Shown here in pieces: positions 1 through 64,000 of a DNA stretch of 64,000 nt. Numbering within the stretch: the stretch's first letter is position 1; the number at the start of each line of letters is the position of its first letter. The position numbers and the translations under genes are program-made. The stretch is taken from positions 1 through 64,000 of the forward strand of contig NZ_JAQFWP010000040.1 in NCBI RefSeq assembly GCF_027706745.1, given 5' to 3'. A model generated the notes under the pieces. The model was not told the DNA's origin and did no database searches. It worked only from the letters and a program-made list of their open reading frames with translations. This stretch comes from Nocardiopsis suaedae. GTDB lineage: Bacteria > Actinomycetota > Actinomycetes > Streptosporangiales > Streptosporangiaceae.

Positions 1-73
1 TGACGCCCTTGGGGAAGTAGTCGCGCACCAGCCGGTTGGTGTTCTCGTTGGTGCCCTCCACCCCGCACTCCGG
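1..73 (-). mobile_element. IS30-family transposase fragment (window edge)
   Basis: Read on the minus strand, the first 73 bases encode the stretch EGTNENTNRLVRDYFPKG. This is the hallmark segment of the IS30-family DDE transposase catalytic core. The reading continues off the left edge, where the C-terminus would lie. To the right, the upstream codons do not resemble the usual IS30 sequence that precedes the GTNENTN motif, and there is no room for the helix-turn-helix N-terminus. It is therefore probably a 5'-truncated remnant. Whether the part beyond the edge is intact cannot be seen. Confidence 0.7.
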
Positions 74-218
74 CGGCCCGTCACCCGGGCAGGGCCCTGA
101 GCGGGGTACCGCCCGCGCCGCACGGCCCCCTCAACAGCGGGAGGGGCGGTTCCCCGTCAGCGCACCCGCAGCACCCCTTGCCCACCGTTGGCGCCGTGCT
201 CTGACGGTGTGCCCTCTC

Positions 219-1031
219 TCACGGGCGGTAGGACAGGTCCGCCGGTAGAGGCCGCCTGTTGGCGGCGTCGTCGGACAGGCGGCGCAGGGCCGCGTACGCC
301 GCGCCCATCGGGCCCGGGCCCATGCTGATCCTCGCCGCTCCGGCCGCCGCCAGCTCGTCCAGGGGCGGGCCGTCCGCCCCGGCCAGCACGCTGACCGAGC
401 CCAGCTCCTCCACCAGCCGCTCCACCACGGGGACCGAGGCCGCCCCGAGCGCGAAGACGCAGTCCGCGCCCGCCTCCAGGTAGGCGCGGCCCCGCCGGGC
501 CGCCTCCTCCACCGGCAGGCCTCGGGCCAGGGCGTCGGTGCGGGCGTTGACCACCATCGGCACCCCCGCCGCGTCGGCGGCCGCGCGCGCCGCGCGCAGG
601 CGGTCGGCCTGCTCGTCCACCGGGCGCAGCGCGTCGGCGCCGTCGCCCTCCTCCAAGCCGTCCTCGATGTTGCACCCGACCGCCCCGGCGGCGATCAGCC
701 GCCCGACACTGGCGGCCACCCCGTCCGCGTCGGCCCCGTACCCGCGCTCCATGTCGACGGTGACCGGCAGGGGCACCGCCCCGCACACGCGCCGGACCAT
801 CCCCTCCAGCTCGGCGAACGGCAGGTTCTCGCCGTCGTTGACTCCATAGGCCGCCGCCACCGCGTGGCTGGCCGTGGCCACCGCCTTGGCGCCGGGCGTG
901 GCGGCGACCACGCGGGCACTGGCCACGTCCCAGGCGTTCACCAGCACCAGCGGGGCGCCGGGCCGGTGCAGCTCGCGCAGGCGTTCGGCCTTCTCACGTC
1001 GCGTCGGGTCATCGGGTGTCGTGTCGTTCAC
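219..1031 (-). CDS. Isocitrate lyase/PEP mutase family protein
   Basis: A 270-residue protein of the isocitrate lyase/phosphoenolpyruvate mutase superfamily, a TIM-barrel family that breaks or rearranges C-C or C-P bonds of 2-oxo acids with Mg2+. The N-terminus LVLVNAWDVASARVV, the metal-loop region VDMERGYG, GCNIEDG and VNARTDAL are all in family order, and the length is typical. The start is a GTG (VNDTTPDDPTRREK). This subgroup is widespread in actinomycetes and its true substrate is usually unknown, so an oxaloacetate or methylisocitrate lyase-like activity is only a guess. It ends 218 bp from the window edge and stands alone, with the VOC gene just upstream on the same strand (gap 12 bp). 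Confidence 0.88.
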   Translation of the reverse strand: MNDTTPDDPTRREKAERLRELHRPGAPLVLVNAWDVASARVVAATPGAKAVATASHAVAAAYGVNDGENLPFAELEGMVRRVCGAVPLPVTVDMERGYGADADGVAASVGRLIAAGAVGCNIEDGLEEGDGADALRPVDEQADRLRAARAAADAAGVPMVVNARTDALARGLPVEEAARRGRAYLEAGADCVFALGAASVPVVERLVEELGSVSVLAGADGPPLDELAAAGAARISMGPGPMGAAYAALRRLSDDAANRRPLPADLSYRP

Positions 1032-1043
1032 GCGCCGACCCTA

Positions 1044-1433
1044 TTACGCGCCCGCCGGGTCGCTGCGGTGCAGGAGGCAGAACTCGTTGCCCTCGGGGTC
1101 GGCCAGCACCGTCCAGGGCGCGTCGTCGGGCTGCCCCACCTGCACCCGGGCCGCCCCCAGGCCGAGCAGCCGCTCCACCTCCTCCTCGGCCGTACTGCCC
1201 GCGCGGGGGCACAGGTCCAGGTGGAGCCGGTTCTTGCCCCGCTTGCGCTGCCCTGGCGGCACCGGCAGCACGACGATGCCGAAGTCCCGCAGGGGTGCCC
1301 CCTCCTCGGGGACGAGCCCGATGCCCTCCTCGCTGTCCACGGTGACCGGCCAGCCGAGCGCGCCGCTCCAGAAGGCCGCCACGGCGCGGGGGTCAACGGC
1401 GTCGATGGACAGGGCGCTGAATCGGATTCCCAT
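1044..1433 (-). CDS. VOC/glyoxalase-like domain protein
   Basis: A 129-residue vicinal-oxygen-chelate fold protein of the Glyoxalase_6 type. Diagnostic segments are the N-terminal FSALSIDAVDPRAVAAFW, the middle GKNRLHLDL and the C-terminal LADPEGNEFCLL. The fold is a bacterial glyoxalase/bleomycin-resistance/dioxygenase module; no substrate can be deduced. ATG start at 1433. It lies 12 bp upstream of the PEP mutase-like gene on the same strand, so the two are probably co-transcribed. The protein at 17070-17525 has the same subfamily signatures (GKNRLHLDLRV, DPEGNEFCVT) and looks like a paralogue. Confidence 0.88.
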   Translation of the reverse strand: MGIRFSALSIDAVDPRAVAAFWSGALGWPVTVDSEEGIGLVPEEGAPLRDFGIVVLPVPPGQRKRGKNRLHLDLCPRAGSTAEEEVERLLGLGAARVQVGQPDDAPWTVLADPEGNEFCLLHRSDPAGA

Positions 1434-1505
1434 GGGCCGAGCCTAGAGGGGCCGAACGGAGGCCCGCCCCGGCCGCCCGCCGGGCGGTGGCATAGCGTCG
1501 CGCCC

Positions 1506-2177
1506 ATGGAACGAACGCGACTGCTCGGAGTGCTCGACGCCGAATGCGGGCGGCTGGGCGACGTCCTGGCCTCACTGGCCGACCGCGAGGCGGCGGCACC
1601 GACCCGGTGCGCCCCCTGGGACGTGGCCGCCCTGGCCGCGCACACCGTCGGCGCTCTGGGCCGCGTGCAGGCCGCGCTCGACCAGGAGGCGCCGCCGCGG
1701 GCCGAGGTGGACGCCGCGGGCTACTACGCGCCTGACACGCGGTTCTCCCCCGAGGTGGACGCCGACCGGATCGACAGCGCCGTCCGCGCCGCGGCCCGCC
1801 ACCGTGACGCCGCCGAGCCCGGACGGCGGCTGCGGGAGCTCTGGAAGGACCTGGAACCCCGCCTGCGGGACGAGCCGCCGGGGAGGGTGGTGCGCACCCG
1901 CCACGGCGACGCCATGGCCCTGGAGGACTTCCTCCTCACCCGCGTTCTCGAACTCGTCGTGCACGGGGTCGACCTCGCCGACGCTCTGGGGCGCGACCCC
2001 TGGACCTCGCCGGAGGGGGCCGAGGCGGTCGAATCCCTGCTGTTCGGCGGGGCCGGGCGGCCCGAGGGCATGGAAGCCCTGCAGGCCTTGCGCGCCGCCA
2101 CCGGCCGCCACCTGGAGGGCGGGCCGACCGCCGAGGACCTGAGGGGGTCCGGCGTCCGCTTCCTCGCCCTGGGGTGA
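1506..2177 (+). CDS. Maleylpyruvate isomerase N-terminal/DinB-like protein
   Basis: A 223-residue member of the maleylpyruvate isomerase N-terminal (mycothiol-dependent DinB-like) superfamily. The early segment CAPWDVAALAAHTVGAL matches the family's PT.C..W.V..L..H pattern with a candidate metal-binding His. The later LLTRVLELVVHGVDLADALG carries the second conserved His region. In actinomycetes these proteins are thought to use mycothiol as a thiol cofactor; the substrate here is unknown. The ATG at 1506 follows a short gap from the divergent VOC gene. A second DinB-type protein is at 46084-46632. Confidence 0.82.
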   Translation: MERTRLLGVLDAECGRLGDVLASLADREAAAPTRCAPWDVAALAAHTVGALGRVQAALDQEAPPRAEVDAAGYYAPDTRFSPEVDADRIDSAVRAAARHRDAAEPGRRLRELWKDLEPRLRDEPPGRVVRTRHGDAMALEDFLLTRVLELVVHGVDLADALGRDPWTSPEGAEAVESLLFGGAGRPEGMEALQALRAATGRHLEGGPTAEDLRGSGVRFLALG

Positions 2178-2204
2178 ACCGGACCCGGGGGACCGGGCCC
2201 GCCT

Positions 2205-3035
2205 CTACCGTCCGTCCGCGAGGAAGCCGGCCAGCACCGCGGTCAGCCGGGCCGGAGCGTCCTCCTGGAGCAGGTGGCCGCTGTCCTCCACGACGTGGAG
2301 CCGGGCCCGGGGCAGGCGTTCGGCGAGCTCGCGCCCGCGGTCGAGGGGCAGCCACCGGTCGCGGGCGCCCCACACCACGGCCGCCGGGATGTCGAGCTCA
2401 TTGAGGCGGTCCTCGTATTCGGCGGTGTGGCGCATGTCGGCCTGGGCCATCTGGCGGTAGAAGGCCGGCCGGCCCTGCTCGCCCACCCAGGGCCGGGCGA
2501 GCACTTCCAGGGTCTCCGCCCGCAGCTCCTGGTCGGCCCCGTCGGCGATGTAGGCGCGCACCAGGGCCTCGTGCAGGTGCCCGGGCAGCTGCCCGAAGGT
2601 GTCGGTTTCCCGGTTGACCAGCCGGAAGAACGGGCTTCCCCACGGCCCGGCCGCCACCGCGTCGACCAGGGCGAGCCTGTCGAATCCCTTTTCCGACAGC
2701 AGTGCCGTGCGCAGCGCCACCGCCCCGCCGATGTCGTGGGCGACCACCGCGGGGCGGTCCAGCCCCCAGTGCTCCAGCAGCGAGGCGAACACCTGGTGGT
2801 GCCCGGCCAGCGAGACGTCCTGGCCCTCGTACCGGTCCGAGGCCCCGTACCCCGGCAGGTCCCACACATAGACGGTGTGCCGGGCGCTCAGAGCGCGTGC
2901 GATGTCCCGCCAGATGTAGGAGGAGAACGGCCAGCCGTGCACGAGCACCACCGGGCTCCCCTCCCCCATGCGGGCCCAGCGCACTCGGCCGTTGGCCGAG
3001 TCGAAGGTCCGGTCCAGCTCCCAGTCGGTTGCCAT
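2205..3035 (-). CDS. Alpha/beta hydrolase, haloalkane dehalogenase-like
   Basis: A 276-residue alpha/beta hydrolase. VLVHGWPFSSYIW gives the oxyanion region (residues about 30-42) and DLPGYGASD the following strand-loop. The nucleophile elbow AHDIGG puts Asp101 in the nucleophile position, as in haloalkane and fluoroacetate dehalogenases and epoxide hydrolases rather than Ser esterases. The catalytic His is in DSGHLLQEDAP near the C-terminus. It is divergent from the CGNR regulator at 3128, with a 65-bp palindromic array between them, so control by that regulator is likely. Dehalogenase or epoxide hydrolase activity cannot be separated from sequence alone. Confidence 0.88.
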   Translation of the reverse strand: MATDWELDRTFDSANGRVRWARMGEGSPVVLVHGWPFSSYIWRDIARALSARHTVYVWDLPGYGASDRYEGQDVSLAGHHQVFASLLEHWGLDRPAVVAHDIGGAVALRTALLSEKGFDRLALVDAVAAGPWGSPFFRLVNRETDTFGQLPGHLHEALVRAYIADGADQELRAETLEVLARPWVGEQGRPAFYRQMAQADMRHTAEYEDRLNELDIPAAVVWGARDRWLPLDRGRELAERLPRARLHVVEDSGHLLQEDAPARLTAVLAGFLADGR

Positions 3036-3053
3036 GCTTCCTCCACCAATGTC

Positions 3054-3118
3054 GTTACCGCCTTTGCGGGAATGACGGTAACCATAGCCGTTACCGCTAC
3101 TCCCGTAAAGGGGGTAAC
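3054..3118. promoter_or_regulatory. Double palindromic operator between hydrolase and CGNR regulator
   Basis: Two 29-bp units, 3054-3082 and 3090-3118, each begin with GTTACC and end with GGTAAC, so each is a palindrome at its ends. The units are also inverted copies of each other: the second, reverse-complemented, matches the first at roughly 24 of 29 positions. They share a CCTTT(G/A)CGGGA core and are separated by CATAGCC. The array fills the gap between the two divergent start codons (3035 and 3128), exactly where a shared operator should be. Confidence 0.75.
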
Positions 3119-3127
3119 CTCGTCCGC

Positions 3128-3676
3128 ATGGCCTACACCCGCCCGCCCGCCCCGGACGACCTGCTGGTCATCGAAGAGTTCTGCAACTCGGCGCGGTTCC
3201 TCTACGGGGAGGACTCCCTGGCCTCCCTGGAGACCGCCCGCGCCTGGCTGCACGACCACGGGCACGTCCAGGCGGGGTGCGCCCTCGACAGCGACGCCCT
3301 GGCCTTCCTCGTCCGCGCCCGGGAGAGCGCACGCGAGCACCTGGAAGGCGGCGCCGACGCCCACGCCCGCCTCAGCGACCTGTCGGACCTTCTGCTGAGG
3401 CCCCCGCAGTGGGACGGGCAGGGGCGCGCGCACCTGCCCCCGGCCGACGGCGACCCCGTGCGCGCCATGGCCGCCGAGGTCTTGTCGGCCCTGGCGCTGG
3501 CAGACTTCGCCGGGCGCAGCGCGCGCCTGAAGGTGTGCCGGTCCCCGGACTGCCGCTGGGTGTATTACGACCGCTCACCGGCCAACAACAGCAGTTGGTG
3601 CAGCATGGACATCTGCGGGGCGCGGCACAAGATGCGCGCCTACCGCGACCGCCGCACCTTCCAGGGGGATGGATGA
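3128..3676 (+). CDS. CGNR zinc-finger transcription regulator (ABATE-type)
   Basis: A 182-residue protein with the C-terminal CGNR zinc-finger pattern: VCRSPDCRWVYYDRS, then WCSMDICGARHKMRAYRDRR. The four cysteines that should bind zinc are present, but the name motif reads CGAR instead of CGNR. The N-terminal 120 residues fit the ABATE (putative stress-binding) domain of this family. Such proteins are thought to be ligand-responsive DNA-binding regulators. ATG at 3128, ten bases after the operator array. The divergent dehalogenase-like gene is the obvious target, and the ligand may be its substrate. Confidence 0.87.
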   Translation: MAYTRPPAPDDLLVIEEFCNSARFLYGEDSLASLETARAWLHDHGHVQAGCALDSDALAFLVRARESAREHLEGGADAHARLSDLSDLLLRPPQWDGQGRAHLPPADGDPVRAMAAEVLSALALADFAGRSARLKVCRSPDCRWVYYDRSPANNSSWCSMDICGARHKMRAYRDRRTFQGDG

Positions 3677-3972
3677 GACCGGCCATATAAGGGGCGAGCA
3701 CGCGTACGGGTCCGCACGCGCCGCTGGTCGGCGCGGCCCGGTATCAGGGGGTCGAGGAGGACTACCGCGGGCTTCGGCGGTAGAGCCGTGATCTGCTCGA
3801 CGGTTCGACGGCGCCGATTTGCCCAGTCCGCCATCGACTGAACTCCTCCTCCCCCCGGGCGCGCCTCGAGGAGGCGGTAGGCGCCGAGTTCGATCCTGCT
3901 GTGGGCCCAGAGCACCTCGGGCGCCGGCAGGTCCTCGGGACGGCCGGGCTGGTGGAAGGACGCGGTGCTCAT
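3640..3972 (-). CDS. Unrecognised ORF, weakly supported
   Basis: A 110-codon minus-strand reading beginning MSTASFHQPGRPEDLP. It contains a protein-like central segment (VLWAHSRIELGAYRLLEAR, then SMADWANRRRRTVEQI) and then a low-complexity Arg-rich tail running antisense into the end of the CGNR gene. I do not recognise a family and see no convincing ribosome binding site. It could be the remnant of a gene whose true end is lost by a frameshift. The interval 3677-4109 holds nothing else I can name. Confidence 0.22.
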   Translation of the reverse strand: MSTASFHQPGRPEDLPAPEVLWAHSRIELGAYRLLEARPGGGGVQSMADWANRRRRTVEQITALPPKPAVVLLDPLIPGRADQRRVRTRTRARPLYGRSHPSPWKVRRSR

Positions 3973-4109
3973 GGCTCGGGGACGCCCGCACGGATGCGGG
4001 CGGGCTGCTCTCGTCAGGCGCGCCCGGCACCCGGCCGGTTCCCGTGGGCCCCGCCGCACCACGGTGCCCTCCCACCTCTCACCGGCCGCAACCGATGGCC
4101 GTGACCTGT

Positions 4110-4424
4110 CGCTCCTACCTGCACGCGAGACGGGGAGGCGGGCCTGGCCCTGGCGGGCGCCTCCGTCCTGGCCGGGGAGTCGGCCGCCGCCGGGGTGACC
4201 ACTGGGCGGCCTTCGCGCGCTACGACCGGATCATGGGCCGCTACGCCAAGGCGGCCCGCAAGGGCAACGCCGGGCGCTTCCTCGCCCCCAGGAGCACGGC
4301 CGGGATCCGGATGCGCGCCGCGCTGTTCGCCTCCGCCACCGCCAAGCGGGCGATGCTGCGCATGGTCGACGACACCGCCTCCGACATCGCGCTGCCCGAC
4401 TACCCGGCCCTCACCGCGCACTGA
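4110..4424 (+). pseudogene. C-terminal remnant of an FAD-dependent monooxygenase
   Basis: The stretch encodes GLALAGASVLAGESAAAG in one frame. After about position 4190 it continues in another frame as DHWAAFARYDRIMGRYAKAA, then GNAGRFLAP and finally DDTASDIALPDYPALTAH with a stop at 4424. Together this is the typical last 90-100 residues of class A flavoprotein monooxygenases of the PHBH fold. The FAD-binding N-terminus (GxGxxG) is absent upstream. It is therefore a truncated, frameshifted relic. The intact homologous families at 25927-27138 and 49212-50342 show what has been lost. Confidence 0.65.
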
Positions 4425-4469
4425 ACACGTGCGCCGGGACCGGATCCCCTCCTACGCCCGCGACGCGCC

Positions 4470-5465
4470 TCACTCCCCCAGGGCGCGCTCCCGCTGCCCG
4501 TCGCACCGCCGCCGGAACTCCCCCGGCGTCAGCCCGAAGCGCTTGCGGAAGGCCAGGTGGAACCCGACCGTCGACCTGTACCCCACCCGCTCGGGGACCT
4601 GGCTCAAGGGGATGTCGCTCTCCCCCAGCAGGCGCCCCGCCTCCTGCATGCGCCGCCCGAGCAGGTGCGCCCCCGGGGTCTCGCCGACCAGCCCCCTGAA
4701 GGCCGAAGCGAACGCCGAGCGCGACATGCCCGCCTCGGCCGCCAGCGTCTCCAGGCTCCACGGCTCGGAGAAGCGCGTGTGCACCGCCAGCAGCGCGCGG
4801 GCGATACCCGGATGGCGCAGGGCCCGCAGCAGCGGAGAGGACACACCCGCCTTGAGGGCGGCCACCCGCAGCGCCAGCACGAACACCGTCTCAAAGGCGC
4901 GCAGCTCCACCAGCTCGGCCCCAGGAGCACCCCTGTCGCTGCCGGACGCCAGCCACTCCAGGGTCGCCTCGAGTAGCGGCTCGCCCGCCACCGCGGCCGC
5001 GTCCAGCACCACCACCTCGGGCAGGGCCTGGTACAGAGGGGGCGCGGCCGCCTCGTCGTAGTGCAGCCCCCCGCACAGCAGCCGGGCCGCCTCCCCGGGG
5101 CCGTCGATGCTCACCCGCCCGACCGTCCCGGGCCGCCGCCCGGGCAGGAGGGCATCCAGCGGCACTGCGGCGCTCTGCGGCCGATCGGCCACGACGTGCT
5201 CGCTACCGTGCGGGAACACCGCCAGGTCGCCCGGCCCGAGCGCCAGCGGCGGGGCGCCGCCGGGCATGCTCACCACGCACGACCCCTCGCACATGTAATG
5301 CACCACCGCGCACGGCTCGCGCCTTCCCTGCACGCTCCAGGGCGCGCGCACCGACCAGTGGCTGGAGTAGACCCCGCGCAGGCGGACGGGCGCCAGCACG
5401 GCGCTGAGCAGGTCCTCCGAAGCGGGCGGGTGGTCCGCCCCGTCGGTGGCGTCTTCGGCTCTCAT
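4470..5465 (-). CDS. AraC-family regulator with cupin sensor
   Basis: A 331-residue one-component regulator. The N-terminal part is an AraC-type cupin: HYMCEGSCVVSMPG and LGPGDLAVFPHGSEHVV are characteristic beta-barrel turns. The C-terminal 100 residues contain the double helix-turn-helix. The first (SLETLAAEAGMSRSAFASAF) and second (PLSQVPERVGYRSTVGFHLAF) recognition regions are followed by FRKRFGLTPGEFRRR. I chose the internal ATG at 5465 (MRAEDATDG), because the longer reading adds unconserved residues. It is divergent from the NTF2-like gene at 5600 and may control it and the aldo/keto reductase. The cupin ligand is not known. Confidence 0.9.
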   Translation of the reverse strand: MRAEDATDGADHPPASEDLLSAVLAPVRLRGVYSSHWSVRAPWSVQGRREPCAVVHYMCEGSCVVSMPGGAPPLALGPGDLAVFPHGSEHVVADRPQSAAVPLDALLPGRRPGTVGRVSIDGPGEAARLLCGGLHYDEAAAPPLYQALPEVVVLDAAAVAGEPLLEATLEWLASGSDRGAPGAELVELRAFETVFVLALRVAALKAGVSSPLLRALRHPGIARALLAVHTRFSEPWSLETLAAEAGMSRSAFASAFRGLVGETPGAHLLGRRMQEAGRLLGESDIPLSQVPERVGYRSTVGFHLAFRKRFGLTPGEFRRRCDGQRERALGE

Positions 5466-5599
5466 GGACGATCCTTCAACGGGATCGGACTCGCGTTCAT
5501 CGACGGTACAGGGCGGCCGGGGCAGGCTGGAAGTCCCACACACGTCCCGGTGACGCCGGGACGCCCCTAGAGACAGCGAGACAGGACGAGGAGCCCGCA

Positions 5600-6031
5600 A
5601 TGCACGCCGCCGTCGAGGAGATCGCCGACCTCCACCGCCACATCGGGGCCTGGCTGCGCGGAGAGGCAGCCCCCGACACGCTCGGGGACTTCCTGGGCAT
5701 GCTCACCCCCGGGTTCCGGCTGCACGCGCCCGGCGGGGACGTCGTGGACGCCGCCGCGCTGGAGAAGGGCTTCCCCTCCGCGCACGGGAGCGCGCCGGGG
5801 CTGGTCCTGACCATCCGCGAGCCGCTCGTGGTGGCCGAGGACGACGGCATCGTCGTGGCCGCCTATGAGGAGCACCAGGACTCCCCCAGGGAGCGCTCCG
5901 TGCGCCGCTGCACGGTGGTCTTCCTTCGCGACGCCGCCGCCCGCCACGGGCTGCGGTGGCACCACCTGCACGAGACCTGGATCCTCGCCCCCGAGGACGG
6001 CGACACCCCGCCGCAGGAGACGGATGCCTGA
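5600..6031 (+). CDS. NTF2-like (DUF4440/SnoaL-type) protein
   Basis: A 143-residue protein with an NTF2-like cone fold pattern. A helical start (VEEIADLHRHIGAWLRGE) leads to the strand-rich LTPGFRLHAPGGDVVDAAAL and then to three long strands ending RCTVVFLRDAAARHGLRWHHLHETWIL. Proteins of this kind act as small enzymes or ligand-binding modules; no catalytic residues can be assigned. The ATG at 5600 has a purine-rich site upstream (ACGAGGAG). It lies between the divergent AraC regulator and the aldo/keto reductase 60 bp downstream, which suggests one regulated unit. Confidence 0.72.
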   Translation: MHAAVEEIADLHRHIGAWLRGEAAPDTLGDFLGMLTPGFRLHAPGGDVVDAAALEKGFPSAHGSAPGLVLTIREPLVVAEDDGIVVAAYEEHQDSPRERSVRRCTVVFLRDAAARHGLRWHHLHETWILAPEDGDTPPQETDA

Positions 6032-6091
6032 AGCGCCCCGGGCGGGGCCGGGGGTTGCCTTGGAGCGCACTCCAGGGGCCAGCCTTCGGCC

Positions 6092-7093
6092 ATGCGCTAC
6101 ACCACCATCGGAAGCGGGCGGTCGGCCCGCCGTGTGAGCACCCTGTGCCTGGGCGTCCTGCCCTTCGGCACCACTGTCGACGAGGGCGCGTCCTTCCGGC
6201 TGCTGGACCGGTTCGTCGAGGCCGGGGGAACGTTCCTCGACACATCCAACAACTACGCCTTCTGGACGCCGGGCGGGCGGGGCGGGGAGAGCGAGGCCCT
6301 CCTGGGACGCTGGCGGGCCGCGCGCGGGATCGGCGACGAGGTCGTCGTGTGCACCAAGTCCGGCGCCCTGCCCACCACACCGGGCACGAGCTACGAGGAG
6401 GGGTCGGACGGGCTGTCCCCCGCCGCCCTGGACGCCGCCGCCGAGGCCGGCGCCCGCCGCCTGGGCACCGAACGCCTGGACGTTCTCCTCGGGCACATCG
6501 AGGACCACGACACCCCCATCGAGAAGACCGCCGAGGCCTACGCCTCCCTGGTCGAGGAGGGCCGCATCGGCATGTGGGGGCTCAGCAACCACACCCTGCC
6601 GCTGCTGGAGCGCGCGCGGGCCGCCGACACGGCCGCCGGGCGACCGGGGGCGCAGGTGCTGCAGTACCGCTACACCTATGTGCGCCCGCGCCACTGGGAC
6701 CCCATGGCCAACGGGCGGCAGGTGGTGGCCGACGACGGCATCCTGGAGTTCGTCCGGCGCGGCTCCCCGGTGTCCGGGCGGCCGGTGATGATGGCCTACT
6801 CCCCCCTGCTCCACGGCGGCTTCACCCGCCAGGACCGGCCCCTGCCCGAGCTTTACGACCACGCCGGGACGCGTCGGCGCCTGGCCGCCCTGGACGAGGT
6901 GGCAACACGCACCGGCGCCACCCGCAACCAGGTGGTGCTGGCCTGGCTGATGGGGCACGAGGTGCCGGTCGTGCCGGTGTTCGGCGCCAGCACGCCCGGG
7001 CAGCTGGAGGAGGCCTTGGAGGCGGCCGACCTGGAGCTGACGGCGCAGGACCGGGAGGTCCTGGACGCGCCCGACCCCGCGCCGGACGCCTGA
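6092..7093 (+). CDS. Aldo/keto reductase
   Basis: A 333-residue NADPH-dependent aldo/keto reductase TIM barrel. The catalytic tetrad is visible: Asp50 and Tyr55 in TFLDTSNNYAFW, Lys89 in VVVCTKSG and His135 in VLLGHIEDHD. The C-terminal cofactor segment GATRNQVVLAWLMG is present, followed by GASTPGQLEEALEA. Members reduce aldehydes and sugar or terpenoid ketones; the substrate is unknown. It follows the NTF2-like gene by 60 bp and is closed by a perfect GC-rich hairpin at 7127-7162. Confidence 0.92.
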   Translation: MRYTTIGSGRSARRVSTLCLGVLPFGTTVDEGASFRLLDRFVEAGGTFLDTSNNYAFWTPGGRGGESEALLGRWRAARGIGDEVVVCTKSGALPTTPGTSYEEGSDGLSPAALDAAAEAGARRLGTERLDVLLGHIEDHDTPIEKTAEAYASLVEEGRIGMWGLSNHTLPLLERARAADTAAGRPGAQVLQYRYTYVRPRHWDPMANGRQVVADDGILEFVRRGSPVSGRPVMMAYSPLLHGGFTRQDRPLPELYDHAGTRRRLAALDEVATRTGATRNQVVLAWLMGHEVPVVPVFGASTPGQLEEALEAADLELTAQDREVLDAPDPAPDA

Positions 7094-7126
7094 GGCCCCG
7101 CGCCGCGGCCGCCCTGGCCCTGCTCG

Positions 7127-7162
7127 GTGTGCCACGTCGCGGACGCCCGCGACGTGGCACAC
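7127..7162 (+). terminator. Hairpin after aldo/keto reductase
   Basis: A perfect 16-bp stem, GTGTGCCACGTCGCGG paired with CCGCGACGTGGCACAC, around a four-base ACGC loop. It begins 33 bases after the stop codon. There is no U-tract, which is common for actinomycete terminators. Confidence 0.65.
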
Positions 7163-7237
7163 CGGGGCGGCGTCCGGGAGCCGCGACGGCCTTCGGCCGT
7201 CAGGGCGGCCACGGCTCCGGGGCGCGCGGCATGATGA

Positions 7238-7536
7238 GGTCGCGTCCGCTGGAGTGGGGGAGCTTCCGGTGGCCGTCCGCCGACAGGCGTCCCGCCGGTG
7301 CGGACACCTCAGGCCGGGATCCCCGAGATCTCGAGGGAAACGACGCTGCAAGCGCGGTTGCTCCTCGTGTTCGGCGCAACGTGTGGAGTTGCGTCGACCG
7401 CTGGGGGACTTTGGCCCGACCAGGGGTTCGGAGGGGGGCAGGGCCCGTCCCTGGCCGCCATCGCCTGGGCCCTGGGGCCGGGCCGACCGCGCCGGCCTGG
7501 TTCGAGGGAAACGGCACCACTCCAGCGGACGCGTCC
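7238..7536. mobile_element. MITE-like element, 299 bp, with TIRs and 8-bp target duplication
   Basis: The left end 7238-7257 reads GGTCGCGTCCGCTGGAGTGG. The right end 7517-7536, reverse-complemented, reads GGACGCGTCCGCTGGAGTGG: a 20-bp terminal inverted repeat with one mismatch. The element is flanked on both sides by CATGATGA (7230-7237 and 7537-7544), an exact 8-bp direct repeat as left by transposition. No transposase reading frame is supported inside, so it would be a non-autonomous element. A third copy of the end sequence lies at 41954-41973. Confidence 0.72.
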
Positions 7537-7544
7537 CATGATGA

Positions 7545-7759
7545 CCTGCGCAGATGAGGGCCGGGCGCACTGGTGTGCGCCCGTGGGGAGCCGGCCGCCC
7601 CGCCGTGCTCGGGGCGCCGGATCCGGCCATCCCTTTTGTCGGGGAACAGCGCTCCGTGTTCACGATCGTGCTGCTCAGTGACGGGGTTGTGATGTGTACA
7701 CGGCCGCAGAACCGGTATAAACCCCCCATTCCGTGCCCCCGAGACGTGGAAGGACACCG
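7545..7759 (+). promoter_or_regulatory. Leader/promoter region of the dicarboxylate symporter gene
   Basis: Non-coding interval between the MITE-like element and the symporter start. It is locally less GC-rich near 7670-7725, where promoter-like AT clusters occur (GTGATGTGTACACGG and CGGTATAAACC). GTGTACAC at 7694-7701 is a perfect 8-bp palindrome that could be an operator half. An AAGGA ribosome-binding site lies just before the ATG at 7760. No single promoter can be fixed. Confidence 0.35.
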
Positions 7760-9184
7760 ATGTCCCCACAGAGCGAGCGCCGCTCCCTATGGCGCAGCTA
7801 CCTGGAGTTTCCCCTGATCTGGAAACTCGCCATCGCCCTGGTGGCCGGGCTGGCCGCCGGGCTGGCCCTGAACGCGCTCGGCGGCGCCGCGTTGACCGGC
7901 GCCGTCCGCCAGGTCCTGGAGGTCCTGGGCCAGATCTTCCTGCGGCTGCTGCAGATGCTGGTGTTCCCGCTGATCATCAGCACCCTCATCGCCGGCGTCT
8001 CCTCGGTCACCCCCCAGCGCCTGGGGCGCATCGGCTTCAAGGTGTTCCTGTTCTACCTGGCCACCTCGGCGTTCGCGATCACCATCGGGCTGGTCCTGGC
8101 GCTGATCGTCTCGCCGGGCGCGGGACTGAGCATGCCCGGCGACGGGGAGGAGGCCGCCGAGCGGCCCCCGCTGTCGGAGACGCTGCTCAACATCGTCCCC
8201 GACAACCCCTTCCAGGCGCTGGTCGACGGCAACGTCCTGGCCATCATGCTGATGGCCATCGTCTTCGGGCTCGCCCTGACCTTCATGACCGGCAGCGACG
8301 ATGAGCGCGTGCGCGGCCTGGGCCTGTTCCTGCGGCGCGGCGTCGACGGCGCGGTCGAGCTGGTCTTCCTGGTCATCCGCGGCGTCCTGCAGTACGCCCC
8401 GGTCGGCGTGTTCGCCCTCATCGCGGGCGTCATGGCCGACACCGGTGTGGCGGCGATCCTGCCGCTGGCCAAGCTCACCGGCGTCGTCTACTTCGCCATC
8501 GCGCTGCAGATCGGCGTCTACGTCCTGCTGCTGCTGGCCTTCCGCGCCAACGTGCGCCGGTTCTTCGGCGCCGCCAAGGACCCCATGCTCACCGCGTTCG
8601 TCACCCGCTCCTCCAGCGGCACCCTCCCGGTCTCCAGCCGGGCCGCCGAGAAGATGGGCGTGCACGAGGGCGTCTACGGCTTCAGCCTGCCCCTGGGCGC
8701 CACCATCAACATGGACGGCACCGCCATCTACGTGGGCGCGGCGACCGTGTTCGTGGCCAACATCGCCGGGGTGGACCTGACCTTCGGCCAGATCCTCACC
8801 GTGGTGGCGGTGGGCGTGCTGGCCTCGGTGGGCACCGCCGGGGTGCCCGGCGCCGGGCTGATCATGCTGTCCATGACCGTCACCTCCACCGGGCTGCCCA
8901 TGGCGCCCGTGGCCCTGGTCGCCGGGATCGACGCGATCCTCGACATGGCCCGCACCATGTGCAACGTCACCGGCGACCTGACCGGTACCCGCATCATCGC
9001 CGGGACCGAGAAGGGCATGCTGGAGGATCCCGACGCGCCGCAGGACCCCCAGGGCGCGGCCGATGAGCCCGGGGCCGGAGTCGGAGCCCCGCCCGGCGAA
9101 GGGCCGGACACCGCTCCCGAGGTGGCGTCCGCCGCCGAGGGGGGCGGGTCGGCCGAAGGCGCCGACAAGGGCGGTACCGCCTGA
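7760..9184 (+). CDS. Dicarboxylate/amino acid:cation symporter (DAACS family)
   Basis: A 474-residue integral membrane transporter of the GltP/DctA family, which imports dicarboxylates or acidic amino acids with H+ or Na+. The hallmark serine-rich re-entrant loop SSSGTLPVSSRAAEKMG is present. So are the TM7 motif GATINMDGTAIYVGAATVF and the TM8 region ARTMCNVTGDLTGT containing the conserved Asp/Asn residues. The last 50 residues form a hydrophilic Ala/Gly/Glu-rich tail not needed for transport. It starts with ATG at 7760 after an AAGGA site, and a long bidirectional hairpin follows the stop. Confidence 0.93.
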   Translation: MSPQSERRSLWRSYLEFPLIWKLAIALVAGLAAGLALNALGGAALTGAVRQVLEVLGQIFLRLLQMLVFPLIISTLIAGVSSVTPQRLGRIGFKVFLFYLATSAFAITIGLVLALIVSPGAGLSMPGDGEEAAERPPLSETLLNIVPDNPFQALVDGNVLAIMLMAIVFGLALTFMTGSDDERVRGLGLFLRRGVDGAVELVFLVIRGVLQYAPVGVFALIAGVMADTGVAAILPLAKLTGVVYFAIALQIGVYVLLLLAFRANVRRFFGAAKDPMLTAFVTRSSSGTLPVSSRAAEKMGVHEGVYGFSLPLGATINMDGTAIYVGAATVFVANIAGVDLTFGQILTVVAVGVLASVGTAGVPGAGLIMLSMTVTSTGLPMAPVALVAGIDAILDMARTMCNVTGDLTGTRIIAGTEKGMLEDPDAPQDPQGAADEPGAGVGAPPGEGPDTAPEVASAAEGGGSAEGADKGGTA

Positions 9185-9197
9185 CCCCCGCCGTGTG

Positions 9198-9240
9198 AAA
9201 CGGGTGCGGCCCCGGCGTCGAGCCGGGGCCGCACCCGTTT
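9198..9240. terminator. Bidirectional hairpin terminator
   Basis: A perfect 19-bp stem (AAACGGGTGCGGCCCCGGC and its complement) with the loop GTCGA, flanked by A and T runs. It lies between the convergent ends of the symporter gene (9184) and the GNAT gene (9252), so it can terminate both. Confidence 0.85.
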
Positions 9241-9251
9241 GCGGAGGCCCC

Positions 9252-9815
9252 TCACAGCTCCTTGGCGAGCTCGACGAACTCCAGGTCGTCGCGGAGCGGG
9301 ATGCCGAAGCGCTCGTCGCCGTAGGGGAAGGGGGCGCTCTTGCCGGTCAGCGCGTAGCCGCGGCGCTCGTACCAGGCGATGAGGGCCTCGCGCTGGCGGA
9401 TCACCAGCATGGTCATGCGCCGGGCGCTCCACACCCGGGCGGCCTGGCCCTCGGCCTCGGCCAGGACCGCGCGGCCGATCCCCCGCCCCTGGGCCAGGGG
9501 GCTGACCGAGAACATGCCGAAGTAGGCGTCGCCCCCGTGGTCGCCGCGCAGCTCGCAGCAGGCCAAGAGGTCCTGGGAGCCGGTGTCCTCGGCCAGGATC
9601 ACGACCGTGTCGGGCGAGGCGATCAGCTCGCCCACGTTCTCGGCGTCCACCCGCTGGCCGTCCAGCAGGTCGGCCTCGGTGGTCCAGCCCTTCTTGGCCT
9701 CCTCGCCCCGGTAGGCGGAGTTGACCAGGTCGACCACGGCCTTGACGTCGTCGTCGGCGGCCTGGCGCAGCCGGGCCCCGGCGACGTTCTCGGTGAATCG
9801 GGTGCCCTCGCGCAT
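9252..9815 (-). CDS. GNAT-family N-acetyltransferase
   Basis: A 187-residue acetyltransferase with the acetyl-CoA-binding motif A region FSVSPLAQGRGIGRAVLAEAEGQA (Q/RxxGxG/A as QGRGIG). It is preceded by the beta4 strand DAYFGMF and followed by the motif B residues IAWYERRGY. The end PFPYGDERFGIPLRDDLEFVELAKEL is typical for a group of GNATs of unknown substrate. I chose the ATG at 9815 (MREGTRFTEN), as no conserved sequence lies upstream. It is convergent with the symporter gene and shares its terminator. Confidence 0.88.
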   Translation of the reverse strand: MREGTRFTENVAGARLRQAADDDVKAVVDLVNSAYRGEEAKKGWTTEADLLDGQRVDAENVGELIASPDTVVILAEDTGSQDLLACCELRGDHGGDAYFGMFSVSPLAQGRGIGRAVLAEAEGQAARVWSARRMTMLVIRQREALIAWYERRGYALTGKSAPFPYGDERFGIPLRDDLEFVELAKEL

Positions 9816-10286
9816 GTTCCCCCTGACGTCCTTCGGCGGCGGCCCCTCGTCGCGAATCGGGAGCGACCGGGGCGACTCGGCAGGCCACAATGCTATGCCC
9901 GCCCGGGAACGGGCCGTGACGGCGGTGGGGCGGCGTCCGCTCGGAGCGAGGGGCCCGTGCGCGCTCGACCGCCGAGTCGGACCGGTACCTGCCCGCCTTG
10001 CGCGGGGCCTCGTCCACCGCCTCCTCCGCCCGGCCTCCCGCCGTTCACTCCCCGTTCCCGGCCGGTCCACCGGCGCCGGGACCCCGGTCTGCCACCTTCG
10101 AACCGCCCGGGTGCAGGGCGCCGTCCCGCCCCCGCGCAGCGCAGGTGGAGGACGGCCCGGGACCGCCGGGGCGAACGCCCAGGTCCGGTACGGGGGCGCC
10201 CTGACGGGCCGTGCGGTAAGGTCGCTCCATATCGGGTCCCGATATCGGTCGCCGATACCCCGCCCCTCGGCCCGCGGAGGAGGACC
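9816..10286. other. Divergent intergenic region holding the chrA promoter
   Basis: The 471 bp between the GNAT and chrA starts contain no supported gene. The last 60 bp hold nested palindromes built from GATATCGG/CCGATATC (10229-10260), described separately. The remainder is GC-rich sequence with only shadow reading frames. Confidence 0.5.
10229..10260 (+). promoter_or_regulatory. PadR-type operator upstream of chrA
   Basis: ATATCGGG-T-CCCGATAT is a perfect 8+8 palindrome. It overlaps the direct partner CCGATATCGG followed by TCGCCGATACCC (10239-10260). The latter 22 bases are repeated with one change at 13380-13401, just upstream of the padR gene. That identity suggests one regulator acts on both promoters. 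The site ends 26 bases before the chrA ATG. Confidence 0.75.
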
Positions 10287-11585
10287 ATGACCACACCGCC
10301 GCCCCCTCCGAAGCACATCGATCCGGGCCCGGCGGGCACCCGCGGCACCGTCCGGGAGGTCTTCGGGGCCTTCCTCGGGCTGGGGCTGACCTCCTTCGGC
10401 GGGCCCGTCGCGCACCTGGGCTACTTCCACGACGCGTTCGTGGTGCGGCGCCGCTGGCTCGGCGAGCGCGACTACACCGACCTGGTCGCCCTGTGCCAGT
10501 TCCTCCCCGGCCCCGCCTCCAGCCAGGTCGGCATGGCCCTGGGGCTGCGCCGTGCCGGGTACGCCGGAATGGCCGCCGCCTGGGTCGCCTTCACCCTGCC
10601 CTCGGCGGTGCTCATGGCCGCCTTCGCCCTGGGCGCCCAGGCGCTCGCGCCCGACCCCGGGGCCGGGTGGCTCCTCGGCCTGAAGGCGGCCGCCGTCGCG
10701 GTCGTCGCCTACGCGCTGTGGGGCATGGCCGCCAAGCTCGCCACCGGGGTGCGCCGCGCCTCGGTCGCCCTGGCCGCCATGGTCCTGGTCCTGCTGCTGC
10801 CCTCCTCCCTGAGCCAGGTGGCGGCCATCGCGGCCGGGGCCGCCGCCGGGCTGCTCCTGCTGCGCGATCCCCCTGGCGCGGACCCGACCGGCCGGGCGGA
10901 CCGGGAAGGCGGCCACGAGGAGGAGGCCGGGACGGACGCCGAGAGCGACGGGCCCACGCCGGGCGCCGCCCCCGTGCGGCACCGCACCGCCCTGGGGTTC
11001 CTGGCCGCCTTCGCCGCCCTGCTGGCCGCGCTGCCCGCCCTGGCGGCGCTGTTCCCCTCCACCGCGCTCATGCTCGCCGACGGCTTCTACCGGGCCGGTG
11101 CGCTGGTGTTCGGAGGCGGGCACGTGGTCCTGCCGCTGCTGGAGTCCGAGGTCGTCGGATCCGGCGCGGTGGGCCGGGAGTCCTTCCTGGCGGGCTACGG
11201 CGCCGCGCAGGCCGTCCCCGGGCCGCTGTTCACCTTCGCCGCCTACCTGGGCGCGCTGATCCCCGTCGCGGGGAGCCCCCTGCTGGGCGCGGCGGTCGCA
11301 CTGCTCGCGGTCTTCGCCCCCTCGGCGCTGCTGGTGGCCGGGGCGCTGCCGTTCTGGGACCGGCTGCGCGCCGACCCCCGCGCCCGCGCCGCCGTGGCCG
11401 GGGCGGGCGCCGCGGTGGTGGGCATTCTGGCCGCCGCGCTGTACGACCCGGTGTTCACCGAAGGGGTGACGTCCGCGGCGACGATGGCGGTCGCGGCGGC
11501 GGCGTTCGTGGCCCTGGCGGTGTGGCGCACCCCGGCCTGGGCCGTGGTCATCGCGGCCGGGGCCCTCGGATTCCTCCTGCTGTAG
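10287..11585 (+). CDS. chrA: Chromate efflux transporter
   Basis: A 432-residue long-chain ChrA protein of the CHR family, which expels chromate using the membrane potential. Both homologous halves are visible. The N-terminal half has LGLTSFGGPVAHLGYF and FLPGPASSQVGMALGLRRAG. The C-terminal half has ALVFGGGHVVLPLLESEVV and AQAVPGPLFTFAAYLG. A hydrophilic linker at residues about 200-235 joins the halves. The ATG at 10287 follows an AGGAGGA site. The upstream palindromes match those before padR (13014-13322), 1.4 kb away, so induction through PadR is likely. Confidence 0.93.
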   Translation: MTTPPPPPKHIDPGPAGTRGTVREVFGAFLGLGLTSFGGPVAHLGYFHDAFVVRRRWLGERDYTDLVALCQFLPGPASSQVGMALGLRRAGYAGMAAAWVAFTLPSAVLMAAFALGAQALAPDPGAGWLLGLKAAAVAVVAYALWGMAAKLATGVRRASVALAAMVLVLLLPSSLSQVAAIAAGAAAGLLLLRDPPGADPTGRADREGGHEEEAGTDAESDGPTPGAAPVRHRTALGFLAAFAALLAALPALAALFPSTALMLADGFYRAGALVFGGGHVVLPLLESEVVGSGAVGRESFLAGYGAAQAVPGPLFTFAAYLGALIPVAGSPLLGAAVALLAVFAPSALLVAGALPFWDRLRADPRARAAVAGAGAAVVGILAAALYDPVFTEGVTSAATMAVAAAAFVALAVWRTPAWAVVIAAGALGFLLL

Positions 11586-11609
11586 CGCGCCGGAGCGGCG
11601 CCGGACCGC

Positions 11610-12248
11610 CTACCCGGGGTCGGCGCACAGCTGGGAGGTCAAGGTGGTGCGGGCCCACTCCTCCCACCGCTCCGGCGGCCAGCCGCGGTCGCGGACGAAG
11701 ACCAAATAGAGCTCGGGGCTGAGCAGGCCGTACAGCAGGTCCGCCGCCTCCTCCACGCCCAGGCCCGGGCGAACGCCGGGCTTGCCGGCCAACACCTCGG
11801 CGGCCGCGCGCATCACCGTGTAACGCGGGCCGGGGTCCTGCGGCCACTGCACGGCGATCTCGGGGTCGGTGGCCGCCGCGGCCGAGACCAGCGGCACGAT
11901 CGGGGCGACCCGGCCCAGGATCCGCCCGGCGCCGCGCACGTGCGCGCGCAGCTGCCCGGCCGCGGTGGGCTCGGCGCACATCGAGCGGAACCACGCGCGG
12001 TCCATCGTGGCCACGGGCTCGGCGTCCCCGGCGATGGACGTGTCGACGACGTCCTTGAGCAGCGTGCGCTTGTTCCGGAAGACGAAATAGACCGTCTGGA
12101 CGGCCACGCCCGCCCGGTCCGCGACCTCCTGCAGGCTCGTCGCCCCGTACCCCTGCGCGAGGAACAGGTCGTGGGCCGCCTCGATGACCTTCTCGCGCGT
12201 GCGGCGCGAACGCTCGGCGCGCTTGTCGGGCCTCTTGACCTCACTCAT
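11610..12248 (-). CDS. TetR/AcrR-family regulator
   Basis: A 212-residue TetR-type repressor. The N-terminal helix-turn-helix runs through VIEAAHDLFLAQGYGATSLQEVADRAGVAVQTVYFVFRNK, here cited in part, with the typical VQTVYFVFRNKRTLL recognition helix. The C-terminal ligand domain is of the subtype often found next to methyltransferases and efflux genes. Divergent from the methyltransferase gene at 12293, with a TAGAGT-CCG-ACTCTA palindrome between the starts. It therefore most likely represses that gene and itself. Confidence 0.92.
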   Translation of the reverse strand: MSEVKRPDKRAERSRRTREKVIEAAHDLFLAQGYGATSLQEVADRAGVAVQTVYFVFRNKRTLLKDVVDTSIAGDAEPVATMDRAWFRSMCAEPTAAGQLRAHVRGAGRILGRVAPIVPLVSAAAATDPEIAVQWPQDPGPRYTVMRAAAEVLAGKPGVRPGLGVEEAADLLYGLLSPELYLVFVRDRGWPPERWEEWARTTLTSQLCADPG

Positions 12249-12264
12249 ATTCTGAGCCTATCTC

Positions 12265-12279
12265 TAGAGTCCGACTCTA
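12265..12279. promoter_or_regulatory. TetR operator candidate
   Basis: TAGAGT-CCG-ACTCTA is a perfect 6+3+6 palindrome in the 44-bp gap between the divergent tetR (start 12248) and methyltransferase (start 12293) genes, placed to block both promoters. Confidence 0.7.
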
Positions 12280-12292
12280 ATTCGGAGGGACC

Positions 12293-12964
12293 ATGAACCG
12301 GCCCACCCCCCGCACGCCCGACCCGGACCCGGCCGCCCTTCCGCCGGACCGGGAGGAGGCGGCGGTCCACCGCGCCCTGGAGGACTTCTACCGTGCGGGA
12401 AGGCCGCCGTGGGACAGCGGTGTGACACCGCCCGAGCTGGTCGCCCTGGTCGAGGGGGACGGCGCGCCACCGCCCGGCCGCGCCCTCGAACTCGGCTGCG
12501 GCACCGGGACCAACGCCGTCTACCTCGCCCAACACCGCTGGGAGGTGACGGCCCTCGACCTGGTCGAGGACGCCGTCGAGCAGGCCAGGCGCAAGGCCCG
12601 GGCCGCGGGTGCGCCGGTCCGGCTGCTGCACGGCGACGCGACCCGCCTCGACGAGCTGGACGCCTCCGGCCCCTTCGACCTGTTCTTCGACCTGAGCTGC
12701 TTCTGCGGGATCCCGCTGCACCGCCGCGGCGCCTACGCCGACGGGCTCACCCGCCGCGCCGCTCCCGGGGCGCTGCTGCTGATGTTCGGGTTCGGCCCCG
12801 GAGCGCTCGATGGGGCCTTCGCGGACGCCGCCCCCGCGTCGTGGGCGGCCGGCATCACCGCCGACGAACTGCGGGCCAGGTTCGCCGGGTGGGAGCTGGC
12901 CGACGTCACACCGGGCACGAACGAGGTGCCGACCTTCTGGTTCACGCTGCGCCGCGACGCCTAG
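12293..12964 (+). CDS. Class I SAM-dependent methyltransferase
   Basis: A 223-residue Rossmann-fold methyltransferase. Motif I is ALELGCGTGTNAVYLA, followed by VTALDLVEDAVEQAR and the motif II region LLHGDATRLDELD. The FDLFFDLSCFCGIP segment lines the active site. The overall pattern resembles the thiopurine/tellurite (TehB-like) methyltransferases, which volatilise or detoxify soft Lewis-base compounds. The exact substrate is not determined. ATG at 12293 follows a GGAGG site. The divergent TetR gene and shared palindrome suggest substrate-induced expression. Confidence 0.88.
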   Translation: MNRPTPRTPDPDPAALPPDREEAAVHRALEDFYRAGRPPWDSGVTPPELVALVEGDGAPPPGRALELGCGTGTNAVYLAQHRWEVTALDLVEDAVEQARRKARAAGAPVRLLHGDATRLDELDASGPFDLFFDLSCFCGIPLHRRGAYADGLTRRAAPGALLLMFGFGPGALDGAFADAAPASWAAGITADELRARFAGWELADVTPGTNEVPTFWFTLRRDA

Positions 12965-13013
12965 AGAGTCGGCCGCAGGCCTCGGCCGGGCCCTCCGGCG
13001 GCCGTGTCCCGGC

Positions 13014-13322
13014 TCATTCCGGGACGTCGGCTCCCAGCACCTCGCGTGCCAGCTCACGCAGGGCGGCGCGGTCCTCGGCCAGGACCCGCCGCCCCTGATC
13101 GGTCGCCTCGTACACGCGCCGGGTGCGCCCCTCCACCACGCGCTGCTCGGACACCAGCAGCCCGTCGGCCTCAAGGCGGTGCAGCGTCGGGTAGAGCGTC
13201 CCGGGGCTGATGTCGTAGCCGTGCGCGGCCAGCTCCCGCGTCATCCAGGCGCCGTGGATCTCCCCCTCGGCGGCGTGGTGCAGGATGTGCAGCCGCACCG
13301 CCCCCCGGATGAAGTCGCGCAT
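13014..13322 (-). CDS. PadR-family transcriptional regulator
   Basis: A 102-residue PadR winged-helix protein of the short class. MRDFIRGAVRLHILHHAAEGEIHGAWMTREL opens the wHTH (cited in part: HGAWMTRELAAHGYDISPGT). LYPTLHRLEADGLLVSEQR is the recognition helix and wing. The C-terminal helix used for dimerisation (GRRVLAEDRAALRELAREVL) follows. A palindrome upstream (13380-13401) repeats almost exactly the sequence before chrA, so the gene probably controls itself and the chromate transporter. Confidence 0.92.
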   Translation of the reverse strand: MRDFIRGAVRLHILHHAAEGEIHGAWMTRELAAHGYDISPGTLYPTLHRLEADGLLVSEQRVVEGRTRRVYEATDQGRRVLAEDRAALRELAREVLGADVPE

Positions 13323-13379
13323 CCCTCGCCTCCCCGCGCCTCGGCTTCCACGAGTCTGCCCGCACCCTATGTCACGGAA

Positions 13380-13401
13380 CCGATATCGGGCGCCGATACC
13401 C
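13380..13401 (-). promoter_or_regulatory. PadR-type operator upstream of padR
   Basis: CCGATATCGG followed by GCGCCGATACCC, identical in 21 of 22 positions to 10239-10260 upstream of chrA. It lies 58 bp before the padR ATG. The rest of the gap to 13583 shows nothing further. Confidence 0.75.
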
Positions 13402-13583
13402 GTCCGCGCTCAGCGGTGCGGGACGAGCACGCCCCATCCCATCTCCGTGTGCCCGGACCTCAGGCGGGCATCGCCTCCTCGTCCGGGTGGCCGGGGTTAG
13501 CACGCGGCCACCCGTGGCCCGCCCCTGCTGACGCCGGTGTTCAAGTCAGCCGTAGCGATCACGGCCCGCCCCGGCCGGGCGCG

Positions 13584-14582
13584 CTACCGCTCTTCCGGAA
13601 CGTCCTCACCACCCGCTCCGTCTCCGTGCAGGCCGTACAGCGCGGCCAGCGCCGCGGTCTCCTCGGCCATGACATCGCGCGCGCTCTGCGGGGCCGACAC
13701 CCGCACATCCCCGCCGAACTGCAAGAGCTGGCGTACGGCCCGCACCTCCGGGTAGGCCAGCACCGCCCCGCACCACTCGGCGCCCGACTCCGGTTCGGGC
13801 GGCTCCGCCAGGAAGGGGCCGAGGATACGGGTGAACAGTGCCGCCTTGGACGCGCGCACACGGACGTGCACCCGCACCCCCTCGGGGCGGCGCTCCACCT
13901 GCCCGCGCAGCTCCTCCCACACCGCCACCGGATCCTGCCCAAGGCGCCTGCGCACCGGCTCCTCCAGCTCCCGCGCCCACAGCACGCGGTCGACACGGAA
14001 CAGCCGCGGCTGCCCCGCCGCGTCGGCCACCAGGTACCAGACCCCGGCCTTGGCCACCAGCGCGTAGGGGTCGGCGGTGTACTCGGCCTCGCGGCCGTCG
14101 CCGTGCCGGTAGCCCAGGCGCAGCCGCCGGTCGCCGAAGAGCGCCCCCTTCAGCACCCGCAGGTCGGCGTCGGCGCGCGGGCCGCTGTACCAGCGCTCGG
14201 CCTCGACGATGATGCGTCGGCTCATCTGTTCGGCGGCGGGCCGGTGCGGGGCCGGAAGGGCCGCCATGACCTTGCGCAGCGCCGAACCGAGCGCGCCGTC
14301 CAGCCCCAGCGCGCTGTGCGCGCCCCCGGAGGCCAGGACGAAAAGGGCCTGGGCCTCGGGGGCGGTCAGCCCGCTCACGTCGGTGCGGAACCCCGGCAGC
14401 AGCGCGATGCCGCCGCGCCGCCCGCGCTCGGCATAGACCGGAACCCCGGCGGCCGAGAGCGCCTCGACGTCCCGGTACACCGTGCGCACCGACACCTCCA
14501 GGCGCTCGGCCAGCTCGGCGGCCCTCACACGGGAGCGGGTCTGCAACAGCAGCAGGATCGACAGCAGCCGGTCGGACTTCAT
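13584..14582 (-). CDS. WYL-domain transcriptional regulator (YafY/DeoR-like)
   Basis: A 332-residue regulator. The N-terminal wHTH reads MKSDRLLSILLLLQTRSRV with the recognition part LAERLEVSVRTVYRDVEALS. The WYL effector domain is in the middle; its name motif appears as AKAGVWYLVADA, followed by LFRVDRVLWA. A C-terminal WCX extension contains LLQFGGDVRVSAP. WYL domains sense nucleic-acid or nucleotide-like ligands in several systems. I preferred the ATG at 14582 to the upstream one because conserved sequence starts there. It is divergent from the FAD oxidase at 14701, its likely target. Confidence 0.92.
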   Translation of the reverse strand: MKSDRLLSILLLLQTRSRVRAAELAERLEVSVRTVYRDVEALSAAGVPVYAERGRRGGIALLPGFRTDVSGLTAPEAQALFVLASGGAHSALGLDGALGSALRKVMAALPAPHRPAAEQMSRRIIVEAERWYSGPRADADLRVLKGALFGDRRLRLGYRHGDGREAEYTADPYALVAKAGVWYLVADAAGQPRLFRVDRVLWARELEEPVRRRLGQDPVAVWEELRGQVERRPEGVRVHVRVRASKAALFTRILGPFLAEPPEPESGAEWCGAVLAYPEVRAVRQLLQFGGDVRVSAPQSARDVMAEETAALAALYGLHGDGAGGEDVPEER

Positions 14583-14700
14583 TCCTCCATGGTGGCCGAA
14601 AAACATGACGGCAAGTGTCAAGTTTTGCCGGGATGCTCCCTACCTGTCAGCCGGAGCCCCCAGGGGCGGGGCCCGGACAGGACCGACGAAGGGGCGGGGC

Positions 14701-16083
14701 ATGAGCGAGGCGACCACGACCACCGGCATTCCGGCCGGGGACGCGCGAGCACTGGCGGCGGCGGCGCGGGGGCCGGTCCTCCTGGCCGGGGACGCGGGGT
14801 TCGACGCCGAGTGCGCCAACTTCCAGACCTCGGTGCCGCACCGGCCCCGCCTGGTCGTGGGGGCGGCATGCGAGGACGACGTGCGCTTGGGGGTGGCCTT
14901 CGCCGCCGAGCACGGGATGAAGGCGGCGGTGCAGGGCACCGGGCACGGGCCGGGCGTCCCCGCCGACGGCGGCCTGCTCATCACCACGCGCCGCATGGCC
15001 GAAGTGAGTATCGACCCGCACCGGCGCACCGCCCGCATCCAGGCGGGCGCCCCGTGGGGCGCGGTGGCGCGGGCCGCCGCCGAACACGGCCTGGCCGCCC
15101 TGAGCGGGTCGGCCCCGCACGTGGGGGCGGTGGGCTACCTGCTGGGAGGGGGCCTGCCCCTGCTGGGTCGCACCTTCGGGTGGGCGGCCGACCGCGTGCG
15201 CTCGGTGCGGGCCGCCACCGCCGACGGGCGCCTGCGCACACTGACCCCCGAGGACGAACCCGGGCTGGTGCGGGGCCTGCTGGGCGGGCGCGGCGGCCTG
15301 GCGGCCGTGACCGAGGTGGAGACCGGGCTGGTGGAGCTGGAACGGATCTTCGGCGGCGGGCTCTATCTCGACGCCACCGACCCCGCCGCGGCCTTCGGCG
15401 CCTACGTGGCCTGGACGCGGGGGCTGTCGGCCGAGATGAACTCCTCGGCCGCAGTGATCCCCGTCCCGGATGCGCCCGGGGTGCCCGAGGCGATCGCCGG
15501 GCGCACCGTCATGCACGTGCGCATCGCCTACACGGGGCGGGCCGCACGGGGGCGGGAACTGGTGGAGCGCCTGGACGCCGGGCCGGTGCTGACGGGCGGG
15601 CTCAGGGAGATGCCCGCGAGCGAGTCGGGCAGCGTGCACGCCGAGCCGGACACCCCGGTGGCCTGGTCCGGCGACACGGCGGTGGTGCGGGACCTGCCGG
15701 GCGGGGCGCTGGGCGTCCTGGGCGGCGCCGTCGAGCCGGGACCGGGCGGGCCGGTCATCGCCGAGGTGCGCCACATGGGCGGTGCGCTGGCCGGGGAGGG
15801 GCAGGCGATGGTGGGCCACCGGGAGGCGGCCTACTTCGCCAACGTGCTGACCATGCCGGGCGAGAAGGTCGATCCACAGGCGGCGCGCCGCGTGCGGGAG
15901 GCCGCCGACGGGCTGCGGCCGTGGTCGCTGGGGCGCCTGCCCACCTTCCTGCCGAGCGGGGAGTCGAGCACGCCGGAGGTGGTGCGCAGCGCCTACACGG
16001 AGGAGGACGCGGCCCTTCTCAGGCACCTGAAGGCCGAACACGACCCGGCCGACGTGTTCGCCTTCGGCCACCGCGTGGACTGA
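14701..16083 (+). CDS. FAD-binding oxidoreductase (PCMH/berberine-bridge type)
   Basis: A 460-residue flavoprotein of the VAO/PCMH family. The FAD-binding half includes VPHRPRLVVGAACEDDVRLG and KAAVQGTGHGPGV; the His there corresponds to the site of covalent 8-alpha flavin linkage in many relatives. SAPHVGAVGYLLGGGLPLLGR and VRAATADG follow. The C-terminus HDPADVFAFGHRVD corresponds to the family's usual closing motif. Substrates range from sugars to alkaloids; none can be assigned. ATG at 14701 with GGGGC upstream. It faces the WYL regulator across a 118-bp gap holding the near-palindrome TGACGGCAAGTGTCA. Confidence 0.9.
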   Translation: MSEATTTTGIPAGDARALAAAARGPVLLAGDAGFDAECANFQTSVPHRPRLVVGAACEDDVRLGVAFAAEHGMKAAVQGTGHGPGVPADGGLLITTRRMAEVSIDPHRRTARIQAGAPWGAVARAAAEHGLAALSGSAPHVGAVGYLLGGGLPLLGRTFGWAADRVRSVRAATADGRLRTLTPEDEPGLVRGLLGGRGGLAAVTEVETGLVELERIFGGGLYLDATDPAAAFGAYVAWTRGLSAEMNSSAAVIPVPDAPGVPEAIAGRTVMHVRIAYTGRAARGRELVERLDAGPVLTGGLREMPASESGSVHAEPDTPVAWSGDTAVVRDLPGGALGVLGGAVEPGPGGPVIAEVRHMGGALAGEGQAMVGHREAAYFANVLTMPGEKVDPQAARRVREAADGLRPWSLGRLPTFLPSGESSTPEVVRSAYTEEDAALLRHLKAEHDPADVFAFGHRVD

Positions 16084-16145
16084 GGGACGGATGGGCCGGG
16101 GCGTCGGCGCCCCCGGCGCCCCGCTTCAGCCGGGCGGTGTCCCGG

Positions 16146-16457
16146 TCACTCCTCCCCGGAGGAGGTTCCCTCCGGGCCGCGCTCCAGCACGTAGGCACCC
16201 TTGCCCGTGACCGTGCGGACATAGCCGAGGCGCACCAAGAGGTCCACCGTCTTGCGGGCGGTGTTCACCGCGACTCCGAACTCCCCTGCCGGCTGCGCGG
16301 CGCTGGGGATCGGTCGGCGGGGCCGGTAGACGCCGGCCTCGATGCGCGCCGCCACGACGGCGGCCAGCTGCAGCCAGACGGGTTCGGGGCCGTCGTAGTC
16401 GAGCTCGTCGTCCGGGCCGAAGCCCTCGGGGATCCGCGCGTCCATGGGCCGGAACAT
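16146..16457 (-). CDS. Short GntR-type winged-helix regulator
   Basis: A 103-residue protein consisting almost only of a GntR winged helix: VWLQLAAVVAARIEAGVYRP, then FGVAVNTARKTVDLLVRLG and the wing VRTVTGKGAYVLE. There is no effector domain. I chose the ATG at 16457, six bases after a GGAG site. An ATG at 16523 overlapping the upstream stop (ATGA) is possible but adds unconserved residues. The protein repeats the architecture of the broken neighbour at 16520-16808, including the acidic N-terminus GFGPDDELDYDGPEP (against EFGPDDQIDDEHPVTPY), so the two are a tandem duplication. Confidence 0.8.
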   Translation of the reverse strand: MFRPMDARIPEGFGPDDELDYDGPEPVWLQLAAVVAARIEAGVYRPRRPIPSAAQPAGEFGVAVNTARKTVDLLVRLGYVRTVTGKGAYVLERGPEGTSSGEE

Positions 16458-16519
16458 GGCCTGCTCCGGGGCCGCGCGGTGGCGAACAAGGCAGGTCGTC
16501 GACGTACCGAACCGCGCGG

Positions 16520-16808
16520 TCATGCCTGTCCGGGTGCCACTCCCTGTGCGCCCGGTTCGGCGACGTAGGTGCCGCGCTGGGGGACGACGAACAGCACCCC
16601 CTCGTCGACCAGCAGTCTGATGGTTCGCCGCACCGTGGTGCGCGCCAAGCCGTACTCCTGGACCAGCCGCGCCTCGGAGGGGATCGGCCGGTTCGGCGCC
16701 CAGTCCCCCGCGCTCGATCCTGGCCCGCGGGATGTCACTGAGCTGGCGGTAGGGCGTGACCGGGTGCTCGTCGTCGATCTGGTCATCAGGACCGAATTCC
16801 ATAGCCAC
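16520..16808 (-). pseudogene. Frameshifted GntR-type regulator (tandem paralogue)
   Basis: The reading starts MEFGPDDQIDDEHPVTPYRQ and continues to IPRARIERG. It must then shift one base to reach WAPNRPIPSEARLVQEYGLA, RTTVRRTIRLLVDEGVLFVV and RGTYVAEPG. The shift falls in a run of five C at 16705-16709; one base fewer restores one continuous GntR protein of about 95 residues. It is either a recent frameshift or a homopolymer sequencing error. The stop overlaps a potential ATG of the next gene. Confidence 0.75.
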
Positions 16809-16820
16809 GACGTTAGAAGT

Positions 16821-16834
16821 CTGTTGACCAACAG
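16821..16834. promoter_or_regulatory. GntR operator candidate
   Basis: CTGTTGACCAACAG is a perfect palindrome 13 bp upstream of the GntR pair and before the divergent MmyB-like fragment. It is followed by TACGTCTAGGTACGTACAG, a promoter-like AT-richer stretch. The position suits autoregulation. Confidence 0.55.
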
Positions 16835-16878
16835 CTTCAAGGAGATACGTCTAGGTACGTACAGATACCAGTTCGGCT

Positions 16879-17061
16879 ATGATCGCATCCTCACAAGAAG
16901 ACCCCGGCGACGGCGGGGAGCTGTCGTTCATCAGCACCGCGGCCACCTTCGGAACGCCGTTGGACGTGACCGTCGCCGAGCTGGTGATCGAGTCCTTCTA
17001 CCCGGCCGACGAGGAGACCGCCCGAGCGCTGGGCGCGCGTGCGGCGCCCCGGTCCGCCTGA
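16879..17061 (+). pseudogene. C-terminal fragment of an MmyB-like HTH regulator
   Basis: Sixty codons containing GGELSFISTAATFGTPLDVT and VAELVIESFYPADEETARAL. This is the closing strand-helix segment of the MmyB-like ligand-binding domain found at the C-terminus of many actinomycete XRE regulators. The helix-turn-helix and most of the ligand domain are absent. An ATG is present at 16879 but it most likely represents a truncated gene. Confidence 0.6.
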
Positions 17062-17069
17062 ACGGCCCC

Positions 17070-17525
17070 TCAGGTCACGCAGAACTCGTTGCCCTCCGGG
17101 TCCTGCATCACCACGGTGTAGTAGGCCGCGCCCGGGTGGTCCATCACCCGCAGGGTCCGGGCGCCGAGCCCGGTCAGGCGCTCGGCCTCGGCCCCGACCC
17201 GGGCGCGCCGGTCGGCATAGGGCGCCGACCGGCCGCCGCCGACGCGCAGGTCCAGGTGCAGGCGGTTCTTCCCCGCCTTGGCCTCGGGGACCGCCTGGAA
17301 CCACACCCGCGGCCCCGCCCCGTCCGGGTCGACGATGGACTCGGGCTCCTCCCCCGCGCCCGGCGGGACCTCCCCCTCGGGCACACCGGCGCAGAGCCAG
17401 TACTCGCGCCAGGTGGCGTGCCCGTCCGGGGCGGGCTCGGGCACGTACCCCAGGGCCGCGCACCAGAACTCCACAAGGCGCCGCGGGTCGGCGCAGTCGA
17501 TGGTCACCTGCAGTGTCGTCCGCAT
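17070..17525 (-). CDS. VOC/glyoxalase-like domain protein
   Basis: A 151-residue vicinal-oxygen-chelate protein beginning MRTTLQVTIDCADPRRLVEFW, with GKNRLHLDLRVGGGRSAPYA in the middle and VMQDPEGNEFCVT at the C-terminus. It is the same subfamily as 1044-1433. The function is unknown beyond possible metal-assisted chemistry or small-molecule binding. ATG at 17525. It is downstream of the TetR gene at 17572 on the same strand with a 46-bp gap, so the two may be co-transcribed. Confidence 0.88.
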   Translation of the reverse strand: MRTTLQVTIDCADPRRLVEFWCAALGYVPEPAPDGHATWREYWLCAGVPEGEVPPGAGEEPESIVDPDGAGPRVWFQAVPEAKAGKNRLHLDLRVGGGRSAPYADRRARVGAEAERLTGLGARTLRVMDHPGAAYYTVVMQDPEGNEFCVT

Positions 17526-17571
17526 GGGCGCACTCTGCCACCCGCCGCGGACACGGCAGGGGCGGGGCGGT

Positions 17572-18183
17572 TCAGCCTCGGGCGCCGGGCCCAGACGCCG
17601 GTCGGGAGAGCGTGTCGTCCACCGTGGCGCACGCCAGCCCGGCCACGGACCGCAGCTCGGCGTCCGAGGCGCCCGCGCGGCTGAGCACGGCCAGCGACTG
17701 GTTGACCGCGACGACGTAGGAGGCGAGCGCGTCGAGCGTCGAGGCGTCGGCCGGGGCTCCCTCCAGCGCCGCGCGCACCCGTCGGCGCTGCGCGTCGAGC
17801 AGGCCGCGCACCTTGGCGCTGTCGTCCCCGTCCAGGGCGGGCGCCTGCGCGGCGGACTGGGCGATGAGGCAGCCGCCGGGGACCGAGGGGTCGGCGATGC
17901 GGGCCAGGATCACCTCGAAGAAGGCTCCGACCGCGCGCACCGGGTCGCCGGGGTGGGCCGCCAGCGCCTGCTCGAACCGCGCACCGTAGAGGTCCGTGTA
18001 GCGGTCCAGGCACCGGCGGAAAAGCGCCTGCTTGTTCCCGAAGGCGCCGTAGAGCGAGCCCCGGCCCAGGCCGGTGGCCGAAGCCAGGGCGTCGAGCGAG
18101 GCCTCGGCGTAGCCGCGCTGCCAGAACACCCGCATGGCCTGGTCCAGGGCCGCGTCGACGTCGAACTGCTTCCGGCCGGACAC
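17572..18183 (-). CDS. TetR/AcrR-family regulator
   Basis: A 203-residue TetR repressor. The HTH reads ALDQAMRVFWQRGYAEASLD, then ATGLGRGSLYGAFGNKQALF. The C-terminal domain has the VPGGCLIAQSAAQAP signature of the LmrA/YxaF-like branch. Divergent from the alpha/beta hydrolase at 18359, with a large inverted repeat between them. The recognition helix closely resembles that of the TetR at 44499 (GSLYGAFGNK against GSLYAAFGGK), and the operators are near-identical. Confidence 0.92.
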   Translation of the reverse strand: MSGRKQFDVDAALDQAMRVFWQRGYAEASLDALASATGLGRGSLYGAFGNKQALFRRCLDRYTDLYGARFEQALAAHPGDPVRAVGAFFEVILARIADPSVPGGCLIAQSAAQAPALDGDDSAKVRGLLDAQRRRVRAALEGAPADASTLDALASYVVAVNQSLAVLSRAGASDAELRSVAGLACATVDDTLSRPASGPGARG

Positions 18184-18229
18184 GTGTACGGACCCCCCGC
18201 CTTTCGCGTTCTGCAGGAGAGTCTACCCG

Positions 18230-18278
18230 CATGTTGGAACGACCGGTCCAACTATCTTTGACCGATCGTTCCAACATG
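18230..18278. promoter_or_regulatory. Operator for the TetR/hydrolase pair
   Basis: The outer arms CATGTTGGAACGA (18230-18242) and TCGTTCCAACATG (18266-18278) are perfect 13-bp complements. A second palindromic unit, TTGGAACGACCGGTCCAA, overlaps the left arm. The right side, TTGACCGATCGTTCCAACA (18258-18276), nearly repeats the sequence before the TetR gene at 44499. Confidence 0.75.
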
Positions 18279-18358
18279 TCTAGCGTAGGGCCCGTCCCCC
18301 CGCGAGCCCGCTCCGCGGACCCGCGCCGTTTCGTGCCGCCTGCCCCGAAGGAAAGCCC

Positions 18359-19342
18359 ATGCCCGTGCCGCCGACCGACCTGCCCGCCCCCGCCGGCCCC
18401 GGCTCCGCCTCCGGTGCGCCCGACCTCCCGGACGGCTTCACCGACACCTTCACCAGCCGCTACGTCGACACCGGAGAGGTGCGCCTGCACGCCGTCACCG
18501 GCGGACGCGGCCCAGCACTGCTCCTCATGGCCGGCTGGCCCCAGACGTGGTACGCCTGGCGCCTCCTGATGCCCGCCCTGGCCCGCGACTTCGAGGTCGT
18601 CGCGGTCGATCCGCGCGGGGTCGGGCTCTCCGGCAAACCCCGGGACGGGTACGACACCGGCACCCTGGCGCGCGACACGGCGGCGCTCATGGGCGCGCTC
18701 GGACACCGGCGCTTCGCCATGGTCGGCCACGACATCGGGATGTGGACCGGCTACGCCCTGGCCGCCGACCACCCCGGCCGCCTCGACCGCCTGGCCCTCG
18801 CCGAGGCCGCCATCCCGGGGCTCTCCCCCGCGCCGTCCCTCTTCGGCGCCCGCGCGGCCAACGACCGCCTGTGGCACTTCGCCTTCAACCGCCTGACCGG
18901 ACTCAACGAGGAGCTGGTGCGCGGGCGCGAACACCTCTTCTTCGGCCACCAGTTCGCCACCAAAGCCGCCAAGGCGCTGCCCGAGCGCGCCGTGCGGTAC
19001 TACACCGACACGCTCGCCGCCGACCCCGAGGCCCTGCGGTGCAGCTTCGAGTTCTACCGCGCGCTCGATGCGACCATCGCGCAGAACCGGGAGCGCGCGA
19101 GGCGGCGGCTGTCCCTGCCCGTCCTGGCGATCGGCGGGGCGGAGAACCTGGGCGCTTCGGTCGGCGAGGCGCTGGAGTCCGCGGCCGACGACGTCCAGAC
19201 CGCCGTCCTTCCCGAGTGCGGCCACTACCCCGCCGAAGAGGCCCCCGGGGCGATGCTCGCCGCCCTGACCGCATTCCTGGCCCCCTACCGCGACGGCCGG
19301 GCCGCGCCGGACACCCCCGGGAATCAGACCACGGGGGCCTGA
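18359..19342 (+). CDS. Alpha/beta hydrolase, epoxide hydrolase-like
   Basis: A 327-residue alpha/beta hydrolase. VAVDPRGVGLSGKP and the elbow MVGHDIGMWTG place Asp125 as nucleophile, the epoxide hydrolase/dehalogenase configuration. The oxyanion segment reads LLMAGWPQTWYAW, with Ala in place of the usual His of HGxP. PECGHYPAEEAPGAM near the C-terminus supplies the catalytic His. ATG at 18359 after a GAAGGAAAG site. It is controlled in all likelihood by the divergent TetR at 17572. Confidence 0.9.
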   Translation: MPVPPTDLPAPAGPGSASGAPDLPDGFTDTFTSRYVDTGEVRLHAVTGGRGPALLLMAGWPQTWYAWRLLMPALARDFEVVAVDPRGVGLSGKPRDGYDTGTLARDTAALMGALGHRRFAMVGHDIGMWTGYALAADHPGRLDRLALAEAAIPGLSPAPSLFGARAANDRLWHFAFNRLTGLNEELVRGREHLFFGHQFATKAAKALPERAVRYYTDTLAADPEALRCSFEFYRALDATIAQNRERARRRLSLPVLAIGGAENLGASVGEALESAADDVQTAVLPECGHYPAEEAPGAMLAALTAFLAPYRDGRAAPDTPGNQTTGA

Positions 19343-19377
19343 GCGGTCGGCGGCGCTCACCGACCGGAGCCCCCGGC

Positions 19378-20604
19378 CTAAGAGCGCCGCCGGTCCATGG
19401 CCCACAGCACCGCTACGCCCAGGGCCGCTGTCGCCCCCAGCGCCACCACGCCGTTCCAGCCCCACACCCCCCACAGGCCCCCGGCCAGCCCCGCCCCAAG
19501 GGCTCCGCCGCCGAAGAACATCGTCATGAACACCGAGTTGATCCGGTTGCGCGCCTCGGGCCGCAGCGCGTACAGCACGTTCTGGGAGCTGTTGAGCACG
19601 AGCTGCTGCCCCACGTCGGCCAGCAGCAGCCCGGCCACCAGAAGCGGCAGCGCCCCGGCGGCCCCCGAGAGCACCGCCCAGGCGGCGGCGATGGCCGCCG
19701 CCCCGGCCGCGGTCACCGCGCGCACATGCCCGCGGTCGGCCAGGCGCCCGGCGACCTGCGAGGCCACCGGCCCGGCGGCCGCCTGCAGCCCGAACAGGCC
19801 GATGGCCGTCGTCGGCCAGCCGTAGTCCGGGCCGCCCAGCAGCAGCGCCAGACCGGTCCACAGCCCCATGTACCCGGCCGAGGACAGCGCCGCCATGGCC
19901 CCGCGCCGGCGCAGCACCGGCTCGCGCGCCGGCAGCCCCACCGTGGAGGCCAGCAGTGCCGGGTAGGCGGGGCGGCCGGGACCGGCCGGCAGCGAGCGCG
20001 GCATGGCCAGGCGCAGCGCCGCCGCGGCCGTCGCCAGCAGCAGCGCGGCCGCCCAGTAGGGCGCCGTCCAGCCGCCCGCCTCGGCCAGCGCGCCGGAGAC
20101 CACCCGGGCCAGCAGGACGCCGGTCAGAAGGCCCGACATCATCGCCCCCACGACGCGCCCCCGGTCGCCGGGCGCGGCCATCCCCGCGCCGGTGCCCACC
20201 AGCACCTGCGCGGCGGCCGAGGCGGAGGCGGTGGCCACGGTGGTGGCCAGCAGGACCGGCAGCGAGGGCGCGGCCGCCGAGGCGGCCAGGCCCGCGGCGG
20301 CGGCCGCCAGCAGCCCCACCGCCAGGCGGCGCCGCTCGACGATGTCGGCCAGCGGCACCACCAGCAGCAGCCCGGCGCCGTACCCGGCCTGGGCGGCGGT
20401 GACGATCAGCGCGGCCGCCGCGGGGGTGGTGCCCAGCGCCCCGGAGATGCGCTCCAGCAGCGGGTGGGCCAGGTAGTTCCCGGCCACGGCGAGGCCGGTG
20501 GCCGCCGACATCAGGAACAGCAGTCCGCGGCCGATGCCGGGGTCGGGCGGCGCGGAGGCGGCGGCGTCGGGGGCCGCGGGCGGGGTTCGGCGCGAGATCG
20601 TCAT
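19378..20604 (-). CDS. MFS transporter
   Basis: A 408-residue major facilitator superfamily exporter with about twelve hydrophobic segments. Its TM2-3 loop reads PLADIVERRRLAVGLL, and the motif-C-like TM5 area has GDRGRVVGAMMSGLLTGVLL. The second half repeats the pattern (GLFGLQAAAGPVASQVAGRLADRG). The family is the drug/sugar-efflux type; the substrate is unknown. The ATG at 20604 (MTISRRTPP) was chosen over an upstream one because the first helix begins shortly after. Divergent from the LysR gene at 20685, its likely regulator. Confidence 0.92.
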   Translation of the reverse strand: MTISRRTPPAAPDAAASAPPDPGIGRGLLFLMSAATGLAVAGNYLAHPLLERISGALGTTPAAAALIVTAAQAGYGAGLLLVVPLADIVERRRLAVGLLAAAAAGLAASAAAPSLPVLLATTVATASASAAAQVLVGTGAGMAAPGDRGRVVGAMMSGLLTGVLLARVVSGALAEAGGWTAPYWAAALLLATAAAALRLAMPRSLPAGPGRPAYPALLASTVGLPAREPVLRRRGAMAALSSAGYMGLWTGLALLLGGPDYGWPTTAIGLFGLQAAAGPVASQVAGRLADRGHVRAVTAAGAAAIAAAWAVLSGAAGALPLLVAGLLLADVGQQLVLNSSQNVLYALRPEARNRINSVFMTMFFGGGALGAGLAGGLWGVWGWNGVVALGATAALGVAVLWAMDRRRS

Positions 20605-20643
20605 GGATTCAGCGTCGTCCCGGTCCAGCCGATCTGTCCAACA

Positions 20644-20665
20644 CATTGTTCTCATCGGATCAATG
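20644..20665. promoter_or_regulatory. LysR-type binding site candidate
   Basis: CATTG-N12-CAATG between the MFS and lysR starts fits the T-N11-A inverted repeat that LysR-family proteins recognise. A second dyad (GATTACGATCGATGG) follows immediately before the lysR GTG. Confidence 0.5.
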
Positions 20666-20684
20666 ACCGATTACGATCGATGGG

Positions 20685-21614
20685 GTGGAACTGCAGCAGA
20701 TGCGCTATGTCGTCGCGGTCGCCGAGGAGCACAACTTCACCCGGGCCGCCGAGCGGTGCCGGGTCGTCCAGTCCGCGCTGAGCCACCAGGTGGCCCGCCT
20801 GGAGCGGGAACTGGGCACGCGGCTGTTCGAGCGCACCAGCCGGCGCGTGCGCCTGACCCCGGCCGGTGAGGCGTTCCTGCCCGCGGCCCGCCAGGCGCTG
20901 GAGGCCGCCGAGCGCGCGCGGGCCGAGGCCGGGGCCGCCGCGGGCGAGGTCCGGGGCAGGCTGCGCCTGGGCGCCATCCCCACCGTCACCGCGGTGGACC
21001 TGCCCGCACTGCTGGGGCGCTTCCGCGAGCGCTACCCCAAGGCGGGGGTGGCGCTGCGCACCATCGGCAGCGAGGTGATGATCGACCAGGTACGCCGGGG
21101 CGAGCTCGACGCCGCCCTGCTGGGCGTGCCCATCGACATGCAGGTGCCGGGGCTGCGCATGCGCGAGCTGGCGACCAACCGGCTGACTGCCATCGTCGCC
21201 CCCTCCCACCCCCTGGCCGGGCGGGGGCGCGCCGGTCTGCGGGAGGTGGCCGCCGAGGTGTTCATCGACTTCCCCGCGGGGTCGGCCGGGCGCGCCCAGT
21301 CCGACCAGGCCTTCGACGCCGCCGGGCTGCACCGCGAGGTCGCCTTCGAGGTGTCGGGGGCCGACACGATGGTGCGCCTGGTCCGCGAGGGCGTGGGGGT
21401 GGGGATGCTGCCCGAGCCCTTCGTCCCCGGGCTGGAGGGGGTGGCGGCGGTGGCGGTGTCCGACGCGCCGGTGCGGGCCGAGCGCCTGGTGTGGGGACCG
21501 ATGCCCCCGTCCCCGGCCGCGGCGGCGTTCCTCGCGCTGCTGGAGGAGTCCCTCGACGGCGGGCCCGGGGCCGGACGCGGCGAACCGGAGGCGGGTGGCA
21601 CGGCGGCGGGCTGA
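20685..21614 (+). CDS. LysR-family transcriptional regulator
   Basis: A 309-residue LysR-type regulator. The N-terminal wHTH reads MELQQMRYVVAVAEEHNFTR, then CRVVQSALSHQVARLERELG and TRLFERTSRRVRLTPAGEAF. The effector domain starts at RGRLRLGAIPTV and ends with GVGVGMLPEPF. The start is GTG at 20685 (GTG GAA CTG CAG). The divergent MFS exporter is the natural target, induced by its own substrate. Confidence 0.93.
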   Translation: MELQQMRYVVAVAEEHNFTRAAERCRVVQSALSHQVARLERELGTRLFERTSRRVRLTPAGEAFLPAARQALEAAERARAEAGAAAGEVRGRLRLGAIPTVTAVDLPALLGRFRERYPKAGVALRTIGSEVMIDQVRRGELDAALLGVPIDMQVPGLRMRELATNRLTAIVAPSHPLAGRGRAGLREVAAEVFIDFPAGSAGRAQSDQAFDAAGLHREVAFEVSGADTMVRLVREGVGVGMLPEPFVPGLEGVAAVAVSDAPVRAERLVWGPMPPSPAAAAFLALLEESLDGGPGAGRGEPEAGGTAAG

Positions 21615-21700
21615 GCACCCCGGAGGGCCGCGCGGCACCCGCACCGCCCCTGCACGCCGGTGCTCACGCCGTCCGGCCCAGGGGTGCAGGGTCGCGGCCT

Positions 21701-22181
21701 TCAGGAGCGCCCGCCCGTGCGCACCACCCGGTCGGCGGCGGGGTCGAAGCACAGCACCGGGGCCGCCCCGCCGCCCTCGGGCTCCATCAGGACGGGCCGC
21801 CGCAGGCGTCGGCCGATGGCCCCCAGAAAGCCGCACAGGGCGTCCAGCGACTCCTGGCCCCGGATCTCGCGCACGTCGATGTCGGAGCCGACCTCCTCGG
21901 CGTCCTCGAATCGGAAGATCGCCAGCAGCCCCTCGGCGGGCCACACGCGAAGCTCCGGCCACCGGTCGGCGTGCCTGCGCGCCAGTGCGGCCCGCGCCGG
22001 GGGGCAGGGGCGGGGCAGTGCCGTCCTCGGTGTAGCGGTGCCGCCACCCGCGCTCGACGACCAGGTCCAGCAGCGACTGCCACCCGTCGGCCGCGGCGCC
22101 GGGGACCCTCAGATCGGGCAGCCGCCCGGCCGCCTCGCCGTCGAACAGGTCCCCGACGTCCTCCCACAGCAGGCCGGCCAT
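21701..22181 (-). pseudogene. Frameshifted hypothetical protein
   Basis: The minus-strand reading starts MAGLLWEDVGDLFDGEAAGR and runs to WRHRYTEDGTA. It must then change frame near 22005-22025, in a C-rich run, to continue as LARRHADRWPELRVWPAEGL, LAIFRFEDAEEVGSDIDVRE and FLGAIGRRLRRPVLMEPEGG, stopping at 21701. A single-base indel joins them into about 160 residues. I do not recognise the family. The protein-like composition on both sides suggests a formerly real gene. Confidence 0.6.
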
Positions 22182-22276
22182 GCGGCCATGGTCGCATCCG
22201 CCGCCCGGACAGGGCCGGTCGGGCGGCCAGGGCTAGGGTCGCAGGCGTTCCGCCCCGATCACCCCTGGAGGCCGCC

Positions 22277-23194
22277 GTGAAGTTCGGTGTCAACATCCTC
22301 AACTTCGGCCGCTACGCCACCCCCGAGCACCTGGCGGGCTGGGCCGTCTTCGCCGAGGAGCGCGGGTTCCACTCGGCGATGATCTCCGACCACATCGCCG
22401 TCACCCCGGACGTGGCCGCGCAGTACCCGGCGCCCTTCTACGACCCCTTCGCCACGCTGGCCTGGCTGGCCGGAAAGACCTCGCGCGTGGAGCTGGGCAC
22501 CACCGTGGCGGTGCTGCCCTACCGGCACCCGCTGGCCACCGCCCGCACGGTCGCCAACATCGACAACTTCAGCGGCGGCCGGATGATCCTGGGAGTGGGC
22601 GTGAGCTGGCCGCGCCAGGAGTTCGCGGCCCTGGGCGTGCCCTTCGGCAAGCGCGGGGCGATCGCCGACGAGTACCTCCAGGCGATCATCGGCGCCTGGA
22701 CCCACGACACCGCCTCCTTCGAGGGGCGGTTCGCGTCCTACGCCGACGTGGCCACCGAGCCGCGCCCGGTGCGCCGGCCGCACCCGCCGGTGTGGGTCGG
22801 CGGGGCGAGCAGGGCGGCGATGCGGCGCGCGGTGCGGTTCGGGCAGGCCTGGCACCCGGTGTACCCGCCGCTGGGGTGGCTGCGCGAGGAGGGGCTGCCG
22901 GCGCTGCGCGCGCTGGCCGGGCAGGAGGGGCGGCCGGTCCCGGCGTTCGCCCCGCGCATCCGCCTGGAGGTGGCCGACCGGCCCCTGCCCGACGGCGAGC
23001 GCCGCGCCGGGGAGGGCAGCATCGAACAGATCCGCGCCGACCTGGAGGAGCTGGCCGCCATGGGCGCCGAGCACGTCCTGTTCGACACTTACCGGGGAGA
23101 ACCCGACCTGCTGCGCCCGCCCGAGGAGGAGCAGCACATGCTGGCCGAGGTGGCCGAAAAGGTCGTGGACCTCGGGACGGGCACCCTGCGCTGA
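22277..23194 (+). CDS. LLM-class (F420/flavin-dependent) oxidoreductase
   Basis: A 305-residue luciferase-like TIM-barrel oxidoreductase. It begins MKFGVNILNFGRYATPEHLA and carries GFHSAMISDHI, VELGTTVAVLPYRHPLATA and NFSGGRMILGVGVSWPRQEF, a signature of the F420-dependent LLM group common in actinomycetes. VRRPHPPVWVGGAS is the usual substrate-loop region. GTG start at 22277 after a strong GGAGG site. F420 as cofactor is inferred from the subgroup. Confidence 0.91.
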   Translation: MKFGVNILNFGRYATPEHLAGWAVFAEERGFHSAMISDHIAVTPDVAAQYPAPFYDPFATLAWLAGKTSRVELGTTVAVLPYRHPLATARTVANIDNFSGGRMILGVGVSWPRQEFAALGVPFGKRGAIADEYLQAIIGAWTHDTASFEGRFASYADVATEPRPVRRPHPPVWVGGASRAAMRRAVRFGQAWHPVYPPLGWLREEGLPALRALAGQEGRPVPAFAPRIRLEVADRPLPDGERRAGEGSIEQIRADLEELAAMGAEHVLFDTYRGEPDLLRPPEEEQHMLAEVAEKVVDLGTGTLR

Positions 23195-23473
23195 GAGTCG
23201 GCCTGGTTGGGGGCCGGAGCCTTGGACGGCTCCGCCCCGATTTCGTCCGCCCTGATCTTGCCTCCCGGCTTCTCCGAGAAGGGCGCCGCCCACCTGATGC
23301 ACGGCCTCTGGCGCAACAGCGCGGCCGAGGAGGAGGACGGCAAGGACTTCCCCTGGGAGCCGGAGTGGCAGGAGACGGCACAGCCCCCGGCGCGCGGAGG
23401 CCGGCCTCCGCGCGCCGGGGGCTGTGCCGTCTCCTGGTTCCGCGACACCGGCCCCTCAGGGCCGGGCGCCGCC
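23195..23473. other. Intergenic region with possible gene-end remnant
   Basis: A plus-strand frame at about 23240-23368 encodes LILPPGFSEKGAAHLMHGLW and then EEEDGKDFPWEPEWQ, which looks protein-like but has no start and runs into the long palindrome. It may be the remnant of a small gene. I cannot name it. Confidence 0.25.
23369..23436. terminator. Perfect 68-bp palindrome
   Basis: A 34-bp arm is followed directly by its exact complement, with no spacer (centre at 23402/23403, GGAGGCCGGCCTCC). It lies between the convergent LLM and MOSC genes and most likely terminates both. A palindrome of this size with no loop is unusual, since such sequences are prone to extrude as cruciforms. Confidence 0.75.
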
Positions 23474-24343
23474 TCACCGGCGGGCCGCCTCCTCCTCGCC
23501 CGCCAGGGCCACCAGCGCGCGCTCAGGCCCGGCCCACTCGTCCACCTCGACCTCGTCGCCCACGGCGATGGGGCCGGGATCCAGGACCGCGAACTTGGCG
23601 CCGAACACCACGCCGCCCTCGGCCCAGCGGCGGTAGGAGGCCAGTGTGCGCAGCGGCTCGGGCCCCGCCTTCTCCCCGGTCTCCTGGTCCACGGTGGTGA
23701 CCGCGCAGCGCTTGCAGGGCTTGGAGAAGCCCAGCCCGGTGCCGCCGATGCGCATGGTGAGCACGCCGTCCTCGGTGTGCGGCTCGGGCCATCCCGAGAC
23801 CACGATGTTGGGGCGGAACCGGTCCATGGGCAGCGCCGGGGCCCCGGCTTCGGCCAGGCGCGCGTTGAGCAGGTCCAGGGAGGACAGCGACAGCACCAGG
23901 GCCGCGCTGCTGTCGGCGAAGGCGCTGGTCCCGCTGAAGTGCCCGTTGACCGTGCGGTCGTGCCCGGGGGCGACACGCACCAGGCGGCTGGGCTCGCCCA
24001 GGACGTCGGTCAGCCAGCGCGCGGCCTCCTCGCCCTGGTCGACGGCCTCGAAGGGGCGCCCGTGCATGGTGACGCCGGTCCGCGGCCCCTCGGCCAGGAC
24101 CGGGATGCGGGCCGTCCCGGTTCCGGGGGCCTGCAGGAGCAGGTGCGCCCCGTCGTCCTCCACGCCCGGGCGGATGAGCGCCAGGCGGGGGCTGCCCCGC
24201 TGGCTGCGGAAGACCCCTTCGGCGTCGACCACCATGAACGCCCGGTCGTGCGGCAGCCCGGCGGGGGTGGACACCGCCCGGTTCAGGGGCGCCCCTGCGC
24301 ACCCTTTGACCGGGTAACTGATCAGTGCGGAGACTCGCGGCAT
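23474..24343 (-). CDS. MOSC-domain protein (YcbX/mARC-like)
   Basis: A 289-residue protein with the N-terminal MOSC beta-barrel (MPRVSALISYPVKGCAGAPL, DRAFMVVDAEG) followed by the MOSC sulfur-carrier domain. The conserved Cys is in FSKPCKRCAVTTVDQETGEK. Family members bind a molybdenum cofactor and reduce N-hydroxylated compounds, often with a separate ferredoxin partner; none is adjacent. The ATG at 24343 is chosen because the conserved SYPVKG motif follows within ten residues. Confidence 0.9.
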   Translation of the reverse strand: MPRVSALISYPVKGCAGAPLNRAVSTPAGLPHDRAFMVVDAEGVFRSQRGSPRLALIRPGVEDDGAHLLLQAPGTGTARIPVLAEGPRTGVTMHGRPFEAVDQGEEAARWLTDVLGEPSRLVRVAPGHDRTVNGHFSGTSAFADSSAALVLSLSSLDLLNARLAEAGAPALPMDRFRPNIVVSGWPEPHTEDGVLTMRIGGTGLGFSKPCKRCAVTTVDQETGEKAGPEPLRTLASYRRWAEGGVVFGAKFAVLDPGPIAVGDEVEVDEWAGPERALVALAGEEEAARR

Positions 24344-24457
24344 GGCGACGACGCTACCGCATTTGCACAGGTCGCTCCGGAACTGGTTCGCCCGCAAAGC
24401 GCTGTGGTTCCATCGGAATCGTGGCATTCCACTACCGGGAGGCGCTATGATACGAGG

Positions 24458-24577
24458 GTGTCTGCCATAGAGCTTTCCAAGGCGGCGCAGGAGTACGGGC
24501 CCGTATCCCGGAAAGCACAGCGGACCCGCACCTCCTCATTTCAGGCGGCCCTGGCCGGCGGTCGATTAGGCCGCTAG
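24458..24577 (+). CDS. Candidate leaderless small ORF (39 aa)
   Basis: GTG TCT GCC ATA GAG CTT opens a 39-codon frame (VSAIELSKAAQEYGPVSRKA and onward to GGRLGR). A near-perfect -10 box, TATGAT (24446-24451), lies seven bases before the GTG, which is the geometry of a leaderless transcript. No family is recognised. It is in the lower-GC island, divergent from the MOSC gene and overlapping the stop of the small membrane ORF on the other strand. Confidence 0.32.
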   Translation: MSAIELSKAAQEYGPVSRKAQRTRTSSFQAALAGGRLGR

Positions 24578-24702
24578 TCGGGGCCGTTCACACGAAGCAG
24601 CACCTCGACGAGGTAGGAAACGAGCGCCTTCAGCACTCCCGCTCCAATCGCAGGAGCGATCCACCAGTGTGAGACTCGCTTCCCGCGCTTCTTTTCACTC
24701 AA
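24574..24702 (-). CDS. Candidate small single-TM protein (42 aa)
   Basis: TTG-initiated frame encoding a basic N-terminus (SEKKRGKRVS) followed by a clear hydrophobic helix, WWIAPAIGAGVLKALVSYLV, and a short polar tail ending NGPD. An AAGGGGGG stretch and a GGAG lie just upstream. The layout, basic N-terminus in and one transmembrane segment, is that of a small membrane peptide. Function unknown. It sits in a lower-GC island. Confidence 0.35.
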   Translation of the reverse strand: MSEKKRGKRVSHWWIAPAIGAGVLKALVSYLVEVLLRVNGPD

Positions 24703-25336
24703 CTCCGCACCCCCCTTTCTCAGGTAGATCAATCACCTAAGATTGCCGGTCACAACTGTCCCGTGAAACGGTCGACGAGACCGAAAAATCGGGACGGTGA
24801 GTAGTCTGCGCACTCCAGACGCCTTCTGTGACTGGTGATGATCCCAGGGGTTCAGTGGACGCGCAGCAGATCTGGACAAACTCCAACATTTCAGTCGCCC
24901 TACTTCGCCGAAAATTCGGACCATCGGGCATCAAGCTCCAATTTCGCGTTTACAGAAAAATGCTTGAACTTCTTTATGTTCGCATTCAACTACACAAAGT
25001 AATCGGAAATTCTCCTGGCGGGCTCGCGCCTTCTGCGGATGCGGACAGGCGTCCTTGGTGCGATCCAGGGTCCAGGCCAGGAGCTCCCCCTCCGTCGGCG
25101 CGCGGGACATGATCGCGGCGACGGACTCGAACTCGGCGTAGGCCCGGCGGTCCTGCGGGTCGACCCCGAGGTGATCGCAGAAGGCGGGCATTCGGGCGGG
25201 CTCATCGATCCCCCGTCGGAACACGTGCAGGTGTCCCCGTGCCCCCTTCTCAAGGGCGGGGCGGATGTGCCATCCTGGGTTTGGGCAATCGCCCAAGGCG
25301 AACGCCCTGAACGATCGACCGAGAAGGAGCGCGACC
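24703..25336. other. Lower-GC island without recognisable genes
   Basis: Between about 24440 and 25020 the GC content falls visibly compared with the rest of the window, with runs such as CCGAAAATTCGG and TTTACAGAAAAATGC. From 25191 back to 24931 a minus-strand frame encodes protein-like HLGVDPQDRRAYAEFESVAA and IMSRAPTEGELLAWTLD, then runs into the AT-rich part. It may be a truncated gene. The TetR promoter lies at the right end. Confidence 0.4.
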
Positions 25337-25930
25337 GTGCCCACCAGCGCCGAACGCGGACGCCACGTCCGCGCCCGACTCCTGCAGGCCGCCGCCGAGC
25401 TGGTCGCCGAACAGGGCTGGAACGCGGTGAGCACCCGCATGGTCGCCGAACGCGCGGGCGTGGCGCCCGGCCTGGTGCACTACCACTTCGCCTCGCTGCC
25501 CGCCCTGCTGACCGAGGCCGCCGTGCAGGTCATGGAGGGCGTCGTCGACGGCGCCGCGCACGGCCTGTCCCAGGCCCGCACCGCCGCCCAGGCCCTGGAG
25601 CTGATGCTCGCCGACCTGGACCGCTACCCCGGCGACGACCCCGCATCCCGGTTGGTCAGCGAGGCCATGCTGGCCTCCGGACGCGACGAGGGCCTGCGCA
25701 CCGCCATGGCCGGCCTGCTCGAGCGCTTCCGCGCCCGCCTGGGCGACCGCCTGGCCGCCCAGGGCGTGCCCGACCCCCGCGGCACGGCCGCGGTCCTGGC
25801 CGCCGCCCTCGACGGGATGATGCTCCACCGCTCCCTGGACCCCGAACTCACCTCGACCGCCGTCGCCCCGGTCCTGGGCCGCCTGCTGCAGGACGGCACC
25901 CCGGGCACGGCGCAGGAAGGACATCCATGA
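25337..25930 (+). CDS. TetR/AcrR-family regulator, first gene of a four-gene operon
   Basis: A 197-residue TetR repressor. The HTH reads LLQAAAELVAEQGWNAVSTR, then AGVAPGLVHYHFASLPALL; the HYHF variant of the recognition helix is typical of a common actinomycete group. GTG start at 25337 preceded by GAGAAGGAG. Its stop overlaps the ATG of the FAD monooxygenase by four bases (ATGA), so the two are translationally coupled. The regulator probably controls its own operon in response to the monooxygenase substrate. Confidence 0.92.
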   Translation: MPTSAERGRHVRARLLQAAAELVAEQGWNAVSTRMVAERAGVAPGLVHYHFASLPALLTEAAVQVMEGVVDGAAHGLSQARTAAQALELMLADLDRYPGDDPASRLVSEAMLASGRDEGLRTAMAGLLERFRARLGDRLAAQGVPDPRGTAAVLAAALDGMMLHRSLDPELTSTAVAPVLGRLLQDGTPGTAQEGHP

Positions 25931-27138
25931 AGGCCGTCGTCTGCGGCGCCGGCATCGCCGGACTCGCCGCCGCCCACCGCCTGGCCCACCACGGGCACGG
26001 CGTCACCGTCCTGGACAAGGCGCCCTCGCCGCGCCCCCAGGGCTTCATGATCGACTTCTTCGGGCCCGGCCACGACGCCGCCCGCGCCATGGGCCTGCTG
26101 CCCGCCCTCGACCGGGCCGGGTACCGCTTCCGCGACGCCGCCTTCGTCGACGAGGCAGGGCGCGTGCGCGCCACCGCGCCGTTCTCGGCCTTCGCCCAGG
26201 CCATGGACGGCCTGATCTCCATCATGCGCCCCGACCTGGAGGAGGTGCTGCGCACCGCCCTGCCCGACGGCGTCGAACTGCGCTACGGCGCCCGCGTCAC
26301 CGGCGCCGAGAGCGGACCCGACGGCGCGGCCGCCCTCCTGGAGGACGGCGGGCGCGTCGAGGGCGACCTGCTGGTGGGCGCCGACGGCATCCACTCGCCC
26401 GTGCGCCGCGCCCTGTTCGGCGACGACCCCGGCCACCTGCGCCACCTGGGCTTCCACACCGCCGCCTACACCTTCGAGGACCCCGAGGTGCACGCCCGGG
26501 TCAAGGACCGCTTCTGCCTGACCGACACCACCGGCGCGCAGATGGGCCTGTACGGCCTGAGCGACGGAAGGGTCGCCACCTTCATCGTCTTCCGCAGCGA
26601 GGACCGCACCCTGCCCGAGGACCCGCGAGCGGCCCTGCGCCGCGCCTGCGCCGGGCTGGGATGGCTCGTCCCGCGCGCGCTGGAGGCCTGCCCCGAACCC
26701 GATGAGATCTACTACGACCACGTCGCCCAGACCGTGGTGCCCTCCTGGTCGAGCGGGCGGGCCGTGCTGGTGGGCGACTCGGCCTACGCGGTGTCCCTGC
26801 TGGCCGGGCAGGGCGCGTCCCTGGCCGTCGGCGGCGCCTACCGCCTGGGCGAGGAGCTGGCCCGCGCCGACACCGTCGAAGAGGGGCTGCGCGCCTACGA
26901 GCGGGGCTGGCGCCCGGTGGCCGAGGAGCGCCGGAGGGCGGCGCTGCGCACCGCCCAGTGGTTCCTGCCCCGCTCCCGGGCCCGGCTGCGCGCCCGCCGA
27001 CTGATGCTGCGCCTGCTGGCACTTCCGGGCACGAGCAGGCTCCTGGCCCGGATGCTGACCGGCAAGCCCGCAGCCGCGGCCCCCAAGAACAGCGGCCGGA
27101 CCGGCGTCCCCGTCTCCTCCTCGGGCCGAGGGCGCTGA
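25927..27138 (+). CDS. FAD-dependent monooxygenase (PHBH fold)
   Basis: A 403-residue class A flavoprotein monooxygenase. The FAD-binding motif is VVCGAGIAGLAAAHRLAHHG. The DG motif is VGADGIHSPVRR, and the GD motif GRAVLVGDSAYAVSLLAGQG binds the FAD pyrophosphate. Conserved MRPDLEEVLRTALPDGVELR also matches. Such enzymes hydroxylate aromatic or polyketide substrates with NAD(P)H and O2. It is coupled to the tetR gene by a 4-bp overlap. The following HAD gene begins three bases after its stop. Confidence 0.93.
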   Translation: MKAVVCGAGIAGLAAAHRLAHHGHGVTVLDKAPSPRPQGFMIDFFGPGHDAARAMGLLPALDRAGYRFRDAAFVDEAGRVRATAPFSAFAQAMDGLISIMRPDLEEVLRTALPDGVELRYGARVTGAESGPDGAAALLEDGGRVEGDLLVGADGIHSPVRRALFGDDPGHLRHLGFHTAAYTFEDPEVHARVKDRFCLTDTTGAQMGLYGLSDGRVATFIVFRSEDRTLPEDPRAALRRACAGLGWLVPRALEACPEPDEIYYDHVAQTVVPSWSSGRAVLVGDSAYAVSLLAGQGASLAVGGAYRLGEELARADTVEEGLRAYERGWRPVAEERRRAALRTAQWFLPRSRARLRARRLMLRLLALPGTSRLLARMLTGKPAAAAPKNSGRTGVPVSSSGRGR

Positions 27139-27141
27139 AAG

Positions 27142-27657
27142 GTGCGCGACGGAACCCGGCGGCCGGAACGCCCCCTGGCCCTGATCGACGTCGACGGCGT
27201 CCTCAACCCCTACGCCGCACCCGCCTGTCCGCCCGGGTACCGGGAGGTCGACCTGTTCCCCGGCGAGGAGCCGGTCCGGGTCCGCCCCGGCCACGGGGAC
27301 CTGTTGCGACGGCTGGAGACCGCCTTCGACCCGGTGTGGGCCACGATGTGGGAACGGGACGCACCACGCCTGCTCGGGCCGCTGCTCGGCGTGCAGGACT
27401 ACCCCGTCATCGAGTTCGGCGCCCACGTGCCCGGCCCCAAACTGCCCGGGGTCCGACGCGCCGTCGGCGAGCGCCCCCTGGTCTGGTTCGACGACCTGCA
27501 CGGCGCCTCGGCGGCACTGTGGGCGGCCCGGCGCCGCGCGCCCACGCTCCTGGTGCCGGTGGACCCGGCCCGCGGCTTGGGGCACGGGCACATCGACGAG
27601 GCAATGGCTTTCGCCGAGCGCACGGCCACCGGCACAATCGGCCCGTGGACGGCATAG
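27142..27657 (+). CDS. HAD-domain protein (Swiss Army Knife RNA-repair type)
   Basis: A 171-residue protein opening with the HAD nucleophile motif LALIDVDGVLNPYAAP, followed by PVWATMWERDA and PLVWFDDLHGASA, where the acidic loop is motif IV. This short HAD group is annotated as the HAD domain of Swiss Army Knife RNA repair proteins, but single-domain forms such as this have no demonstrated substrate. GTG start. It is in the same operon as the monooxygenase and overlaps the GNAT gene by 13 bp. A paralogue with the same layout lies at 28710-29258. Confidence 0.82.
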   Translation: MRDGTRRPERPLALIDVDGVLNPYAAPACPPGYREVDLFPGEEPVRVRPGHGDLLRRLETAFDPVWATMWERDAPRLLGPLLGVQDYPVIEFGAHVPGPKLPGVRRAVGERPLVWFDDLHGASAALWAARRRAPTLLVPVDPARGLGHGHIDEAMAFAERTATGTIGPWTA

Positions 27658-28079
27658 AGATCAGCACCGACCCGGCGCGCATCGACCGGCCGTGGCTGTG
27701 GAAGGCCCTGACCACCAGCCCGGACGTGTACTGGGCCAAGTTCCGCACCCGCGAGATGTTCGACGCCCAACTGGACGCCGCCTGGCGCCTGGTGGGCGCC
27801 TATGAGGCCGGCACCGGGCGCATGGTGGGCTTCGCCCGCGCCGCGAGCGACGGCGCGGCCCTGGCCTACCTGGCCGACGTCTACGTCGACCCGAGCGCGC
27901 GCGGCCGCGGCCTCGGACGGGCGATCCTGACCGCGATGATCGACGACGGGCCCGGCCGCGACTTCCGGTGGATGCTGCACACCGACGACGCGCACGGACT
28001 CTACGCCGAGTTCGGGTTCGCCGCCCCCGACACCACCTACATGGAGCGCCGCCCGCGCATGCCGCACGTTAGGCCCTGA
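27645..28079 (+). CDS. GNAT-family N-acetyltransferase
   Basis: A 144-residue acetyltransferase, MDGIEISTDPARIDRPWLWK, with the acetyl-CoA loop VYVDPSARGRGLGRAILTAM (RGRGLG) and HGLYAEFGF at the C-terminus. This is the small GNAT type found next to many regulators. GTG start inside the end of the HAD gene (13-bp overlap), so it is the last gene of the four-gene operon. Confidence 0.9.
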   Translation: MDGIEISTDPARIDRPWLWKALTTSPDVYWAKFRTREMFDAQLDAAWRLVGAYEAGTGRMVGFARAASDGAALAYLADVYVDPSARGRGLGRAILTAMIDDGPGRDFRWMLHTDDAHGLYAEFGFAAPDTTYMERRPRMPHVRP

Positions 28080-28110
28080 GCCCTACGCCGCGACCGCTCA
28101 GGTCCGCCGG

Positions 28111-28650
28111 TCAGCGGCCCGGCCGCCCGATCCCGGTGAGGAGCGGCGCGAAGTGGCCGCCGTCCCCCTCGGCGAAGGCGGCGAGCATGGCGGCGGCGTT
28201 GGCGCGGTCGGTCCGGTCCGGTCCGTCCGCGGCCGACTCCTTCTCCGGCACCCACGTCTCGAGCTTGGCGGAGTAGCCGACGAGCACATCGGGACCGCCC
28301 GCCGCGTCCAGCGCCGATTCGGCGATGTGGGCCACCGCGCCCTGCAGCGGGGCGCGGTCGCCGTGGCCGTCGGGGCCGGAGGCCGTCTTGACGGCCTCGT
28401 TGAGGTCGACCGCGGTGGGCGCGACGACGGCGAACTCCAAGTCGAGCAGTGCGACGACCCGGCCGTGGCGCCACCGCGTGTTCGGTGTGCAAATCGCCGT
28501 GGTTCAGGGCCGGGGCGGCGCCGGGCAGTGCGGCCCAGAAGCGGTCGAGTACCCGGCCGACCCCCTTGGCCCGGGGGTGCGGTGAGCTCGCCAGCCGTGA
28601 CGAGCCGTTCGAGGCGGGCCGAGGCCTCCCCCGGGCTCCGGGGGAAGAAC
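28111..28650 (-). pseudogene. Aminoglycoside phosphotransferase-family pseudogene
   Basis: Minus-strand pieces in different frames spell an APH-fold C-terminal half. EASARLERLVTAGELT is followed, after a shift near 28575, by GVGRVLDRFWAALPGAAPAL and NHGDLHTE, the catalytic-loop HGD. After another shift near 28480 the reading resumes as RWRHGRVVALLDLEFAVVAP and TAVDLNEAVKTA, the metal-binding Asp region. The N-terminal kinase lobe is missing. The gene is truncated and broken twice. Confidence 0.65.
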
Positions 28651-28709
28651 GGCGGCCGGGGGCGCGCGTGCGGTACGGCGGCGGCCCGGCCGGCCCTTAC
28701 CTGGGCCGG

Positions 28710-29258
28710 TCAGGCCGCCCGGGTCTGCTCGGCCCACTCGCGCAGCAGCGCGAAGTCCTCCCCGGCCAGCCCGCGGGAGGCGTCGATGCGCAGCAGCAGG
28801 ACGTGCGCCGGGTGGTGCTGGTCCAGCCACTCGCGGTCGCTCTGGCCCGGCTCGTCGTCGATCCAGGCGAAAGGGCGCTCACCGGCCCAGGCCGACAGCT
28901 CGCGCGTCTTCCAGTGCAACCCTGAGGGGTCGGGGGTGCGCGGGGAGGACCACGGCACGACCGGCAGCTCGGGCAGGCCCAGGTGCGGGCCGATCCAGGT
29001 GTTGGCGTCGTGTTCCCAGGTGGTCGCCCAGACCGGCTCCATGGGCAGCTCCAGCAGCTGCGGACCGTGGGCCGGGTCCAGCCGCACCGTCAGCGGCGGC
29101 ACGCGCGCGGGCGGCGTGCCCGGGTGCGCCCTGAGCCAGGAGTCGGGCTTCATGCGGTGGGAGGTGTAGCCCTTGGGGCCGGGGAAGGGCCGCTCGAACG
29201 GGTTCAGCGGGCCGTCGACGTCGATGAACAGCAGGGGGAGGCTGCTCGCGGGGATCAG
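28710..29258 (-). CDS. HAD-domain protein, paralogue of 27142
   Basis: A 182-residue HAD protein with LPLLFIDVDGPLNPFERPFP at its start, MEPVWATTWEHDANTW, and the motif IV region RPFAWIDDEPGQSDREWLDQ. No ATG or GTG falls before the conserved core unless a much longer unconserved N-terminus is used. The best-supported start is CTG at 29258, four bases after a perfect AAGGAGG. It shares family and layout with the protein at 27142-27657, on the other side of the APH pseudogene. Confidence 0.75.
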   Translation of the reverse strand: MIPASSLPLLFIDVDGPLNPFERPFPGPKGYTSHRMKPDSWLRAHPGTPPARVPPLTVRLDPAHGPQLLELPMEPVWATTWEHDANTWIGPHLGLPELPVVPWSSPRTPDPSGLHWKTRELSAWAGERPFAWIDDEPGQSDREWLDQHHPAHVLLLRIDASRGLAGEDFALLREWAEQTRAA

Positions 29259-29424
29259 GGGGCCTCCTTGAAGGCTGGAGCGGGCCGGGACGCGGATGGC
29301 GCCCCGTCTTCCATTTAGGACGCTCGCAGAGCCCGTTCCGTTCCCGCATTGGACACGGTCCGGCACTTGGCGGCGGCCGCCGGGGCCGCCCCCAAGTGCC
29401 CTTCCCTGTTCGGGCCGCGCCTCC

Positions 29425-29853
29425 TCAGGGTCCCCCGGCCCCCTGCGCGCCGCCCGGCTCGGCCCCCGGGTAGGTACCGAAGGTGAACACGTTGCCCTCC
29501 GGGTCGGCCACGGTCACATTGCGCGACCCGTAGTCGGTGCCGTAGGGCTCCTGAATGATGTGGGCCCCGTGCTCGACCGCGCGCGCGTGCACCCGGTCGG
29601 GGTCGGCGGTGACGACGTACAGCTGCGCGGGCCGGGCGTCCTCCTCAGAGCCCAGGGAGCCGAACATCAGCCCGCCGCCCTCGGGCCAGCGGACCTCGCA
29701 GTGCCCGATCCCCCCTCGGCCGCGCACGGTCAGCGCCTCGGTGAAGCCCAGCACCCCGGTCAGGAACTTCAGGGCCGCCTCGGCGTCGCGGTAGCCCAGG
29801 CCCGGCCAGACGCCGGGCCCCGGGGCGGGTGTGGTGGTCGCTTCGTCGCTCAT
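29425..29853 (-). CDS. VOC/bleomycin-resistance-like protein
   Basis: A 142-residue VOC protein. Segments are GVWPGLGYRDAEAALKFLTG, VLGFTEALTV, HCEVRWPEGGGLMFG and YGSRNVTVADPEGNVFTFGT. The last is the usual C-terminal metal-site strand. ATG at 29853, just four bases after the AraC stop at 29858, so it is the second gene of that operon. Probably a small-molecule binding or detoxifying protein. Confidence 0.9.
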   Translation of the reverse strand: MSDEATTTPAPGPGVWPGLGYRDAEAALKFLTGVLGFTEALTVRGRGGIGHCEVRWPEGGGLMFGSLGSEEDARPAQLYVVTADPDRVHARAVEHGAHIIQEPYGTDYGSRNVTVADPEGNVFTFGTYPGAEPGGAQGAGGP

Positions 29854-29857
29854 GGCC

Positions 29858-30703
29858 TCAGGATGGCCCGGCGGGCACCGGCAGGTCTTGGAGAAATGGG
29901 AGCTCATCGCGCATCCACTGGGCCGGGGTGCACCCGGCCAGCTCGCGCCACTCGTTGGTCATGTGGGCCTGGTCGGTGAACCCGCACTCGGCGGCCACCG
30001 CCGCCAGGACCGGCGGGCGGGCGCGCAGCGCGCGGCTGCTGCGCTCGAACCGGGCCAGGCGGGCGGCCTGCTTGGGCGAGACCCCCACCTCGGCGCCCAT
30101 GCGCTGGGCCAGATGGCGCCTGGACCACCCCACGCTGTCGGCCACCCGCCCCACGCGCACGGCCCCGTCGGCGCACAGCAGACGCCAGGCCCGGGCCAGC
30201 TCCCCGGGGACGGCGCCGCGCGGGCGCCGGCGCTCCAGCCCCCACAGCAGCGCCCGGTCCACCTCGGCGAAGACCTCCGCCCACGCGCGGGCCCGGGACA
30301 GCCGCTCGGGCAGCAGGCGCGCCCAGGGCACCGGGAGGTCCCCGGCGTCCACCGTGGTGCCGGACAGGTCGGCGGCGCCGACCCCCAGCAGGGCGCGCAC
30401 CGCCAGCGGGTGCACGGCCAGCTGGACGCCGCGCTCGGGGCCCCGCCCCAGCAGGACCGGGCGCATGTGCAGGCCCCCGACGACGGCCCGCAGGCGCACC
30501 GGGCCCTGCTCGGCGCCGGGCCCGCCCAGCAGGTCCATGGGCTCGCCCAGCGACAGGGCGACGGTGACGGCCCCCGAGGGCAGGCCCAGGTGCACCGGCG
30601 GCGCGCCGCCCGGGTCCTGGCGGGCGTAGCCGATGTAGGGCGCGACCATCCCCTCCAGCGCCGGGTGGGGACGGGCGGTGCGGAACTCCTCCACCCTGCC
30701 CAC
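29858..30703 (-). CDS. AraC-family transcriptional regulator
   Basis: A 281-residue AraC protein. The N-terminal half has the DUF6597/AraC-like sensor pattern (VAPYIGYARQDPGGAPPVHL, LPSGAVTVALSLGEP). The C-terminal double HTH contains VADSVGWSRRHLAQRMGAEV and VAAECGFTDQAHMTNEWREL, then AGCTPAQW. It heads an operon with the VOC gene. Regulator-VOC pairs of this kind are common in actinomycetes, with the sensor ligand unknown. Confidence 0.92.
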   Translation of the reverse strand: MGRVEEFRTARPHPALEGMVAPYIGYARQDPGGAPPVHLGLPSGAVTVALSLGEPMDLLGGPGAEQGPVRLRAVVGGLHMRPVLLGRGPERGVQLAVHPLAVRALLGVGAADLSGTTVDAGDLPVPWARLLPERLSRARAWAEVFAEVDRALLWGLERRRPRGAVPGELARAWRLLCADGAVRVGRVADSVGWSRRHLAQRMGAEVGVSPKQAARLARFERSSRALRARPPVLAAVAAECGFTDQAHMTNEWRELAGCTPAQWMRDELPFLQDLPVPAGPS

Positions 30704-30743
30704 GGTAGCGGCCCGCGCCGGGGCGCGCCCGCCGCGCGGCGGC

Positions 30744-31481
30744 TCACGGCAGCCCGCAGGCCAGCAGGAAGATCGCGACCCCGTGCGCCGCGGCGGCCGG
30801 GGCCACGCCCCAGCGCATCCGCAGCAGGGCGCAGACCAGGCCTTCGTAGAGCGTGAAGGCCAGCAGGGGCCAGCCCGCGCCGGTCACCACCGAGGCCAGG
30901 AAGGAGTGGCAGGCCGCGAAGAGCAGCGCCGAGGCCAGGGCCGCGCGCAGCGGGGAGGCGTCCTGCTCCAGCCGCCCCTGGACGAACCCGCGGAAGAGCA
31001 CCTCCTCGGCGAGGTTGCCGCACAGGCACACCAGCAGCAGGGCGGGCAGCACCGCCGCGGCCACCTCGCCGCCCCTGGCCTCCGGCGGGGTCCCGGCGGC
31101 CGCCCACAGCAGGGGCGCGGCCGCCACCACCCCGCCCGCCGCGCCGGCCGCCACCGGCCCGGGGCGCGCGCACCAGCGCACCAGGCGCCGCAGGTCCGGC
31201 AGGAGGGCGAGCACCGCCCCGGTCGCGGCCAGGGAGCCCGCGCCCAGCGCCGCCAGCGACCAGGGGTCCTCGGTGAAGCGGATCCACAGCCCGCCCGGCC
31301 CCGAGCCCAGCCGCCACAGCCCGGCCGGGGTCATGGCGTCGCGGACCAGCACGAAGGCCAGCACCAGGACGAGGACGGGCCACAACGGCTCGCGCACGCG
31401 GCGCCCGGCGGCCAGGCAGGCCACCAGCAGCACCAGGCCGGGCGCGGCGATCGGCAGGTAGGCGGACAGCGGGGCGGGCAC
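30744..31481 (-). CDS. CPBP-family intramembrane metalloprotease
   Basis: A 245-residue membrane protein with about eight hydrophobic segments. The three CPBP (Abi) motifs are in order: NLAEEVLFRGFVQG (EExxxR), LLFAACHSFLAS (FxxxH) and AAAAHGVAIFLL (HxxxB). These place two Glu and two His for the intramembrane metal site. Members are related to type II CAAX prenyl proteases. GTG start at 31481 after AAAGGGGG. Function in this organism is unknown. Confidence 0.88.
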   Translation of the reverse strand: MPAPLSAYLPIAAPGLVLLVACLAAGRRVREPLWPVLVLVLAFVLVRDAMTPAGLWRLGSGPGGLWIRFTEDPWSLAALGAGSLAATGAVLALLPDLRRLVRWCARPGPVAAGAAGGVVAAAPLLWAAAGTPPEARGGEVAAAVLPALLLVCLCGNLAEEVLFRGFVQGRLEQDASPLRAALASALLFAACHSFLASVVTGAGWPLLAFTLYEGLVCALLRMRWGVAPAAAAHGVAIFLLACGLP

Positions 31482-31600
31482 GGCGGCCCCCTTTCGGAGG
31501 GCGGAGGGCACGGACACGGGGCGCCGGGTGCGCGAGCCGGGCGCCCGCCCCACCATGATGTGAGCAATGCTCAGATTCCGGTACTCGCGTTGGAGGCCCC

Positions 31601-32218
31601 ATGGACCACGGGCGCCGAAGCCCCCGCCAGCAGCGCTCACGCCAGACGGTGGCCTGGATCCTGGAGGCCGCGGCTCAGCTTTTCCGCGAGCACGGGTACC
31701 TGGCGACCACCACCAACAAGGTCGCCGAGCGCGCCGGGGTGTCCATCGGGTCGCTGTACCAGTACTTCTCCGACAAGGACGATCTGCTGGCGGCCCTGGC
31801 CGAGGAGCACATGGAGCGCACCGCACGCGAGGTCGAGGACGCCCTGGCCGCGTGCGCGCGCGAGGAGGCGCCGCTGCCGCGCCTGGTGGGCGCGCTGGCC
31901 GAGGCCGCCGCGCGCGCCCACATGCACGATCCCGGCATCCACCCGCTGCTGATCGACCAGGCGCTGCACCGGCCCGACCTCGTGGACGGGCTCCGGGCCC
32001 TCGAAGGGCGCATCGCCGCCTCCCTGGCGGCCGAGCTGCGCCGCGTGCATGGCGGCGGCCCGGACCCGGCGACGGCGGCACTCCTGGCCGTGCAGGGCAT
32101 CAACGCCCAGGTCCACGGGGCGTTGCTGTGGCCGCCGCCCGGCCGCACGGCAGATGAGGTGCTCAAAGCGCTGGTGCGGATGTGGACGGCGGCGCTGGGG
32201 GCCGCGCCGGAGCGGTGA
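31601..32218 (+). CDS. TetR/AcrR-family regulator
   Basis: A 205-residue TetR protein. The HTH is ILEAAAQLFREHGYLATTTN, then AGVSIGSLYQYFSDKDDLLA, and the C-terminal domain is of the TetR_C_33-like long-helix type. ATG at 31601 follows a weak GGAGG. No gene is divergent and close except the CPBP protease (start 31481), which may be its target. Confidence 0.91.
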   Translation: MDHGRRSPRQQRSRQTVAWILEAAAQLFREHGYLATTTNKVAERAGVSIGSLYQYFSDKDDLLAALAEEHMERTAREVEDALAACAREEAPLPRLVGALAEAAARAHMHDPGIHPLLIDQALHRPDLVDGLRALEGRIAASLAAELRRVHGGGPDPATAALLAVQGINAQVHGALLWPPPGRTADEVLKALVRMWTAALGAAPER

Positions 32219-32316
32219 GGCCTATCCGATCCGCTGCCCGGCCAACGGCACCACGGTGGCCGCGTATCCCGTGGAGCGGCACGTGCGGTTCGTCGACCGG
32301 TGTGGCCCCGTTCAGA

Positions 32317-33096
32317 TCACACGAGCCCGCCGTCGGCGCGCACGGTCTGGCCGGTCAGCCACCCCGCCTCAGGCGAGGCGAGCACCACCACCGCGTCGGC
32401 CACGTCGCCCGGGCGGCCCAGGCGCCCCAGGGGCGTCATCGCGGCGACCGCGTTCCTGCCCTCCTCGGGGACGGCGCCCCGCAGCAGGTCGGTGTCGGTG
32501 GGTCCCGGCGCGACGCTGTTGACCGTGATGCCGCGCGGCCCCAGCTCCCGGGAGGCCACGCGCGCCAGCAGCTCGCAGGCGGCCTTGCTGGCCGCGTAGG
32601 CGCTCTCCCCGGGGCCGGGCCAAAAGGTGGTGGCCGAGGTGACGGCCACCACGCGCCCGCCCTCGCCCATGCGCCGCGCCGCCTGGCGCAGGGTGAGGAA
32701 GGTGCCCTTGGCGTTGGCGGCCATGACGCGGTCGAACTCCTCCTCGCCCGCCTCGGCCAGCGGCGCCGAAGCGGTGATCCCGGCGTTGGCCACCACCGCA
32801 TCCAGGCGCCCGGGGGCGCCGTGGCCGGAGAAGAAGGACTCGGCCTCGTCGAACAGTCGCTCGACGTCCTGGGCGCGGCCCATGTCGGCCCGCACGGCCC
32901 TGGCGCGGCCGCCCCTGTCGGCCACGGCCCGCTCCACCTCGCGTGCGGCGTCCTCATCGCGTGTGTAGCAGAAGGCGACCAGGTAGCCCCGCTCGGCCAG
33001 CCGCTCGACGACGGCCCGCCCGATGCCGCGCGAGCCCCCGGTGACCACGGCGGTGGAAGGGGTACGGGAAGTGGTGTCAGCGGTCGGTGTATCCAT
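32317..33096 (-). CDS. SDR-family oxidoreductase
   Basis: A 259-residue short-chain dehydrogenase. TGGSRGIGRAVVERLAERG is the dinucleotide-binding motif, NAGI the conserved turn, SATTF... with YAASKAACELLARV the catalytic Tyr-Lys, and GPTDTD the C-terminal loop. FabG-like. The family cannot give the substrate. It stands alone; its ATG faces the helix-turn-helix flavin-type gene across 67 bp on the same strand. Confidence 0.92.
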   Translation of the reverse strand: MDTPTADTTSRTPSTAVVTGGSRGIGRAVVERLAERGYLVAFCYTRDEDAAREVERAVADRGGRARAVRADMGRAQDVERLFDEAESFFSGHGAPGRLDAVVANAGITASAPLAEAGEEEFDRVMAANAKGTFLTLRQAARRMGEGGRVVAVTSATTFWPGPGESAYAASKAACELLARVASRELGPRGITVNSVAPGPTDTDLLRGAVPEEGRNAVAAMTPLGRLGRPGDVADAVVVLASPEAGWLTGQTVRADGGLV

Positions 33097-33163
33097 GCGG
33101 CAAACGTAGGGACGATTCAGGACCGTTTCGGTCCTCGATTCCGCATTCGACGGCGCGCCGCGT

Positions 33164-33829
33164 TCAGGCCGGCCCGCCCCGCACGGCCGCCCACCCGTTC
33201 ACACGCCTGCCGCTCACCCGGGTCGGCATCATCCGCACATAGGCCTCGCGCTCCCCGCCCGCCCACGGCCGCACCGGCGCCGCGGCCTGCAGCCCACGCA
33301 CGTCGCGGTCGTCCTCCACCAGGACGGCCCGGCCCGTGGCCAGCACCGACCACCCGCTGCTCATCGCCTCGTCCATCCGGTCCACCTGGAAGGAGACCCA
33401 GGCCGGCAGGTGGCGGGCGAGCTCTCCGGCGGCCCGGGTGCGGAACACGATGTCGGAGGCCGCCACCGCGAAGTTCACCGGGAACACCAGCGGCGCCGAC
33501 GCCCCCACGGGGGTGAACGCCACGCGCCCCACCCCGCCCGCGGAGATCAGCTCCCTGCACGCCGAGGAGGGCAGCTCCTCCAACCGCAAAGCCGGGCTCT
33601 CGGGCAGGTGCGCCCCCTCCTCCCCGAGCAGCTCCTCGGGCGTGACCTCCAGCGCCCGCGCCAGCCTGCACACGGACCAGTGGGTCAGCGGACGGGGGTG
33701 ATCCTCCACAAAGGCCACGAACCCCTCGGCCAGGCCCGCCCTGCGGGCCACCTCGTCGCGCCGCAGCCCCAGCGCCCTGCGGCGCTGGGCCGCCCGCCTG
33801 CCGACCGCGGCCTCCTCCGACCTGCTCAT
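33164..33829 (-). CDS. HTH + pyridoxamine 5'-phosphate oxidase-like fusion
   Basis: A 221-residue two-domain protein. Residues about 1-75 form an XRE-type helix-turn-helix (RRRALGLRRDEVARRAGLAE and LTHWSVCRLARALEVTPEEL). From about residue 85 it is a PNPOx-like flavin-binding split barrel (VGRVAFTPVGASAPLVFPVN, FRTRAAGELARHL, VDRMDEAMSSGWSVLATGRA). This fusion is known in actinomycetes and is thought to be a flavin- or F420-sensing regulator. ATG at 33829. Confidence 0.88.
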   Translation of the reverse strand: MSRSEEAAVGRRAAQRRRALGLRRDEVARRAGLAEGFVAFVEDHPRPLTHWSVCRLARALEVTPEELLGEEGAHLPESPALRLEELPSSACRELISAGGVGRVAFTPVGASAPLVFPVNFAVAASDIVFRTRAAGELARHLPAWVSFQVDRMDEAMSSGWSVLATGRAVLVEDDRDVRGLQAAAPVRPWAGGEREAYVRMMPTRVSGRRVNGWAAVRGGPA

Positions 33830-34030
33830 CGCGCACCCCCGGATCGCGCCGGGCGCCCTCGGCCCCGTGCCGGAGCACCCCCTCCAGTCTCCCGGGGGCC
33901 GGGCGGCGTTCCCCAGGGACGTTGGTCCCCGCGCGGCCGGATCACCCGCCCCCGGAAACGGGCGCCGGGGCGCGCACGCCCCTGCACGAGCGGTCAGGGG
34001 GTCCAGCGCATCCGTGCGAGCATGTGCCCC

Positions 34031-35017
34031 ATGACCCTCCACCGCGTCTGCGTCCTCGCCGGGTCCGACCCGGGCACCGACCCCTCCTTCACCCGCGCCG
34101 CCGAGGAGCTGGGCGCCCTGCTCGCCGACCGCGGGATCGGCCTGGTCTACAGCGGATCGGACCGCGGCCTGACCGGGCGCGTGGCCGACGCCGCACTGGC
34201 CGCCGGAGGGCGCGCCACCGCCGTGGTCCCCCAGTCCATGCGCACCCGCGAGACGCTCCACCCCGGCCTGCGCGACCTGCGCACGGTGGCCACCCACCAC
34301 GAGCGCAAGTCCGCCCTGGCCGAACTGGCCGACGCCTTCATCGCCCTGCCCGGCGGCCTGGACACCCTGGACCACATCGCCGAGGCGGCCTCCTGGACCC
34401 AGGCCGGGCTGCACGCCAAACCCGTCGGGCTGCTGGACGTGGGCGGCTACTGGAGCGACCTGGCCCGCCTGCTCGACCACTTCGCCCGCCAAGGGCTGAT
34501 CCGGCGCCGCCACCGCGCCATCGTCGTCTCGGCCGGGCGGCCGGACGCGCTGCTGGACCGCCTCACCGCCTGGGACCCCGCCCGCCCGGCCCCGCAGGTC
34601 CCCCCGCGCGGGCCGCTGCTGGGCGCCAGCACCGTGGTCGTGCGCCAGGGGCGCGTGCTGCTCGGGCGGCGCAGGGGCGCCCACGGGTCGGGTACCTGGT
34701 CCTTCCCCGGCGGCAAGGTGGACGCGGCCGAGGCCCCCGAGGCGGCCGCGGCGCGCGAACTCCGGGAGGAGACGGGGCTGCGGCCGGTGCGCATCTCCCC
34801 CATCTGCTGGACCAGCGACGTGTTCGCCCCCGAGGGGCTGCACTACATCACCCTGCACCACCGAGTGGAGGCCCAGGGCGAACCCCGGGTCGTCGAGCCC
34901 GACAAGACCGAGGGCTGGTCCTGGCACGACTGGGACGAGCTGCCCGAGCCGCTGTTCCCCCCGGTGGCCTCCCTCGCGGCCACCGGCTGGCGGCCGGATG
35001 CCCCCGCACCCGCATGA
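34031..35017 (+). CDS. LOG-like Rossmann protein fused to NUDIX hydrolase
   Basis: A 328-residue fusion. Residues 1-185 resemble the LOG/TIGR00730 family (lysine decarboxylase-like, cytokinin riboside monophosphate phosphoribohydrolases): VCVLAGSDPGTDPSFTRAAE, YSGSDRGLTGRVADAAL, HHERKSALAELADAFIALPG and AGLHAKPVGLLD. The catalytic PGGxGTxxE reads PGGLDTLDHI, so the Gly-Thr and Glu are altered. Residues 195-328 are a NUDIX domain with a complete box, GKVDAAEAPEAAAARELREE followed by TGL. I used the ATG at 34031; an ATG at 34022 is also in frame. Confidence 0.85.
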   Translation: MTLHRVCVLAGSDPGTDPSFTRAAEELGALLADRGIGLVYSGSDRGLTGRVADAALAAGGRATAVVPQSMRTRETLHPGLRDLRTVATHHERKSALAELADAFIALPGGLDTLDHIAEAASWTQAGLHAKPVGLLDVGGYWSDLARLLDHFARQGLIRRRHRAIVVSAGRPDALLDRLTAWDPARPAPQVPPRGPLLGASTVVVRQGRVLLGRRRGAHGSGTWSFPGGKVDAAEAPEAAAARELREETGLRPVRISPICWTSDVFAPEGLHYITLHHRVEAQGEPRVVEPDKTEGWSWHDWDELPEPLFPPVASLAATGWRPDAPAPA

Positions 35018-35097
35018 CCCCAAAGGCGGGAGGAGCTGGACCGGGTCGCCGAACCGGCTCCGGGGCGTGCCCGCGGCCCGCGGGTGGGACGGCGGAC

Positions 35098-35784
35098 TCA
35101 GAACTCGAACACGCGCGCACTCCCCTCCAGCACCGCCGTTGACGTGTGCGCCCCCCACAGCGCGCCCAGGCACTCGGCCAACTCCGCGGCGAGCTCACCC
35201 ACATCACCGGCCGCCCCCTCGTGCAGGCCCTCGGCCACCACCAGCACCTCACCCGTGCCCGGCCCCACGCCCGAGGCGGCGCTCTGGCGCCCCGCCCACC
35301 GCCGCGAGTGCGCCACCCCCGCCCCCTGGGCGTAGACCACCTCCCCCGGCTCCACACGCTCCACCCGCCCCGACAGGTCGGTGAACTCCTCCGTCCCCCG
35401 GGCGTGGCGCACCTGCAGGTCCCCGCCCACCCCCGCGACGTCGACCACCGCCACCGGCACCGCATAGGCCAGCGACGCCGCATTGCACAGATCCACCAGC
35501 GGGTGCACCCGCGGCAGCGCCCCCTCCCTGCGCCAGCGCCGCAGCAGCGACTCCGCCGCGCACCGGTGCTTGGTCGGCTTGAACCCCATGGCCGCATAGG
35601 CGCGCCGCCACGCGCGGATCGGCTCCAGCTCGCCCTCGGCCGCCCGCCGCGCCCGCGCGCGCTTCTCGAACGCCGAGACCGCCTCGTCCACCGGCGCCGG
35701 ACCGCCCACGCCCCGCGCCCGCACCACGCCTGCGGCCAGGGAGGGGAACTCCTCCCAGACCCGGTCTGAGTGCTCGAACCGCAT
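35098..35784 (-). CDS. B3/4 domain protein (PheRS beta-related)
   Basis: A 228-residue free-standing B3/4 (tRNA-binding/editing) domain related to the editing module of bacterial phenylalanyl-tRNA synthetase beta. Signatures are IRAWRRAYAAMGFKPTKHRC, AAESLLRRWRREGALPRVHP, LVDLCNAASLAYAVPVAVVD and FTDLSGRVERVEPGEVVYAQ. In PheRS, B3/4 hydrolyses mischarged Tyr-tRNA(Phe); stand-alone forms are less understood. ATG at 35784, 47 bp after the LysE gene on the same strand, so the pair is probably an operon facing a MocR regulator. Confidence 0.86.
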   Translation of the reverse strand: MRFEHSDRVWEEFPSLAAGVVRARGVGGPAPVDEAVSAFEKRARARRAAEGELEPIRAWRRAYAAMGFKPTKHRCAAESLLRRWRREGALPRVHPLVDLCNAASLAYAVPVAVVDVAGVGGDLQVRHARGTEEFTDLSGRVERVEPGEVVYAQGAGVAHSRRWAGRQSAASGVGPGTGEVLVVAEGLHEGAAGDVGELAAELAECLGALWGAHTSTAVLEGSARVFEF

Positions 35785-35831
35785 ACCTCGTCCCCTTTCG
35801 AATCGTCCGCTCGTCCACACCCGCCCAGGCC

Positions 35832-36458
35832 TCACACGCCGTCCACCGCCAGACGCACCGCCAGCACGGCGAACGCCCCGGCGAAGACGCGCCGCCCCCA
35901 CACCCCCGCGCGCCCGCCCTGCACGATCCGGCCGCGCACCAGCGCGGCCAGGCCCCCGTACAGCGCGAACACCGCGAAGGTCACCGCCATGAACACGGCG
36001 CTGAGCACCGCCATCACCGCCGCCCCGCCCGCACCCGGCCCGCCCGGCGCGAACTGCGGCAGGAACGCCAGGAAGAACACCGTCAGCTTCGGATTGAGCA
36101 GGTTGACCGCCACCCCCGAGGCCAGCACCCGCAGCACCGGCTGCGGCCCCTCCTGCGCCGGGGCCGCCAAAGGGCCCCGCTCCCGCAGCAGCCGCCAGGC
36201 CAGGAACAGCAGGTAGGCCACCCCCGCCCAGCGCACGGCGGCGAACACCGCCGACCCGGCCTGCATCAGCGCCGCCAGCCCGCCCACCGCCAACGCCGCG
36301 TGCGGGACCGTGCCCAGCGTGCACGCCAGCGCCGCCACCACCCCCGCCCGCACACCGCGCGCCGCGGCGGCCGCCATGGTGAACACCGCCCCCGTGCCCG
36401 GCAGCGCGGCCACCACCAGGCACGTGACCAGAAACTCCGCCGACACCGCACCGTCCAT
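35832..36458 (-). CDS. LysE-family amino acid exporter
   Basis: A 208-residue membrane exporter of the LysE/RhtB family: VTCLVVAALPGTGAVFTMAA at the start, LLFLAWRLLRERGPL, VNLLNPKLTVFFLAFLPQF (the conserved NPK motif) and five to six hydrophobic helices. Such proteins export basic or small neutral amino acids and their analogues. I used ATG 36458 over 36467. It is divergent from a MocR regulator at 36488 (30-bp gap) and followed by the B3/4 gene, which suggests an amino-acid-linked stress function. Confidence 0.9.
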   Translation of the reverse strand: MDGAVSAEFLVTCLVVAALPGTGAVFTMAAAAARGVRAGVVAALACTLGTVPHAALAVGGLAALMQAGSAVFAAVRWAGVAYLLFLAWRLLRERGPLAAPAQEGPQPVLRVLASGVAVNLLNPKLTVFFLAFLPQFAPGGPGAGGAAVMAVLSAVFMAVTFAVFALYGGLAALVRGRIVQGGRAGVWGRRVFAGAFAVLAVRLAVDGV

Positions 36459-36487
36459 GGCCCCCACCCTCCCGCCACAATGGACCG

Positions 36488-37987
36488 GTGGACAGAGCCA
36501 AACACACCCCGCCCGACTGGTCCGAACACGCCGGGGCCGACTTCCTCCAGCTCGACCCCGCCCACGCCCCGCCCGGCGGCCTGTCCCACTGGATCGCCGA
36601 GAGCGTGCGCACCGCCATCGGCGACGGCCGCCTGCCCCTGGGCTCGCGCCTGCCGCCCGGCCGCCGCCTGGCCGCCGAACTCGGGGTGGCCCGCGGCACC
36701 GTCACCGAGGCCTACCGCCGCCTGGCCGAGGACGGGCACGTGGCCCGGCGCGGCCGCGCCGGGACCGTGGTGGTCGCCGCACCGGCCACCGCCCCGGCGC
36801 CCCCGCCCCCCGACACCGGGCACGCGCCCGCCGACCCCTTCACCGGCGCCCCCGGCCCCGGGGTCTTCGACGCCCTGCGCGCCGCACCGGCCCGCATCGA
36901 CCTCACCCCGGGCGTACCGGACCTGGCCGCCTTCCCCCGCGCCGCCTGGCTGCGGGCCGAACGCGCCGTCCTGGCCCAGGCCTCCCCCGCCCTGCTGGGC
37001 TACGGCGACCCGCGCGGCGCGGCCCCGCTGCGCGCGGCGGCCGCCGCCTGGCTGGCCCGCAACCGCGGGATCCGCGCCGACCCCGGACGGGTGGTCGTGG
37101 TCGCCGGCACCGCCCAGGCGCTGGGCCTGGTGGCGCACGTCCTGGCCGCCGAGCGGGTGGGGGAGGTCGCCGTGGAGGACCCCGGCTCCCTGGGGGTGCG
37201 CCAGCACCTGGCGCACTGGGGCATGGCCACCCCGCCGGTGCCCGTCGACGCCGACGGGGTGCGGGTGGAGGCGCTGCACGCCACCGGCGCCCGAGCGGTC
37301 CTGCTCACCCCCGCCCACCAGTACCCCACCGGCGCGGTGCTGGCCCCCCACAGGCGCCGCGCCCTCATCGACTGGGCCCGCGGCACCGGCGGCCTGGCCG
37401 TCGAGGACGACTACGACGCCGAGCACCGCTACGACCGCCCGCCGGTGCCCGCCCTGCGCGCCATGCTGCCCGACCACGTCTTCTACACCGGAAGCGTGTC
37501 CAAGCTGCTGGCCCCGGCGCTGCGGCTGGGCTGGGCGCTGGCCCCCGAGCGCCACCACGGCGCGCTGGTGGAGGCCAAGCGCTTCGCCGACCTGGGCAGC
37601 GCCGTACTGCCGCAACTGGTGCTGGCGCGCCTGATGGAGTCGGGCGAGCTGGAACGCCACCTGCGCCTGCTGCGCAGACGGCACCGGCGGCGGCGCGACG
37701 CCCTCATCGCCGCGCTGGCCGAGCGCCTGCCCCGCGCCCGCGTGCACGGGGCGGCCGCGGGCCTGCACCTGACGGTGACCTTCCCCGGCGGCCCCGACGG
37801 CCCGGCCTTCGACGACACCGCCCTGGCACGGGCGGCGCTGCGCGAGGGCGCCAAGGTCCACCCGCTGTCCTGGCACCGGGTGCGCACCGGGGAGCCGGGG
37901 CTGGTGCTGGGCTATGCCGCCACCCCGGCCGGGCGCATGGACGAGGCGGCCGACATGCTGGCCCGCGCGCTGGCGCGGGCCGGGTGA
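36488..37987 (+). CDS. MocR-type PLP-dependent regulator (GntR-aminotransferase fusion)
   Basis: A 499-residue MocR/PdxR-type protein. The N-terminal GntR winged helix includes SHWIAESVRTAIGDGRLPLG and LAAELGVARGTVTEAYRRLA. The C-terminal fold-type I aminotransferase domain has the PLP lysine in VFYTGSVSKLLAPALRLGW, plus LLTPAHQYPTGAVL and GLAVEDDYDAEHRYDRPP. MocR proteins use PLP and an amino acid as effector. GTG start at 36488. Divergent from the LysE-B3/4 operon, so it probably responds to an amino acid and controls export. Confidence 0.93.
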   Translation: MDRAKHTPPDWSEHAGADFLQLDPAHAPPGGLSHWIAESVRTAIGDGRLPLGSRLPPGRRLAAELGVARGTVTEAYRRLAEDGHVARRGRAGTVVVAAPATAPAPPPPDTGHAPADPFTGAPGPGVFDALRAAPARIDLTPGVPDLAAFPRAAWLRAERAVLAQASPALLGYGDPRGAAPLRAAAAAWLARNRGIRADPGRVVVVAGTAQALGLVAHVLAAERVGEVAVEDPGSLGVRQHLAHWGMATPPVPVDADGVRVEALHATGARAVLLTPAHQYPTGAVLAPHRRRALIDWARGTGGLAVEDDYDAEHRYDRPPVPALRAMLPDHVFYTGSVSKLLAPALRLGWALAPERHHGALVEAKRFADLGSAVLPQLVLARLMESGELERHLRLLRRRHRRRRDALIAALAERLPRARVHGAAAGLHLTVTFPGGPDGPAFDDTALARAALREGAKVHPLSWHRVRTGEPGLVLGYAATPAGRMDEAADMLARALARAG

Positions 37988-38083
37988 CCCGCACCGCCCG
38001 CCGCGCAACCGCCGCCCCCGGATCCGGCTCCGGCCTACGGCCGTGCGGCGCGCCGGCGCCGCACGCCTCCTAGTCTTGCGCGC

Positions 38084-38701
38084 ATGGGAACACCGCCCCG
38101 CGCGCCGTACTGGAACACCAACGTCGCCCGCCACCGCGGCATCCTGCGCGCCGTGCCCCAGGGGTGTACACGCGCGCTGGACGTGGGGTGCGGGGACGGG
38201 CTCCTGGCGCGGCGGCTCGCGGCGGTGTGCCCCGACGTCACCGGGATCGACGCCTCACCCGACATGACCGCCCTGGCCCGCGCCCAGCACGCCGACGCGC
38301 CCGGCCTGGACCTGCTCACCGGCGACTTCCTGACCGCCGACCTGCCCGAGGGCGCCTTCGGCTTCGTGTGCTCGGTCTCGACCGTGCACCACATGGACTT
38401 CACGGCGGCGCTGGAGCGCATGCGGGCGCTGCTGCGCCCCGGCGGGGTACTGGCGGTGGTCGGGCTGGCCCGGGAGGACGGCCCCGCGGACCTGGCGATC
38501 TGGACCGCCTGCGCCCCCGTGGTGCGCACGGCCAAGGTCGCGCTCCGGGCGCGCGGGCCGCAGGGCATGCCCGAGGCCGACCCGCAGATGAGCTACGCCC
38601 AGGTGCGCCGCTCGGCCCACCGCCTGCTGCCGGGTGTGCGCTACCGGCGCCACGTGCTGCGGCGCTACTCGCTCACCTGGCGCAAGCCCCGCTCTCCGTA
38701 G
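38084..38701 (+). CDS. Class I SAM-dependent methyltransferase
   Basis: A 205-residue methyltransferase. Motif I is ALDVGCGDGLLARRLAAVCP, then VTGIDASPDMTALARAQ, LLTGDFLTADL and the HHMDFTAALERMRALLRPGG core. The C-terminus is short. The substrate is unknown. ATG at 38084, 97 bp after the MocR gene. Confidence 0.9.
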   Translation: MGTPPRAPYWNTNVARHRGILRAVPQGCTRALDVGCGDGLLARRLAAVCPDVTGIDASPDMTALARAQHADAPGLDLLTGDFLTADLPEGAFGFVCSVSTVHHMDFTAALERMRALLRPGGVLAVVGLAREDGPADLAIWTACAPVVRTAKVALRARGPQGMPEADPQMSYAQVRRSAHRLLPGVRYRRHVLRRYSLTWRKPRSP

Positions 38702-38737
38702 GGCGTGCCACTCGGACCATCTTCGGCTTACGACCAC

Positions 38738-38786
38738 GCCCCTGCTGCGCCGCTTCGCGATCATCGCGAGCCGGTGCAGCAGGGGC
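38738..38786. terminator. Composite hairpin between convergent genes
   Basis: GCCCCTGCTGC and GCAGCAGGGGC pair across a loop that itself contains the small palindrome TCGCGATCATCGCGA. It sits between the methyltransferase stop (38701) and the convergent DJ-1 gene (38809). Confidence 0.6.
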
Positions 38787-38808
38787 GACGGCCCCGCCCC
38801 GCGCCGCC

Positions 38809-39447
38809 TCAGCCGCCCAGGACCTTCTCGGGGTTCTCGCGCAGGATGCGCACCAGGTGCTCGGGCGCCTTGGCGGGCGACCCGGCGTCATAGGGCGGCT
38901 GCGGGTCGTACTCCACGGCCAGCTGCAGGGCCTGGGCGAACTCCTCGCCCTCGATGCGCCCGCACAGCTCCAGCGCCATGTCGATGCCCGCCGACACCCC
39001 CGCCGCCGTCACGTACTTGCCGTCGCGCACCACCCGCTCGGGCAGCGGCACGGCGCCGTAGGCCGACAGCCCCTCCATCGCCGCCCAGTGGGTGGTGGCG
39101 GGCCTGCCCCTGAGCAGCCCGGCCGCCGCCAACAGCAGCGACCCGGTGCACACCGTGGCCATCCAGGTCGCCCCGGCGTCCACGGCGCGCAGCCACTCCA
39201 GCAGCGGTTCGCGCTCCATCAGAAGGCGCTGGCCCGGACCGCCGGGCACCAGCACGATGTCGGGCGAGCGCACCTCCTCCAGGGCCGCGTCGGCGCTCAC
39301 CCCCAGCACGCCGGTGTCGCTGCGCACCGGCCCCCGCTCCTCGGCGCACACCACCGTCTCGGCCCCGGGCAGGCGGGACAGCAGCTCATAGGGGCCCACC
39401 GCGTCCAGGGCGGTGAACCGGTCATAAACAACGATGGCGATCTGCAT
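38809..39447 (-). CDS. DJ-1/PfpI-family protein (isonitrile hydratase-like)
   Basis: A 212-residue DJ-1/PfpI protein: MQIAIVVYDRFTALDAVGPY at the start, then the nucleophilic elbow with Cys in MATVCTGSLLLAAAGLLRGR, PATTHWAAMEGL and AAGVSAGIDMALELCGRIEG. The pattern matches isonitrile hydratase InhA and related cysteine hydrolases. The start could be GTG at 39459; I used the ATG four codons inside because the conserved core begins there. It lies downstream of the GlxA-type regulator (39549-40517) on the same strand, with which it probably works. Confidence 0.88.
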   Translation of the reverse strand: MQIAIVVYDRFTALDAVGPYELLSRLPGAETVVCAEERGPVRSDTGVLGVSADAALEEVRSPDIVLVPGGPGQRLLMEREPLLEWLRAVDAGATWMATVCTGSLLLAAAGLLRGRPATTHWAAMEGLSAYGAVPLPERVVRDGKYVTAAGVSAGIDMALELCGRIEGEEFAQALQLAVEYDPQPPYDAGSPAKAPEHLVRILRENPEKVLGG

Positions 39448-39548
39448 TTGTCCACTCACTTTCGGTAGTCGTCAACGGGTGCGGCAGGACCGGGTGCGCC
39501 GCGCCGCCCCTGTGGGCGCGGCCCCCGCCCGGCCCCAGGCCCCGGCCC

Positions 39549-40517
39549 TCAGGCGGCCGTGCGGAACCGCATCCGGTAGCGCCCCGGCGAGCAGCCCAGC
39601 CTGCGGGTGAACGCCCGCCGCATCGCCTCGGCCGACCCGAACCCGCACGCCCGCGCCACCGCGTCCACCCCCTCGTCGGTCTCCTCCAGGCGCCGCCGCG
39701 CCTCGTCCAGGCGCACCGACTCCACGTACCGGCCCGGCGTCATGCCCGCCTCGCGGGCGAAGACCCGGGCGAAATGGCGCGGGGAGAACCCCGACCGGGC
39801 CGCCAGCGCCTCCACCGACAGGTCGGCGCCCGGGTTCTCGGCGATCCAGTGCTGCAGCTCCCGCAGCGGGGGCCGGTCGGCGCCCCGGGCGGCCAGGTGG
39901 GCGCTGAACTGGGCCTGCCCGCCGGGCCGGCGCAGGTAGACCACGAGCACCCGGGCCGCCCACAGGGCCGCGTCCTGGCCCAGGTCCTCCTCCACCAGCG
40001 CCAGCGCCAGGTCGATCCCGGCGGTCACCCCGGCCGAGGTGGACACCCGCCCGTCGCGCACGAAGATGGGGTCGGACTCCACGCGCACCCCGGGGAAGCT
40101 CCGGGCCAGGCTCGCGCACAGGTCCCAGTGGGTGGTGGCGCGCCGCCCTTCCAGCAGCCCCGCCTCCCCCAGCAGGAACGCGCCCGAGCACACCGACACC
40201 ACCCGCCGGGCCGCGGCGGCGTTGGCGGCCAGCCACTCCACCAGGCGCCCGTCGGGCTCCAGGGTGCCCACGCCCCCCGGCACCACCAGGGTGTCGACCG
40301 GCCCGACCTCGTCCAGGGACGCCTGCGGGGCCAGCCCCATGCCGCTGGAGCAGCGCACCGTCGCCCCGTCCGCGCTGGCCTGCACGATGCGGTAGGCGGG
40401 CCCGCGGCCGCCGGCGCGGCTGTAGGCGTCGGCGACGGCGAAGACCTCCATGGGCCCGGCCACATCCAGGCTCTGCACGCCCTCGAAGAGGGCGACGACG
40501 ACGGTGCGCTCGCTCAT
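39549..40517 (-). CDS. GlxA-type transcriptional regulator (DJ-1 + AraC)
   Basis: A 322-residue AraC regulator with an N-terminal DJ-1/PfpI domain. VVVALFEGVQSLDVAGPMEV and the elbow VVSVCSGAFLLGEAGLLEGR, RATTHWDLCASLA belong to the sensor. The C-terminal double HTH has VEALAARSGFSPRHFARVFA and VDAVARACGFGSAEAMRRAF, with RLGCSPGRYR. ATG 40517. Its product gene is probably the neighbouring DJ-1 hydrolase, which uses the same fold as the sensor. Confidence 0.93.
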   Translation of the reverse strand: MSERTVVVALFEGVQSLDVAGPMEVFAVADAYSRAGGRGPAYRIVQASADGATVRCSSGMGLAPQASLDEVGPVDTLVVPGGVGTLEPDGRLVEWLAANAAAARRVVSVCSGAFLLGEAGLLEGRRATTHWDLCASLARSFPGVRVESDPIFVRDGRVSTSAGVTAGIDLALALVEEDLGQDAALWAARVLVVYLRRPGGQAQFSAHLAARGADRPPLRELQHWIAENPGADLSVEALAARSGFSPRHFARVFAREAGMTPGRYVESVRLDEARRRLEETDEGVDAVARACGFGSAEAMRRAFTRRLGCSPGRYRMRFRTAA

Positions 40518-40648
40518 GGCCCCAGCCTGTCCGGTGCCGGGCGTGTCGGCAATGACGGGGTCACCACCATTCCTGCCACCGCCCGCCGCCCGCGCCCCTG
40601 TGTCCGGGGCCGCTTCGGCGCCGGGCGCCCGCACGGCACAATGCGCCC

Positions 40649-41248
40649 ATGGAGCTGCCCGACCGCGTCCCCCGGCTCACCGCACGCACCGGCCTGACAC
40701 TGCGCCCTTGGCAACTGGCGGGCCCGGACCTCGAACTGGTCCGGCAGGCCGCCCAGGACGACTACATCCCCGCGATCACCACCGTGCCCCGCCCCTACAC
40801 CGACGCCGAGGGGGAGGAGTTCGTGCGGCGCCAGTGGCAGCGCACCGCCAGGGGCGGGGGCTACCCGTTCGTCATCGTCGCCCCCGAGGGCCGCCCCATC
40901 GGCAGTGTGGGCCTGTGGCTCAAGGACCCCGGCCAGGAGTGCGCATCGCTGGGGTACTGGCTGGCCGCCTCGGGCCGGGGGCGGGGGGCGGCCTCGGCGG
41001 CGCTGGAGGCGGCCGCGGACTGGGCCCTGCACGGGCTGGGCATTGCGCGCCTGGAGCTGCACGTGGAGCCGTGGAACACCGCGTCCCTGCGCACAGCCCA
41101 GCGCGCGGGCTTCCGCCGCGAAGCGCTGCTGCGCCGGTGGAGGCAGGTCGCAGGCGAGCGCCGGGACATGGTCCTGTACGCCCTCCACAACAGCGGCCCC
41201 TGCCCACCGGCCCAGCAGGCCCCCTCGGGCGGTCCCGCCCGCGGCTGA
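40649..41248 (+). CDS. GNAT-family N-acetyltransferase (RimJ/RimL type)
   Basis: A 199-residue acetyltransferase of the RimJ/RimL-like group: LTLRPWQLAGPDLELVRQAA, SLGYWLAASGRGRGAASAAL (acetyl-CoA loop GRGRGA) and ARLELHVEPWNTASLRTAQR, AGFRREALLRRW. ATG at 40649. No neighbouring gene explains its substrate. The Arg-rich C-terminal tail is unconserved. Confidence 0.88.
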   Translation: MELPDRVPRLTARTGLTLRPWQLAGPDLELVRQAAQDDYIPAITTVPRPYTDAEGEEFVRRQWQRTARGGGYPFVIVAPEGRPIGSVGLWLKDPGQECASLGYWLAASGRGRGAASAALEAAADWALHGLGIARLELHVEPWNTASLRTAQRAGFRREALLRRWRQVAGERRDMVLYALHNSGPCPPAQQAPSGGPARG

Positions 41249-41664
41249 CCACAGCGTCCGCCGACCAGCGCTGGCAGCCCCCCGGAACTCCGCCTGGGCG
41301 TATCGACTGCCGGAGGCCGAGCTGCACGCCGCGACCCGCCGGGACCCCCGAACGCGGATGCCGGTCGGAGAGGCCCCACACAGGATCGGGGCCGACTTGT
41401 GCACCGGAGCGCGCCGGCCCCGAGCGGGCGGCCGCTAGGCCCAGGGAGAGTCCCTGCCGTCCTGTTCCCAACGGCGCTGCAGGGCGGCGGCACCGGGGGT
41501 GTTCTCGCCCAGGGCCGGCGCGGCATCGCCCGGGCCCGCCGCCGTGGCGATGCCCTGCGCCGTGGCCCAAGCGCCGTGCGCGGCGTAGGCGAGGCCCTCG
41601 GCGCTCATCCCGGGCGGCAGCGTGACGGTGAAAGAGGAGGTTGGGCGAAGAGTCCGTGCCCCCA
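41249..41664. other. Gap with a possible degraded gene
   Basis: No firm gene. A minus-strand frame at 41435-41665 begins MGARTLRPTSSFTVTLPPGM and continues AAHGAWATAQGIATAAGPGD, ending RDSPWA; it looks protein-like but I do not recognise it. The interval 41249-41434 shows nothing. Confidence 0.3.
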
Positions 41665-41746
41665 TGAGCGCCTCCGCAGCGCCCGCGCGCCGACCCCTTC
41701 GGGGCGAGGGGGCGCCGTCGCCGGCGGCACCTGTAGACCATGGGGC

Positions 41747-41880
41747 ATGCCCACCGATGACTGGCACCTGACCCACGACGCCGAGGACCTCCTCACCCGG
41801 GCCGGAGGATTCCTGCGCTCGCGCCCGGCCCTGCACAACACGCCACTGACCGACCTCGAGAAGCTGCGCACACCCAAGGC
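41747..41880 (+). pseudogene. 5' fragment of a GNAT acetyltransferase gene
   Basis: ATG at 41747 opens MPTDDWHLTHDAEDLLTRAG, GFLRSRPALHNTPLTDLEKL, RT, the conserved first 45 residues of a common actinomycete GNAT family. After about 41880 the reading passes into Arg/Pro-rich sequence without the acetyl-CoA motif. The sequence beyond is a relic of the dispersed element whose end is at 41954-41973. The gene was probably truncated by that insertion. Confidence 0.65.
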
Positions 41881-41953
41881 CGCCCGCGACGGCGGCGCCC
41901 GGCCTCCCCCTGCGTCGTGCCGACCGCGCCGACCCGGCCAGAGGGGAACGGCA

Positions 41954-41973
41954 CCACTCCAGCGGACGCGACC
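41954..41973 (-). repeat. Third copy of the MITE terminal repeat
   Basis: Read on the minus strand it is GGTCGCGTCCGCTGGAGTGG, identical to the left end of the element at 7238-7536. Similarity continues inward (TGCCGTT(C/T)CCCTC, then GCGCGGTCGGC) for about 60 bases, more like the right end. No second end is found nearby, so it is a truncated copy. Confidence 0.7.
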
Positions 41974-41977
41974 GCAC

Positions 41978-42010
41978 AAAAAAAGGGGGGCGGCGCATGC
42001 GCCGCCCCCC
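41978..42010 (-). terminator. Rho-independent terminator of the DEAD-box gene
   Basis: GGGGGGCGGCGCATGCGCCG plus CCCCCC forms a perfect 26-base palindrome (41985-42010). On the minus strand it is followed by seven T (41978-41984). This is a textbook intrinsic terminator 45 bases after the helicase stop codon. Confidence 0.9.
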
Positions 42011-42054
42011 TGAACCTGCTCCAACCGCCGGGCCTTCGCCGACCCGGCCCCGCC

Positions 42055-43971
42055 TCAGTCGCGGGGGCCGCGGCCCGCCGGACGGCGCTTGGGGGCCTGG
42101 CGCGGCCCGCCGCCCTCGCGGGCGTCGCGCCGCACGACCGCCTTGCGGCCCTTGATCATCGCGCCCTGCAGGGCGTCGATCACCCGGTCGGCGTCCGAGG
42201 CGGGCACCTCCACCAGGGAGAACCGCTCGGCGATCTCGATCGCGCCGATGTCGCGGCCGCTCAGGCCCGCCTCCCCGGCGATCGCGCCCACCAGGTCCTG
42301 GGGGCGCACCCGGGCGCTGCGCCCGGCCCCCACGAACAGGCGCACCCGGTCCCCCGAGGGCGCACGCCCCGAGCGGCGGCCCGGCCCCTGGGGGCCCCGG
42401 TCCCGCTCGGGCCGCTCACCGCGGCGCCCGCGCCGGTCGCCCTCGGCGCGCACCGGCACCTGCGGGATGTCCTGCTCGTCGTGGGCGGCCGGGGCCAGCG
42501 CCCCGTGCGCCATGCGCAGCGCCTCCAGCGCCACCTGCTCGGCCCCGAACTCCTCGCGCAGCGACCCCAGGACCTCGTCCAGGTCCGCGGGCTCGGCGCC
42601 CGGCGCCCCCGCCCCGGGGTCCTCGCCCTGCGACAGGGCCCGGTGCAGCGCCCGGCGGGTGCGCTCCAGGCGGCGGCGCCGCATCTGCTCGACGGTGGGG
42701 ACCTGCTCGACCTCGATCGGGCTGGCCGTGGCGCGGCGCACCGCCTTCAGGCGGCGCTGGTCGCGCGGCTCGATCACGGTCAGCGCCACGCCCTCGCGCC
42801 CGGCGCGCCCGACCCGGCCCGTGCGGTGCACATAGGACTCGGGGGCAGCGGGCAGGCCGAAGTTCACCACGTGCGTCAGGTGGTCCACGTCGATGCCGCG
42901 CGCCGCCACGTCGGTGGCCACCAGCAGGTCGGCCGCCCCCGAGCGCAGGCGCCCCATGACCCGGTCGCGGTGCTCCTGGCCCATGCCGCCGTGCAGGGCC
43001 TCGGCCCGGCGGCCGCGCCCGTTCATCGCCTCGGTGACCCGCTCGACCTCCTCACGGGTCGCGCAGAACACGATGGCCGCGCCGGGCTCCTCGGCCTCCA
43101 GCAGCCGGGCCAGCGCCGCCTCCTTGTAGCCGCGCGGCACCTGGTAGGCGCACTGGCGCACGCGCGGCGCCTCGCCCTGGGCGCGCTTCTCCGGGGCGAT
43201 GCGCACCCGCACCGGGTCGCTCAGGTGGCTCTGGGCCAGCGCCTCGATGCGCGAGGGCATGGTCGCCGAGAACAGCACCCGCTGGCAGTCGGCCGGGGTC
43301 TGCTCCAGGATCTGCTCGATGTCCTCGGCGAAGCCCATGTCGAGCATCTCGTCGGCCTCGTCCAGCACCGCCATGGACAGCCGGTCCAGCGCCAGGCCGC
43401 CGCGGCCCATCAGGTCCAGGGCGCGGCCCGGGGTGGCCACCACCGCGTCCACGCCGCGCTCCAGGGCGCGCAGCTGGCGCCCGATGGGGGTGCCGCCGTA
43501 GACGGGCAGCACCCGGGCGCGGGCGACGGCCCCCAGGGACTCCACCGCCTCGCACACCTGCACCGCCAGCTCGCGGGTGGGCACCAGGATCAGGGCGGCC
43601 GGGGCGCCCGAGGAGCGCTCGGGGCGGTCGGCGAGCATCTGCAGGATGGGCAGGGCGAACGCGGCGGTCTTGCCGGTTCCGGTGGCGGCCTGGCCGAGCA
43701 GGTCGCGCCCGGCCACCAGCGGCGGGATGGCCTCGCGCTGGATGGGGGTGGGGTCGGTGAAGCCGGCCTCGGCCACCGAGGCCTGCAGGCGCGGGCCCAG
43801 GGGCAGGGCGGCGAAGCCCTCCGGGGCCGCCTCCTCGGCGGCCGGCCCGGCGGCCTCGGCGCCGGACTCCTCGGGCAGGTGCCCGTCCCGGGCGTCGGGC
43901 GCGTCGAATCCGAGCTCGGGGTCGAGCTCGGCGGCGGCGTGGTCGGCAAGGGCGGATGCGGCGGATGCCAT
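42055..43971 (-). CDS. DEAD-box ATP-dependent RNA helicase (CsdA/DeaD-like)
   Basis: A 638-residue RNA helicase. Motifs in order: the Q motif FTDPTPIQREAIPPL, I ATGTGKT, Ia PTRELA, TPGR, II LDEADEML, III SAT, then VFCATREEVERV, VATDVAARGIDVD and VI YVHRTGRVGRAG. The C-terminus holds a DbpA-type RNA-binding domain (RVRLFVGAGRSARVRPQDLV) and a basic tail. Such helicases unwind RNA structure during cold adaptation and ribosome assembly. ATG at 43971 after GGAG. The 527-bp leader to 44498 may be a regulatory 5' UTR, but nothing specific is seen in it. Confidence 0.94.
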   Translation of the reverse strand: MASAASALADHAAAELDPELGFDAPDARDGHLPEESGAEAAGPAAEEAAPEGFAALPLGPRLQASVAEAGFTDPTPIQREAIPPLVAGRDLLGQAATGTGKTAAFALPILQMLADRPERSSGAPAALILVPTRELAVQVCEAVESLGAVARARVLPVYGGTPIGRQLRALERGVDAVVATPGRALDLMGRGGLALDRLSMAVLDEADEMLDMGFAEDIEQILEQTPADCQRVLFSATMPSRIEALAQSHLSDPVRVRIAPEKRAQGEAPRVRQCAYQVPRGYKEAALARLLEAEEPGAAIVFCATREEVERVTEAMNGRGRRAEALHGGMGQEHRDRVMGRLRSGAADLLVATDVAARGIDVDHLTHVVNFGLPAAPESYVHRTGRVGRAGREGVALTVIEPRDQRRLKAVRRATASPIEVEQVPTVEQMRRRRLERTRRALHRALSQGEDPGAGAPGAEPADLDEVLGSLREEFGAEQVALEALRMAHGALAPAAHDEQDIPQVPVRAEGDRRGRRGERPERDRGPQGPGRRSGRAPSGDRVRLFVGAGRSARVRPQDLVGAIAGEAGLSGRDIGAIEIAERFSLVEVPASDADRVIDALQGAMIKGRKAVVRRDAREGGGPRQAPKRRPAGRGPRD

Positions 43972-44498
43972 GTATCTCCAAATAAGGACGCGGGCGTCGT
44001 GTCCGTCGGGGCATCGCGCGGTGCGGGCACGCGGGGGTGCCCGCAGGCTGCTGCGGGGTGGATGGGCGCGGACCTGTCCCTCGCGACGCCGCGCGTCCGC
44101 AGTGCGCTCTCGCCGCATGCCCGGTTCCGGCCCCATCCCATGGGGCCGCGGGCGCTCAAGGGTCGCGGCCTCCCCGACGGTCACTGGCTCCGGCCGCGCC
44201 CCCAGCCTAGGCGATAGGCGGCGGTGCGCGGGCACCGGGGGCGGCAGGGGAGACCAGAAGCACACCGTAGGCGCGGGGCGGCGGATGCCCTCCAGGAGCC
44301 CGGCCGCGGGGGCGGGACGGGGGTCCCGCGGGCACCCGGGGGCCGTCGGCAGGCCCCTGACCTGCGGCGGTCATCCCGGGCGCGGCGGGGGCCGTCAGGC
44401 ACGCCGCCTCCGACGGGCGCCTGGGGCCCGGGTGGGCCCCTCGGCGCCTGGACGCCGAATTCTTGACCGATCGATCCAGATAACCTACGGTCGGCCCC
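43972..44498. other. Long non-coding divergent region
   Basis: It lies between the helicase start and the TetR gene. No supported reading frame is present. The helicase side likely carries a long untranslated leader, as for cold-shock helicases elsewhere, but no riboswitch or thermosensor structure can be named from sequence alone. The right end has the TetR operator at 44463-44481. Confidence 0.4.
44463..44481. promoter_or_regulatory. TetR operator candidate at second TetR/hydrolase locus
   Basis: TTGACCGATCGATCCAGAT resembles TTGACCGATCGTTCCAACA at 18258-18276 (15 of 19 identical). It lies 18 bases before the ATG of the TetR gene, consistent with autoregulation. Confidence 0.6.
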
Positions 44499-45077
44499 AT
44501 GGCCAGGACCCGGGAGTTCGACACCGACGCGGCGGTCGGCCGCGCCATGGAGCTGTTCTGGACGCGCGGCTACGAGGCGACCTCGGTGCGCGACCTGACA
44601 CAGCACCTGGGGATCGGACAGGGCTCCCTGTACGCGGCGTTCGGCGGCAAGGACGGCCTGTACCGCGCCGCGCTGGAGCACTACCGCACCACACTCGCGG
44701 CCGCAGCCCTGCGCGACCTGGAAGAGCAGGCCGACGCCCGCTCAGCGGTCCGCGCACTGCTGGCCGAGCGCCTGCGCATCGCCGTAGGGCGCGACGGCCG
44801 GGGCTGCCTGGCCGTCAACGCGGCCTGCGAACGCCTGCCGCAGGACGCGTCACTGCGGCGCGTGGTGCGCGACATGCAGGACGCCACCCGCGACGCGCTC
44901 GCCGAGGTGCTGCACGCGGCGATCGAACGGGGCGGGATCTCCCCGCGGCACGACCCGCACACCCTCGCCGCCTACCTCGTCACCTTCCTCAACGGGCTGC
45001 TGGTCTCGGCGAAGATCACCCCGGACGTCCGCGCGCACGAACCCCTCGTGGAGGTCGCCCTGGCCGCCCTCGACTGA
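44499..45077 (+). CDS. TetR/AcrR-family regulator
   Basis: A 192-residue TetR protein of the same branch as 17572-18183. The HTH reads AVGRAMELFWTRGYEATSVR, then LGIGQGSLYAAFGGKDGLYR. The C-terminal RDGRGCLAVNAACERLPQD signature corresponds to the cysteine-containing loop of that subgroup. ATG at 44499. The epoxide hydrolase-like gene follows on the same strand after 78 bp and is the likely target. Confidence 0.92.
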   Translation: MARTREFDTDAAVGRAMELFWTRGYEATSVRDLTQHLGIGQGSLYAAFGGKDGLYRAALEHYRTTLAAAALRDLEEQADARSAVRALLAERLRIAVGRDGRGCLAVNAACERLPQDASLRRVVRDMQDATRDALAEVLHAAIERGGISPRHDPHTLAAYLVTFLNGLLVSAKITPDVRAHEPLVEVALAALD

Positions 45078-45155
45078 CTTTTTCACGCCCTGAATCTGTA
45101 ACGTACGCTCAAGAATCGTCCCGGGCCGCCCCCGGGACCGGAAGGGCCCCCGCCC

Positions 45156-46058
45156 ATGATGCACGACCAGCACGGCACCCCCCTGCGCACCGGACGCGCC
45201 ACCGCCAACGGCACCGACCTGCACTACCGGACGGCCGGCTCCGGCCCCGCGGTGGTGCTGCTGCACGGCGTGCCCAAGACCGGCTACCACTGGCGCCACC
45301 TCGTCCCCCGGCTGACCCCGCACCACACCGTCGTCGTACCGGACCTGCGCGGCCTGGGCGACTCCGCCCGCCCCGCCGGCGGCTACGACTCGGCGACCAT
45401 GAGCGACGACATCGCCGCCCTGATGGCGGGCCTGGGCCACCGCACCTACGCCGTCGTCGGCGAGGACTGGGGCGCCGTGATCGGATACCAGCTCGCCGCC
45501 CGCCACCGCACCGACGTCCGCGCCCTCGTCTTCGCCGAGGCGCTCCTGCCCGGCTTCGGCTTCGAGGACCACACCGCCCTGACCCCGGAGAACATCGACA
45601 GCGGCATGCACCTGTGGCACCTGGGCCTCTACTTCCAGCCGGACGTCCCCGAGATGCTCATCGCCGGGCACGAGCGCGAGCTGATCACCCACATGATCAA
45701 GACCGAGCGCAGCCGCCCCGACAGCGCCACCCCCGACGCCATCGAGGAGTACGTGCGCTGCTACTCCATGCCCGGCGGCATCCGCGCCATGCTCTCCGTC
45801 TACCGGGCGATGCTCACCGACGCCGAACAGAACCGGCAGGCCGCACGGAACAGGCTCGACATCCCGGTACTGGCGCTGGGCGGCTCGGCGTTCATCGGCG
45901 AGCGCAACGAGGCCCAGGCCCGGCACGTGGCCGACGACGTGACCGGCCACGTCTTCGACGCCGGACACGACCTCGCCGAAGAGGTCCCCGAGGAGATGGC
46001 CGAGGCGGTCGTGCCGTTCCTGGCGCACTCCGGCCGCGTCCCGGCCGCACACCCCTAG
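45156..46058 (+). CDS. Alpha/beta hydrolase, epoxide hydrolase-like
   Basis: A 300-residue hydrolase. VVLLHGVPKTGYHWRHLVPR is the oxyanion motif (HGxP), VVPDLRGLGDSARP follows, and the elbow YAVVGEDWGAVIGYQLA sets Asp104 as nucleophile. FDAGHDLAEEVPEEM carries the catalytic His. It is a typical epoxide hydrolase arrangement. ATG at 45156 after GGAAGGG. It is downstream of the TetR gene, repeating the regulator-hydrolase pairing seen at 17.6-19.3 kb with a related operator sequence. Confidence 0.9.
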   Translation: MMHDQHGTPLRTGRATANGTDLHYRTAGSGPAVVLLHGVPKTGYHWRHLVPRLTPHHTVVVPDLRGLGDSARPAGGYDSATMSDDIAALMAGLGHRTYAVVGEDWGAVIGYQLAARHRTDVRALVFAEALLPGFGFEDHTALTPENIDSGMHLWHLGLYFQPDVPEMLIAGHERELITHMIKTERSRPDSATPDAIEEYVRCYSMPGGIRAMLSVYRAMLTDAEQNRQAARNRLDIPVLALGGSAFIGERNEAQARHVADDVTGHVFDAGHDLAEEVPEEMAEAVVPFLAHSGRVPAAHP

Positions 46059-46072
46059 ACGGCCGCACTCCC

Positions 46073-46100
46073 GGTGGAGGGCCTCAGGGGGCCCTCCACC
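46073..46100. terminator. Hairpin between convergent genes
   Basis: GGTGGAGGGCC and GGCCCTCCACC form a perfect 11-bp stem with a six-base TCAGGG loop. The loop contains the stop codon of the minus-strand DinB gene (46084). It serves the convergent hydrolase gene as well. Confidence 0.6.
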
Positions 46101-46632
46101 CGGGATCGCGGCCGGTGATCGCCACCGCCCGCTCCAGCAGCGGCGCGTCCTCGGCCACCGCGACCGGGCGCCCCCACAGCTCGGGCACCGGCGCCGAGGG
46201 CACGAAATCGGCCACGTGCTCCAGGCACGCCCGCACGGCCGCCTCGGGCGGGTCGAAGCCCCGCCCTGCGGCCCGGGCCAGGTCCCAGCCGTGCACGACC
46301 ACCTCGGTCAGGGCGATCCTGCCCCAGACCTCATTGGCCAGCTCGACCCCGCCCGCCTCGGTCGCGCCCCGCCAGGCCGAGGGGGAAGCCCAGGCGCGCC
46401 CCAGCGCCTCCAGCCGCCGGGGCAGCCCCGCCCGGCCCTGCCCTCCCGCGCCTCCGACCCCGCCCGCGCCGCCTCCGGCCAGCGCGGTGAACCCGCGCGC
46501 GACCTCGTCGAGGTGGTCCAGCAGATCGGCGACGGTGAAGTCGGCGCAGGGCGTGGGCCGGTCCAGGTCGGCGACGGAGACCTCCGACACCAGGTCCGCC
46601 AGGCGGGCACAGGCCCCCTCGAGATCGATCAC
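46084..46632 (-). CDS. TIGR03086-like DinB/mycothiol-family protein
   Basis: A 182-residue member of the maleylpyruvate isomerase N-terminal superfamily of the TIGR03086 type: MIDLEGACARLADLVSEVSV, DRPTPCADFTVADLLDHLDE (candidate metal-binding His), ALTEVVVHGWDLARAAGRGF and RACLEHVADFVPSAP. A metal-dependent, probably mycothiol-linked role is inferred from the family. A Gly-rich insert at about residue 55 is unusual. ATG 46632. Confidence 0.85.
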   Translation of the reverse strand: MIDLEGACARLADLVSEVSVADLDRPTPCADFTVADLLDHLDEVARGFTALAGGGAGGVGGAGGQGRAGLPRRLEALGRAWASPSAWRGATEAGGVELANEVWGRIALTEVVVHGWDLARAAGRGFDPPEAAVRACLEHVADFVPSAPVPELWGRPVAVAEDAPLLERAVAITGRDPGWRAP

Positions 46633-46749
46633 GGCATCCTCCTCGGGTCCGGGGGCTCATATCCGCCCACTCCCCCTACAGACGCCCCGGGCGGCCCCGA
46701 CTCATCGGCGCCCCGCACCCCCAGTCCCGCCCCTGGGGTCACCAGCCCC

Positions 46750-46935
46750 GACTTCGCCGGCCGCGTGGACCGGGCGGTCCATGCACGGGCGCTTCTGGCC
46801 CCCGTCGTACCTGGCCGCCTCCTGCGGCGGCGCTGCGCTGTCGGTGGTGCGGCAGTACATCGAGGAGCAACGCCGCCCCGTGCAGCTCAGCACCTACGGC
46901 CCGGATCCGGGCTGACCCCGCCCTCAAGGACGGGG
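46750..46935 (+). mobile_element. IS200/IS605 TnpA remnant with end hairpin
   Basis: The plus-strand frame ending at 46915 reads MHGRFWPPSYLAASCGGAAL, SVVRQYIEEQRRPV. This is the C-terminal end of an IS200/IS605 Y1 transposase; the Tyr in RQYIE should be the nucleophile. The HUH-containing N-terminus is missing. The sequence CCCCGCCCTCAAGGACGGGG (46916-46935) forms a nine-base imperfect stem like those at the ends of these elements. It is a relic. Confidence 0.65.
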
Positions 46936-46942
46936 CTCACGC

Positions 46943-47095
46943 CCTATACGCCAGGTCAACGCCTCCTGCACGATGCGGTAGACGGCGCCCTCCACCGCTG
47001 CCGGGAGCGGACCGGTACCCGCACACGGGCACCGGCCTCCCCGCGCAACTCCTCCCCTGCGGCGGCCACGCGCCGCCCGGCCGCACGGCCCGACC
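46943..47095 (-). pseudogene. Histidine kinase fragment
   Basis: The minus strand encodes EELRGEAGARVRV and, after one frame change near 47030, TGPLPAAVEGAVYRIVQEAL. This is the H-box-to-ATPase junction of a NarL-type sensor histidine kinase. The frame ends abruptly, in sequence belonging to the IS200/IS605 end. The kinase gene was therefore probably split by that insertion; the rest is not found in the window. Confidence 0.6.
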
Positions 47096-47099
47096 GGGC

Positions 47100-47543
47100 T
47101 CACCCCCCGTCCGGGCCGCAGGGGTCCTCGCCGGGGCCCGGCACCCGGCCCACCGCGCGCTTGAACTCCGGGCACTCCACCAGCGGGTCGTGGTCGCACC
47201 CCGCGGCGTGCGCCAGGCTGTCGCGCAGCCGCTCCAGCCGCCCGATCGACTCGTCCACCTCGCGCGCCTTGGCCGCCAGGAGCCCGCGCAGCTCCCCGTC
47301 ACCGGGCGTGCCGGTCAGGAACGCGCGCACCTCGGCGATCGTGAAACCCGCGCTGCGCGCGCACACGAGCACCCCCAGCCGGTGCAGCACCCCGGGGTCA
47401 TAGGCCCGGCGCAGCCCGCTGCGCGCCGCGGGGGCGATGAGCCCCTCCTTCTCGTAGTAGCGCAGCGCCGATGGGGCCAGCCCCGTCCGCCGCGCCACCT
47501 CGCCGATGTCCAGCAGCCCCGCCTCCGGCGCCTGTGCCCCCAT
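47100..47543 (-). CDS. MerR-family transcriptional regulator
   Basis: A 147-residue MerR protein: LLDIGEVARRTGLAPSALRY, YEKEGLIAPAARSGLRRAYD, FTIAEVRAFLTG and a C-terminal effector end with three Cys (HAAGCDHDPLVECPEF...CGPDGG). The spacing resembles MerR-like proteins that bind metals or sense oxidants. ATG at 47543. The divergent MBL-fold gene at 47611 shares a textbook MerR promoter with it. Confidence 0.92.
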   Translation of the reverse strand: MGAQAPEAGLLDIGEVARRTGLAPSALRYYEKEGLIAPAARSGLRRAYDPGVLHRLGVLVCARSAGFTIAEVRAFLTGTPGDGELRGLLAAKAREVDESIGRLERLRDSLAHAAGCDHDPLVECPEFKRAVGRVPGPGEDPCGPDGG

Positions 47544-47576
47544 GCCCGGCCCCCTTTCCCGCGCCCGGCGCGGTTG

Positions 47577-47596
47577 ACTTGAAGCGCACTTCAAGT
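47577..47596 (+). promoter_or_regulatory. MerR box
   Basis: ACTTGAAGCGCACTTCAAGT is a perfect 8+8 palindrome. It is set between a -35 TTGACT (47574-47579) and a -10 CAGTGT, a spacing of 19 bp as required for MerR-type promoters. It reads toward the MBL-fold gene at 47611. Confidence 0.75.
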
Positions 47597-47610
47597 AGCA
47601 GTGTAGGCGC

Positions 47611-48420
47611 ATGCGGATCCACCACATCAACACCGGCTCCATGCTCCTGCTCGAACCCGCCGACACCGGCCTGCCCCCCGCCCGCGCGGTCTGCCACAGC
47701 CTGCTCCTGGAGACCGACGCCGACGGGCTCGTCCTCGTGGAGACCGGCCTGGGCCTGAACGACGTACGCCACCCCGAGCGCACCCTGGACCCCGGCTGGA
47801 GGCAGGCGGTCGAACCGGTCCTCGACCCCCGCGAGACCGCGGTGCACCGGGTCCGCGCGCTGGGGCACGACCCGGCCGACGTGCGCCACATCGTGCTCAC
47901 CCACCTGGACGTCGACCACGCCGGCGGACTGCCCGACTTCCCCGCCGCCACCGTGCACGTGCTGCAGGAGGAGCTGCACGCGGCCCGCGCCGAGGCGCCC
48001 GACCCCCGCTACCGCCCCGCCCACTTGGCGCACGGGCCGCGCTGGTCCACCTACCCCGCCGACGGCGGGCAGGACTGGTTCGGCCTGCCCGGCGCGCGCG
48101 AGCTGCGCGGCCTGCCGCCCGACATCCTGCTCGTGCCCCTGCCCGGACACTCCCGGGGCCACGCGGGGGTGGCGGTGCGCAAGGGGCGGGGATGGCTGCT
48201 GCACGCGGGCGACGCCTTCTTCTACCACCGCGAGCTGGCGGCCCGGGACCCGCACGGGCACCCGTTGCTGGACCTGGTCCAGGAGGGGGCGCAGGTCGAT
48301 GAGAAGGCCCGCAAGGCGACCCGGGAGGCGCTGCGGGGCCTGGCGGGCGAACACGGCGGCGGGGTGGAGGTGGTGTGCGCCCACGACCCGTGGACACTGC
48401 GGCGCCTGACCGCAGGGTGA
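47611..48420 (+). CDS. MBL-fold metallo-hydrolase
   Basis: A 269-residue metallo-beta-lactamase-fold protein. VRHIVLTHLDVDHAGGLPDF corresponds to the HxHxDH metal motif with Asp in place of the second His. LPGHSRGHAGVA, LLHAGDAFFYHREL and VVCAHDPWTL hold the remaining ligands. Members include lactonases and detoxifying hydrolases. ATG at 47611, directly downstream of the MerR box, so it is likely induced with the divergent MerR protein. Confidence 0.9.
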   Translation: MRIHHINTGSMLLLEPADTGLPPARAVCHSLLLETDADGLVLVETGLGLNDVRHPERTLDPGWRQAVEPVLDPRETAVHRVRALGHDPADVRHIVLTHLDVDHAGGLPDFPAATVHVLQEELHAARAEAPDPRYRPAHLAHGPRWSTYPADGGQDWFGLPGARELRGLPPDILLVPLPGHSRGHAGVAVRKGRGWLLHAGDAFFYHRELAARDPHGHPLLDLVQEGAQVDEKARKATREALRGLAGEHGGGVEVVCAHDPWTLRRLTAG

Positions 48421-48465
48421 GGGCTGGGCCCCGGCGGTGCCATGGGCCCAGACGCCGCGCGCGTC

Positions 48466-49158
48466 TCAGGCCGGCGCCCGGCCGAGCCGGGCGGCCACGG
48501 CGTCCAGGACCCACTCCAGGCCCTCGGCGAAGGACTCCTCGGCGCCGCCGTGCCTGCCCTCGTGCACGGCCCTGGCCAGCGCCGGGAACCGGCCCGAGTC
48601 CAGCATCCGCCTCAGGTGCGGGCCCTGCTCGCGCTGCCAGTCCCCCTCGGACAGGCCCGTGGCGCGCTCGGCCCGCAGCCCGGCCACCTCGCGCCTGATG
48701 GCGCCGATGGTGTAGGCGGTGACGGTCTGAACCGCCCGCCAGGCGGTGTCGGCATCGGCCAGGCCCTCCAGCGCGGCCAGCGGCGCCTCGCCCGCCGCAA
48801 GGGCGTTGGGCCCCAGCGCAGGGCGCCCGCCGAGCAGGTCGGCCAGCCACTCGTGGCGCAGGGCGGCCCCCCGGGTGCGGCGGGCCAGCCCGTCCAGCGC
48901 CTCGCGCCAGTGGCCGGGCGGTGCGGCGGGCACGATCTCGGCGTAGACCCGGTCCACCATCAGGTCGAACAGGTCCTCCTTGGCGGAGATGAAGCCGTAG
49001 AGCCGCATCGGCCCGGCGCCCAGCCGGGCGGCGACCTTGCGCAGCGTCACCGCATCCAGCCCGCCCTCGTCGGCCAGGCCGACGGCGGCCTCCACGATGC
49101 GCGCCCGGTCCAGCGGCGCGGGGCCCTTCGGCGGCTCGGGACGGTCCCACACAGTCAT
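48466..49158 (-). CDS. TetR-family regulator (TetR_C-type ligand domain)
   Basis: A 230-residue TetR repressor, with RIVEAAVGLADEGGLDAVTL, RKVAARLGAGPMRLYGFISA and KEDLFDLMVD at the HTH. The C-terminal domain, with GGRPALGPNALAAGEAPLAA, is of the tetracycline-repressor-like TetR_C class. ATG 49158. It is divergent from a TetX-like monooxygenase with an operator palindrome in the gap, the natural pairing of a drug sensor with a drug-modifying enzyme. Confidence 0.92.
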   Translation of the reverse strand: MTVWDRPEPPKGPAPLDRARIVEAAVGLADEGGLDAVTLRKVAARLGAGPMRLYGFISAKEDLFDLMVDRVYAEIVPAAPPGHWREALDGLARRTRGAALRHEWLADLLGGRPALGPNALAAGEAPLAALEGLADADTAWRAVQTVTAYTIGAIRREVAGLRAERATGLSEGDWQREQGPHLRRMLDSGRFPALARAVHEGRHGGAEESFAEGLEWVLDAVAARLGRAPA

Positions 49159-49176
49159 GGAACCACCGTACTGTTG

Positions 49177-49207
49177 CGATACGCCGTATCGGGAAAATAC
49201 AGTGTAT
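49177..49207. promoter_or_regulatory. TetR operator candidate at TetX-like locus
   Basis: CGATACGCCGTATCG (49177-49191) and ATACAGTGTAT (49197-49207) are adjacent palindromes in the 53-bp gap between the divergent starts 49158 and 49212. Confidence 0.65.
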
Positions 49208-49211
49208 CGAC

Positions 49212-50342
49212 ATGAGCCGCCGTATCGCCGTGGTCGGCGCCGGGCCCGCGGGCCTGGCCCTGGCCCGCGTCCTGCACCGCAACGGCCACCGGGCCGCCGT
49301 CTTCGAACGCGACCCCCACCCCCGCGCACGCTCCCAGGGCGGCACCCTGGACCTGCACGAAGGGCTGGGCCTGCTCGCCCTGGAAAAGGCGGGCCTGCTG
49401 GAGGGCTTCCGCGCGCTGGCCCGCCCCGAGGGCCAGGCCATGCGCATCCTGGACACCGACGGCACCGTCCTGCGCGACTGGCGGCCCCGCCCCGGCGAGG
49501 AGGCCAACCCCGAGATCGACCGCGGTGACCTGCGCCGCCTGCTTCTGGGCCCCCTGGACGTGCAGTGGGGGCGCGCAGTGGCCCATGCGGTGCCCCGGCC
49601 CGGCGGCGGCGCCCTCGCCTGCTTCGCCGACGGGCACCGGGAGGCCTTCGACCTGGTCGTCGGCGCGGACGGGGCGCGGTCCCGCGTCCGGGCGGCGGTC
49701 TCGGCCGCAGTGCCGCACTACACCGGCGTCACCATGGTCGAATCCGGCCTGGAGGACCTCGACCGGGACCACCCCGACCTGGCCCGCCTCATCGGCGACG
49801 GGTCGGTGGCCGCCTACGGCCCCGGCCGCTCCCTGGTCGCCCAGCGCACCAGCGGCGGCCGCGCCAAGGTCTACGCCCAGTTCCGCACGCCGCAGCCCGA
49901 GCGCACCGGCGCCAGGGGCGCCGGCCCGTCGGCCGAGCGCGAACGCCTACTGTCCCTGTTCGACGGGTGGGCCGACCCCCTCCTGGAGCTGGTGCGCCGC
50001 GGCACCTCCTTCGTCCGCCGCCCGCTGTACACCCTGCCCGCCTCCCACACCTGGGAGCACGTGCCCGGGGTGACGCTGCTGGGCGACGCCGCCCACCTGA
50101 TGCCCCCGCTGGGGGCGGGGGCGAACCTGGCGCTGCTGGAGGGGGCCGAACTCGCCGAGGCCGTCGCCGGCGCCGACCCCTCGGACCCGGCGCGCCTGGA
50201 CGCGGCGATGCGCGGCTTCGAGGAGCGCATGCGCGAGCGCGCCGCCGGTTGGGCGCGCATCACCACCGAAGGGCTGCAGCGCCTGGTGGGCCCGGACCCC
50301 GCCCAGGCCCTGGCCCTGTTCGACGGGGTCCACCCCTCCTGA
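49212..50342 (+). CDS. FAD-dependent monooxygenase, Tet(X)-like
   Basis: A 376-residue flavoprotein monooxygenase. FAD motif IAVVGAGPAGLALARVLHRN, then GGTLDLHEGLGLLALEKAGL, the DG motif VVGADGARSRVRAAVS and the GD motif VTLLGDAAHLMPPLGAGANL. The GGTLDLH-x-G and NPEIDRGDLRRLLLGPL segments resemble those of the tetracycline-hydroxylating Tet(X). Tetracycline activity is not proven. ATG at 49212. The divergent TetR_C-type regulator supports a drug-response role. Confidence 0.88.
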   Translation: MSRRIAVVGAGPAGLALARVLHRNGHRAAVFERDPHPRARSQGGTLDLHEGLGLLALEKAGLLEGFRALARPEGQAMRILDTDGTVLRDWRPRPGEEANPEIDRGDLRRLLLGPLDVQWGRAVAHAVPRPGGGALACFADGHREAFDLVVGADGARSRVRAAVSAAVPHYTGVTMVESGLEDLDRDHPDLARLIGDGSVAAYGPGRSLVAQRTSGGRAKVYAQFRTPQPERTGARGAGPSAERERLLSLFDGWADPLLELVRRGTSFVRRPLYTLPASHTWEHVPGVTLLGDAAHLMPPLGAGANLALLEGAELAEAVAGADPSDPARLDAAMRGFEERMRERAAGWARITTEGLQRLVGPDPAQALALFDGVHPS

Positions 50343-50372
50343 CCGCGCCGGTTCCGGTCCCGGGCCGCGGCG

Positions 50373-50789
50373 TCAGCCGGCGTTGAACGCCTGCCCGACG
50401 CTCAGCGTGTCCTCGTACAGGTGCATGCGGACGATCCGCCCGTCCTCGACCACCAGGTGCATGGCCGCCGGTGTGGTGAACTCCTTGCCCGTGGCCGCGG
50501 CGGTGTGCGTCCAGACCGCCAGCAGTACGGCGTCGCCGCCTTCGACGATGACGCGCTCCAGCACGACCTGGCTCATGCCGGGCGCGAAGTGCGGCCACAT
50601 CGTGGTGAAGTACGGCGCGACCTCCTCCCGGCGGGTACGGCGCCCGGTCCAGGGCAGCGCGTCGCTTCCGGGGACGTGCCAGTCGATCTCCTCGGCGAAG
50701 AGTTCCTGGATGCCCTCGGGGTCCTGGGCGCCCAGGCGCTCCACGAACTTCTCGGACACGGTCCGCGTGGTCTGGGTATCCGTTGCCAT
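50373..50789 (-). CDS. NTF2-like/SnoaL-type protein
   Basis: A 138-residue protein with an NTF2-like pattern: FVERLGAQDPEGIQELFAEE, IDWHVPGSDALPWTGRRTRR, VIVEGGDAVLLAVWTHTAAA and MHLVVEDGRIVRMHLYEDTL. Such folds act in ketosteroid-isomerase or cyclase chemistry or ligand binding. ATG 50789. It follows the SDR gene on the same strand (70-bp gap), so both are probably controlled together by the Rrf2 regulator. Confidence 0.85.
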   Translation of the reverse strand: MATDTQTTRTVSEKFVERLGAQDPEGIQELFAEEIDWHVPGSDALPWTGRRTRREEVAPYFTTMWPHFAPGMSQVVLERVIVEGGDAVLLAVWTHTAAATGKEFTTPAAMHLVVEDGRIVRMHLYEDTLSVGQAFNAG

Positions 50790-50859
50790 CGTCGTCGTCC
50801 TCGTCTTCTCGGTGGTGTGATGCGTCCCGCCCGGGCGATCGGGCCCCGGCGTCGGGCTC

Positions 50860-51597
50860 TCAGAGCTGTGTGGTGCCGCCGTCGACGAGCAGTTCCGCGC
50901 CGGTGGTGAAAGCGCTCTGATCGCCGGCCAGGTACAGGGCGGTGGCGGCGACCTCGTCGGGGCGTCCGAGGCGGCCCAGCGGGGTCGCCGGCCCCGGCGG
51001 GGAGCCGTGCGGGAGGGCGTCGCGGAGCCCGTCCCCGCCCGGGGTCTCGACAGGGCCGGGCGTGAGGGCGTTGACGCGGATTCCGCGGTCGGCCAGTTCG
51101 GCGGCCCAGGTCCGGGCGAGGCTGCGGATGGCGGCTTTGGTGGCGGCGTAGACGCCCAGCCCCGGGGCGGCCCTCAGGGCCGCGCTGGAGGAGAGCAGCA
51201 TGACCGAGGCGCCGGCCCTCAGCAGCGGGAGCGCCTTTTGGACCGTGAAGACCGTGCCCTTGAGGTTGATCGCGGCGGTGCGGTCGTACTCCTCTTCGGT
51301 GATGGCGCCGAGCGGGCCGTAGTCCCCGACCCCGGCGTTGGCCGCCACGATGTCCAGGCGGCCGCTGCCCTCGGCGATGCGGGCGAAGAGGCGGTCGAGG
51401 TCGCCGAGGTCGGAGGCGTCGCCCTGGACGGCGATGCCCCGGGCGCCGACCTGTGCGGCGGCGGCGTCCAGTTCGGCCTTGCGGCGGCCGGTGAGGTAGA
51501 CGGTCGCGCCCTCGGAGGCGAAGCGGCGGGCGATCGCCAGGCCGATGCCGCTGGAGGCGCCGGTGACCAGGGCGGTCTTGTCGTCCAGCTGTCCCAT
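50860..51597 (-). CDS. SDR-family oxidoreductase
   Basis: A 245-residue short-chain dehydrogenase: ALVTGASSGIGLAIARRFAS, VAANAGVGDYGPLG, then MLLSSSAALRAAPGLGVYAA, TKAAIRSL with the catalytic Ser-Tyr-Lys, and the C-terminal LVDGGTTQL. ATG 51597. The promoter has the palindrome GTAAC-N7-GTTAC (51619-51635). The Rrf2 gene is directly upstream on the same strand. Confidence 0.92.
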   Translation of the reverse strand: MGQLDDKTALVTGASSGIGLAIARRFASEGATVYLTGRRKAELDAAAAQVGARGIAVQGDASDLGDLDRLFARIAEGSGRLDIVAANAGVGDYGPLGAITEEEYDRTAAINLKGTVFTVQKALPLLRAGASVMLLSSSAALRAAPGLGVYAATKAAIRSLARTWAAELADRGIRVNALTPGPVETPGGDGLRDALPHGSPPGPATPLGRLGRPDEVAATALYLAGDQSAFTTGAELLVDGGTTQL

Positions 51598-51618
51598 GGG
51601 GTTCTCCGAATCTTTGAC

Positions 51619-51635
51619 GTAACCATTTTTGTTAC
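51619..51635 (-). promoter_or_regulatory. GTAAC operator before the SDR gene
   Basis: GTAAC-CATTTTT-GTTAC is a perfect 5+5 palindrome with a seven-base spacer, 21 bp upstream of the SDR start. Related GTAAC repeats occur upstream of the Rrf2 gene (52156-52174). Confidence 0.6.
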
Positions 51636-51688
51636 ATTTGAGGCCGCGGAATGCGCCCCCGTGTCCCGGGGAGGCCGGGGGCCTGCGG

Positions 51689-52120
51689 TCAGGCGGCCTT
51701 CAACACGTCGCGCAGCACGTCCTCCAGCGTGGTCCCGGCCAGCTCCCTGCGCAGGGCGGCCTCCACGCCGTCGTACACGGCGGACAGCGCCGGCCCGATG
51801 CCCTGGCCCACGACGCACTCGGGGTCCGGCACCGCGCGGTGCAGGGCGAAGACCGGCCCCGGCTCGATCGCCCGGTAGACGTCGAGCAGGGTGAGCGACG
51901 CCAGGTCCCGGGTGAGCCTCCAGCCCGCCCCCGCGCCCCGCTGCGACTCGACCAGGCCGGCCTTGCGCAGCTCGGCCAGCAGGCGGCGGATCACCACCGG
52001 GTTGGTGTTGACGCTCGTCGCGATCTGCTCGGAGGTGGCGACCTCGTGGCCGCGCCGCTGGTACAGCCCGATCCATGTCAGGGCGTGCGCCGCGACGGTC
52101 AGTCTGCTGTTGGCGCTCAC
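51689..52120 (-). CDS. Rrf2-family transcriptional regulator (YwnA-like)
   Basis: A 143-residue Rrf2 protein: VAAHALTWIGLYQRRGHEVA, TSEQIATSVNTNPVVIRRLL, GLVESQRGAGAGWRLTRDLA and PDPECVVGQGIGPALSAVYD. Only one cysteine remains, so it is not an Fe-S cluster type like IscR but resembles the thiol- or redox-responsive YwnA group. ATG 52120. It heads the SDR and NTF2-like genes; GTAAC palindromes upstream of both suggest one regulon. Confidence 0.92.
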   Translation of the reverse strand: MSANSRLTVAAHALTWIGLYQRRGHEVATSEQIATSVNTNPVVIRRLLAELRKAGLVESQRGAGAGWRLTRDLASLTLLDVYRAIEPGPVFALHRAVPDPECVVGQGIGPALSAVYDGVEAALRRELAGTTLEDVLRDVLKAA

Positions 52121-52155
52121 GAGGGCTCCGCCTTCCCGGCCTTCTCGACTTCAGT

Positions 52156-52174
52156 CGTAACCGTAACCGTTACG
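52156..52174 (-). promoter_or_regulatory. GTAAC repeats before the Rrf2 gene
   Basis: CGTAACCGTAACCGTTACG holds two direct GTAAC units followed by the inverted GTTAC, giving the palindrome GTAAC-C-GTTAC at its right half. It is 36 bp upstream of the Rrf2 ATG and resembles the SDR-gene operator. Confidence 0.55.
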
Positions 52175-52441
52175 ACAACTCGGGGCAAGCCCGGCCCCCC
52201 CTGCGGCGCGGACGGCGCCGTGCAGGCGATCTGCCCCGTCCCGTGGGCCGGGGGCCGCCCGCCGCCGGCCATGGCACCCTCCCGCACCACCGGGGGGCGG
52301 GGCCGGGGTTTCGTTTGGGCGGCCCCGGGCGGGCGCGGTGACGGTTCGGACCGCCCTCCCGGCCTGACCCCCGGTAACGCCCACTTATCGGGGGTCAGTT
52401 TTCCCGCCCTCTCGGAACCCTGTTTTGTTTGCGGAACATGA

Positions 52442-52477
52442 ATAACGTAACAAGGTAACGTAATTAACTAACGTTAT
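52442..52477 (+). promoter_or_regulatory. AT-rich dyad upstream of a GNAT gene
   Basis: ATAACGTAA and TAACGTTAT form the outer arms of a dyad, with AAGGTAACGTAATTAACTA inside. Three GTAAC/TAACG units recur, as near the Rrf2 gene. It lies about 80 bp before the GNAT start at 52560, in the only AT-rich stretch of this interval. The rest of the interval 52175-52441 shows nothing. Confidence 0.45.
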
Positions 52478-52559
52478 GCGGGTTGGGGTGGAGAGGCCCC
52501 GACCAGAGCCCCCCGGGGGGCGGCAGGGGACGCGCCCGCCGCCAAGTACCGTGGGGCCG

Positions 52560-52997
52560 ATGACGACCCGGCTGGCCACCCGTTCGGTCCGCGCCGCCGA
52601 CGCGGAGAGCCTGGTACCGCTGTTCGCGGCCCTGTCGCATCCCGCGACCCCTGCGCAGTTGCGCAGCCGTCTTGAGCGTCTGGCCGGGGACCCCGCCTAT
52701 GAGGCCTGGGGCGTCGAGTCGGAGACAGCGCAGTTGGTGGGCTTCGCCGCCGGACACCTGCTGTTCCCCATCGAGGACGACGTTCCGGCCGCCCAGCTCA
52801 TCGCACTGGTGGCGGCCGGGAACGCGCGAGGGCGGGGTGTGGGCACGGCGCTGTGCACCGCATTCGAGCAGTGGGCCCGCGGGCAGGGCGCGGCCCGGGC
52901 CCTGCTGAACTCCTCGAGCACACGGGGCGGGGCCCACGCCTTCTACACGCGGCGCGGCTACACCGCCTCGGGCGTGCGGTTCACCAAACCCCTGTAG
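52560..52997 (+). CDS. GNAT-family N-acetyltransferase
   Basis: A 145-residue acetyltransferase. MTTRLATRSVRAADAESLVP opens it. AAQLIALVAAGNARGRGVGT is the acetyl-CoA loop (RGRGVG) with the preceding beta4 strand, and AHAFYTRRGYTASGVRF is motif B. This is the aminoglycoside 6'-acetyltransferase-like small GNAT layout, but the substrate is unknown. ATG 52560 without a strong ribosome binding site, possibly leaderless. Confidence 0.88.
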   Translation: MTTRLATRSVRAADAESLVPLFAALSHPATPAQLRSRLERLAGDPAYEAWGVESETAQLVGFAAGHLLFPIEDDVPAAQLIALVAAGNARGRGVGTALCTAFEQWARGQGAARALLNSSSTRGGAHAFYTRRGYTASGVRFTKPL

Positions 52998-53371
52998 CCG
53001 TTCACCGCCTCCGGCCCGGATCCCGGTGCGGTGTCGGCATCTCTCCCCCAACGCGGTCCCACCGGCCCCATAGCGACGCACCACCCGGGCTCCGCCGCCG
53101 CCCCGGCCGGGCAGGCACCGCCCCCGCCTGTTGGTGAGACCCCACACACCCCCGCCCCGCATACCCTGGGCGACCAGGGGCCCAGCCGCCGCCTTCCAGC
53201 CGGGCTCAAGCAGCGCTTTGGCCCATTCCTACAAACTCGGACCCGCAATGTTGCGCCGAGACCGACATGGCACCGGCGCCCCGCACACGCAAGGGTGGAA
53301 ACCTGCCCGGGCAACCGCCCCCCGCCACGGCGCACGGTCACTGGTCACCACGAAGAAAGGGCTCGGTCGGC
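52998..53371. other. Upstream region of the acyl-CoA carboxylase gene
   Basis: No supported gene. It is GC-rich with only long shadow frames. The promoter of the carboxylase gene must lie here, but no hexamers can be fixed. An AAAGGG 12-17 bases before the TTG at 53372 is the probable ribosome binding site. Confidence 0.4.
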
Positions 53372-56300
53372 TTGTTCACGACAATCGCCATCGTCAACCG
53401 CGGCGAGGCCGCCATGCGCCTCATCCACGCCGCACGCGACCTGTCCGCCCGAACCGGCACCCCGGTGCAGACCGTCGCCCTGCACACCGACGTCGACCGC
53501 ACCGCCGCCTTCGTCCGCGAAGCCGACACCGCCTACGAGATCGGCCCCGCCGCCCAGCGCCCCTACCTCGACCTCAAGGCCCTCGAACGCGCCCTCGTCG
53601 ACACCGGCGCCGACGCCGCCTGGGTCGGCTGGGGCTTCGTCGCCGAAGACCCCGCCTTCGCCGAACTGTGCGACCAGCTCGGCATCACCTTCATCGGCCC
53701 CAGCGCCCAGGCCATGCGCGACCTCGGCGACAAGATCGGCGCCAAACTCCTGGCCGAACAGGTCGGCGTGCCCGTCGCCCCCTGGAGCCGCGGCGCCGTG
53801 GCCACCCTCGACGACGCCCTGGCCGCCGCCTCCGGCATCGGCTACCCCCTCATGCTCAAGGCCGCCGCCGGCGGCGGCGGCCGCGGCATCCGCGTCATCA
53901 ACGACGCCGACGAACTCGCCGAGGCCTTCGACCGCACCAGCGCCGAAGCCGCCCGCGCCTTCGGATCGGGCACCGTCTTCCTCGAACGCCTGGTCACCGG
54001 CGCCCGCCACGTCGAAGTCCAGGTCATCGCCGACGGCCAGGGCACCGCCTGGGCCCTGGGCGTGCGCGACTGCTCCATCCAGCGCCGCAACCAGAAGATC
54101 ATCGAGGAGTCGGCCTCCCCCCTCCTGGACGCCGACCAGACCGCCGAACTCAAGGCCTCCGCCGAACGCCTGGCCCTGGCCGTGGGCTACCGCGGCGCCG
54201 CCACCGTGGAGTTCCTCTACCACCCCGGCGAACGCCTCTTCGCCTTCCTCGAGGTCAACACCCGCCTCCAGGTCGAACACCCCATCACCGAATCCACCAC
54301 CGGCATCGACCTGGTCGCCGCCCAGCTGTCGGTGGCCGCCGGCCACCCCCTCACCGGCGTCGCCCCCCACGAGCGCGGCCACGCCGTCGAGGCCCGCCTC
54401 AACGCCGAGGACCCCGACCGCGACTTCGCCCCCTGCCCCGGCCGCATCGCCCGCCTCGAACTGCCCGCCGGCCCCGGCATCCGCGTCGACACCGGCGTCG
54501 CCGAAGGCGACACCATCCCCGCCGAATTCGACTCCATGATCGCCAAGATCATCGCCCACGGCCGCGACCGCGACGAGGCCCTGGCCCGCCTGCGCCGCGC
54601 CCTGCGCGAGACCACCGTGGTCATCGACGGCGGCGCCACCAACAAGAGCTTCGTACTGGACCTGCTCGACCAGCCCGAGGTCACCGGCGCCACCGCCGAC
54701 ACCGGCTGGATCGACCGCGTCCGCGCCCAGGGCCGCCTGTCCGGCGCCCCCCACGCCGCCGTCGCCCTGACCGCCGCCGCCATCGAGGCCTACGAGGAGG
54801 AAGAGGGCGCCGCCCGCGACCACCTGCTCGCCACCGCCTTCGGCGGCCGCCCCCAGGCCCGCCACGAGACCGGCCGCCCCCTGGCCCTCAAACTCCGCGG
54901 CGCCACCTACCAGGTCCTGCTCGCCCGCACCGGCGCCGACCGGTTCCGCGCCCACATCACCTCCGGCGAGCACACCGCCACCGCCCAGGTCCACCTGCAC
55001 CGCCACGACGCCCACACCGGCCAGATCACCGTCAACGGCCACCGCCACCGCCTGCTCACCGCCACCCACGGCCCCGTCCACCTCGTCGAGGTCGACGGCA
55101 CCGCCCACCGCATCAGCCGCGACGAGGGCGGCGTCGTGCGCTCCCCGGCCCCCGCACTGGTGGTGGCCACCCCCCTGCAGGTCGGCCAGACCGTCGACGC
55201 CGGCGCCCCCGTCCTGGTGCTGGAATCGATGAAGATGGAGACGGTCCTGACCGCCCCCTTCGACGCCCGCCTGGCCGAATCCCAGGTCCAGATCGGCTCC
55301 CAGGTCGAGACCGGCGCCGCCCTGCTGCGCCTGGAGCCCCTCTCCGACACCGGCGACGCCCCCGCCCAGCAGGCCGCCGAACTCGACCTGCCCGAACCCG
55401 GCCCCGCCCCCCTGGCCCAGCGCCTGGCCGAGGGCCGGGCCGACCTGCGCGCCCGCATGCTCGGCTTCGACGCCGACCCCGCCGACCCCGACCGCGCCCT
55501 GGCCCGCTACCTGGACGACCGCAAGGCCGCCGCCGCGGCCGGAGCCTCCCCCCTCGCCGACGAGCTCGGCATCATCGAGGCCTTCGCCGACCTGGCCGAA
55601 CTCTCCCGCAACCGCCCCGCCGAAGGCGAGGCCGCCGGCGACAAGCGCGTCCACAGCACCCGCGAGCACTTCCACACCTACCTGCAGAGCCTGGACCTGG
55701 ACCGCGCCGGCCTGCCCGAGGCCTTCCGCACCCGCCTGGCCCGCGCCCTGGCCCACTACGGCATCACCGCCACCGACCGCACCCCCGCCCTGGAAGCCGC
55801 CGTCTTCCGCATCTTCCTGGCCCAGCAGCGCGCCGCCGCCGACGCCCGCACCGTCGCCGCCCTGCTGCGCACCTGGCTGGACGAGCCCGCCCCCGACCAC
55901 ACCCTGCGCGAAAGCACCGGCCTGGCCCTCGAACGCCTCATCGCCGCCACCCAGGTCCGCTTCCCCCAGCTCGCCGACCTGGCCCGCGGCGTCGTCTTCG
56001 CCTGGTTCGCCCAGCCCCTGCTGCGCCGCAACCGGGCCCGCGTCTACGCCGACGTCCGCCGCCACCTGCGCCACCTGGACGCCCACCCCCGCTCCCCCGA
56101 CCGCGCCGAACGCATCGCCCACATGGTCCGCAGCACCGAACCCCTGGTGCGGCTCCTGGGCCGGCGCCTGGCCCGCGGCACGGCCGACAACTCGGCCATG
56201 CTCGAGGTCCTCACCCGCCGCTACTACGGCAACAAGGGCCTGACCGGCGTGCACACCACCCGCGCCGCCGGCTGCGACTTCACCCTCGCCCAGCGCGACG

Positions 56301-58825
56301 GCACCCGCCTGGCCTCGGCCGCCGTCCCCTTCGACCGCCTGGCCCAGGCCCTGCAGGGACTGGCCCACGTCGCCGACGGCGCCCAGGCCCTGGCCGCCGA
56401 CATCTACCTGGCCTGGGAGGACCAGCCCGCCGACGCCTCCGACACCGCCCGGGCCCTCTCCCACGTCCTCGAACAGGCCGACCTGCCGCCCGCCGTCGAG
56501 CGCATCACCACCACCGTGGCCGGAAGCGGCGGCGCCGTCATGCACCACCACTTCACCTTCGCCCCCGACCCGGCCCGCGGGCACCGCATGGCCGAGCAGC
56601 GCCTCATCCGCGGCCTGCACCCCCACATCGCCGCCCGCATGCAGATCGAACGCTTCGCCGACTTCGACCTGACCCGCCTGCCCTCCACCGACGAAGAGGT
56701 CTACCTCTTCCAGGCACGCGCCACCACCGACGCCTCCGACGAGCGCCTCCTGGCCTTCGCCCAGGTGCGCGACCTGACCGAGCTGCGCGAGCACGACGGC
56801 CGCCTGGTGGCCCTGCCCACCGCCGAGGACACCCTGGCCGCCTGCCTGGACTCCATCCGCCGCGCCCAGGCCCAGCGCCCGGCCCGGGGCCGCCTGGCCA
56901 ACAACCGCATCGTCATCTACGTGTGGCCCCCCTCCACCCTGACCCGCGACGAGATGGAGATGATCGCCGACCGGCTGCGCCCCACCACCGCCGGGGCCGG
57001 CCTGGAGGAGATCTGCTTCATCGGCCGCCAGCGCGACCCCGACACCGGCGCCCTGACCAAGATGGCCGTGCGCATCGCCTTCGACGCCGCCGGCCGCGCC
57101 GAGCTCACCGTCGGCCCGCCCTCCGACGAGCCCGTCCGCCCCCAGGACGCCTACCGCCAGAAGGTGCTGCGCGCCGCCCGCCGCAACACCGTCTACCCCT
57201 ACGAGCTGACCGGCATGCTCGGCGACTTCACCGAGCACGACCTCGACGCCCAGGGCCGCCTGGCCCCGGTGGACCGCCCCAAGGGCCGCAACACCGCCGC
57301 CATCGTCGCCGGAACCGTCACCACCCCCACCGCCAAGCACCCCGACGGCATCACCCGCGTGGTCCTGCTCGGCGACCCCACCAAGTCCCTGGGCGCCCTG
57401 TCCGAGCCCGAGTGCCGCCGCGTCATCGCCGCCCTGGACCTGGCCGAGAACAGGGGCCTGCCCCTGGAGTGGTACGCCCTGTCGGCCGGCGCCCGCATCT
57501 CCATGGACTCCGGAACCGAGAACATGGACTGGGTGGCCGCCGCCCTGCGCCGCATCGTCACCTTCACCCAGGCCGGCGGCGAGATCAACGTGGTCGTGGC
57601 CGGCATCAACGTCGGCGCACAGCCCTACTGGAACGCCGAGGCCACCATGCTCATGCACACCAAGGGCGTGCTGGTGATGACCCCCGACTCGGCCATGGTC
57701 CTCACCGGCAAGCAGTCCCTGGACTTCTCCGGCGGCGTCTCGGCCGAGGACAACTTCGGCATCGGCGGCCACGACCGCATCATGGGCCCCAACGGCCAGG
57801 CCCAGTACTGGGCCCCCGACCTGCCCGCCGCCCACGGCGTGCTCATGTCCCACTACGACCACGCCTACATCGCCCCCGGCGAGCAGGGGCCCCGCACCGC
57901 CGCCACCGACGACCCCGACGGCCGCGACATCCGCGACTACCCCCACACCGCCGAGGGCAGCGACTTCACCACCGTCGGCCAGATCTTCTCGGCCGAGCAC
58001 AACCCCGACCGCAAGAAGCCCTTCGACATCCGCACCGTCATGCGCGCCCTGTCCGACCAGGACCACCCCGCCCTGGAGCGGTGGGCCGACATGGCCGACG
58101 CCCACAACGCCGTGGTGCAGGACGTCCACCTGGGCGGGGCGCCGGTGTGCCTGCTGGGCATCGAGTCCAAGTCCCTGCCCCGCCACGGGTTCCCGCCCAC
58201 CGACGGCCCCGACGCCTACACCGCCGGGACCCTCTTCCCCCAGGCCTCCAAGAAGGCCGCGCGCGCCATCAACGCCGCCAGCGGCAACCGGCCCCTGGTG
58301 GTGCTGGCCAACCTGTCGGGCTTCGACGGCTCCCCCGAGTCGATGCGCAGGCTGCAGCTGGAGTACGGCGCCGAGATCGGCCGGGCCATCGTCAACTTCC
58401 AGGGCCCGATCGTCTTCTGCGTCATCTCCCGCTACCACGGCGGGGCGTTCGTGGTCTTCTCCAAGGCCCTCAACCCCAACATGACCGTGCTGGCCCTGGA
58501 GGGCTCCCGCGCCTCGGTGCTGGGCGGCGCCCCGGCCGCCGCGGTCGTCTTCTCCGGCGAGGTCGACTCCCGCACCGCCGCCGACGGGCGCATCCAGGCC
58601 CAGCAGGAGCGCCTGGCCTCGGCCGAGGGCACCGAGCGCGCCGCCCTGGCCGCCGAGCTGGAGGAGCTGCGCGCCACGGTGCGCGCCGAGAAGCTGGGCG
58701 AGGTCGCCGCCGAATTCGACGCGGTGCACAGCATCCGGCGCGCGGTGGAGGTGGGCTCGGTCGACGAGGTCATCAGCGCCGAGCAGATGCGCCCGCGCAT
58801 CATCGAGGCCCTGCGCCGCGGCTGA
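53372..58825 (+). CDS. Single-chain biotin-dependent long-chain acyl-CoA carboxylase
   Basis: An 1817-residue multidomain carboxylase. Biotin carboxylase opens it (IAIVNRGEAAMRLIHAARDL, ATP-grasp loop KAAAGGGGRGIR near 165, FLEVNTRLQVEHPITE near 290-307). A biotin carrier segment follows with LESMKMETV (biotin Lys near 620). The C-terminal half is a carboxyltransferase: SGARISMDSGTENMDW and VLANLSGFDGSPESMRRLQL near 1640, with SRYHGGAFVVFSKALNPNMT. The organisation matches the single-chain LCC described from mycobacteria, which carboxylates long-chain acyl-CoA. TTG at 53372 is chosen because the conserved FTTIAIVNRGEAA follows directly. Terminator at 58844-58872. Confidence 0.93.
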   Translation: MFTTIAIVNRGEAAMRLIHAARDLSARTGTPVQTVALHTDVDRTAAFVREADTAYEIGPAAQRPYLDLKALERALVDTGADAAWVGWGFVAEDPAFAELCDQLGITFIGPSAQAMRDLGDKIGAKLLAEQVGVPVAPWSRGAVATLDDALAAASGIGYPLMLKAAAGGGGRGIRVINDADELAEAFDRTSAEAARAFGSGTVFLERLVTGARHVEVQVIADGQGTAWALGVRDCSIQRRNQKIIEESASPLLDADQTAELKASAERLALAVGYRGAATVEFLYHPGERLFAFLEVNTRLQVEHPITESTTGIDLVAAQLSVAAGHPLTGVAPHERGHAVEARLNAEDPDRDFAPCPGRIARLELPAGPGIRVDTGVAEGDTIPAEFDSMIAKIIAHGRDRDEALARLRRALRETTVVIDGGATNKSFVLDLLDQPEVTGATADTGWIDRVRAQGRLSGAPHAAVALTAAAIEAYEEEEGAARDHLLATAFGGRPQARHETGRPLALKLRGATYQVLLARTGADRFRAHITSGEHTATAQVHLHRHDAHTGQITVNGHRHRLLTATHGPVHLVEVDGTAHRISRDEGGVVRSPAPALVVATPLQVGQTVDAGAPVLVLESMKMETVLTAPFDARLAESQVQIGSQVETGAALLRLEPLSDTGDAPAQQAAELDLPEPGPAPLAQRLAEGRADLRARMLGFDADPADPDRALARYLDDRKAAAAAGASPLADELGIIEAFADLAELSRNRPAEGEAAGDKRVHSTREHFHTYLQSLDLDRAGLPEAFRTRLARALAHYGITATDRTPALEAAVFRIFLAQQRAAADARTVAALLRTWLDEPAPDHTLRESTGLALERLIAATQVRFPQLADLARGVVFAWFAQPLLRRNRARVYADVRRHLRHLDAHPRSPDRAERIAHMVRSTEPLVRLLGRRLARGTADNSAMLEVLTRRYYGNKGLTGVHTTRAAGCDFTLAQRDGTRLASAAVPFDRLAQALQGLAHVADGAQALAADIYLAWEDQPADASDTARALSHVLEQADLPPAVERITTTVAGSGGAVMHHHFTFAPDPARGHRMAEQRLIRGLHPHIAARMQIERFADFDLTRLPSTDEEVYLFQARATTDASDERLLAFAQVRDLTELREHDGRLVALPTAEDTLAACLDSIRRAQAQRPARGRLANNRIVIYVWPPSTLTRDEMEMIADRLRPTTAGAGLEEICFIGRQRDPDTGALTKMAVRIAFDAAGRAELTVGPPSDEPVRPQDAYRQKVLRAARRNTVYPYELTGMLGDFTEHDLDAQGRLAPVDRPKGRNTAAIVAGTVTTPTAKHPDGITRVVLLGDPTKSLGALSEPECRRVIAALDLAENRGLPLEWYALSAGARISMDSGTENMDWVAAALRRIVTFTQAGGEINVVVAGINVGAQPYWNAEATMLMHTKGVLVMTPDSAMVLTGKQSLDFSGGVSAEDNFGIGGHDRIMGPNGQAQYWAPDLPAAHGVLMSHYDHAYIAPGEQGPRTAATDDPDGRDIRDYPHTAEGSDFTTVGQIFSAEHNPDRKKPFDIRTVMRALSDQDHPALERWADMADAHNAVVQDVHLGGAPVCLLGIESKSLPRHGFPPTDGPDAYTAGTLFPQASKKAARAINAASGNRPLVVLANLSGFDGSPESMRRLQLEYGAEIGRAIVNFQGPIVFCVISRYHGGAFVVFSKALNPNMTVLALEGSRASVLGGAPAAAVVFSGEVDSRTAADGRIQAQQERLASAEGTERAALAAELEELRATVRAEKLGEVAAEFDAVHSIRRAVEVGSVDEVISAEQMRPRIIEALRRG

Positions 58826-59402
58826 CCCGCCGGCCCGGGCCCCGGGGGCCGCACCCGCCGGGTGCGGCCCCCTCCTGTATCCGCGGCCGCCCGCCGCGCC
58901 ACAGGGGCCGGGCCAGGCCGGCCCCCAGCAGGGCTCCGGCGCTGTTGAGCAGGACGTCGTCCACCGAGGCCACATGCCCGTCGGCCACCAGGTACTGGAG
59001 AGTCTCCACCACCGCCGACACCGCGGCCGCGGCGGCCAGGACGCGGACCCACCGGGCCAGGCGGCGGCCCAGCGCCAGCGGCAGGACAGCGCCCAGGGGC
59101 ACGAACAGCGCCGCGTTCCCCCCGCTCTGCACCAGCCCCGTCACCCCCAGGCCGGTGGCGGCGATGTCGCGGAGGGGCGCCAGCTCCACCGCCTTCACGC
59201 TCCCAGGGGTGAACAGCGTGACCGCGGCGATCCCCAGCAGCGCGCACACGGCCAGGACATCGGCCGCGCTGTCCAGGGCCGCACGGCCCCACCGGCCGTG
59301 CCCGCGCCCGCGCATCCACACCAGCACGGCCAAGGCCGCGGCCCACACAGGCCAGAGCACCACGACCGCGTCCACCGCGGCAGTGGCCGAAGACCATCCC
59401 AT
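58800..59402 (-). CDS. VanZ-family membrane protein
   Basis: A 200-residue protein with four to five hydrophobic helices: AAVDAVVVLWPVWAAALAVL, VCALLGIAAVTLFTPGSVKA and FVPLGAVLPLALGRRLARWV, then VSAVVETLQYLVADGHVASV, DDVLLNSAGALLGAG. The last is the VanZ-family DDVxxNxxG motif. VanZ-like proteins have been linked to glycopeptide or lipoglycopeptide tolerance and membrane surface, but many are of unknown role. ATG 59402. Its last 26 bases overlap the carboxylase end in antisense, and the terminator stem of that gene falls inside its tail. The poly-C tract lies 44 bp upstream. Confidence 0.82.
   Translation of the reverse strand: MGWSSATAAVDAVVVLWPVWAAALAVLVWMRGRGHGRWGRAALDSAADVLAVCALLGIAAVTLFTPGSVKAVELAPLRDIAATGLGVTGLVQSGGNAALFVPLGAVLPLALGRRLARWVRVLAAAAAVSAVVETLQYLVADGHVASVDDVLLNSAGALLGAGLARPLWRGGRPRIQEGAAPGGCGPRGPGRRVSRGAGPR
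58844..58872 (+). terminator. Hairpin after the carboxylase gene
   Basis: GGGGGCCGCACC pairs with GGTGCGGCCCCC around a CGCCG loop, starting 19 bases after the carboxylase stop. It falls within the tail of the convergent VanZ gene. Confidence 0.75.
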
Positions 59403-59445
59403 GGCCCAGGACCCAACCACACCGGCCCCAAAGCACGGCCAGGCG

Positions 59446-59461
59446 CCCCCCCCCCCCCCCC
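59446..59461. repeat. Poly-C tract (16 C)
   Basis: Sixteen consecutive C bases, preceded by AGGCG. On the minus strand this is poly-G 44 bp upstream of the VanZ ATG. Such a long homopolymer is rare in this window. It could be a slippage-prone (phase-variable) site affecting VanZ expression or an extended N-terminus, or a sequencing artefact in its length. Confidence 0.85.
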
Positions 59462-59678
59462 GCCTCGGTGGGCGCGGCCCGCCTGCGCCACCCGCACACA
59501 GCGACCCCACGGCCGACTCCCCGCTGGGCGCCGACACGGCCCGCAGCGTTCTGGCGCACACCGCGGCCGAGTCCTCCAACCCCGCCCATCTGCGCGTCCT
59601 GCAACGGGTCAACGACCTGCTCGCCCACGACGAGGACGCCCAGGACGCACGGGTCCGGGGCGCCGCTACGATCGCCGC

Positions 59679-60359
59679 ATGCGCGACACCGCCCCCGCCT
59701 TCACCGCGCTCCTGGTCGACTGGCGCGGAACCCTCGCCCTCCCCCTGACCCCGCGCCGGTGGGTCGACACCGCCCTGCAGGAGCTACGGCGCCCGCCCGG
59801 CGACGCCGACACGGTCCTGGCCCGCCTGGAGGCCGCGGACGCCCACCGCCTCCTGCTCACCCCCGGCATGGACGCCGACCCCGCCCTGCACCGCGACCTC
59901 TACCACCGCGTCCTGGCCCGCGCGGGCATCGACCCTGAGCTGGCGGCCGCCCTGTACCGCATCGAATCCGACCCCGCCCACGACCTCTTCGCCGCCGACG
60001 CCCCGGCCTTCCTCGCCCGCGCCCGGGGCGCCGGCGTGCGCACCGTGGTCGTCAGCGACGTCCACGTCGACATCCGGCCCCGCTTCGCCGCGGCCGGACT
60101 GGCCGACCACGTCGACGCCTTCGCGCTGTCCTTCGAGGCGGGCGCCGAAAAACCCGACCCGCGCCTGTTCGAGGCCGCCCTGGACAAGGCCGGGGCCCAC
60201 CCCGCCCAGGCGCTGATGGTCGGCGACCGCCCCACCCACGACGGGGGCGCCGCGGACCTGGGCATCGCCACGCTGCTGCTGCCGCCGCTGCGCACCGCCC
60301 AGGACCGCAGGCTGCACCTGGCCGAGGCGCTGCTCCACACCCCCGCCCCCCGGGGCTGA
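59679..60359 (+). CDS. HAD-family hydrolase
   Basis: A 226-residue HAD phosphatase-like protein. Motif I reads TALLVDWRGTLALP, where Asp and the residue two on (WRG) are altered: the second Asp is replaced by Arg, so catalysis may differ. Motif II is RTVVVSDVHVD, the Lys of motif III is in GAEKPDPRLFEAALDKAG, and motif IV is LMVGDRPTHDGGAADLG. The ATG at 59679 is preceded by unsupported sequence from which a plus-strand frame (SVLAHTAAESSNPAHLRVLQ) might be a gene remnant. Confidence 0.82.
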   Translation: MRDTAPAFTALLVDWRGTLALPLTPRRWVDTALQELRRPPGDADTVLARLEAADAHRLLLTPGMDADPALHRDLYHRVLARAGIDPELAAALYRIESDPAHDLFAADAPAFLARARGAGVRTVVVSDVHVDIRPRFAAAGLADHVDAFALSFEAGAEKPDPRLFEAALDKAGAHPAQALMVGDRPTHDGGAADLGIATLLLPPLRTAQDRRLHLAEALLHTPAPRG

Positions 60360-60386
60360 CGGACCGCCCCCCGGGGCCGGGGCGCC

Positions 60387-61259
60387 TCACCCGGTGAAGG
60401 CCGCCGCGTGCGCGCGGGCGAAGTCGGCCACACCCTGCGGGGCCCGGCCCAGCAGGCGCTCGGCGTCCCGGGTGGTGAAGTCACCCCACCCCCGGGCGAA
60501 CGCCGCCGAGTACTCGCCCACCATGTCCGCGATCCACTCGTCGGCGCCCACCGCCAGCAGCGCCGCGCGCTTGTCGGCCGGCGAAACCGGCCGGTAGGCC
60601 ACCGGCCGCCCCAGCGCCTGCCCCATCCGCTCGGCCGCCTCGGCCAGGCTCAGCGACTCCGGACCGGTCAGCGTGTAGGTGCGCCCGGCGTGCACGCCCG
60701 GCGGATCGGCCAGCACACGCGCCGCGCAGCCCGCCACGTCCTCGGCGGCCACCATCCCCAGCCGCCCCTGCCCCATGTCCATGCCGAACCCGCCGCTCGC
60801 GCGCACCTCGGCGGCCTCGCCCAGCAGGTTGTCCATGAACCACATGGGCCGCAGCACGGTCCACTCCAGGCCCGAGGCCTGCGTCTCGGCGTCCGACAGG
60901 GCGTGCAGGCGCCCGCTGCGGGTGGGGGCGTCGTGCGCGGCGCCCACCGCCGACAGGCGCACCACCCGCTCGGCCCCGGCCCGCCGGGCCGCCCACAGCG
61001 CGTTCATGCTGTGCTCGGGGGCGCGCGGCCCGTTGGGCACCAGCAGCCACACGTCCTGCACCCCCTCCATGGCCGGGCCCAGCGTGTCCGGGCGCCCCAG
61101 GTCCCCGGCCACCACCTCGGCCCCGGCGGCGCGCGCCGCGTCGGCCTTGGCAGGGTCGCGCACCAGGGCGCGCAGGTCCGCGTCGGCGCCCTGCAAGCGG
61201 CCCATCAGGGCGGTGGACACGGTTCCGGTGGCCCCGGTGATCAGCACGGTGCGGGTCAT
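60387..61259 (-). CDS. NmrA-like NAD(P)H-binding protein
   Basis: A 290-residue atypical SDR: VLITGATGTVSTALMGRLQG is the NADP-binding motif, then GDLGRPDTLGPAMEGVQDVW, LRPMWFMDNLLGEAAEVRAS and the C-terminal YTLTGPESLSLAEAAERMGQ. The NmrA/QOR2-like family reduces quinones or senses redox state. ATG 61259 overlaps the stop of the upstream EamA gene by four bases (ATGA). The two form an operon under the divergent MarR regulator. Confidence 0.91.
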   Translation of the reverse strand: MTRTVLITGATGTVSTALMGRLQGADADLRALVRDPAKADAARAAGAEVVAGDLGRPDTLGPAMEGVQDVWLLVPNGPRAPEHSMNALWAARRAGAERVVRLSAVGAAHDAPTRSGRLHALSDAETQASGLEWTVLRPMWFMDNLLGEAAEVRASGGFGMDMGQGRLGMVAAEDVAGCAARVLADPPGVHAGRTYTLTGPESLSLAEAAERMGQALGRPVAYRPVSPADKRAALLAVGADEWIADMVGEYSAAFARGWGDFTTRDAERLLGRAPQGVADFARAHAAAFTG

Positions 61260-62227
61260 GTCGCTCGTCCTCCTCGTTCGGGCCCTACGGCCGGTTCGGG
61301 TTCGGCGGGTTCGGGTCGGGGTTCGCCCGCACCGCGGCGGCGCAGGCGGGGGTCGAGCTGGGCGGCGGCCACGGCGGCCAGCGCCAGGGCGAACCCGGCG
61401 CCCTGGCTGCCGGTCAGGTCCTCGCCCAGCAGCAGGTGTCCCAGCGCCGCCGCCACCACCGGGGACAGCAGCGGCAGGAAGGACACCGCCACCACGGGCA
61501 GGCGTCCGATGCCGTGGAACCACAGCGGGTAGCTCAGGGCGGCCCCCACCACGCCCAGCCACAGGTACCCGGCCACCGCGCGCGGCTCGGCCATCCCGGC
61601 GGGCACCCCTTCCAGGGCCAGCGCCACCGGGAGCAGCACCAGCCCTCCGGCGGTCAGCTGCCAGGCGGCGAAGGCGGTGGGGCCCACCCCCTCGGGGCGG
61701 CCCCACCGCTTGGTGAGCACGATCCCGGCGGCCAGGCACACGGCCGCACCGGTGCCGGCGGCGGTGCCCAGGGGGTCGACGGGGGCCGGGCCGGCGCCCA
61801 CGACCAGGGCGACCCCGGCGATCCCGGCCAGGGCCCAGCCCAGCCGCCAGGCGGTGGGGCGCTCGCCCAGCAGGGCGAAGGCCAGGACGACGGCGGCCAG
61901 CGGCTGCACGGCGGTCAGGGTGGCGGCCACGCCGCCGGGCAGCCGGTAGGCGGCGGCGAACAGCAGGGCGAACAGCGCGCCGATGTTGAGGGTGCCCAGG
62001 ACCAGGGCGCGCCAGGCCCAGTGGCCGCGGGGCAGGGTGCCGGTGAGGGCGAGCAGGACGAGCCCGGCGGGCAGGGCGCGCAGCACGCCCGAGGCCAGGG
62101 GCGCCCCGGGCGGCAGGAGTTCGGTGGTGACCAGGTAGGTGGTGCCCCAGGCGGCGGGGACGGCGGCGGTGAGCGCGGTCAGGCCGGCCCGGGCCGCGGC
62201 GGTGTCGGGGGGTCGGGGGGAGGGCAC
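61256..62227 (-). CDS. EamA-family (DMT) transporter
   Basis: A 323-residue ten-helix transporter of the drug/metabolite superfamily: AVPAAWGTTYLVTTELLPPG, FALLFAAAYRLPGGVAATLT, VQPLAAVVLAFALLGERPTA and, in the second repeat, VVAVSFLPLLSPVVAAALGH. The repeated EamA domains are clear. I prefer GTG at 62227 (six bases after AGAGG) over TTG at 62233. It heads the operon with the NmrA-like gene; MarR boxes in the promoter point to substrate-induced export. Confidence 0.91.
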   Translation of the reverse strand: MPSPRPPDTAAARAGLTALTAAVPAAWGTTYLVTTELLPPGAPLASGVLRALPAGLVLLALTGTLPRGHWAWRALVLGTLNIGALFALLFAAAYRLPGGVAATLTAVQPLAAVVLAFALLGERPTAWRLGWALAGIAGVALVVGAGPAPVDPLGTAAGTGAAVCLAAGIVLTKRWGRPEGVGPTAFAAWQLTAGGLVLLPVALALEGVPAGMAEPRAVAGYLWLGVVGAALSYPLWFHGIGRLPVVAVSFLPLLSPVVAAALGHLLLGEDLTGSQGAGFALALAAVAAAQLDPRLRRRGAGEPRPEPAEPEPAVGPERGGRAT

Positions 62228-62237
62228 GGACAACCTC

Positions 62238-62312
62238 TCAACGTTGAACTGTTTAACGTTGAGGAATGTACTCCGGCTGATACCGTGCCGTCAAACCCTT
62301 CAACATTGAGAG
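62238..62312. promoter_or_regulatory. MarR operators between marR and the EamA operon
   Basis: TCAACGTTGA (62238-62247) is a perfect palindrome and AACGTT recurs at 62255-62260. CAACATTGAGAGG at 62301 lies on the marR side. The spacing and repeated AACGTT fit autoregulation by the divergent MarR protein. Confidence 0.65.
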
Positions 62313-62321
62313 GAACCGGCC

Positions 62322-62837
62322 GTGCGCGACGCCGTCGACCGCATCCTGCACCAATGGGCCCACGCACGCCCCGACCTCGACCCCGCCCCCATGGGCGTCC
62401 TCGGCCGCCTCACCCGCCTCACCCGCATCGCCGAGACCCGCCTCAAAACCGTCTTCGCCCACCACGGCCTCGAACGCGGCGAATTCGACGTCCTTGCCAC
62501 CCTCCGACGCGCCGCACCCCCCGACGGCATGACCGCCGGAGCCCTCGCCCGCGCCTCCATGGTCACCTCCGGCGCCGTCACCAACCGCCTCGACCGCCTC
62601 GAAGCCAAAGGCCACATCACCCGCCGCACCGACCCCCACAACCGCCGCACCGTCGTCGTCGCCCTCACCCCCCAGGGCCGCGACCTCATCGACCGCGCCG
62701 TGACCGCCCACCTCGACAACGAACACCGCCTCCTGGCCGCCCTCACCCCCGACCAGCGCGACGACCTCGCCCGCAACCTGCGCACCCTCCTCATCAGCCT
62801 CGGCGACACCGCCGACGACCACCCCGACCGGGACTGA
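62322..62837 (+). CDS. MarR-family transcriptional regulator
   Basis: A 171-residue MarR protein: ARHRLTRI-like start (PAPMGVLGRLTRLTRIAETR), then the wHTH LERGEFDVLATLRRAAPPDG, ALARASMVTSGAVTNRLDRL and EAKGHITRRTDPHNRRTVVV, the wing. GTG at 62322. It is divergent from the EamA-NmrA operon, with two AACGTT palindromes in the gap, so it is probably their repressor. Confidence 0.92.
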   Translation: MRDAVDRILHQWAHARPDLDPAPMGVLGRLTRLTRIAETRLKTVFAHHGLERGEFDVLATLRRAAPPDGMTAGALARASMVTSGAVTNRLDRLEAKGHITRRTDPHNRRTVVVALTPQGRDLIDRAVTAHLDNEHRLLAALTPDQRDDLARNLRTLLISLGDTADDHPDRD

Positions 62838-63066
62838 CCCGCACCGGCCATGGGGCGGGGCGACCGGAGGCCGCCCCGCCACGGCGCCTTCGTCCTCGGC
62901 CGCCACCGCACCGACCGCTTCATGAAGACCATGGACCTGATGATCCAGGGCCGCCACGCCGACGCCCGGGCCTGAGCACACACCCGGGCCCGCCCCCCCG
63001 CACACGAAAAAAGGCCCTGGCCCCCGCACACCGGGACCCAGGGCCGAACCGCACGGCGCCGTGCGG
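62838..63066. other. Gap with a short unrecognised frame and terminator
   Basis: A plus-strand frame, 62850-62974, ends GAFVLGRHRTDRFMKTMDLM, IQGRHADARA; it could be the end of a lost gene, but no family is recognised. A hairpin (GGCCCTGG against CCAGGGCC, about 63014-63045) with an A-run before it serves as terminator for the minus-strand xylA gene. Confidence 0.4.
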
Positions 63067-64000
63067 CTACCCCCGCACACCCAACAGGTGCTCGGTCGCC
63101 AACTGGTCCAACCGCTCGAACCCGTACCCCCGCTCCCGCAGCTCCTCCACGTCCGGATCCGCCTCGGCCAACAGCCCCTTCACCGACTCCCCCTCACCCA
63201 GCGTCGGCACCGCCAGCTCACCCACCCGGGAGGCCTCCAACGCCTCGGCCACCTCCGGATCCGCCCGGAACGCCGCCGCCTTCTCCCGCAGGATCAGATA
63301 GTTGCGCATGCACGCCTGCGCCGACACCCACACCCCCGCATCGTCCTCGGTCCGCGGCGGCTTGAAGTCGAAGTGCCGCGGCCCCGCGTACCCCTCCCGC
63401 TCCAACAGGTCCACCAGGAAGAACGCCTCCCGCAGATCACCGCCCCCGAACCGCAGGTCCTGATCGAACTTCACCCCCCGCTGGCCGTTCAGGTCGATGT
63501 GGAACAACTTGCCGTGCCACAGCGCCTGCGCCACCCCGTGCACCATGTTCAGACCCGCCATCTGCTCATGGCCCACCTCCGGGTTCACCCCCACCATCTC
63601 CGGGTGCTCCAACTCCCCGATGAACGCCAGCGCATGCCCCACCGTCGGCAGCAGCACATCCCCCCGCGGCTCGTTCGGCTTGGGCTCCACCGCCAACCGC
63701 AGGTCATACCCCCGCTCCCGGATGAAGGCGCACAACACCTCGAACGCCTCCCGCAACCGGTCCAGCGCCGCACGGCCGTCCTTGCCCGCCTCGGTCTCGG
63801 CCCCGTCCTGGCCGCCCCAGCACACGTACGTGCGCGCCCCCAGCTCGGCCGCCAGATCGATGTTGGCCGCCGCCTTGCGCAGCGCCAGCCGCCGCACCCG
63901 GCGGCTGTTCGACGTGAACCCCCCGTCCCGGAACACCGGATCGGTGAACAGGTTCGTGGTGGCCATCGGCACCACCACCCCCGTCTCCTCCAACGCCCCG
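63067..64000 (-). CDS. xylA: Xylose isomerase (partial, runs off the right edge)
   Basis: About 311 codons of a 388-residue class I (Streptomyces-type) xylose isomerase; roughly 75 N-terminal residues lie beyond the edge. Metal-binding segments are visible: [55 protein letters not shown] and [10 protein letters not shown]. The enzyme converts D-xylose to D-xylulose and D-glucose to D-fructose. The C-terminus is [10 protein letters not shown]. The frame stays open to position 64000 with no start needed. Confidence 0.94.

Follow-up and report, generated by a model that had tools for sequence, protein, structure and literature searches.

A probable IS256-type miniature element with a layered interior between two genes of Nocardiopsis suaedae

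Short elements whose ends resemble those of a larger element have been described under the names MITEPsy1 and MITEPsy2, and the first of these was trapped moving in vivo (excerpts of PMC3189936). MITEPsy1 is 100 nt long, duplicates 4 nt and probably derives from an IS5-type element, while MITEPsy2 has Tn3-type ends (excerpts of PMC3189936). The element that we describe here differs from both in that its ends are of IS256 type, and from MITEPsy1 also in its duplication of 8 bp. The targeting of repeated palindromes by insertion sequences (IS), with IS copies at one position of the palindromic repeats, is likewise known. In excerpts of PMC1525189, five REP-targeting families are named (IS3, IS110, IS4, IS256 and IS5), IS30 not being among the five, and a table places IS1655 near REPs at low ratios. 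A natural IS30 hot spot is nearly palindromic, and the insert separates its halves (excerpts of PMC9333248). In contrast to the cases in these two sources, as far as the excerpts go, the palindrome in our locus lies inside an IS256-type miniature non-autonomous element (MITE), and only a remnant of the inner element is left.

IS1164-like IS in Streptomyces, Pseudonocardia and Rhodococcus records resemble our MITEs in having 8-bp duplications and ends that mostly read GGTYRCGTCC...GTGGTGTA. Compared with them, the element in our window (the whole stretch of N. suaedae DNA that we analysed, 64,000 nucleotides) has no intact transposase gene and shows similarity in about its first 22 bases only. 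It also carries half of a palindrome and the scar of a second transposon. A MITE of IS256 type is an already known kind of element; here the nesting and the orphaned family stand out. Our literature search, which lay mostly outside subscription journals, returned no paper on Nocardiopsis MITEs with terminal inverted repeats, and there is thus a slight indication that the family is so far undescribed.

Structure and place of the 299-bp element

The original prediction claimed a 299-bp element with inverted ends and an 8-bp duplication, and its coordinates, its ends and both copies of the duplication were verified. The octamer CATGATGA is found at 7230-7237 and again at 7537-7544, as perfect direct copies (8/8 bases) that we take as the left and right target-site duplications, and the two copies enclose 299 bp (7238-7536). 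The first 20 bases of this interval, GGTCGCGTCCGCTGGAGTGG, agree with its reverse-complemented right end, GGACGCGTCCGCTGGAGTGG, at 19 of 20 positions. The inverted arms extend over 30 nt with 83% complementarity, and occupy 7238-7267 on the + strand and 7507-7536 on the − strand. The remainder of the left (‘B’) arm (7268-7320, + strand) is common to other copies in the N. suaedae genome, several loci matching query positions 42-101. The right (‘A’) arm, which includes the right terminal inverted repeat, covers 7478-7536 (− strand).

With up to three mismatches, the end 20-mer occurs at three places in the 64-kb window (7238, 7517 and 41954), against a chance expectation of 0.06 on average; none of 100 shuffles reached three. 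Of these, 41954 falls within a family copy that consists of a solo right arm (41916-41973, + strand) and is separate from the 299-bp element.

Two + strand ORFs flank the element: one for an aldo/keto reductase, with its end at 7093, and one for a sodium:dicarboxylate symporter. Behind the reductase gene, at 7127-7162, the sequence contains a strong inverted repeat (GTGTGCCACGTCGCGG...CCGCGACGTGGCACAC), possibly the terminator of this gene. Two ORF translations across the 299-bp element matched no Pfam family, and alignment revealed gene fragments only. The earlier statement that no transposase is inside was thus correct for an intact gene, but it does not extend to gene pieces, since 7411-7426 and 7439-7477 read as start pieces of a transposase gene, probably of IS30 type, as discussed below.

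The region is GC-rich and has a strong predicted fold (calculated without a shuffle control), as might be seen if the arrangement had arisen by chance or were a structured RNA feature instead of a transposon. However, an Rfam scan of 6900-7900 returned 0 matches at E ≤ 1. Moreover, the dispersed copies, the duplication statistics and the ends in common with IS256 elements, all presented below, make such an explanation vanishingly improbable, and we treat the interval as a transposon.

We also compared the locus with those of relatives. The symporter gene was found in three of five genus relatives: N. chromatogenes (G001), G002 and N. halophila (G005). At these three symporter loci there is no CATGATGA and there are no paired ends, and the surroundings of the insertion do not align; single weak end matches (4-5 mismatches) are present in the loci of G002 and N. 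halophila. All three genomes have a short intergenic stretch ahead of the symporter gene, and the neighbour ahead of it in N. halophila is not an aldo/keto reductase gene. A promoter-side block is largely conserved.

The repeat family and the likely source of its ends

The element belongs to a dispersed family. A BLAST search with a 315-bp query found at least 53 matching pieces (pieces, not elements) in the own genome (G000), among the best 40 of 303 candidates. Counts of the 22-nt end, with at most one mismatch, were 17 for the own genome, 27 for N. chromatogenes, four for G002, 54 for N. halophila and 0 for G003 and G004; a backward control pattern gave 0 in all six Nocardiopsis genomes. 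An exact scan for the end in named genomes, from which the own-genome records may be absent, yielded 25 stretches. N. halophila DSM 44494 accounts for 19 of these and N. chromatogenes YIM 90109 for three, and the remaining three are single matches, in Streptomyces sp. cf386, Planotetraspora thailandica and an Acidimicrobiia MAG. The Acidimicrobiia match, as well as five stretches with a 19-mer in viral contigs, lay within long open frames and were rejected.

Inverted pairs of the end, which the original prediction had proposed to look for elsewhere, exist in number. Across four same-genus genomes (G000, G001, G002 and G005) we found 64 different paired elements of 94-299 bp, the window copy among them, 15 being in the own genome. 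In this set, drawn from the loci of the four genomes with L169-L198, L239-L240 and L296-L325 left out, ends differing from the consensus at no more than four positions and spaced by 90-330 bp were paired by lowest mismatch, with the flanks ignored; copies truncated at a contig end, or that have lost one of their ends, are outside the count. The same ends occur on family copies with lengths of 128 bp and about 185 bp. In N. halophila MITEs (e.g. L155, L157, L158 and L159), the left end is followed, about 30 bp further in, by a second end-like motif such as GGCCGCGTCCTTGTGAGCGGTG, as if the ends had been partly duplicated.

A perfect 8-bp duplication flanks 17 of the 64 paired copies (10/28 in N. 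halophila, 3/16 in N. chromatogenes, 2/15 in the own genome and 2/5 in G002). Relaxing the match to seven or eight of the eight bases raises this to 24 of 64, compared with 10 of 4032 mismatched pairings (at least seven bases); the match is below 7/8 in the other 40 copies. With stricter ends (summed mismatches of at most two), 12 of 36 copies have an 8/8 duplication. Because the ninth base matches in just four of the 17 perfect copies, the duplication length is 8. Copies reaching 7/8 or 8/8 make up the smallest fraction in the own genome (3/15), which we read as a reflection of age.

An IS with like ends, also proposed earlier as something to look for, was found in Streptomyces sp. cf386, where an exact 21-nt end and the stop codon of a 412-aa gene are about 55 bp apart. 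This gene encodes a protein that matches PF00872 at 1.2e-142 and the NCBIfam IS256 model at 9.2e-104, and the first 20 bases of the window element, within its left terminal inverted repeat, are identical to the end of this IS256-family element. The other end of the Streptomyces copy is 1427 bp away, with 7/24 mismatches to the consensus, and the copy has no duplication. Altogether we examined 22 IS elements, namely this one, nine in plasmid records and 12 in wider-family genomes. When all positions were searched, 13 of the 22 proved to have paired ends flanked by a perfect 8-bp duplication; one of the other nine is a record without flanks. The duplication length thus agrees with that of the MITEs (8 bp in 17/64). 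One plasmid relative, with 71.5% identity to the Streptomyces transposase, is annotated ‘IS256-like element IS1164 family transposase’, and the annotation of this one relative is the basis of our IS1164 label.

The consensus end is GGtCGtGTCCGCTGGaGTGGTGga for 96 MITE ends (48 of the 64 elements) and GGTcaCGTCCangGanGTGGTGTA for 36 IS ends (18 of the 22 elements, without L341, L342, L344 and L372, which have no clean outer end pair). The motifs GTCC at positions 7-10 and GGTG at positions 19-22 are near-invariant in both MITE and IS ends, although the conservation in MITEs is partly by construction, their ends having been picked by match to the consensus. Beyond the ends, no similarity between MITEs and IS elements was seen by eye. 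Two further records may be mentioned here. A 1428-bp Streptomyces plasmid record (L371; NZ_CP129141.1, 1-1428) begins and finishes exactly at two IS256-type ends and has the appearance of a single IS; it may be a transposition circle or an artefact of assembly. The Planotetraspora end (L332) stands beside a 34-residue match to an IS256 C-terminus (62% identity), and the ORF at this place has no Pfam family.

Since both the ends and the duplication length are in common, IS256 is the family that likely mobilises these MITEs in trans, judging from sequence comparison. Eight-bp duplications are not unique to IS256, and DDE_Tnp_1 matches occur in all six genus genomes, so we also considered mobilisation by another family making duplications of this length, e.g. 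the ISL3 or DDE_Tnp_1 groups. However, none of 15 DDE_Tnp_1 loci has an end pair within four mismatches each (a few weak pairs exist at 4-6 per end), and ISL3 matches, absent from G000, G001, G002 and G005, are limited to three loci in G003 and G004 that have no paired ends. With no close end pair, or no match at all, these transposases were rejected as partners. With these two transposase groups searched, and as IS256 elements themselves carry these ends, we consider mobilisation by another family highly unlikely. The claim of a non-autonomous transposon with inverted repeats and an 8-bp duplication is upheld by the 64 paired copies together with IS elements of like ends and duplications. Based on its ends, the family copies and the duplication statistics, the interval 7238-7536 is very probably an IS256-type (IS1164-like) miniature element, non-autonomous and with a layered interior.

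A dispersed palindrome and the remnant beside it

The interior of the window element begins with the left half (7327-7357, + strand) of a palindrome, GATCTCG...CGAGATC, whose right half is absent here. Next comes what remains of the 5′ region of an element with a transposase gene, probably of IS30 type (7358-7477, + strand). The boundaries of both features were set by reading.

The palindrome, which is 56 nt long in nearly all copies, is represented by 51 distinct sequences in the loci examined, and by 42 distinct sites in the own genome within these loci (L061-L090 and L109-L128). Its outer stem is conserved, while its inner stem differs, with three kinds distinguished by reading; one example of each kind gave folds of −46 to −57 kcal/mol. 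At least one IS256-type end lies within 200 nt at nine of the 42 own-genome sites, and none at the other 33. Paired MITE copies contain the palindrome in 3/15 cases in the own genome, 1/16 in N. chromatogenes, 0/5 in G002 and 15/28 in N. halophila, counts that miss degenerate palindromes. A crude GC-based ORF rule, applied without a control, classified 26 of the 33 solo sites as lying in convergent (11), tandem (13) or divergent (2) settings, and a gene end is located within 31 nt at nine of the 11 convergent sites.

In an alignment of five loci, the sequence after the palindrome half of the window matches G002:C11 and the own-genome contigs C5, C14 and C97. A blastn comparison of the window interior with G002:C11 gave E-values of 3.8e-6 and 2.5e-5. 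The G002 counterpart reads VARPGALTPGHRQVLENMWAQGASMAAIARAMGVSPATVGRELDRNG, an HTH_38 domain; in the longer copy (L150), the encoded N-terminus matches HTH_38 at E 2.8e-12, and the window keeps fragments only. It retains TTGGCCCGACCAGGGG and then, past a deletion, a stretch reading QGPSLAAIAWALG. By comparison with L150, the first codons of the inner transposase gene (TTG GCC CGA CCA GGG G) lie at 7411-7426 (+ strand). The second piece of this gene is at 7439-7477 (+ strand), where QGPSLAAIAWALG corresponds to QGASMAAIARAMG in L150, and is also supported by the blastn match to G002:C11.

An HTH_38 domain alone is no proof of IS30. A tblastn search in plasmids returned five records, two of which are annotated as IS30 family transposase (weak matches, E 5e-4 and 1e-3). 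Against NCBIfam, the 52-residue inner fragment, which contains no catalytic part, had no IS30 match and weak sub-cutoff matches to other families. From these matches the inner remnant is probably IS30-type. No second (right) end of the inner element was recognised by eye in the remnants.

The inner sequence stands beside a palindrome half at all six places inspected (the window, C5, C14, C97, C56 and G002:C11), a small set chosen by sequence. Both palindrome halves flank the remnant at C5 (L111) and C14 (L110), and one side is present at G002:C11, C97 and C56; right halves, checked by pattern at C5, C14, C97 and C56, have 1-6 mismatches. A motif scan returned ten places, of which the five at four or fewer mismatches are remnants and the five at 5-6 were taken for chance, and the sixth remnant (C56) was recognised by eye.

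This arrangement suggests that the palindrome is the likely insertion target of the inner element. The adjacency in six of six remnants would also be explained if the palindrome arms were extended inverted repeats belonging to the inner element itself. However, the palindrome is dispersed over the own genome without the inner element, at the 42 sites described above. Furthermore, the remnants lie in palindromes of different inner stems (GGGAAAGCGCCGCTA at C14 and GACGGAAGTGCTG at C5), and despite these different stems the inner sequence begins at about the same GTGGTTTC. We thus regard it as unlikely that the arms belong to the inner element, and favour the palindrome as its target. A wider proposal, which we put forward tentatively and think doubtful as a whole, is that the IS256-type MITEs of this Nocardiopsis group carry and thereby spread the 56-nt palindrome, which could act as an IS30-type insertion hot spot, and that nested copies decay to compound elements.

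Present mobility, proposed history and meaning

The original prediction further held that the genome contains, at another place, an autonomous partner by which the element is mobilised, and this part was not borne out. PF00872 (IS256) has no match in the draft assemblies of the own genome, G003, G004 and N. halophila; G002 has a single full match, and N. chromatogenes a single broken fragment. An IS1164-like transposase is absent at 1e-60 from all six genus genomes, and present in 36 of 150 wider-family genomes. The genus genomes are drafts (139 contigs for the own genome), and as drafts lose repeats, these absences are compatible with a collapsed copy. Only in other genera did we see elements that combine these ends with an intact transposase.

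Further candidate partners were rejected. The inverted pair of the IS256 element in G002 (L246), 12 nt long, is a different one (AACGGTGTAACT), and a search at five mismatches gave no matching ends. The IS256 fragment of N. chromatogenes (L335), a PF00872 piece, has no ends at up to seven mismatches of the 24-mer; two weak 5-mismatch places at this locus were read as chance. Finally, a 2.7-kb end pair (L203) was considered as an autonomous element, and has no transposase in its ORF list, by reading, and flanks without a common duplication.

Because no IS256 transposase was found in the own draft genome, the window copy is probably stranded and now immobile. A different situation is conceivable, in which the genus does have a partner IS256 that the draft assemblies lack, and the family is maybe still active, at least in N. 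halophila. Two contigs of this species break at different insertion sites (G005:C258:1-33 and G005:C270:17092-17122; L213 and L214), in both cases 31-33 bases into a GGTCGCGTCCGCTGGAGTGGTGTAACTCCGT end that has the GTGTA of autonomous IS ends, and the share of perfect duplications in N. halophila (10/28) also speaks for such a partner. On the other hand, N. halophila contigs break inside ordinary MITE copies too, and the assembly of this species has neither a PF00872 match nor an IS1164-like transposase at 1e-60. We therefore consider a missing partner possible but improbable, and retain the reading of a stranded window copy.

The following history would account for the structure of the locus. 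An IS256-family transposase, acting in trans on the 22-24-nt ends, would have inserted the MITE between the aldo/keto reductase and dicarboxylate symporter genes, and this insertion would have created the 8-bp CATGATGA duplication. In some copies the family arms flank the 56-nt palindrome, and the window lineage would descend from such a palindrome-bearing MITE. A second element, probably IS30-type, may have entered near the centre of the palindrome, either before or after the MITE insertion, and deletions would have removed most of this element and the right palindrome half, leaving 299 bp. The order of these events is our reconstruction.

For the genus, the findings tie a Nocardiopsis repeat family to a source, as its ends are IS256/IS1164-like. 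The family outnumbers its transposase, with 15 to 28 paired copies in three genomes examined, two of which yielded no IS256 transposase and the third a broken fragment only. The probable nested history within 299 bases is one of layered genome parasites. Lastly, the dispersed palindrome is both a candidate insertion target and a candidate structure of gene 3′ ends, and its solo copies may act at the 3′ ends of transcripts.
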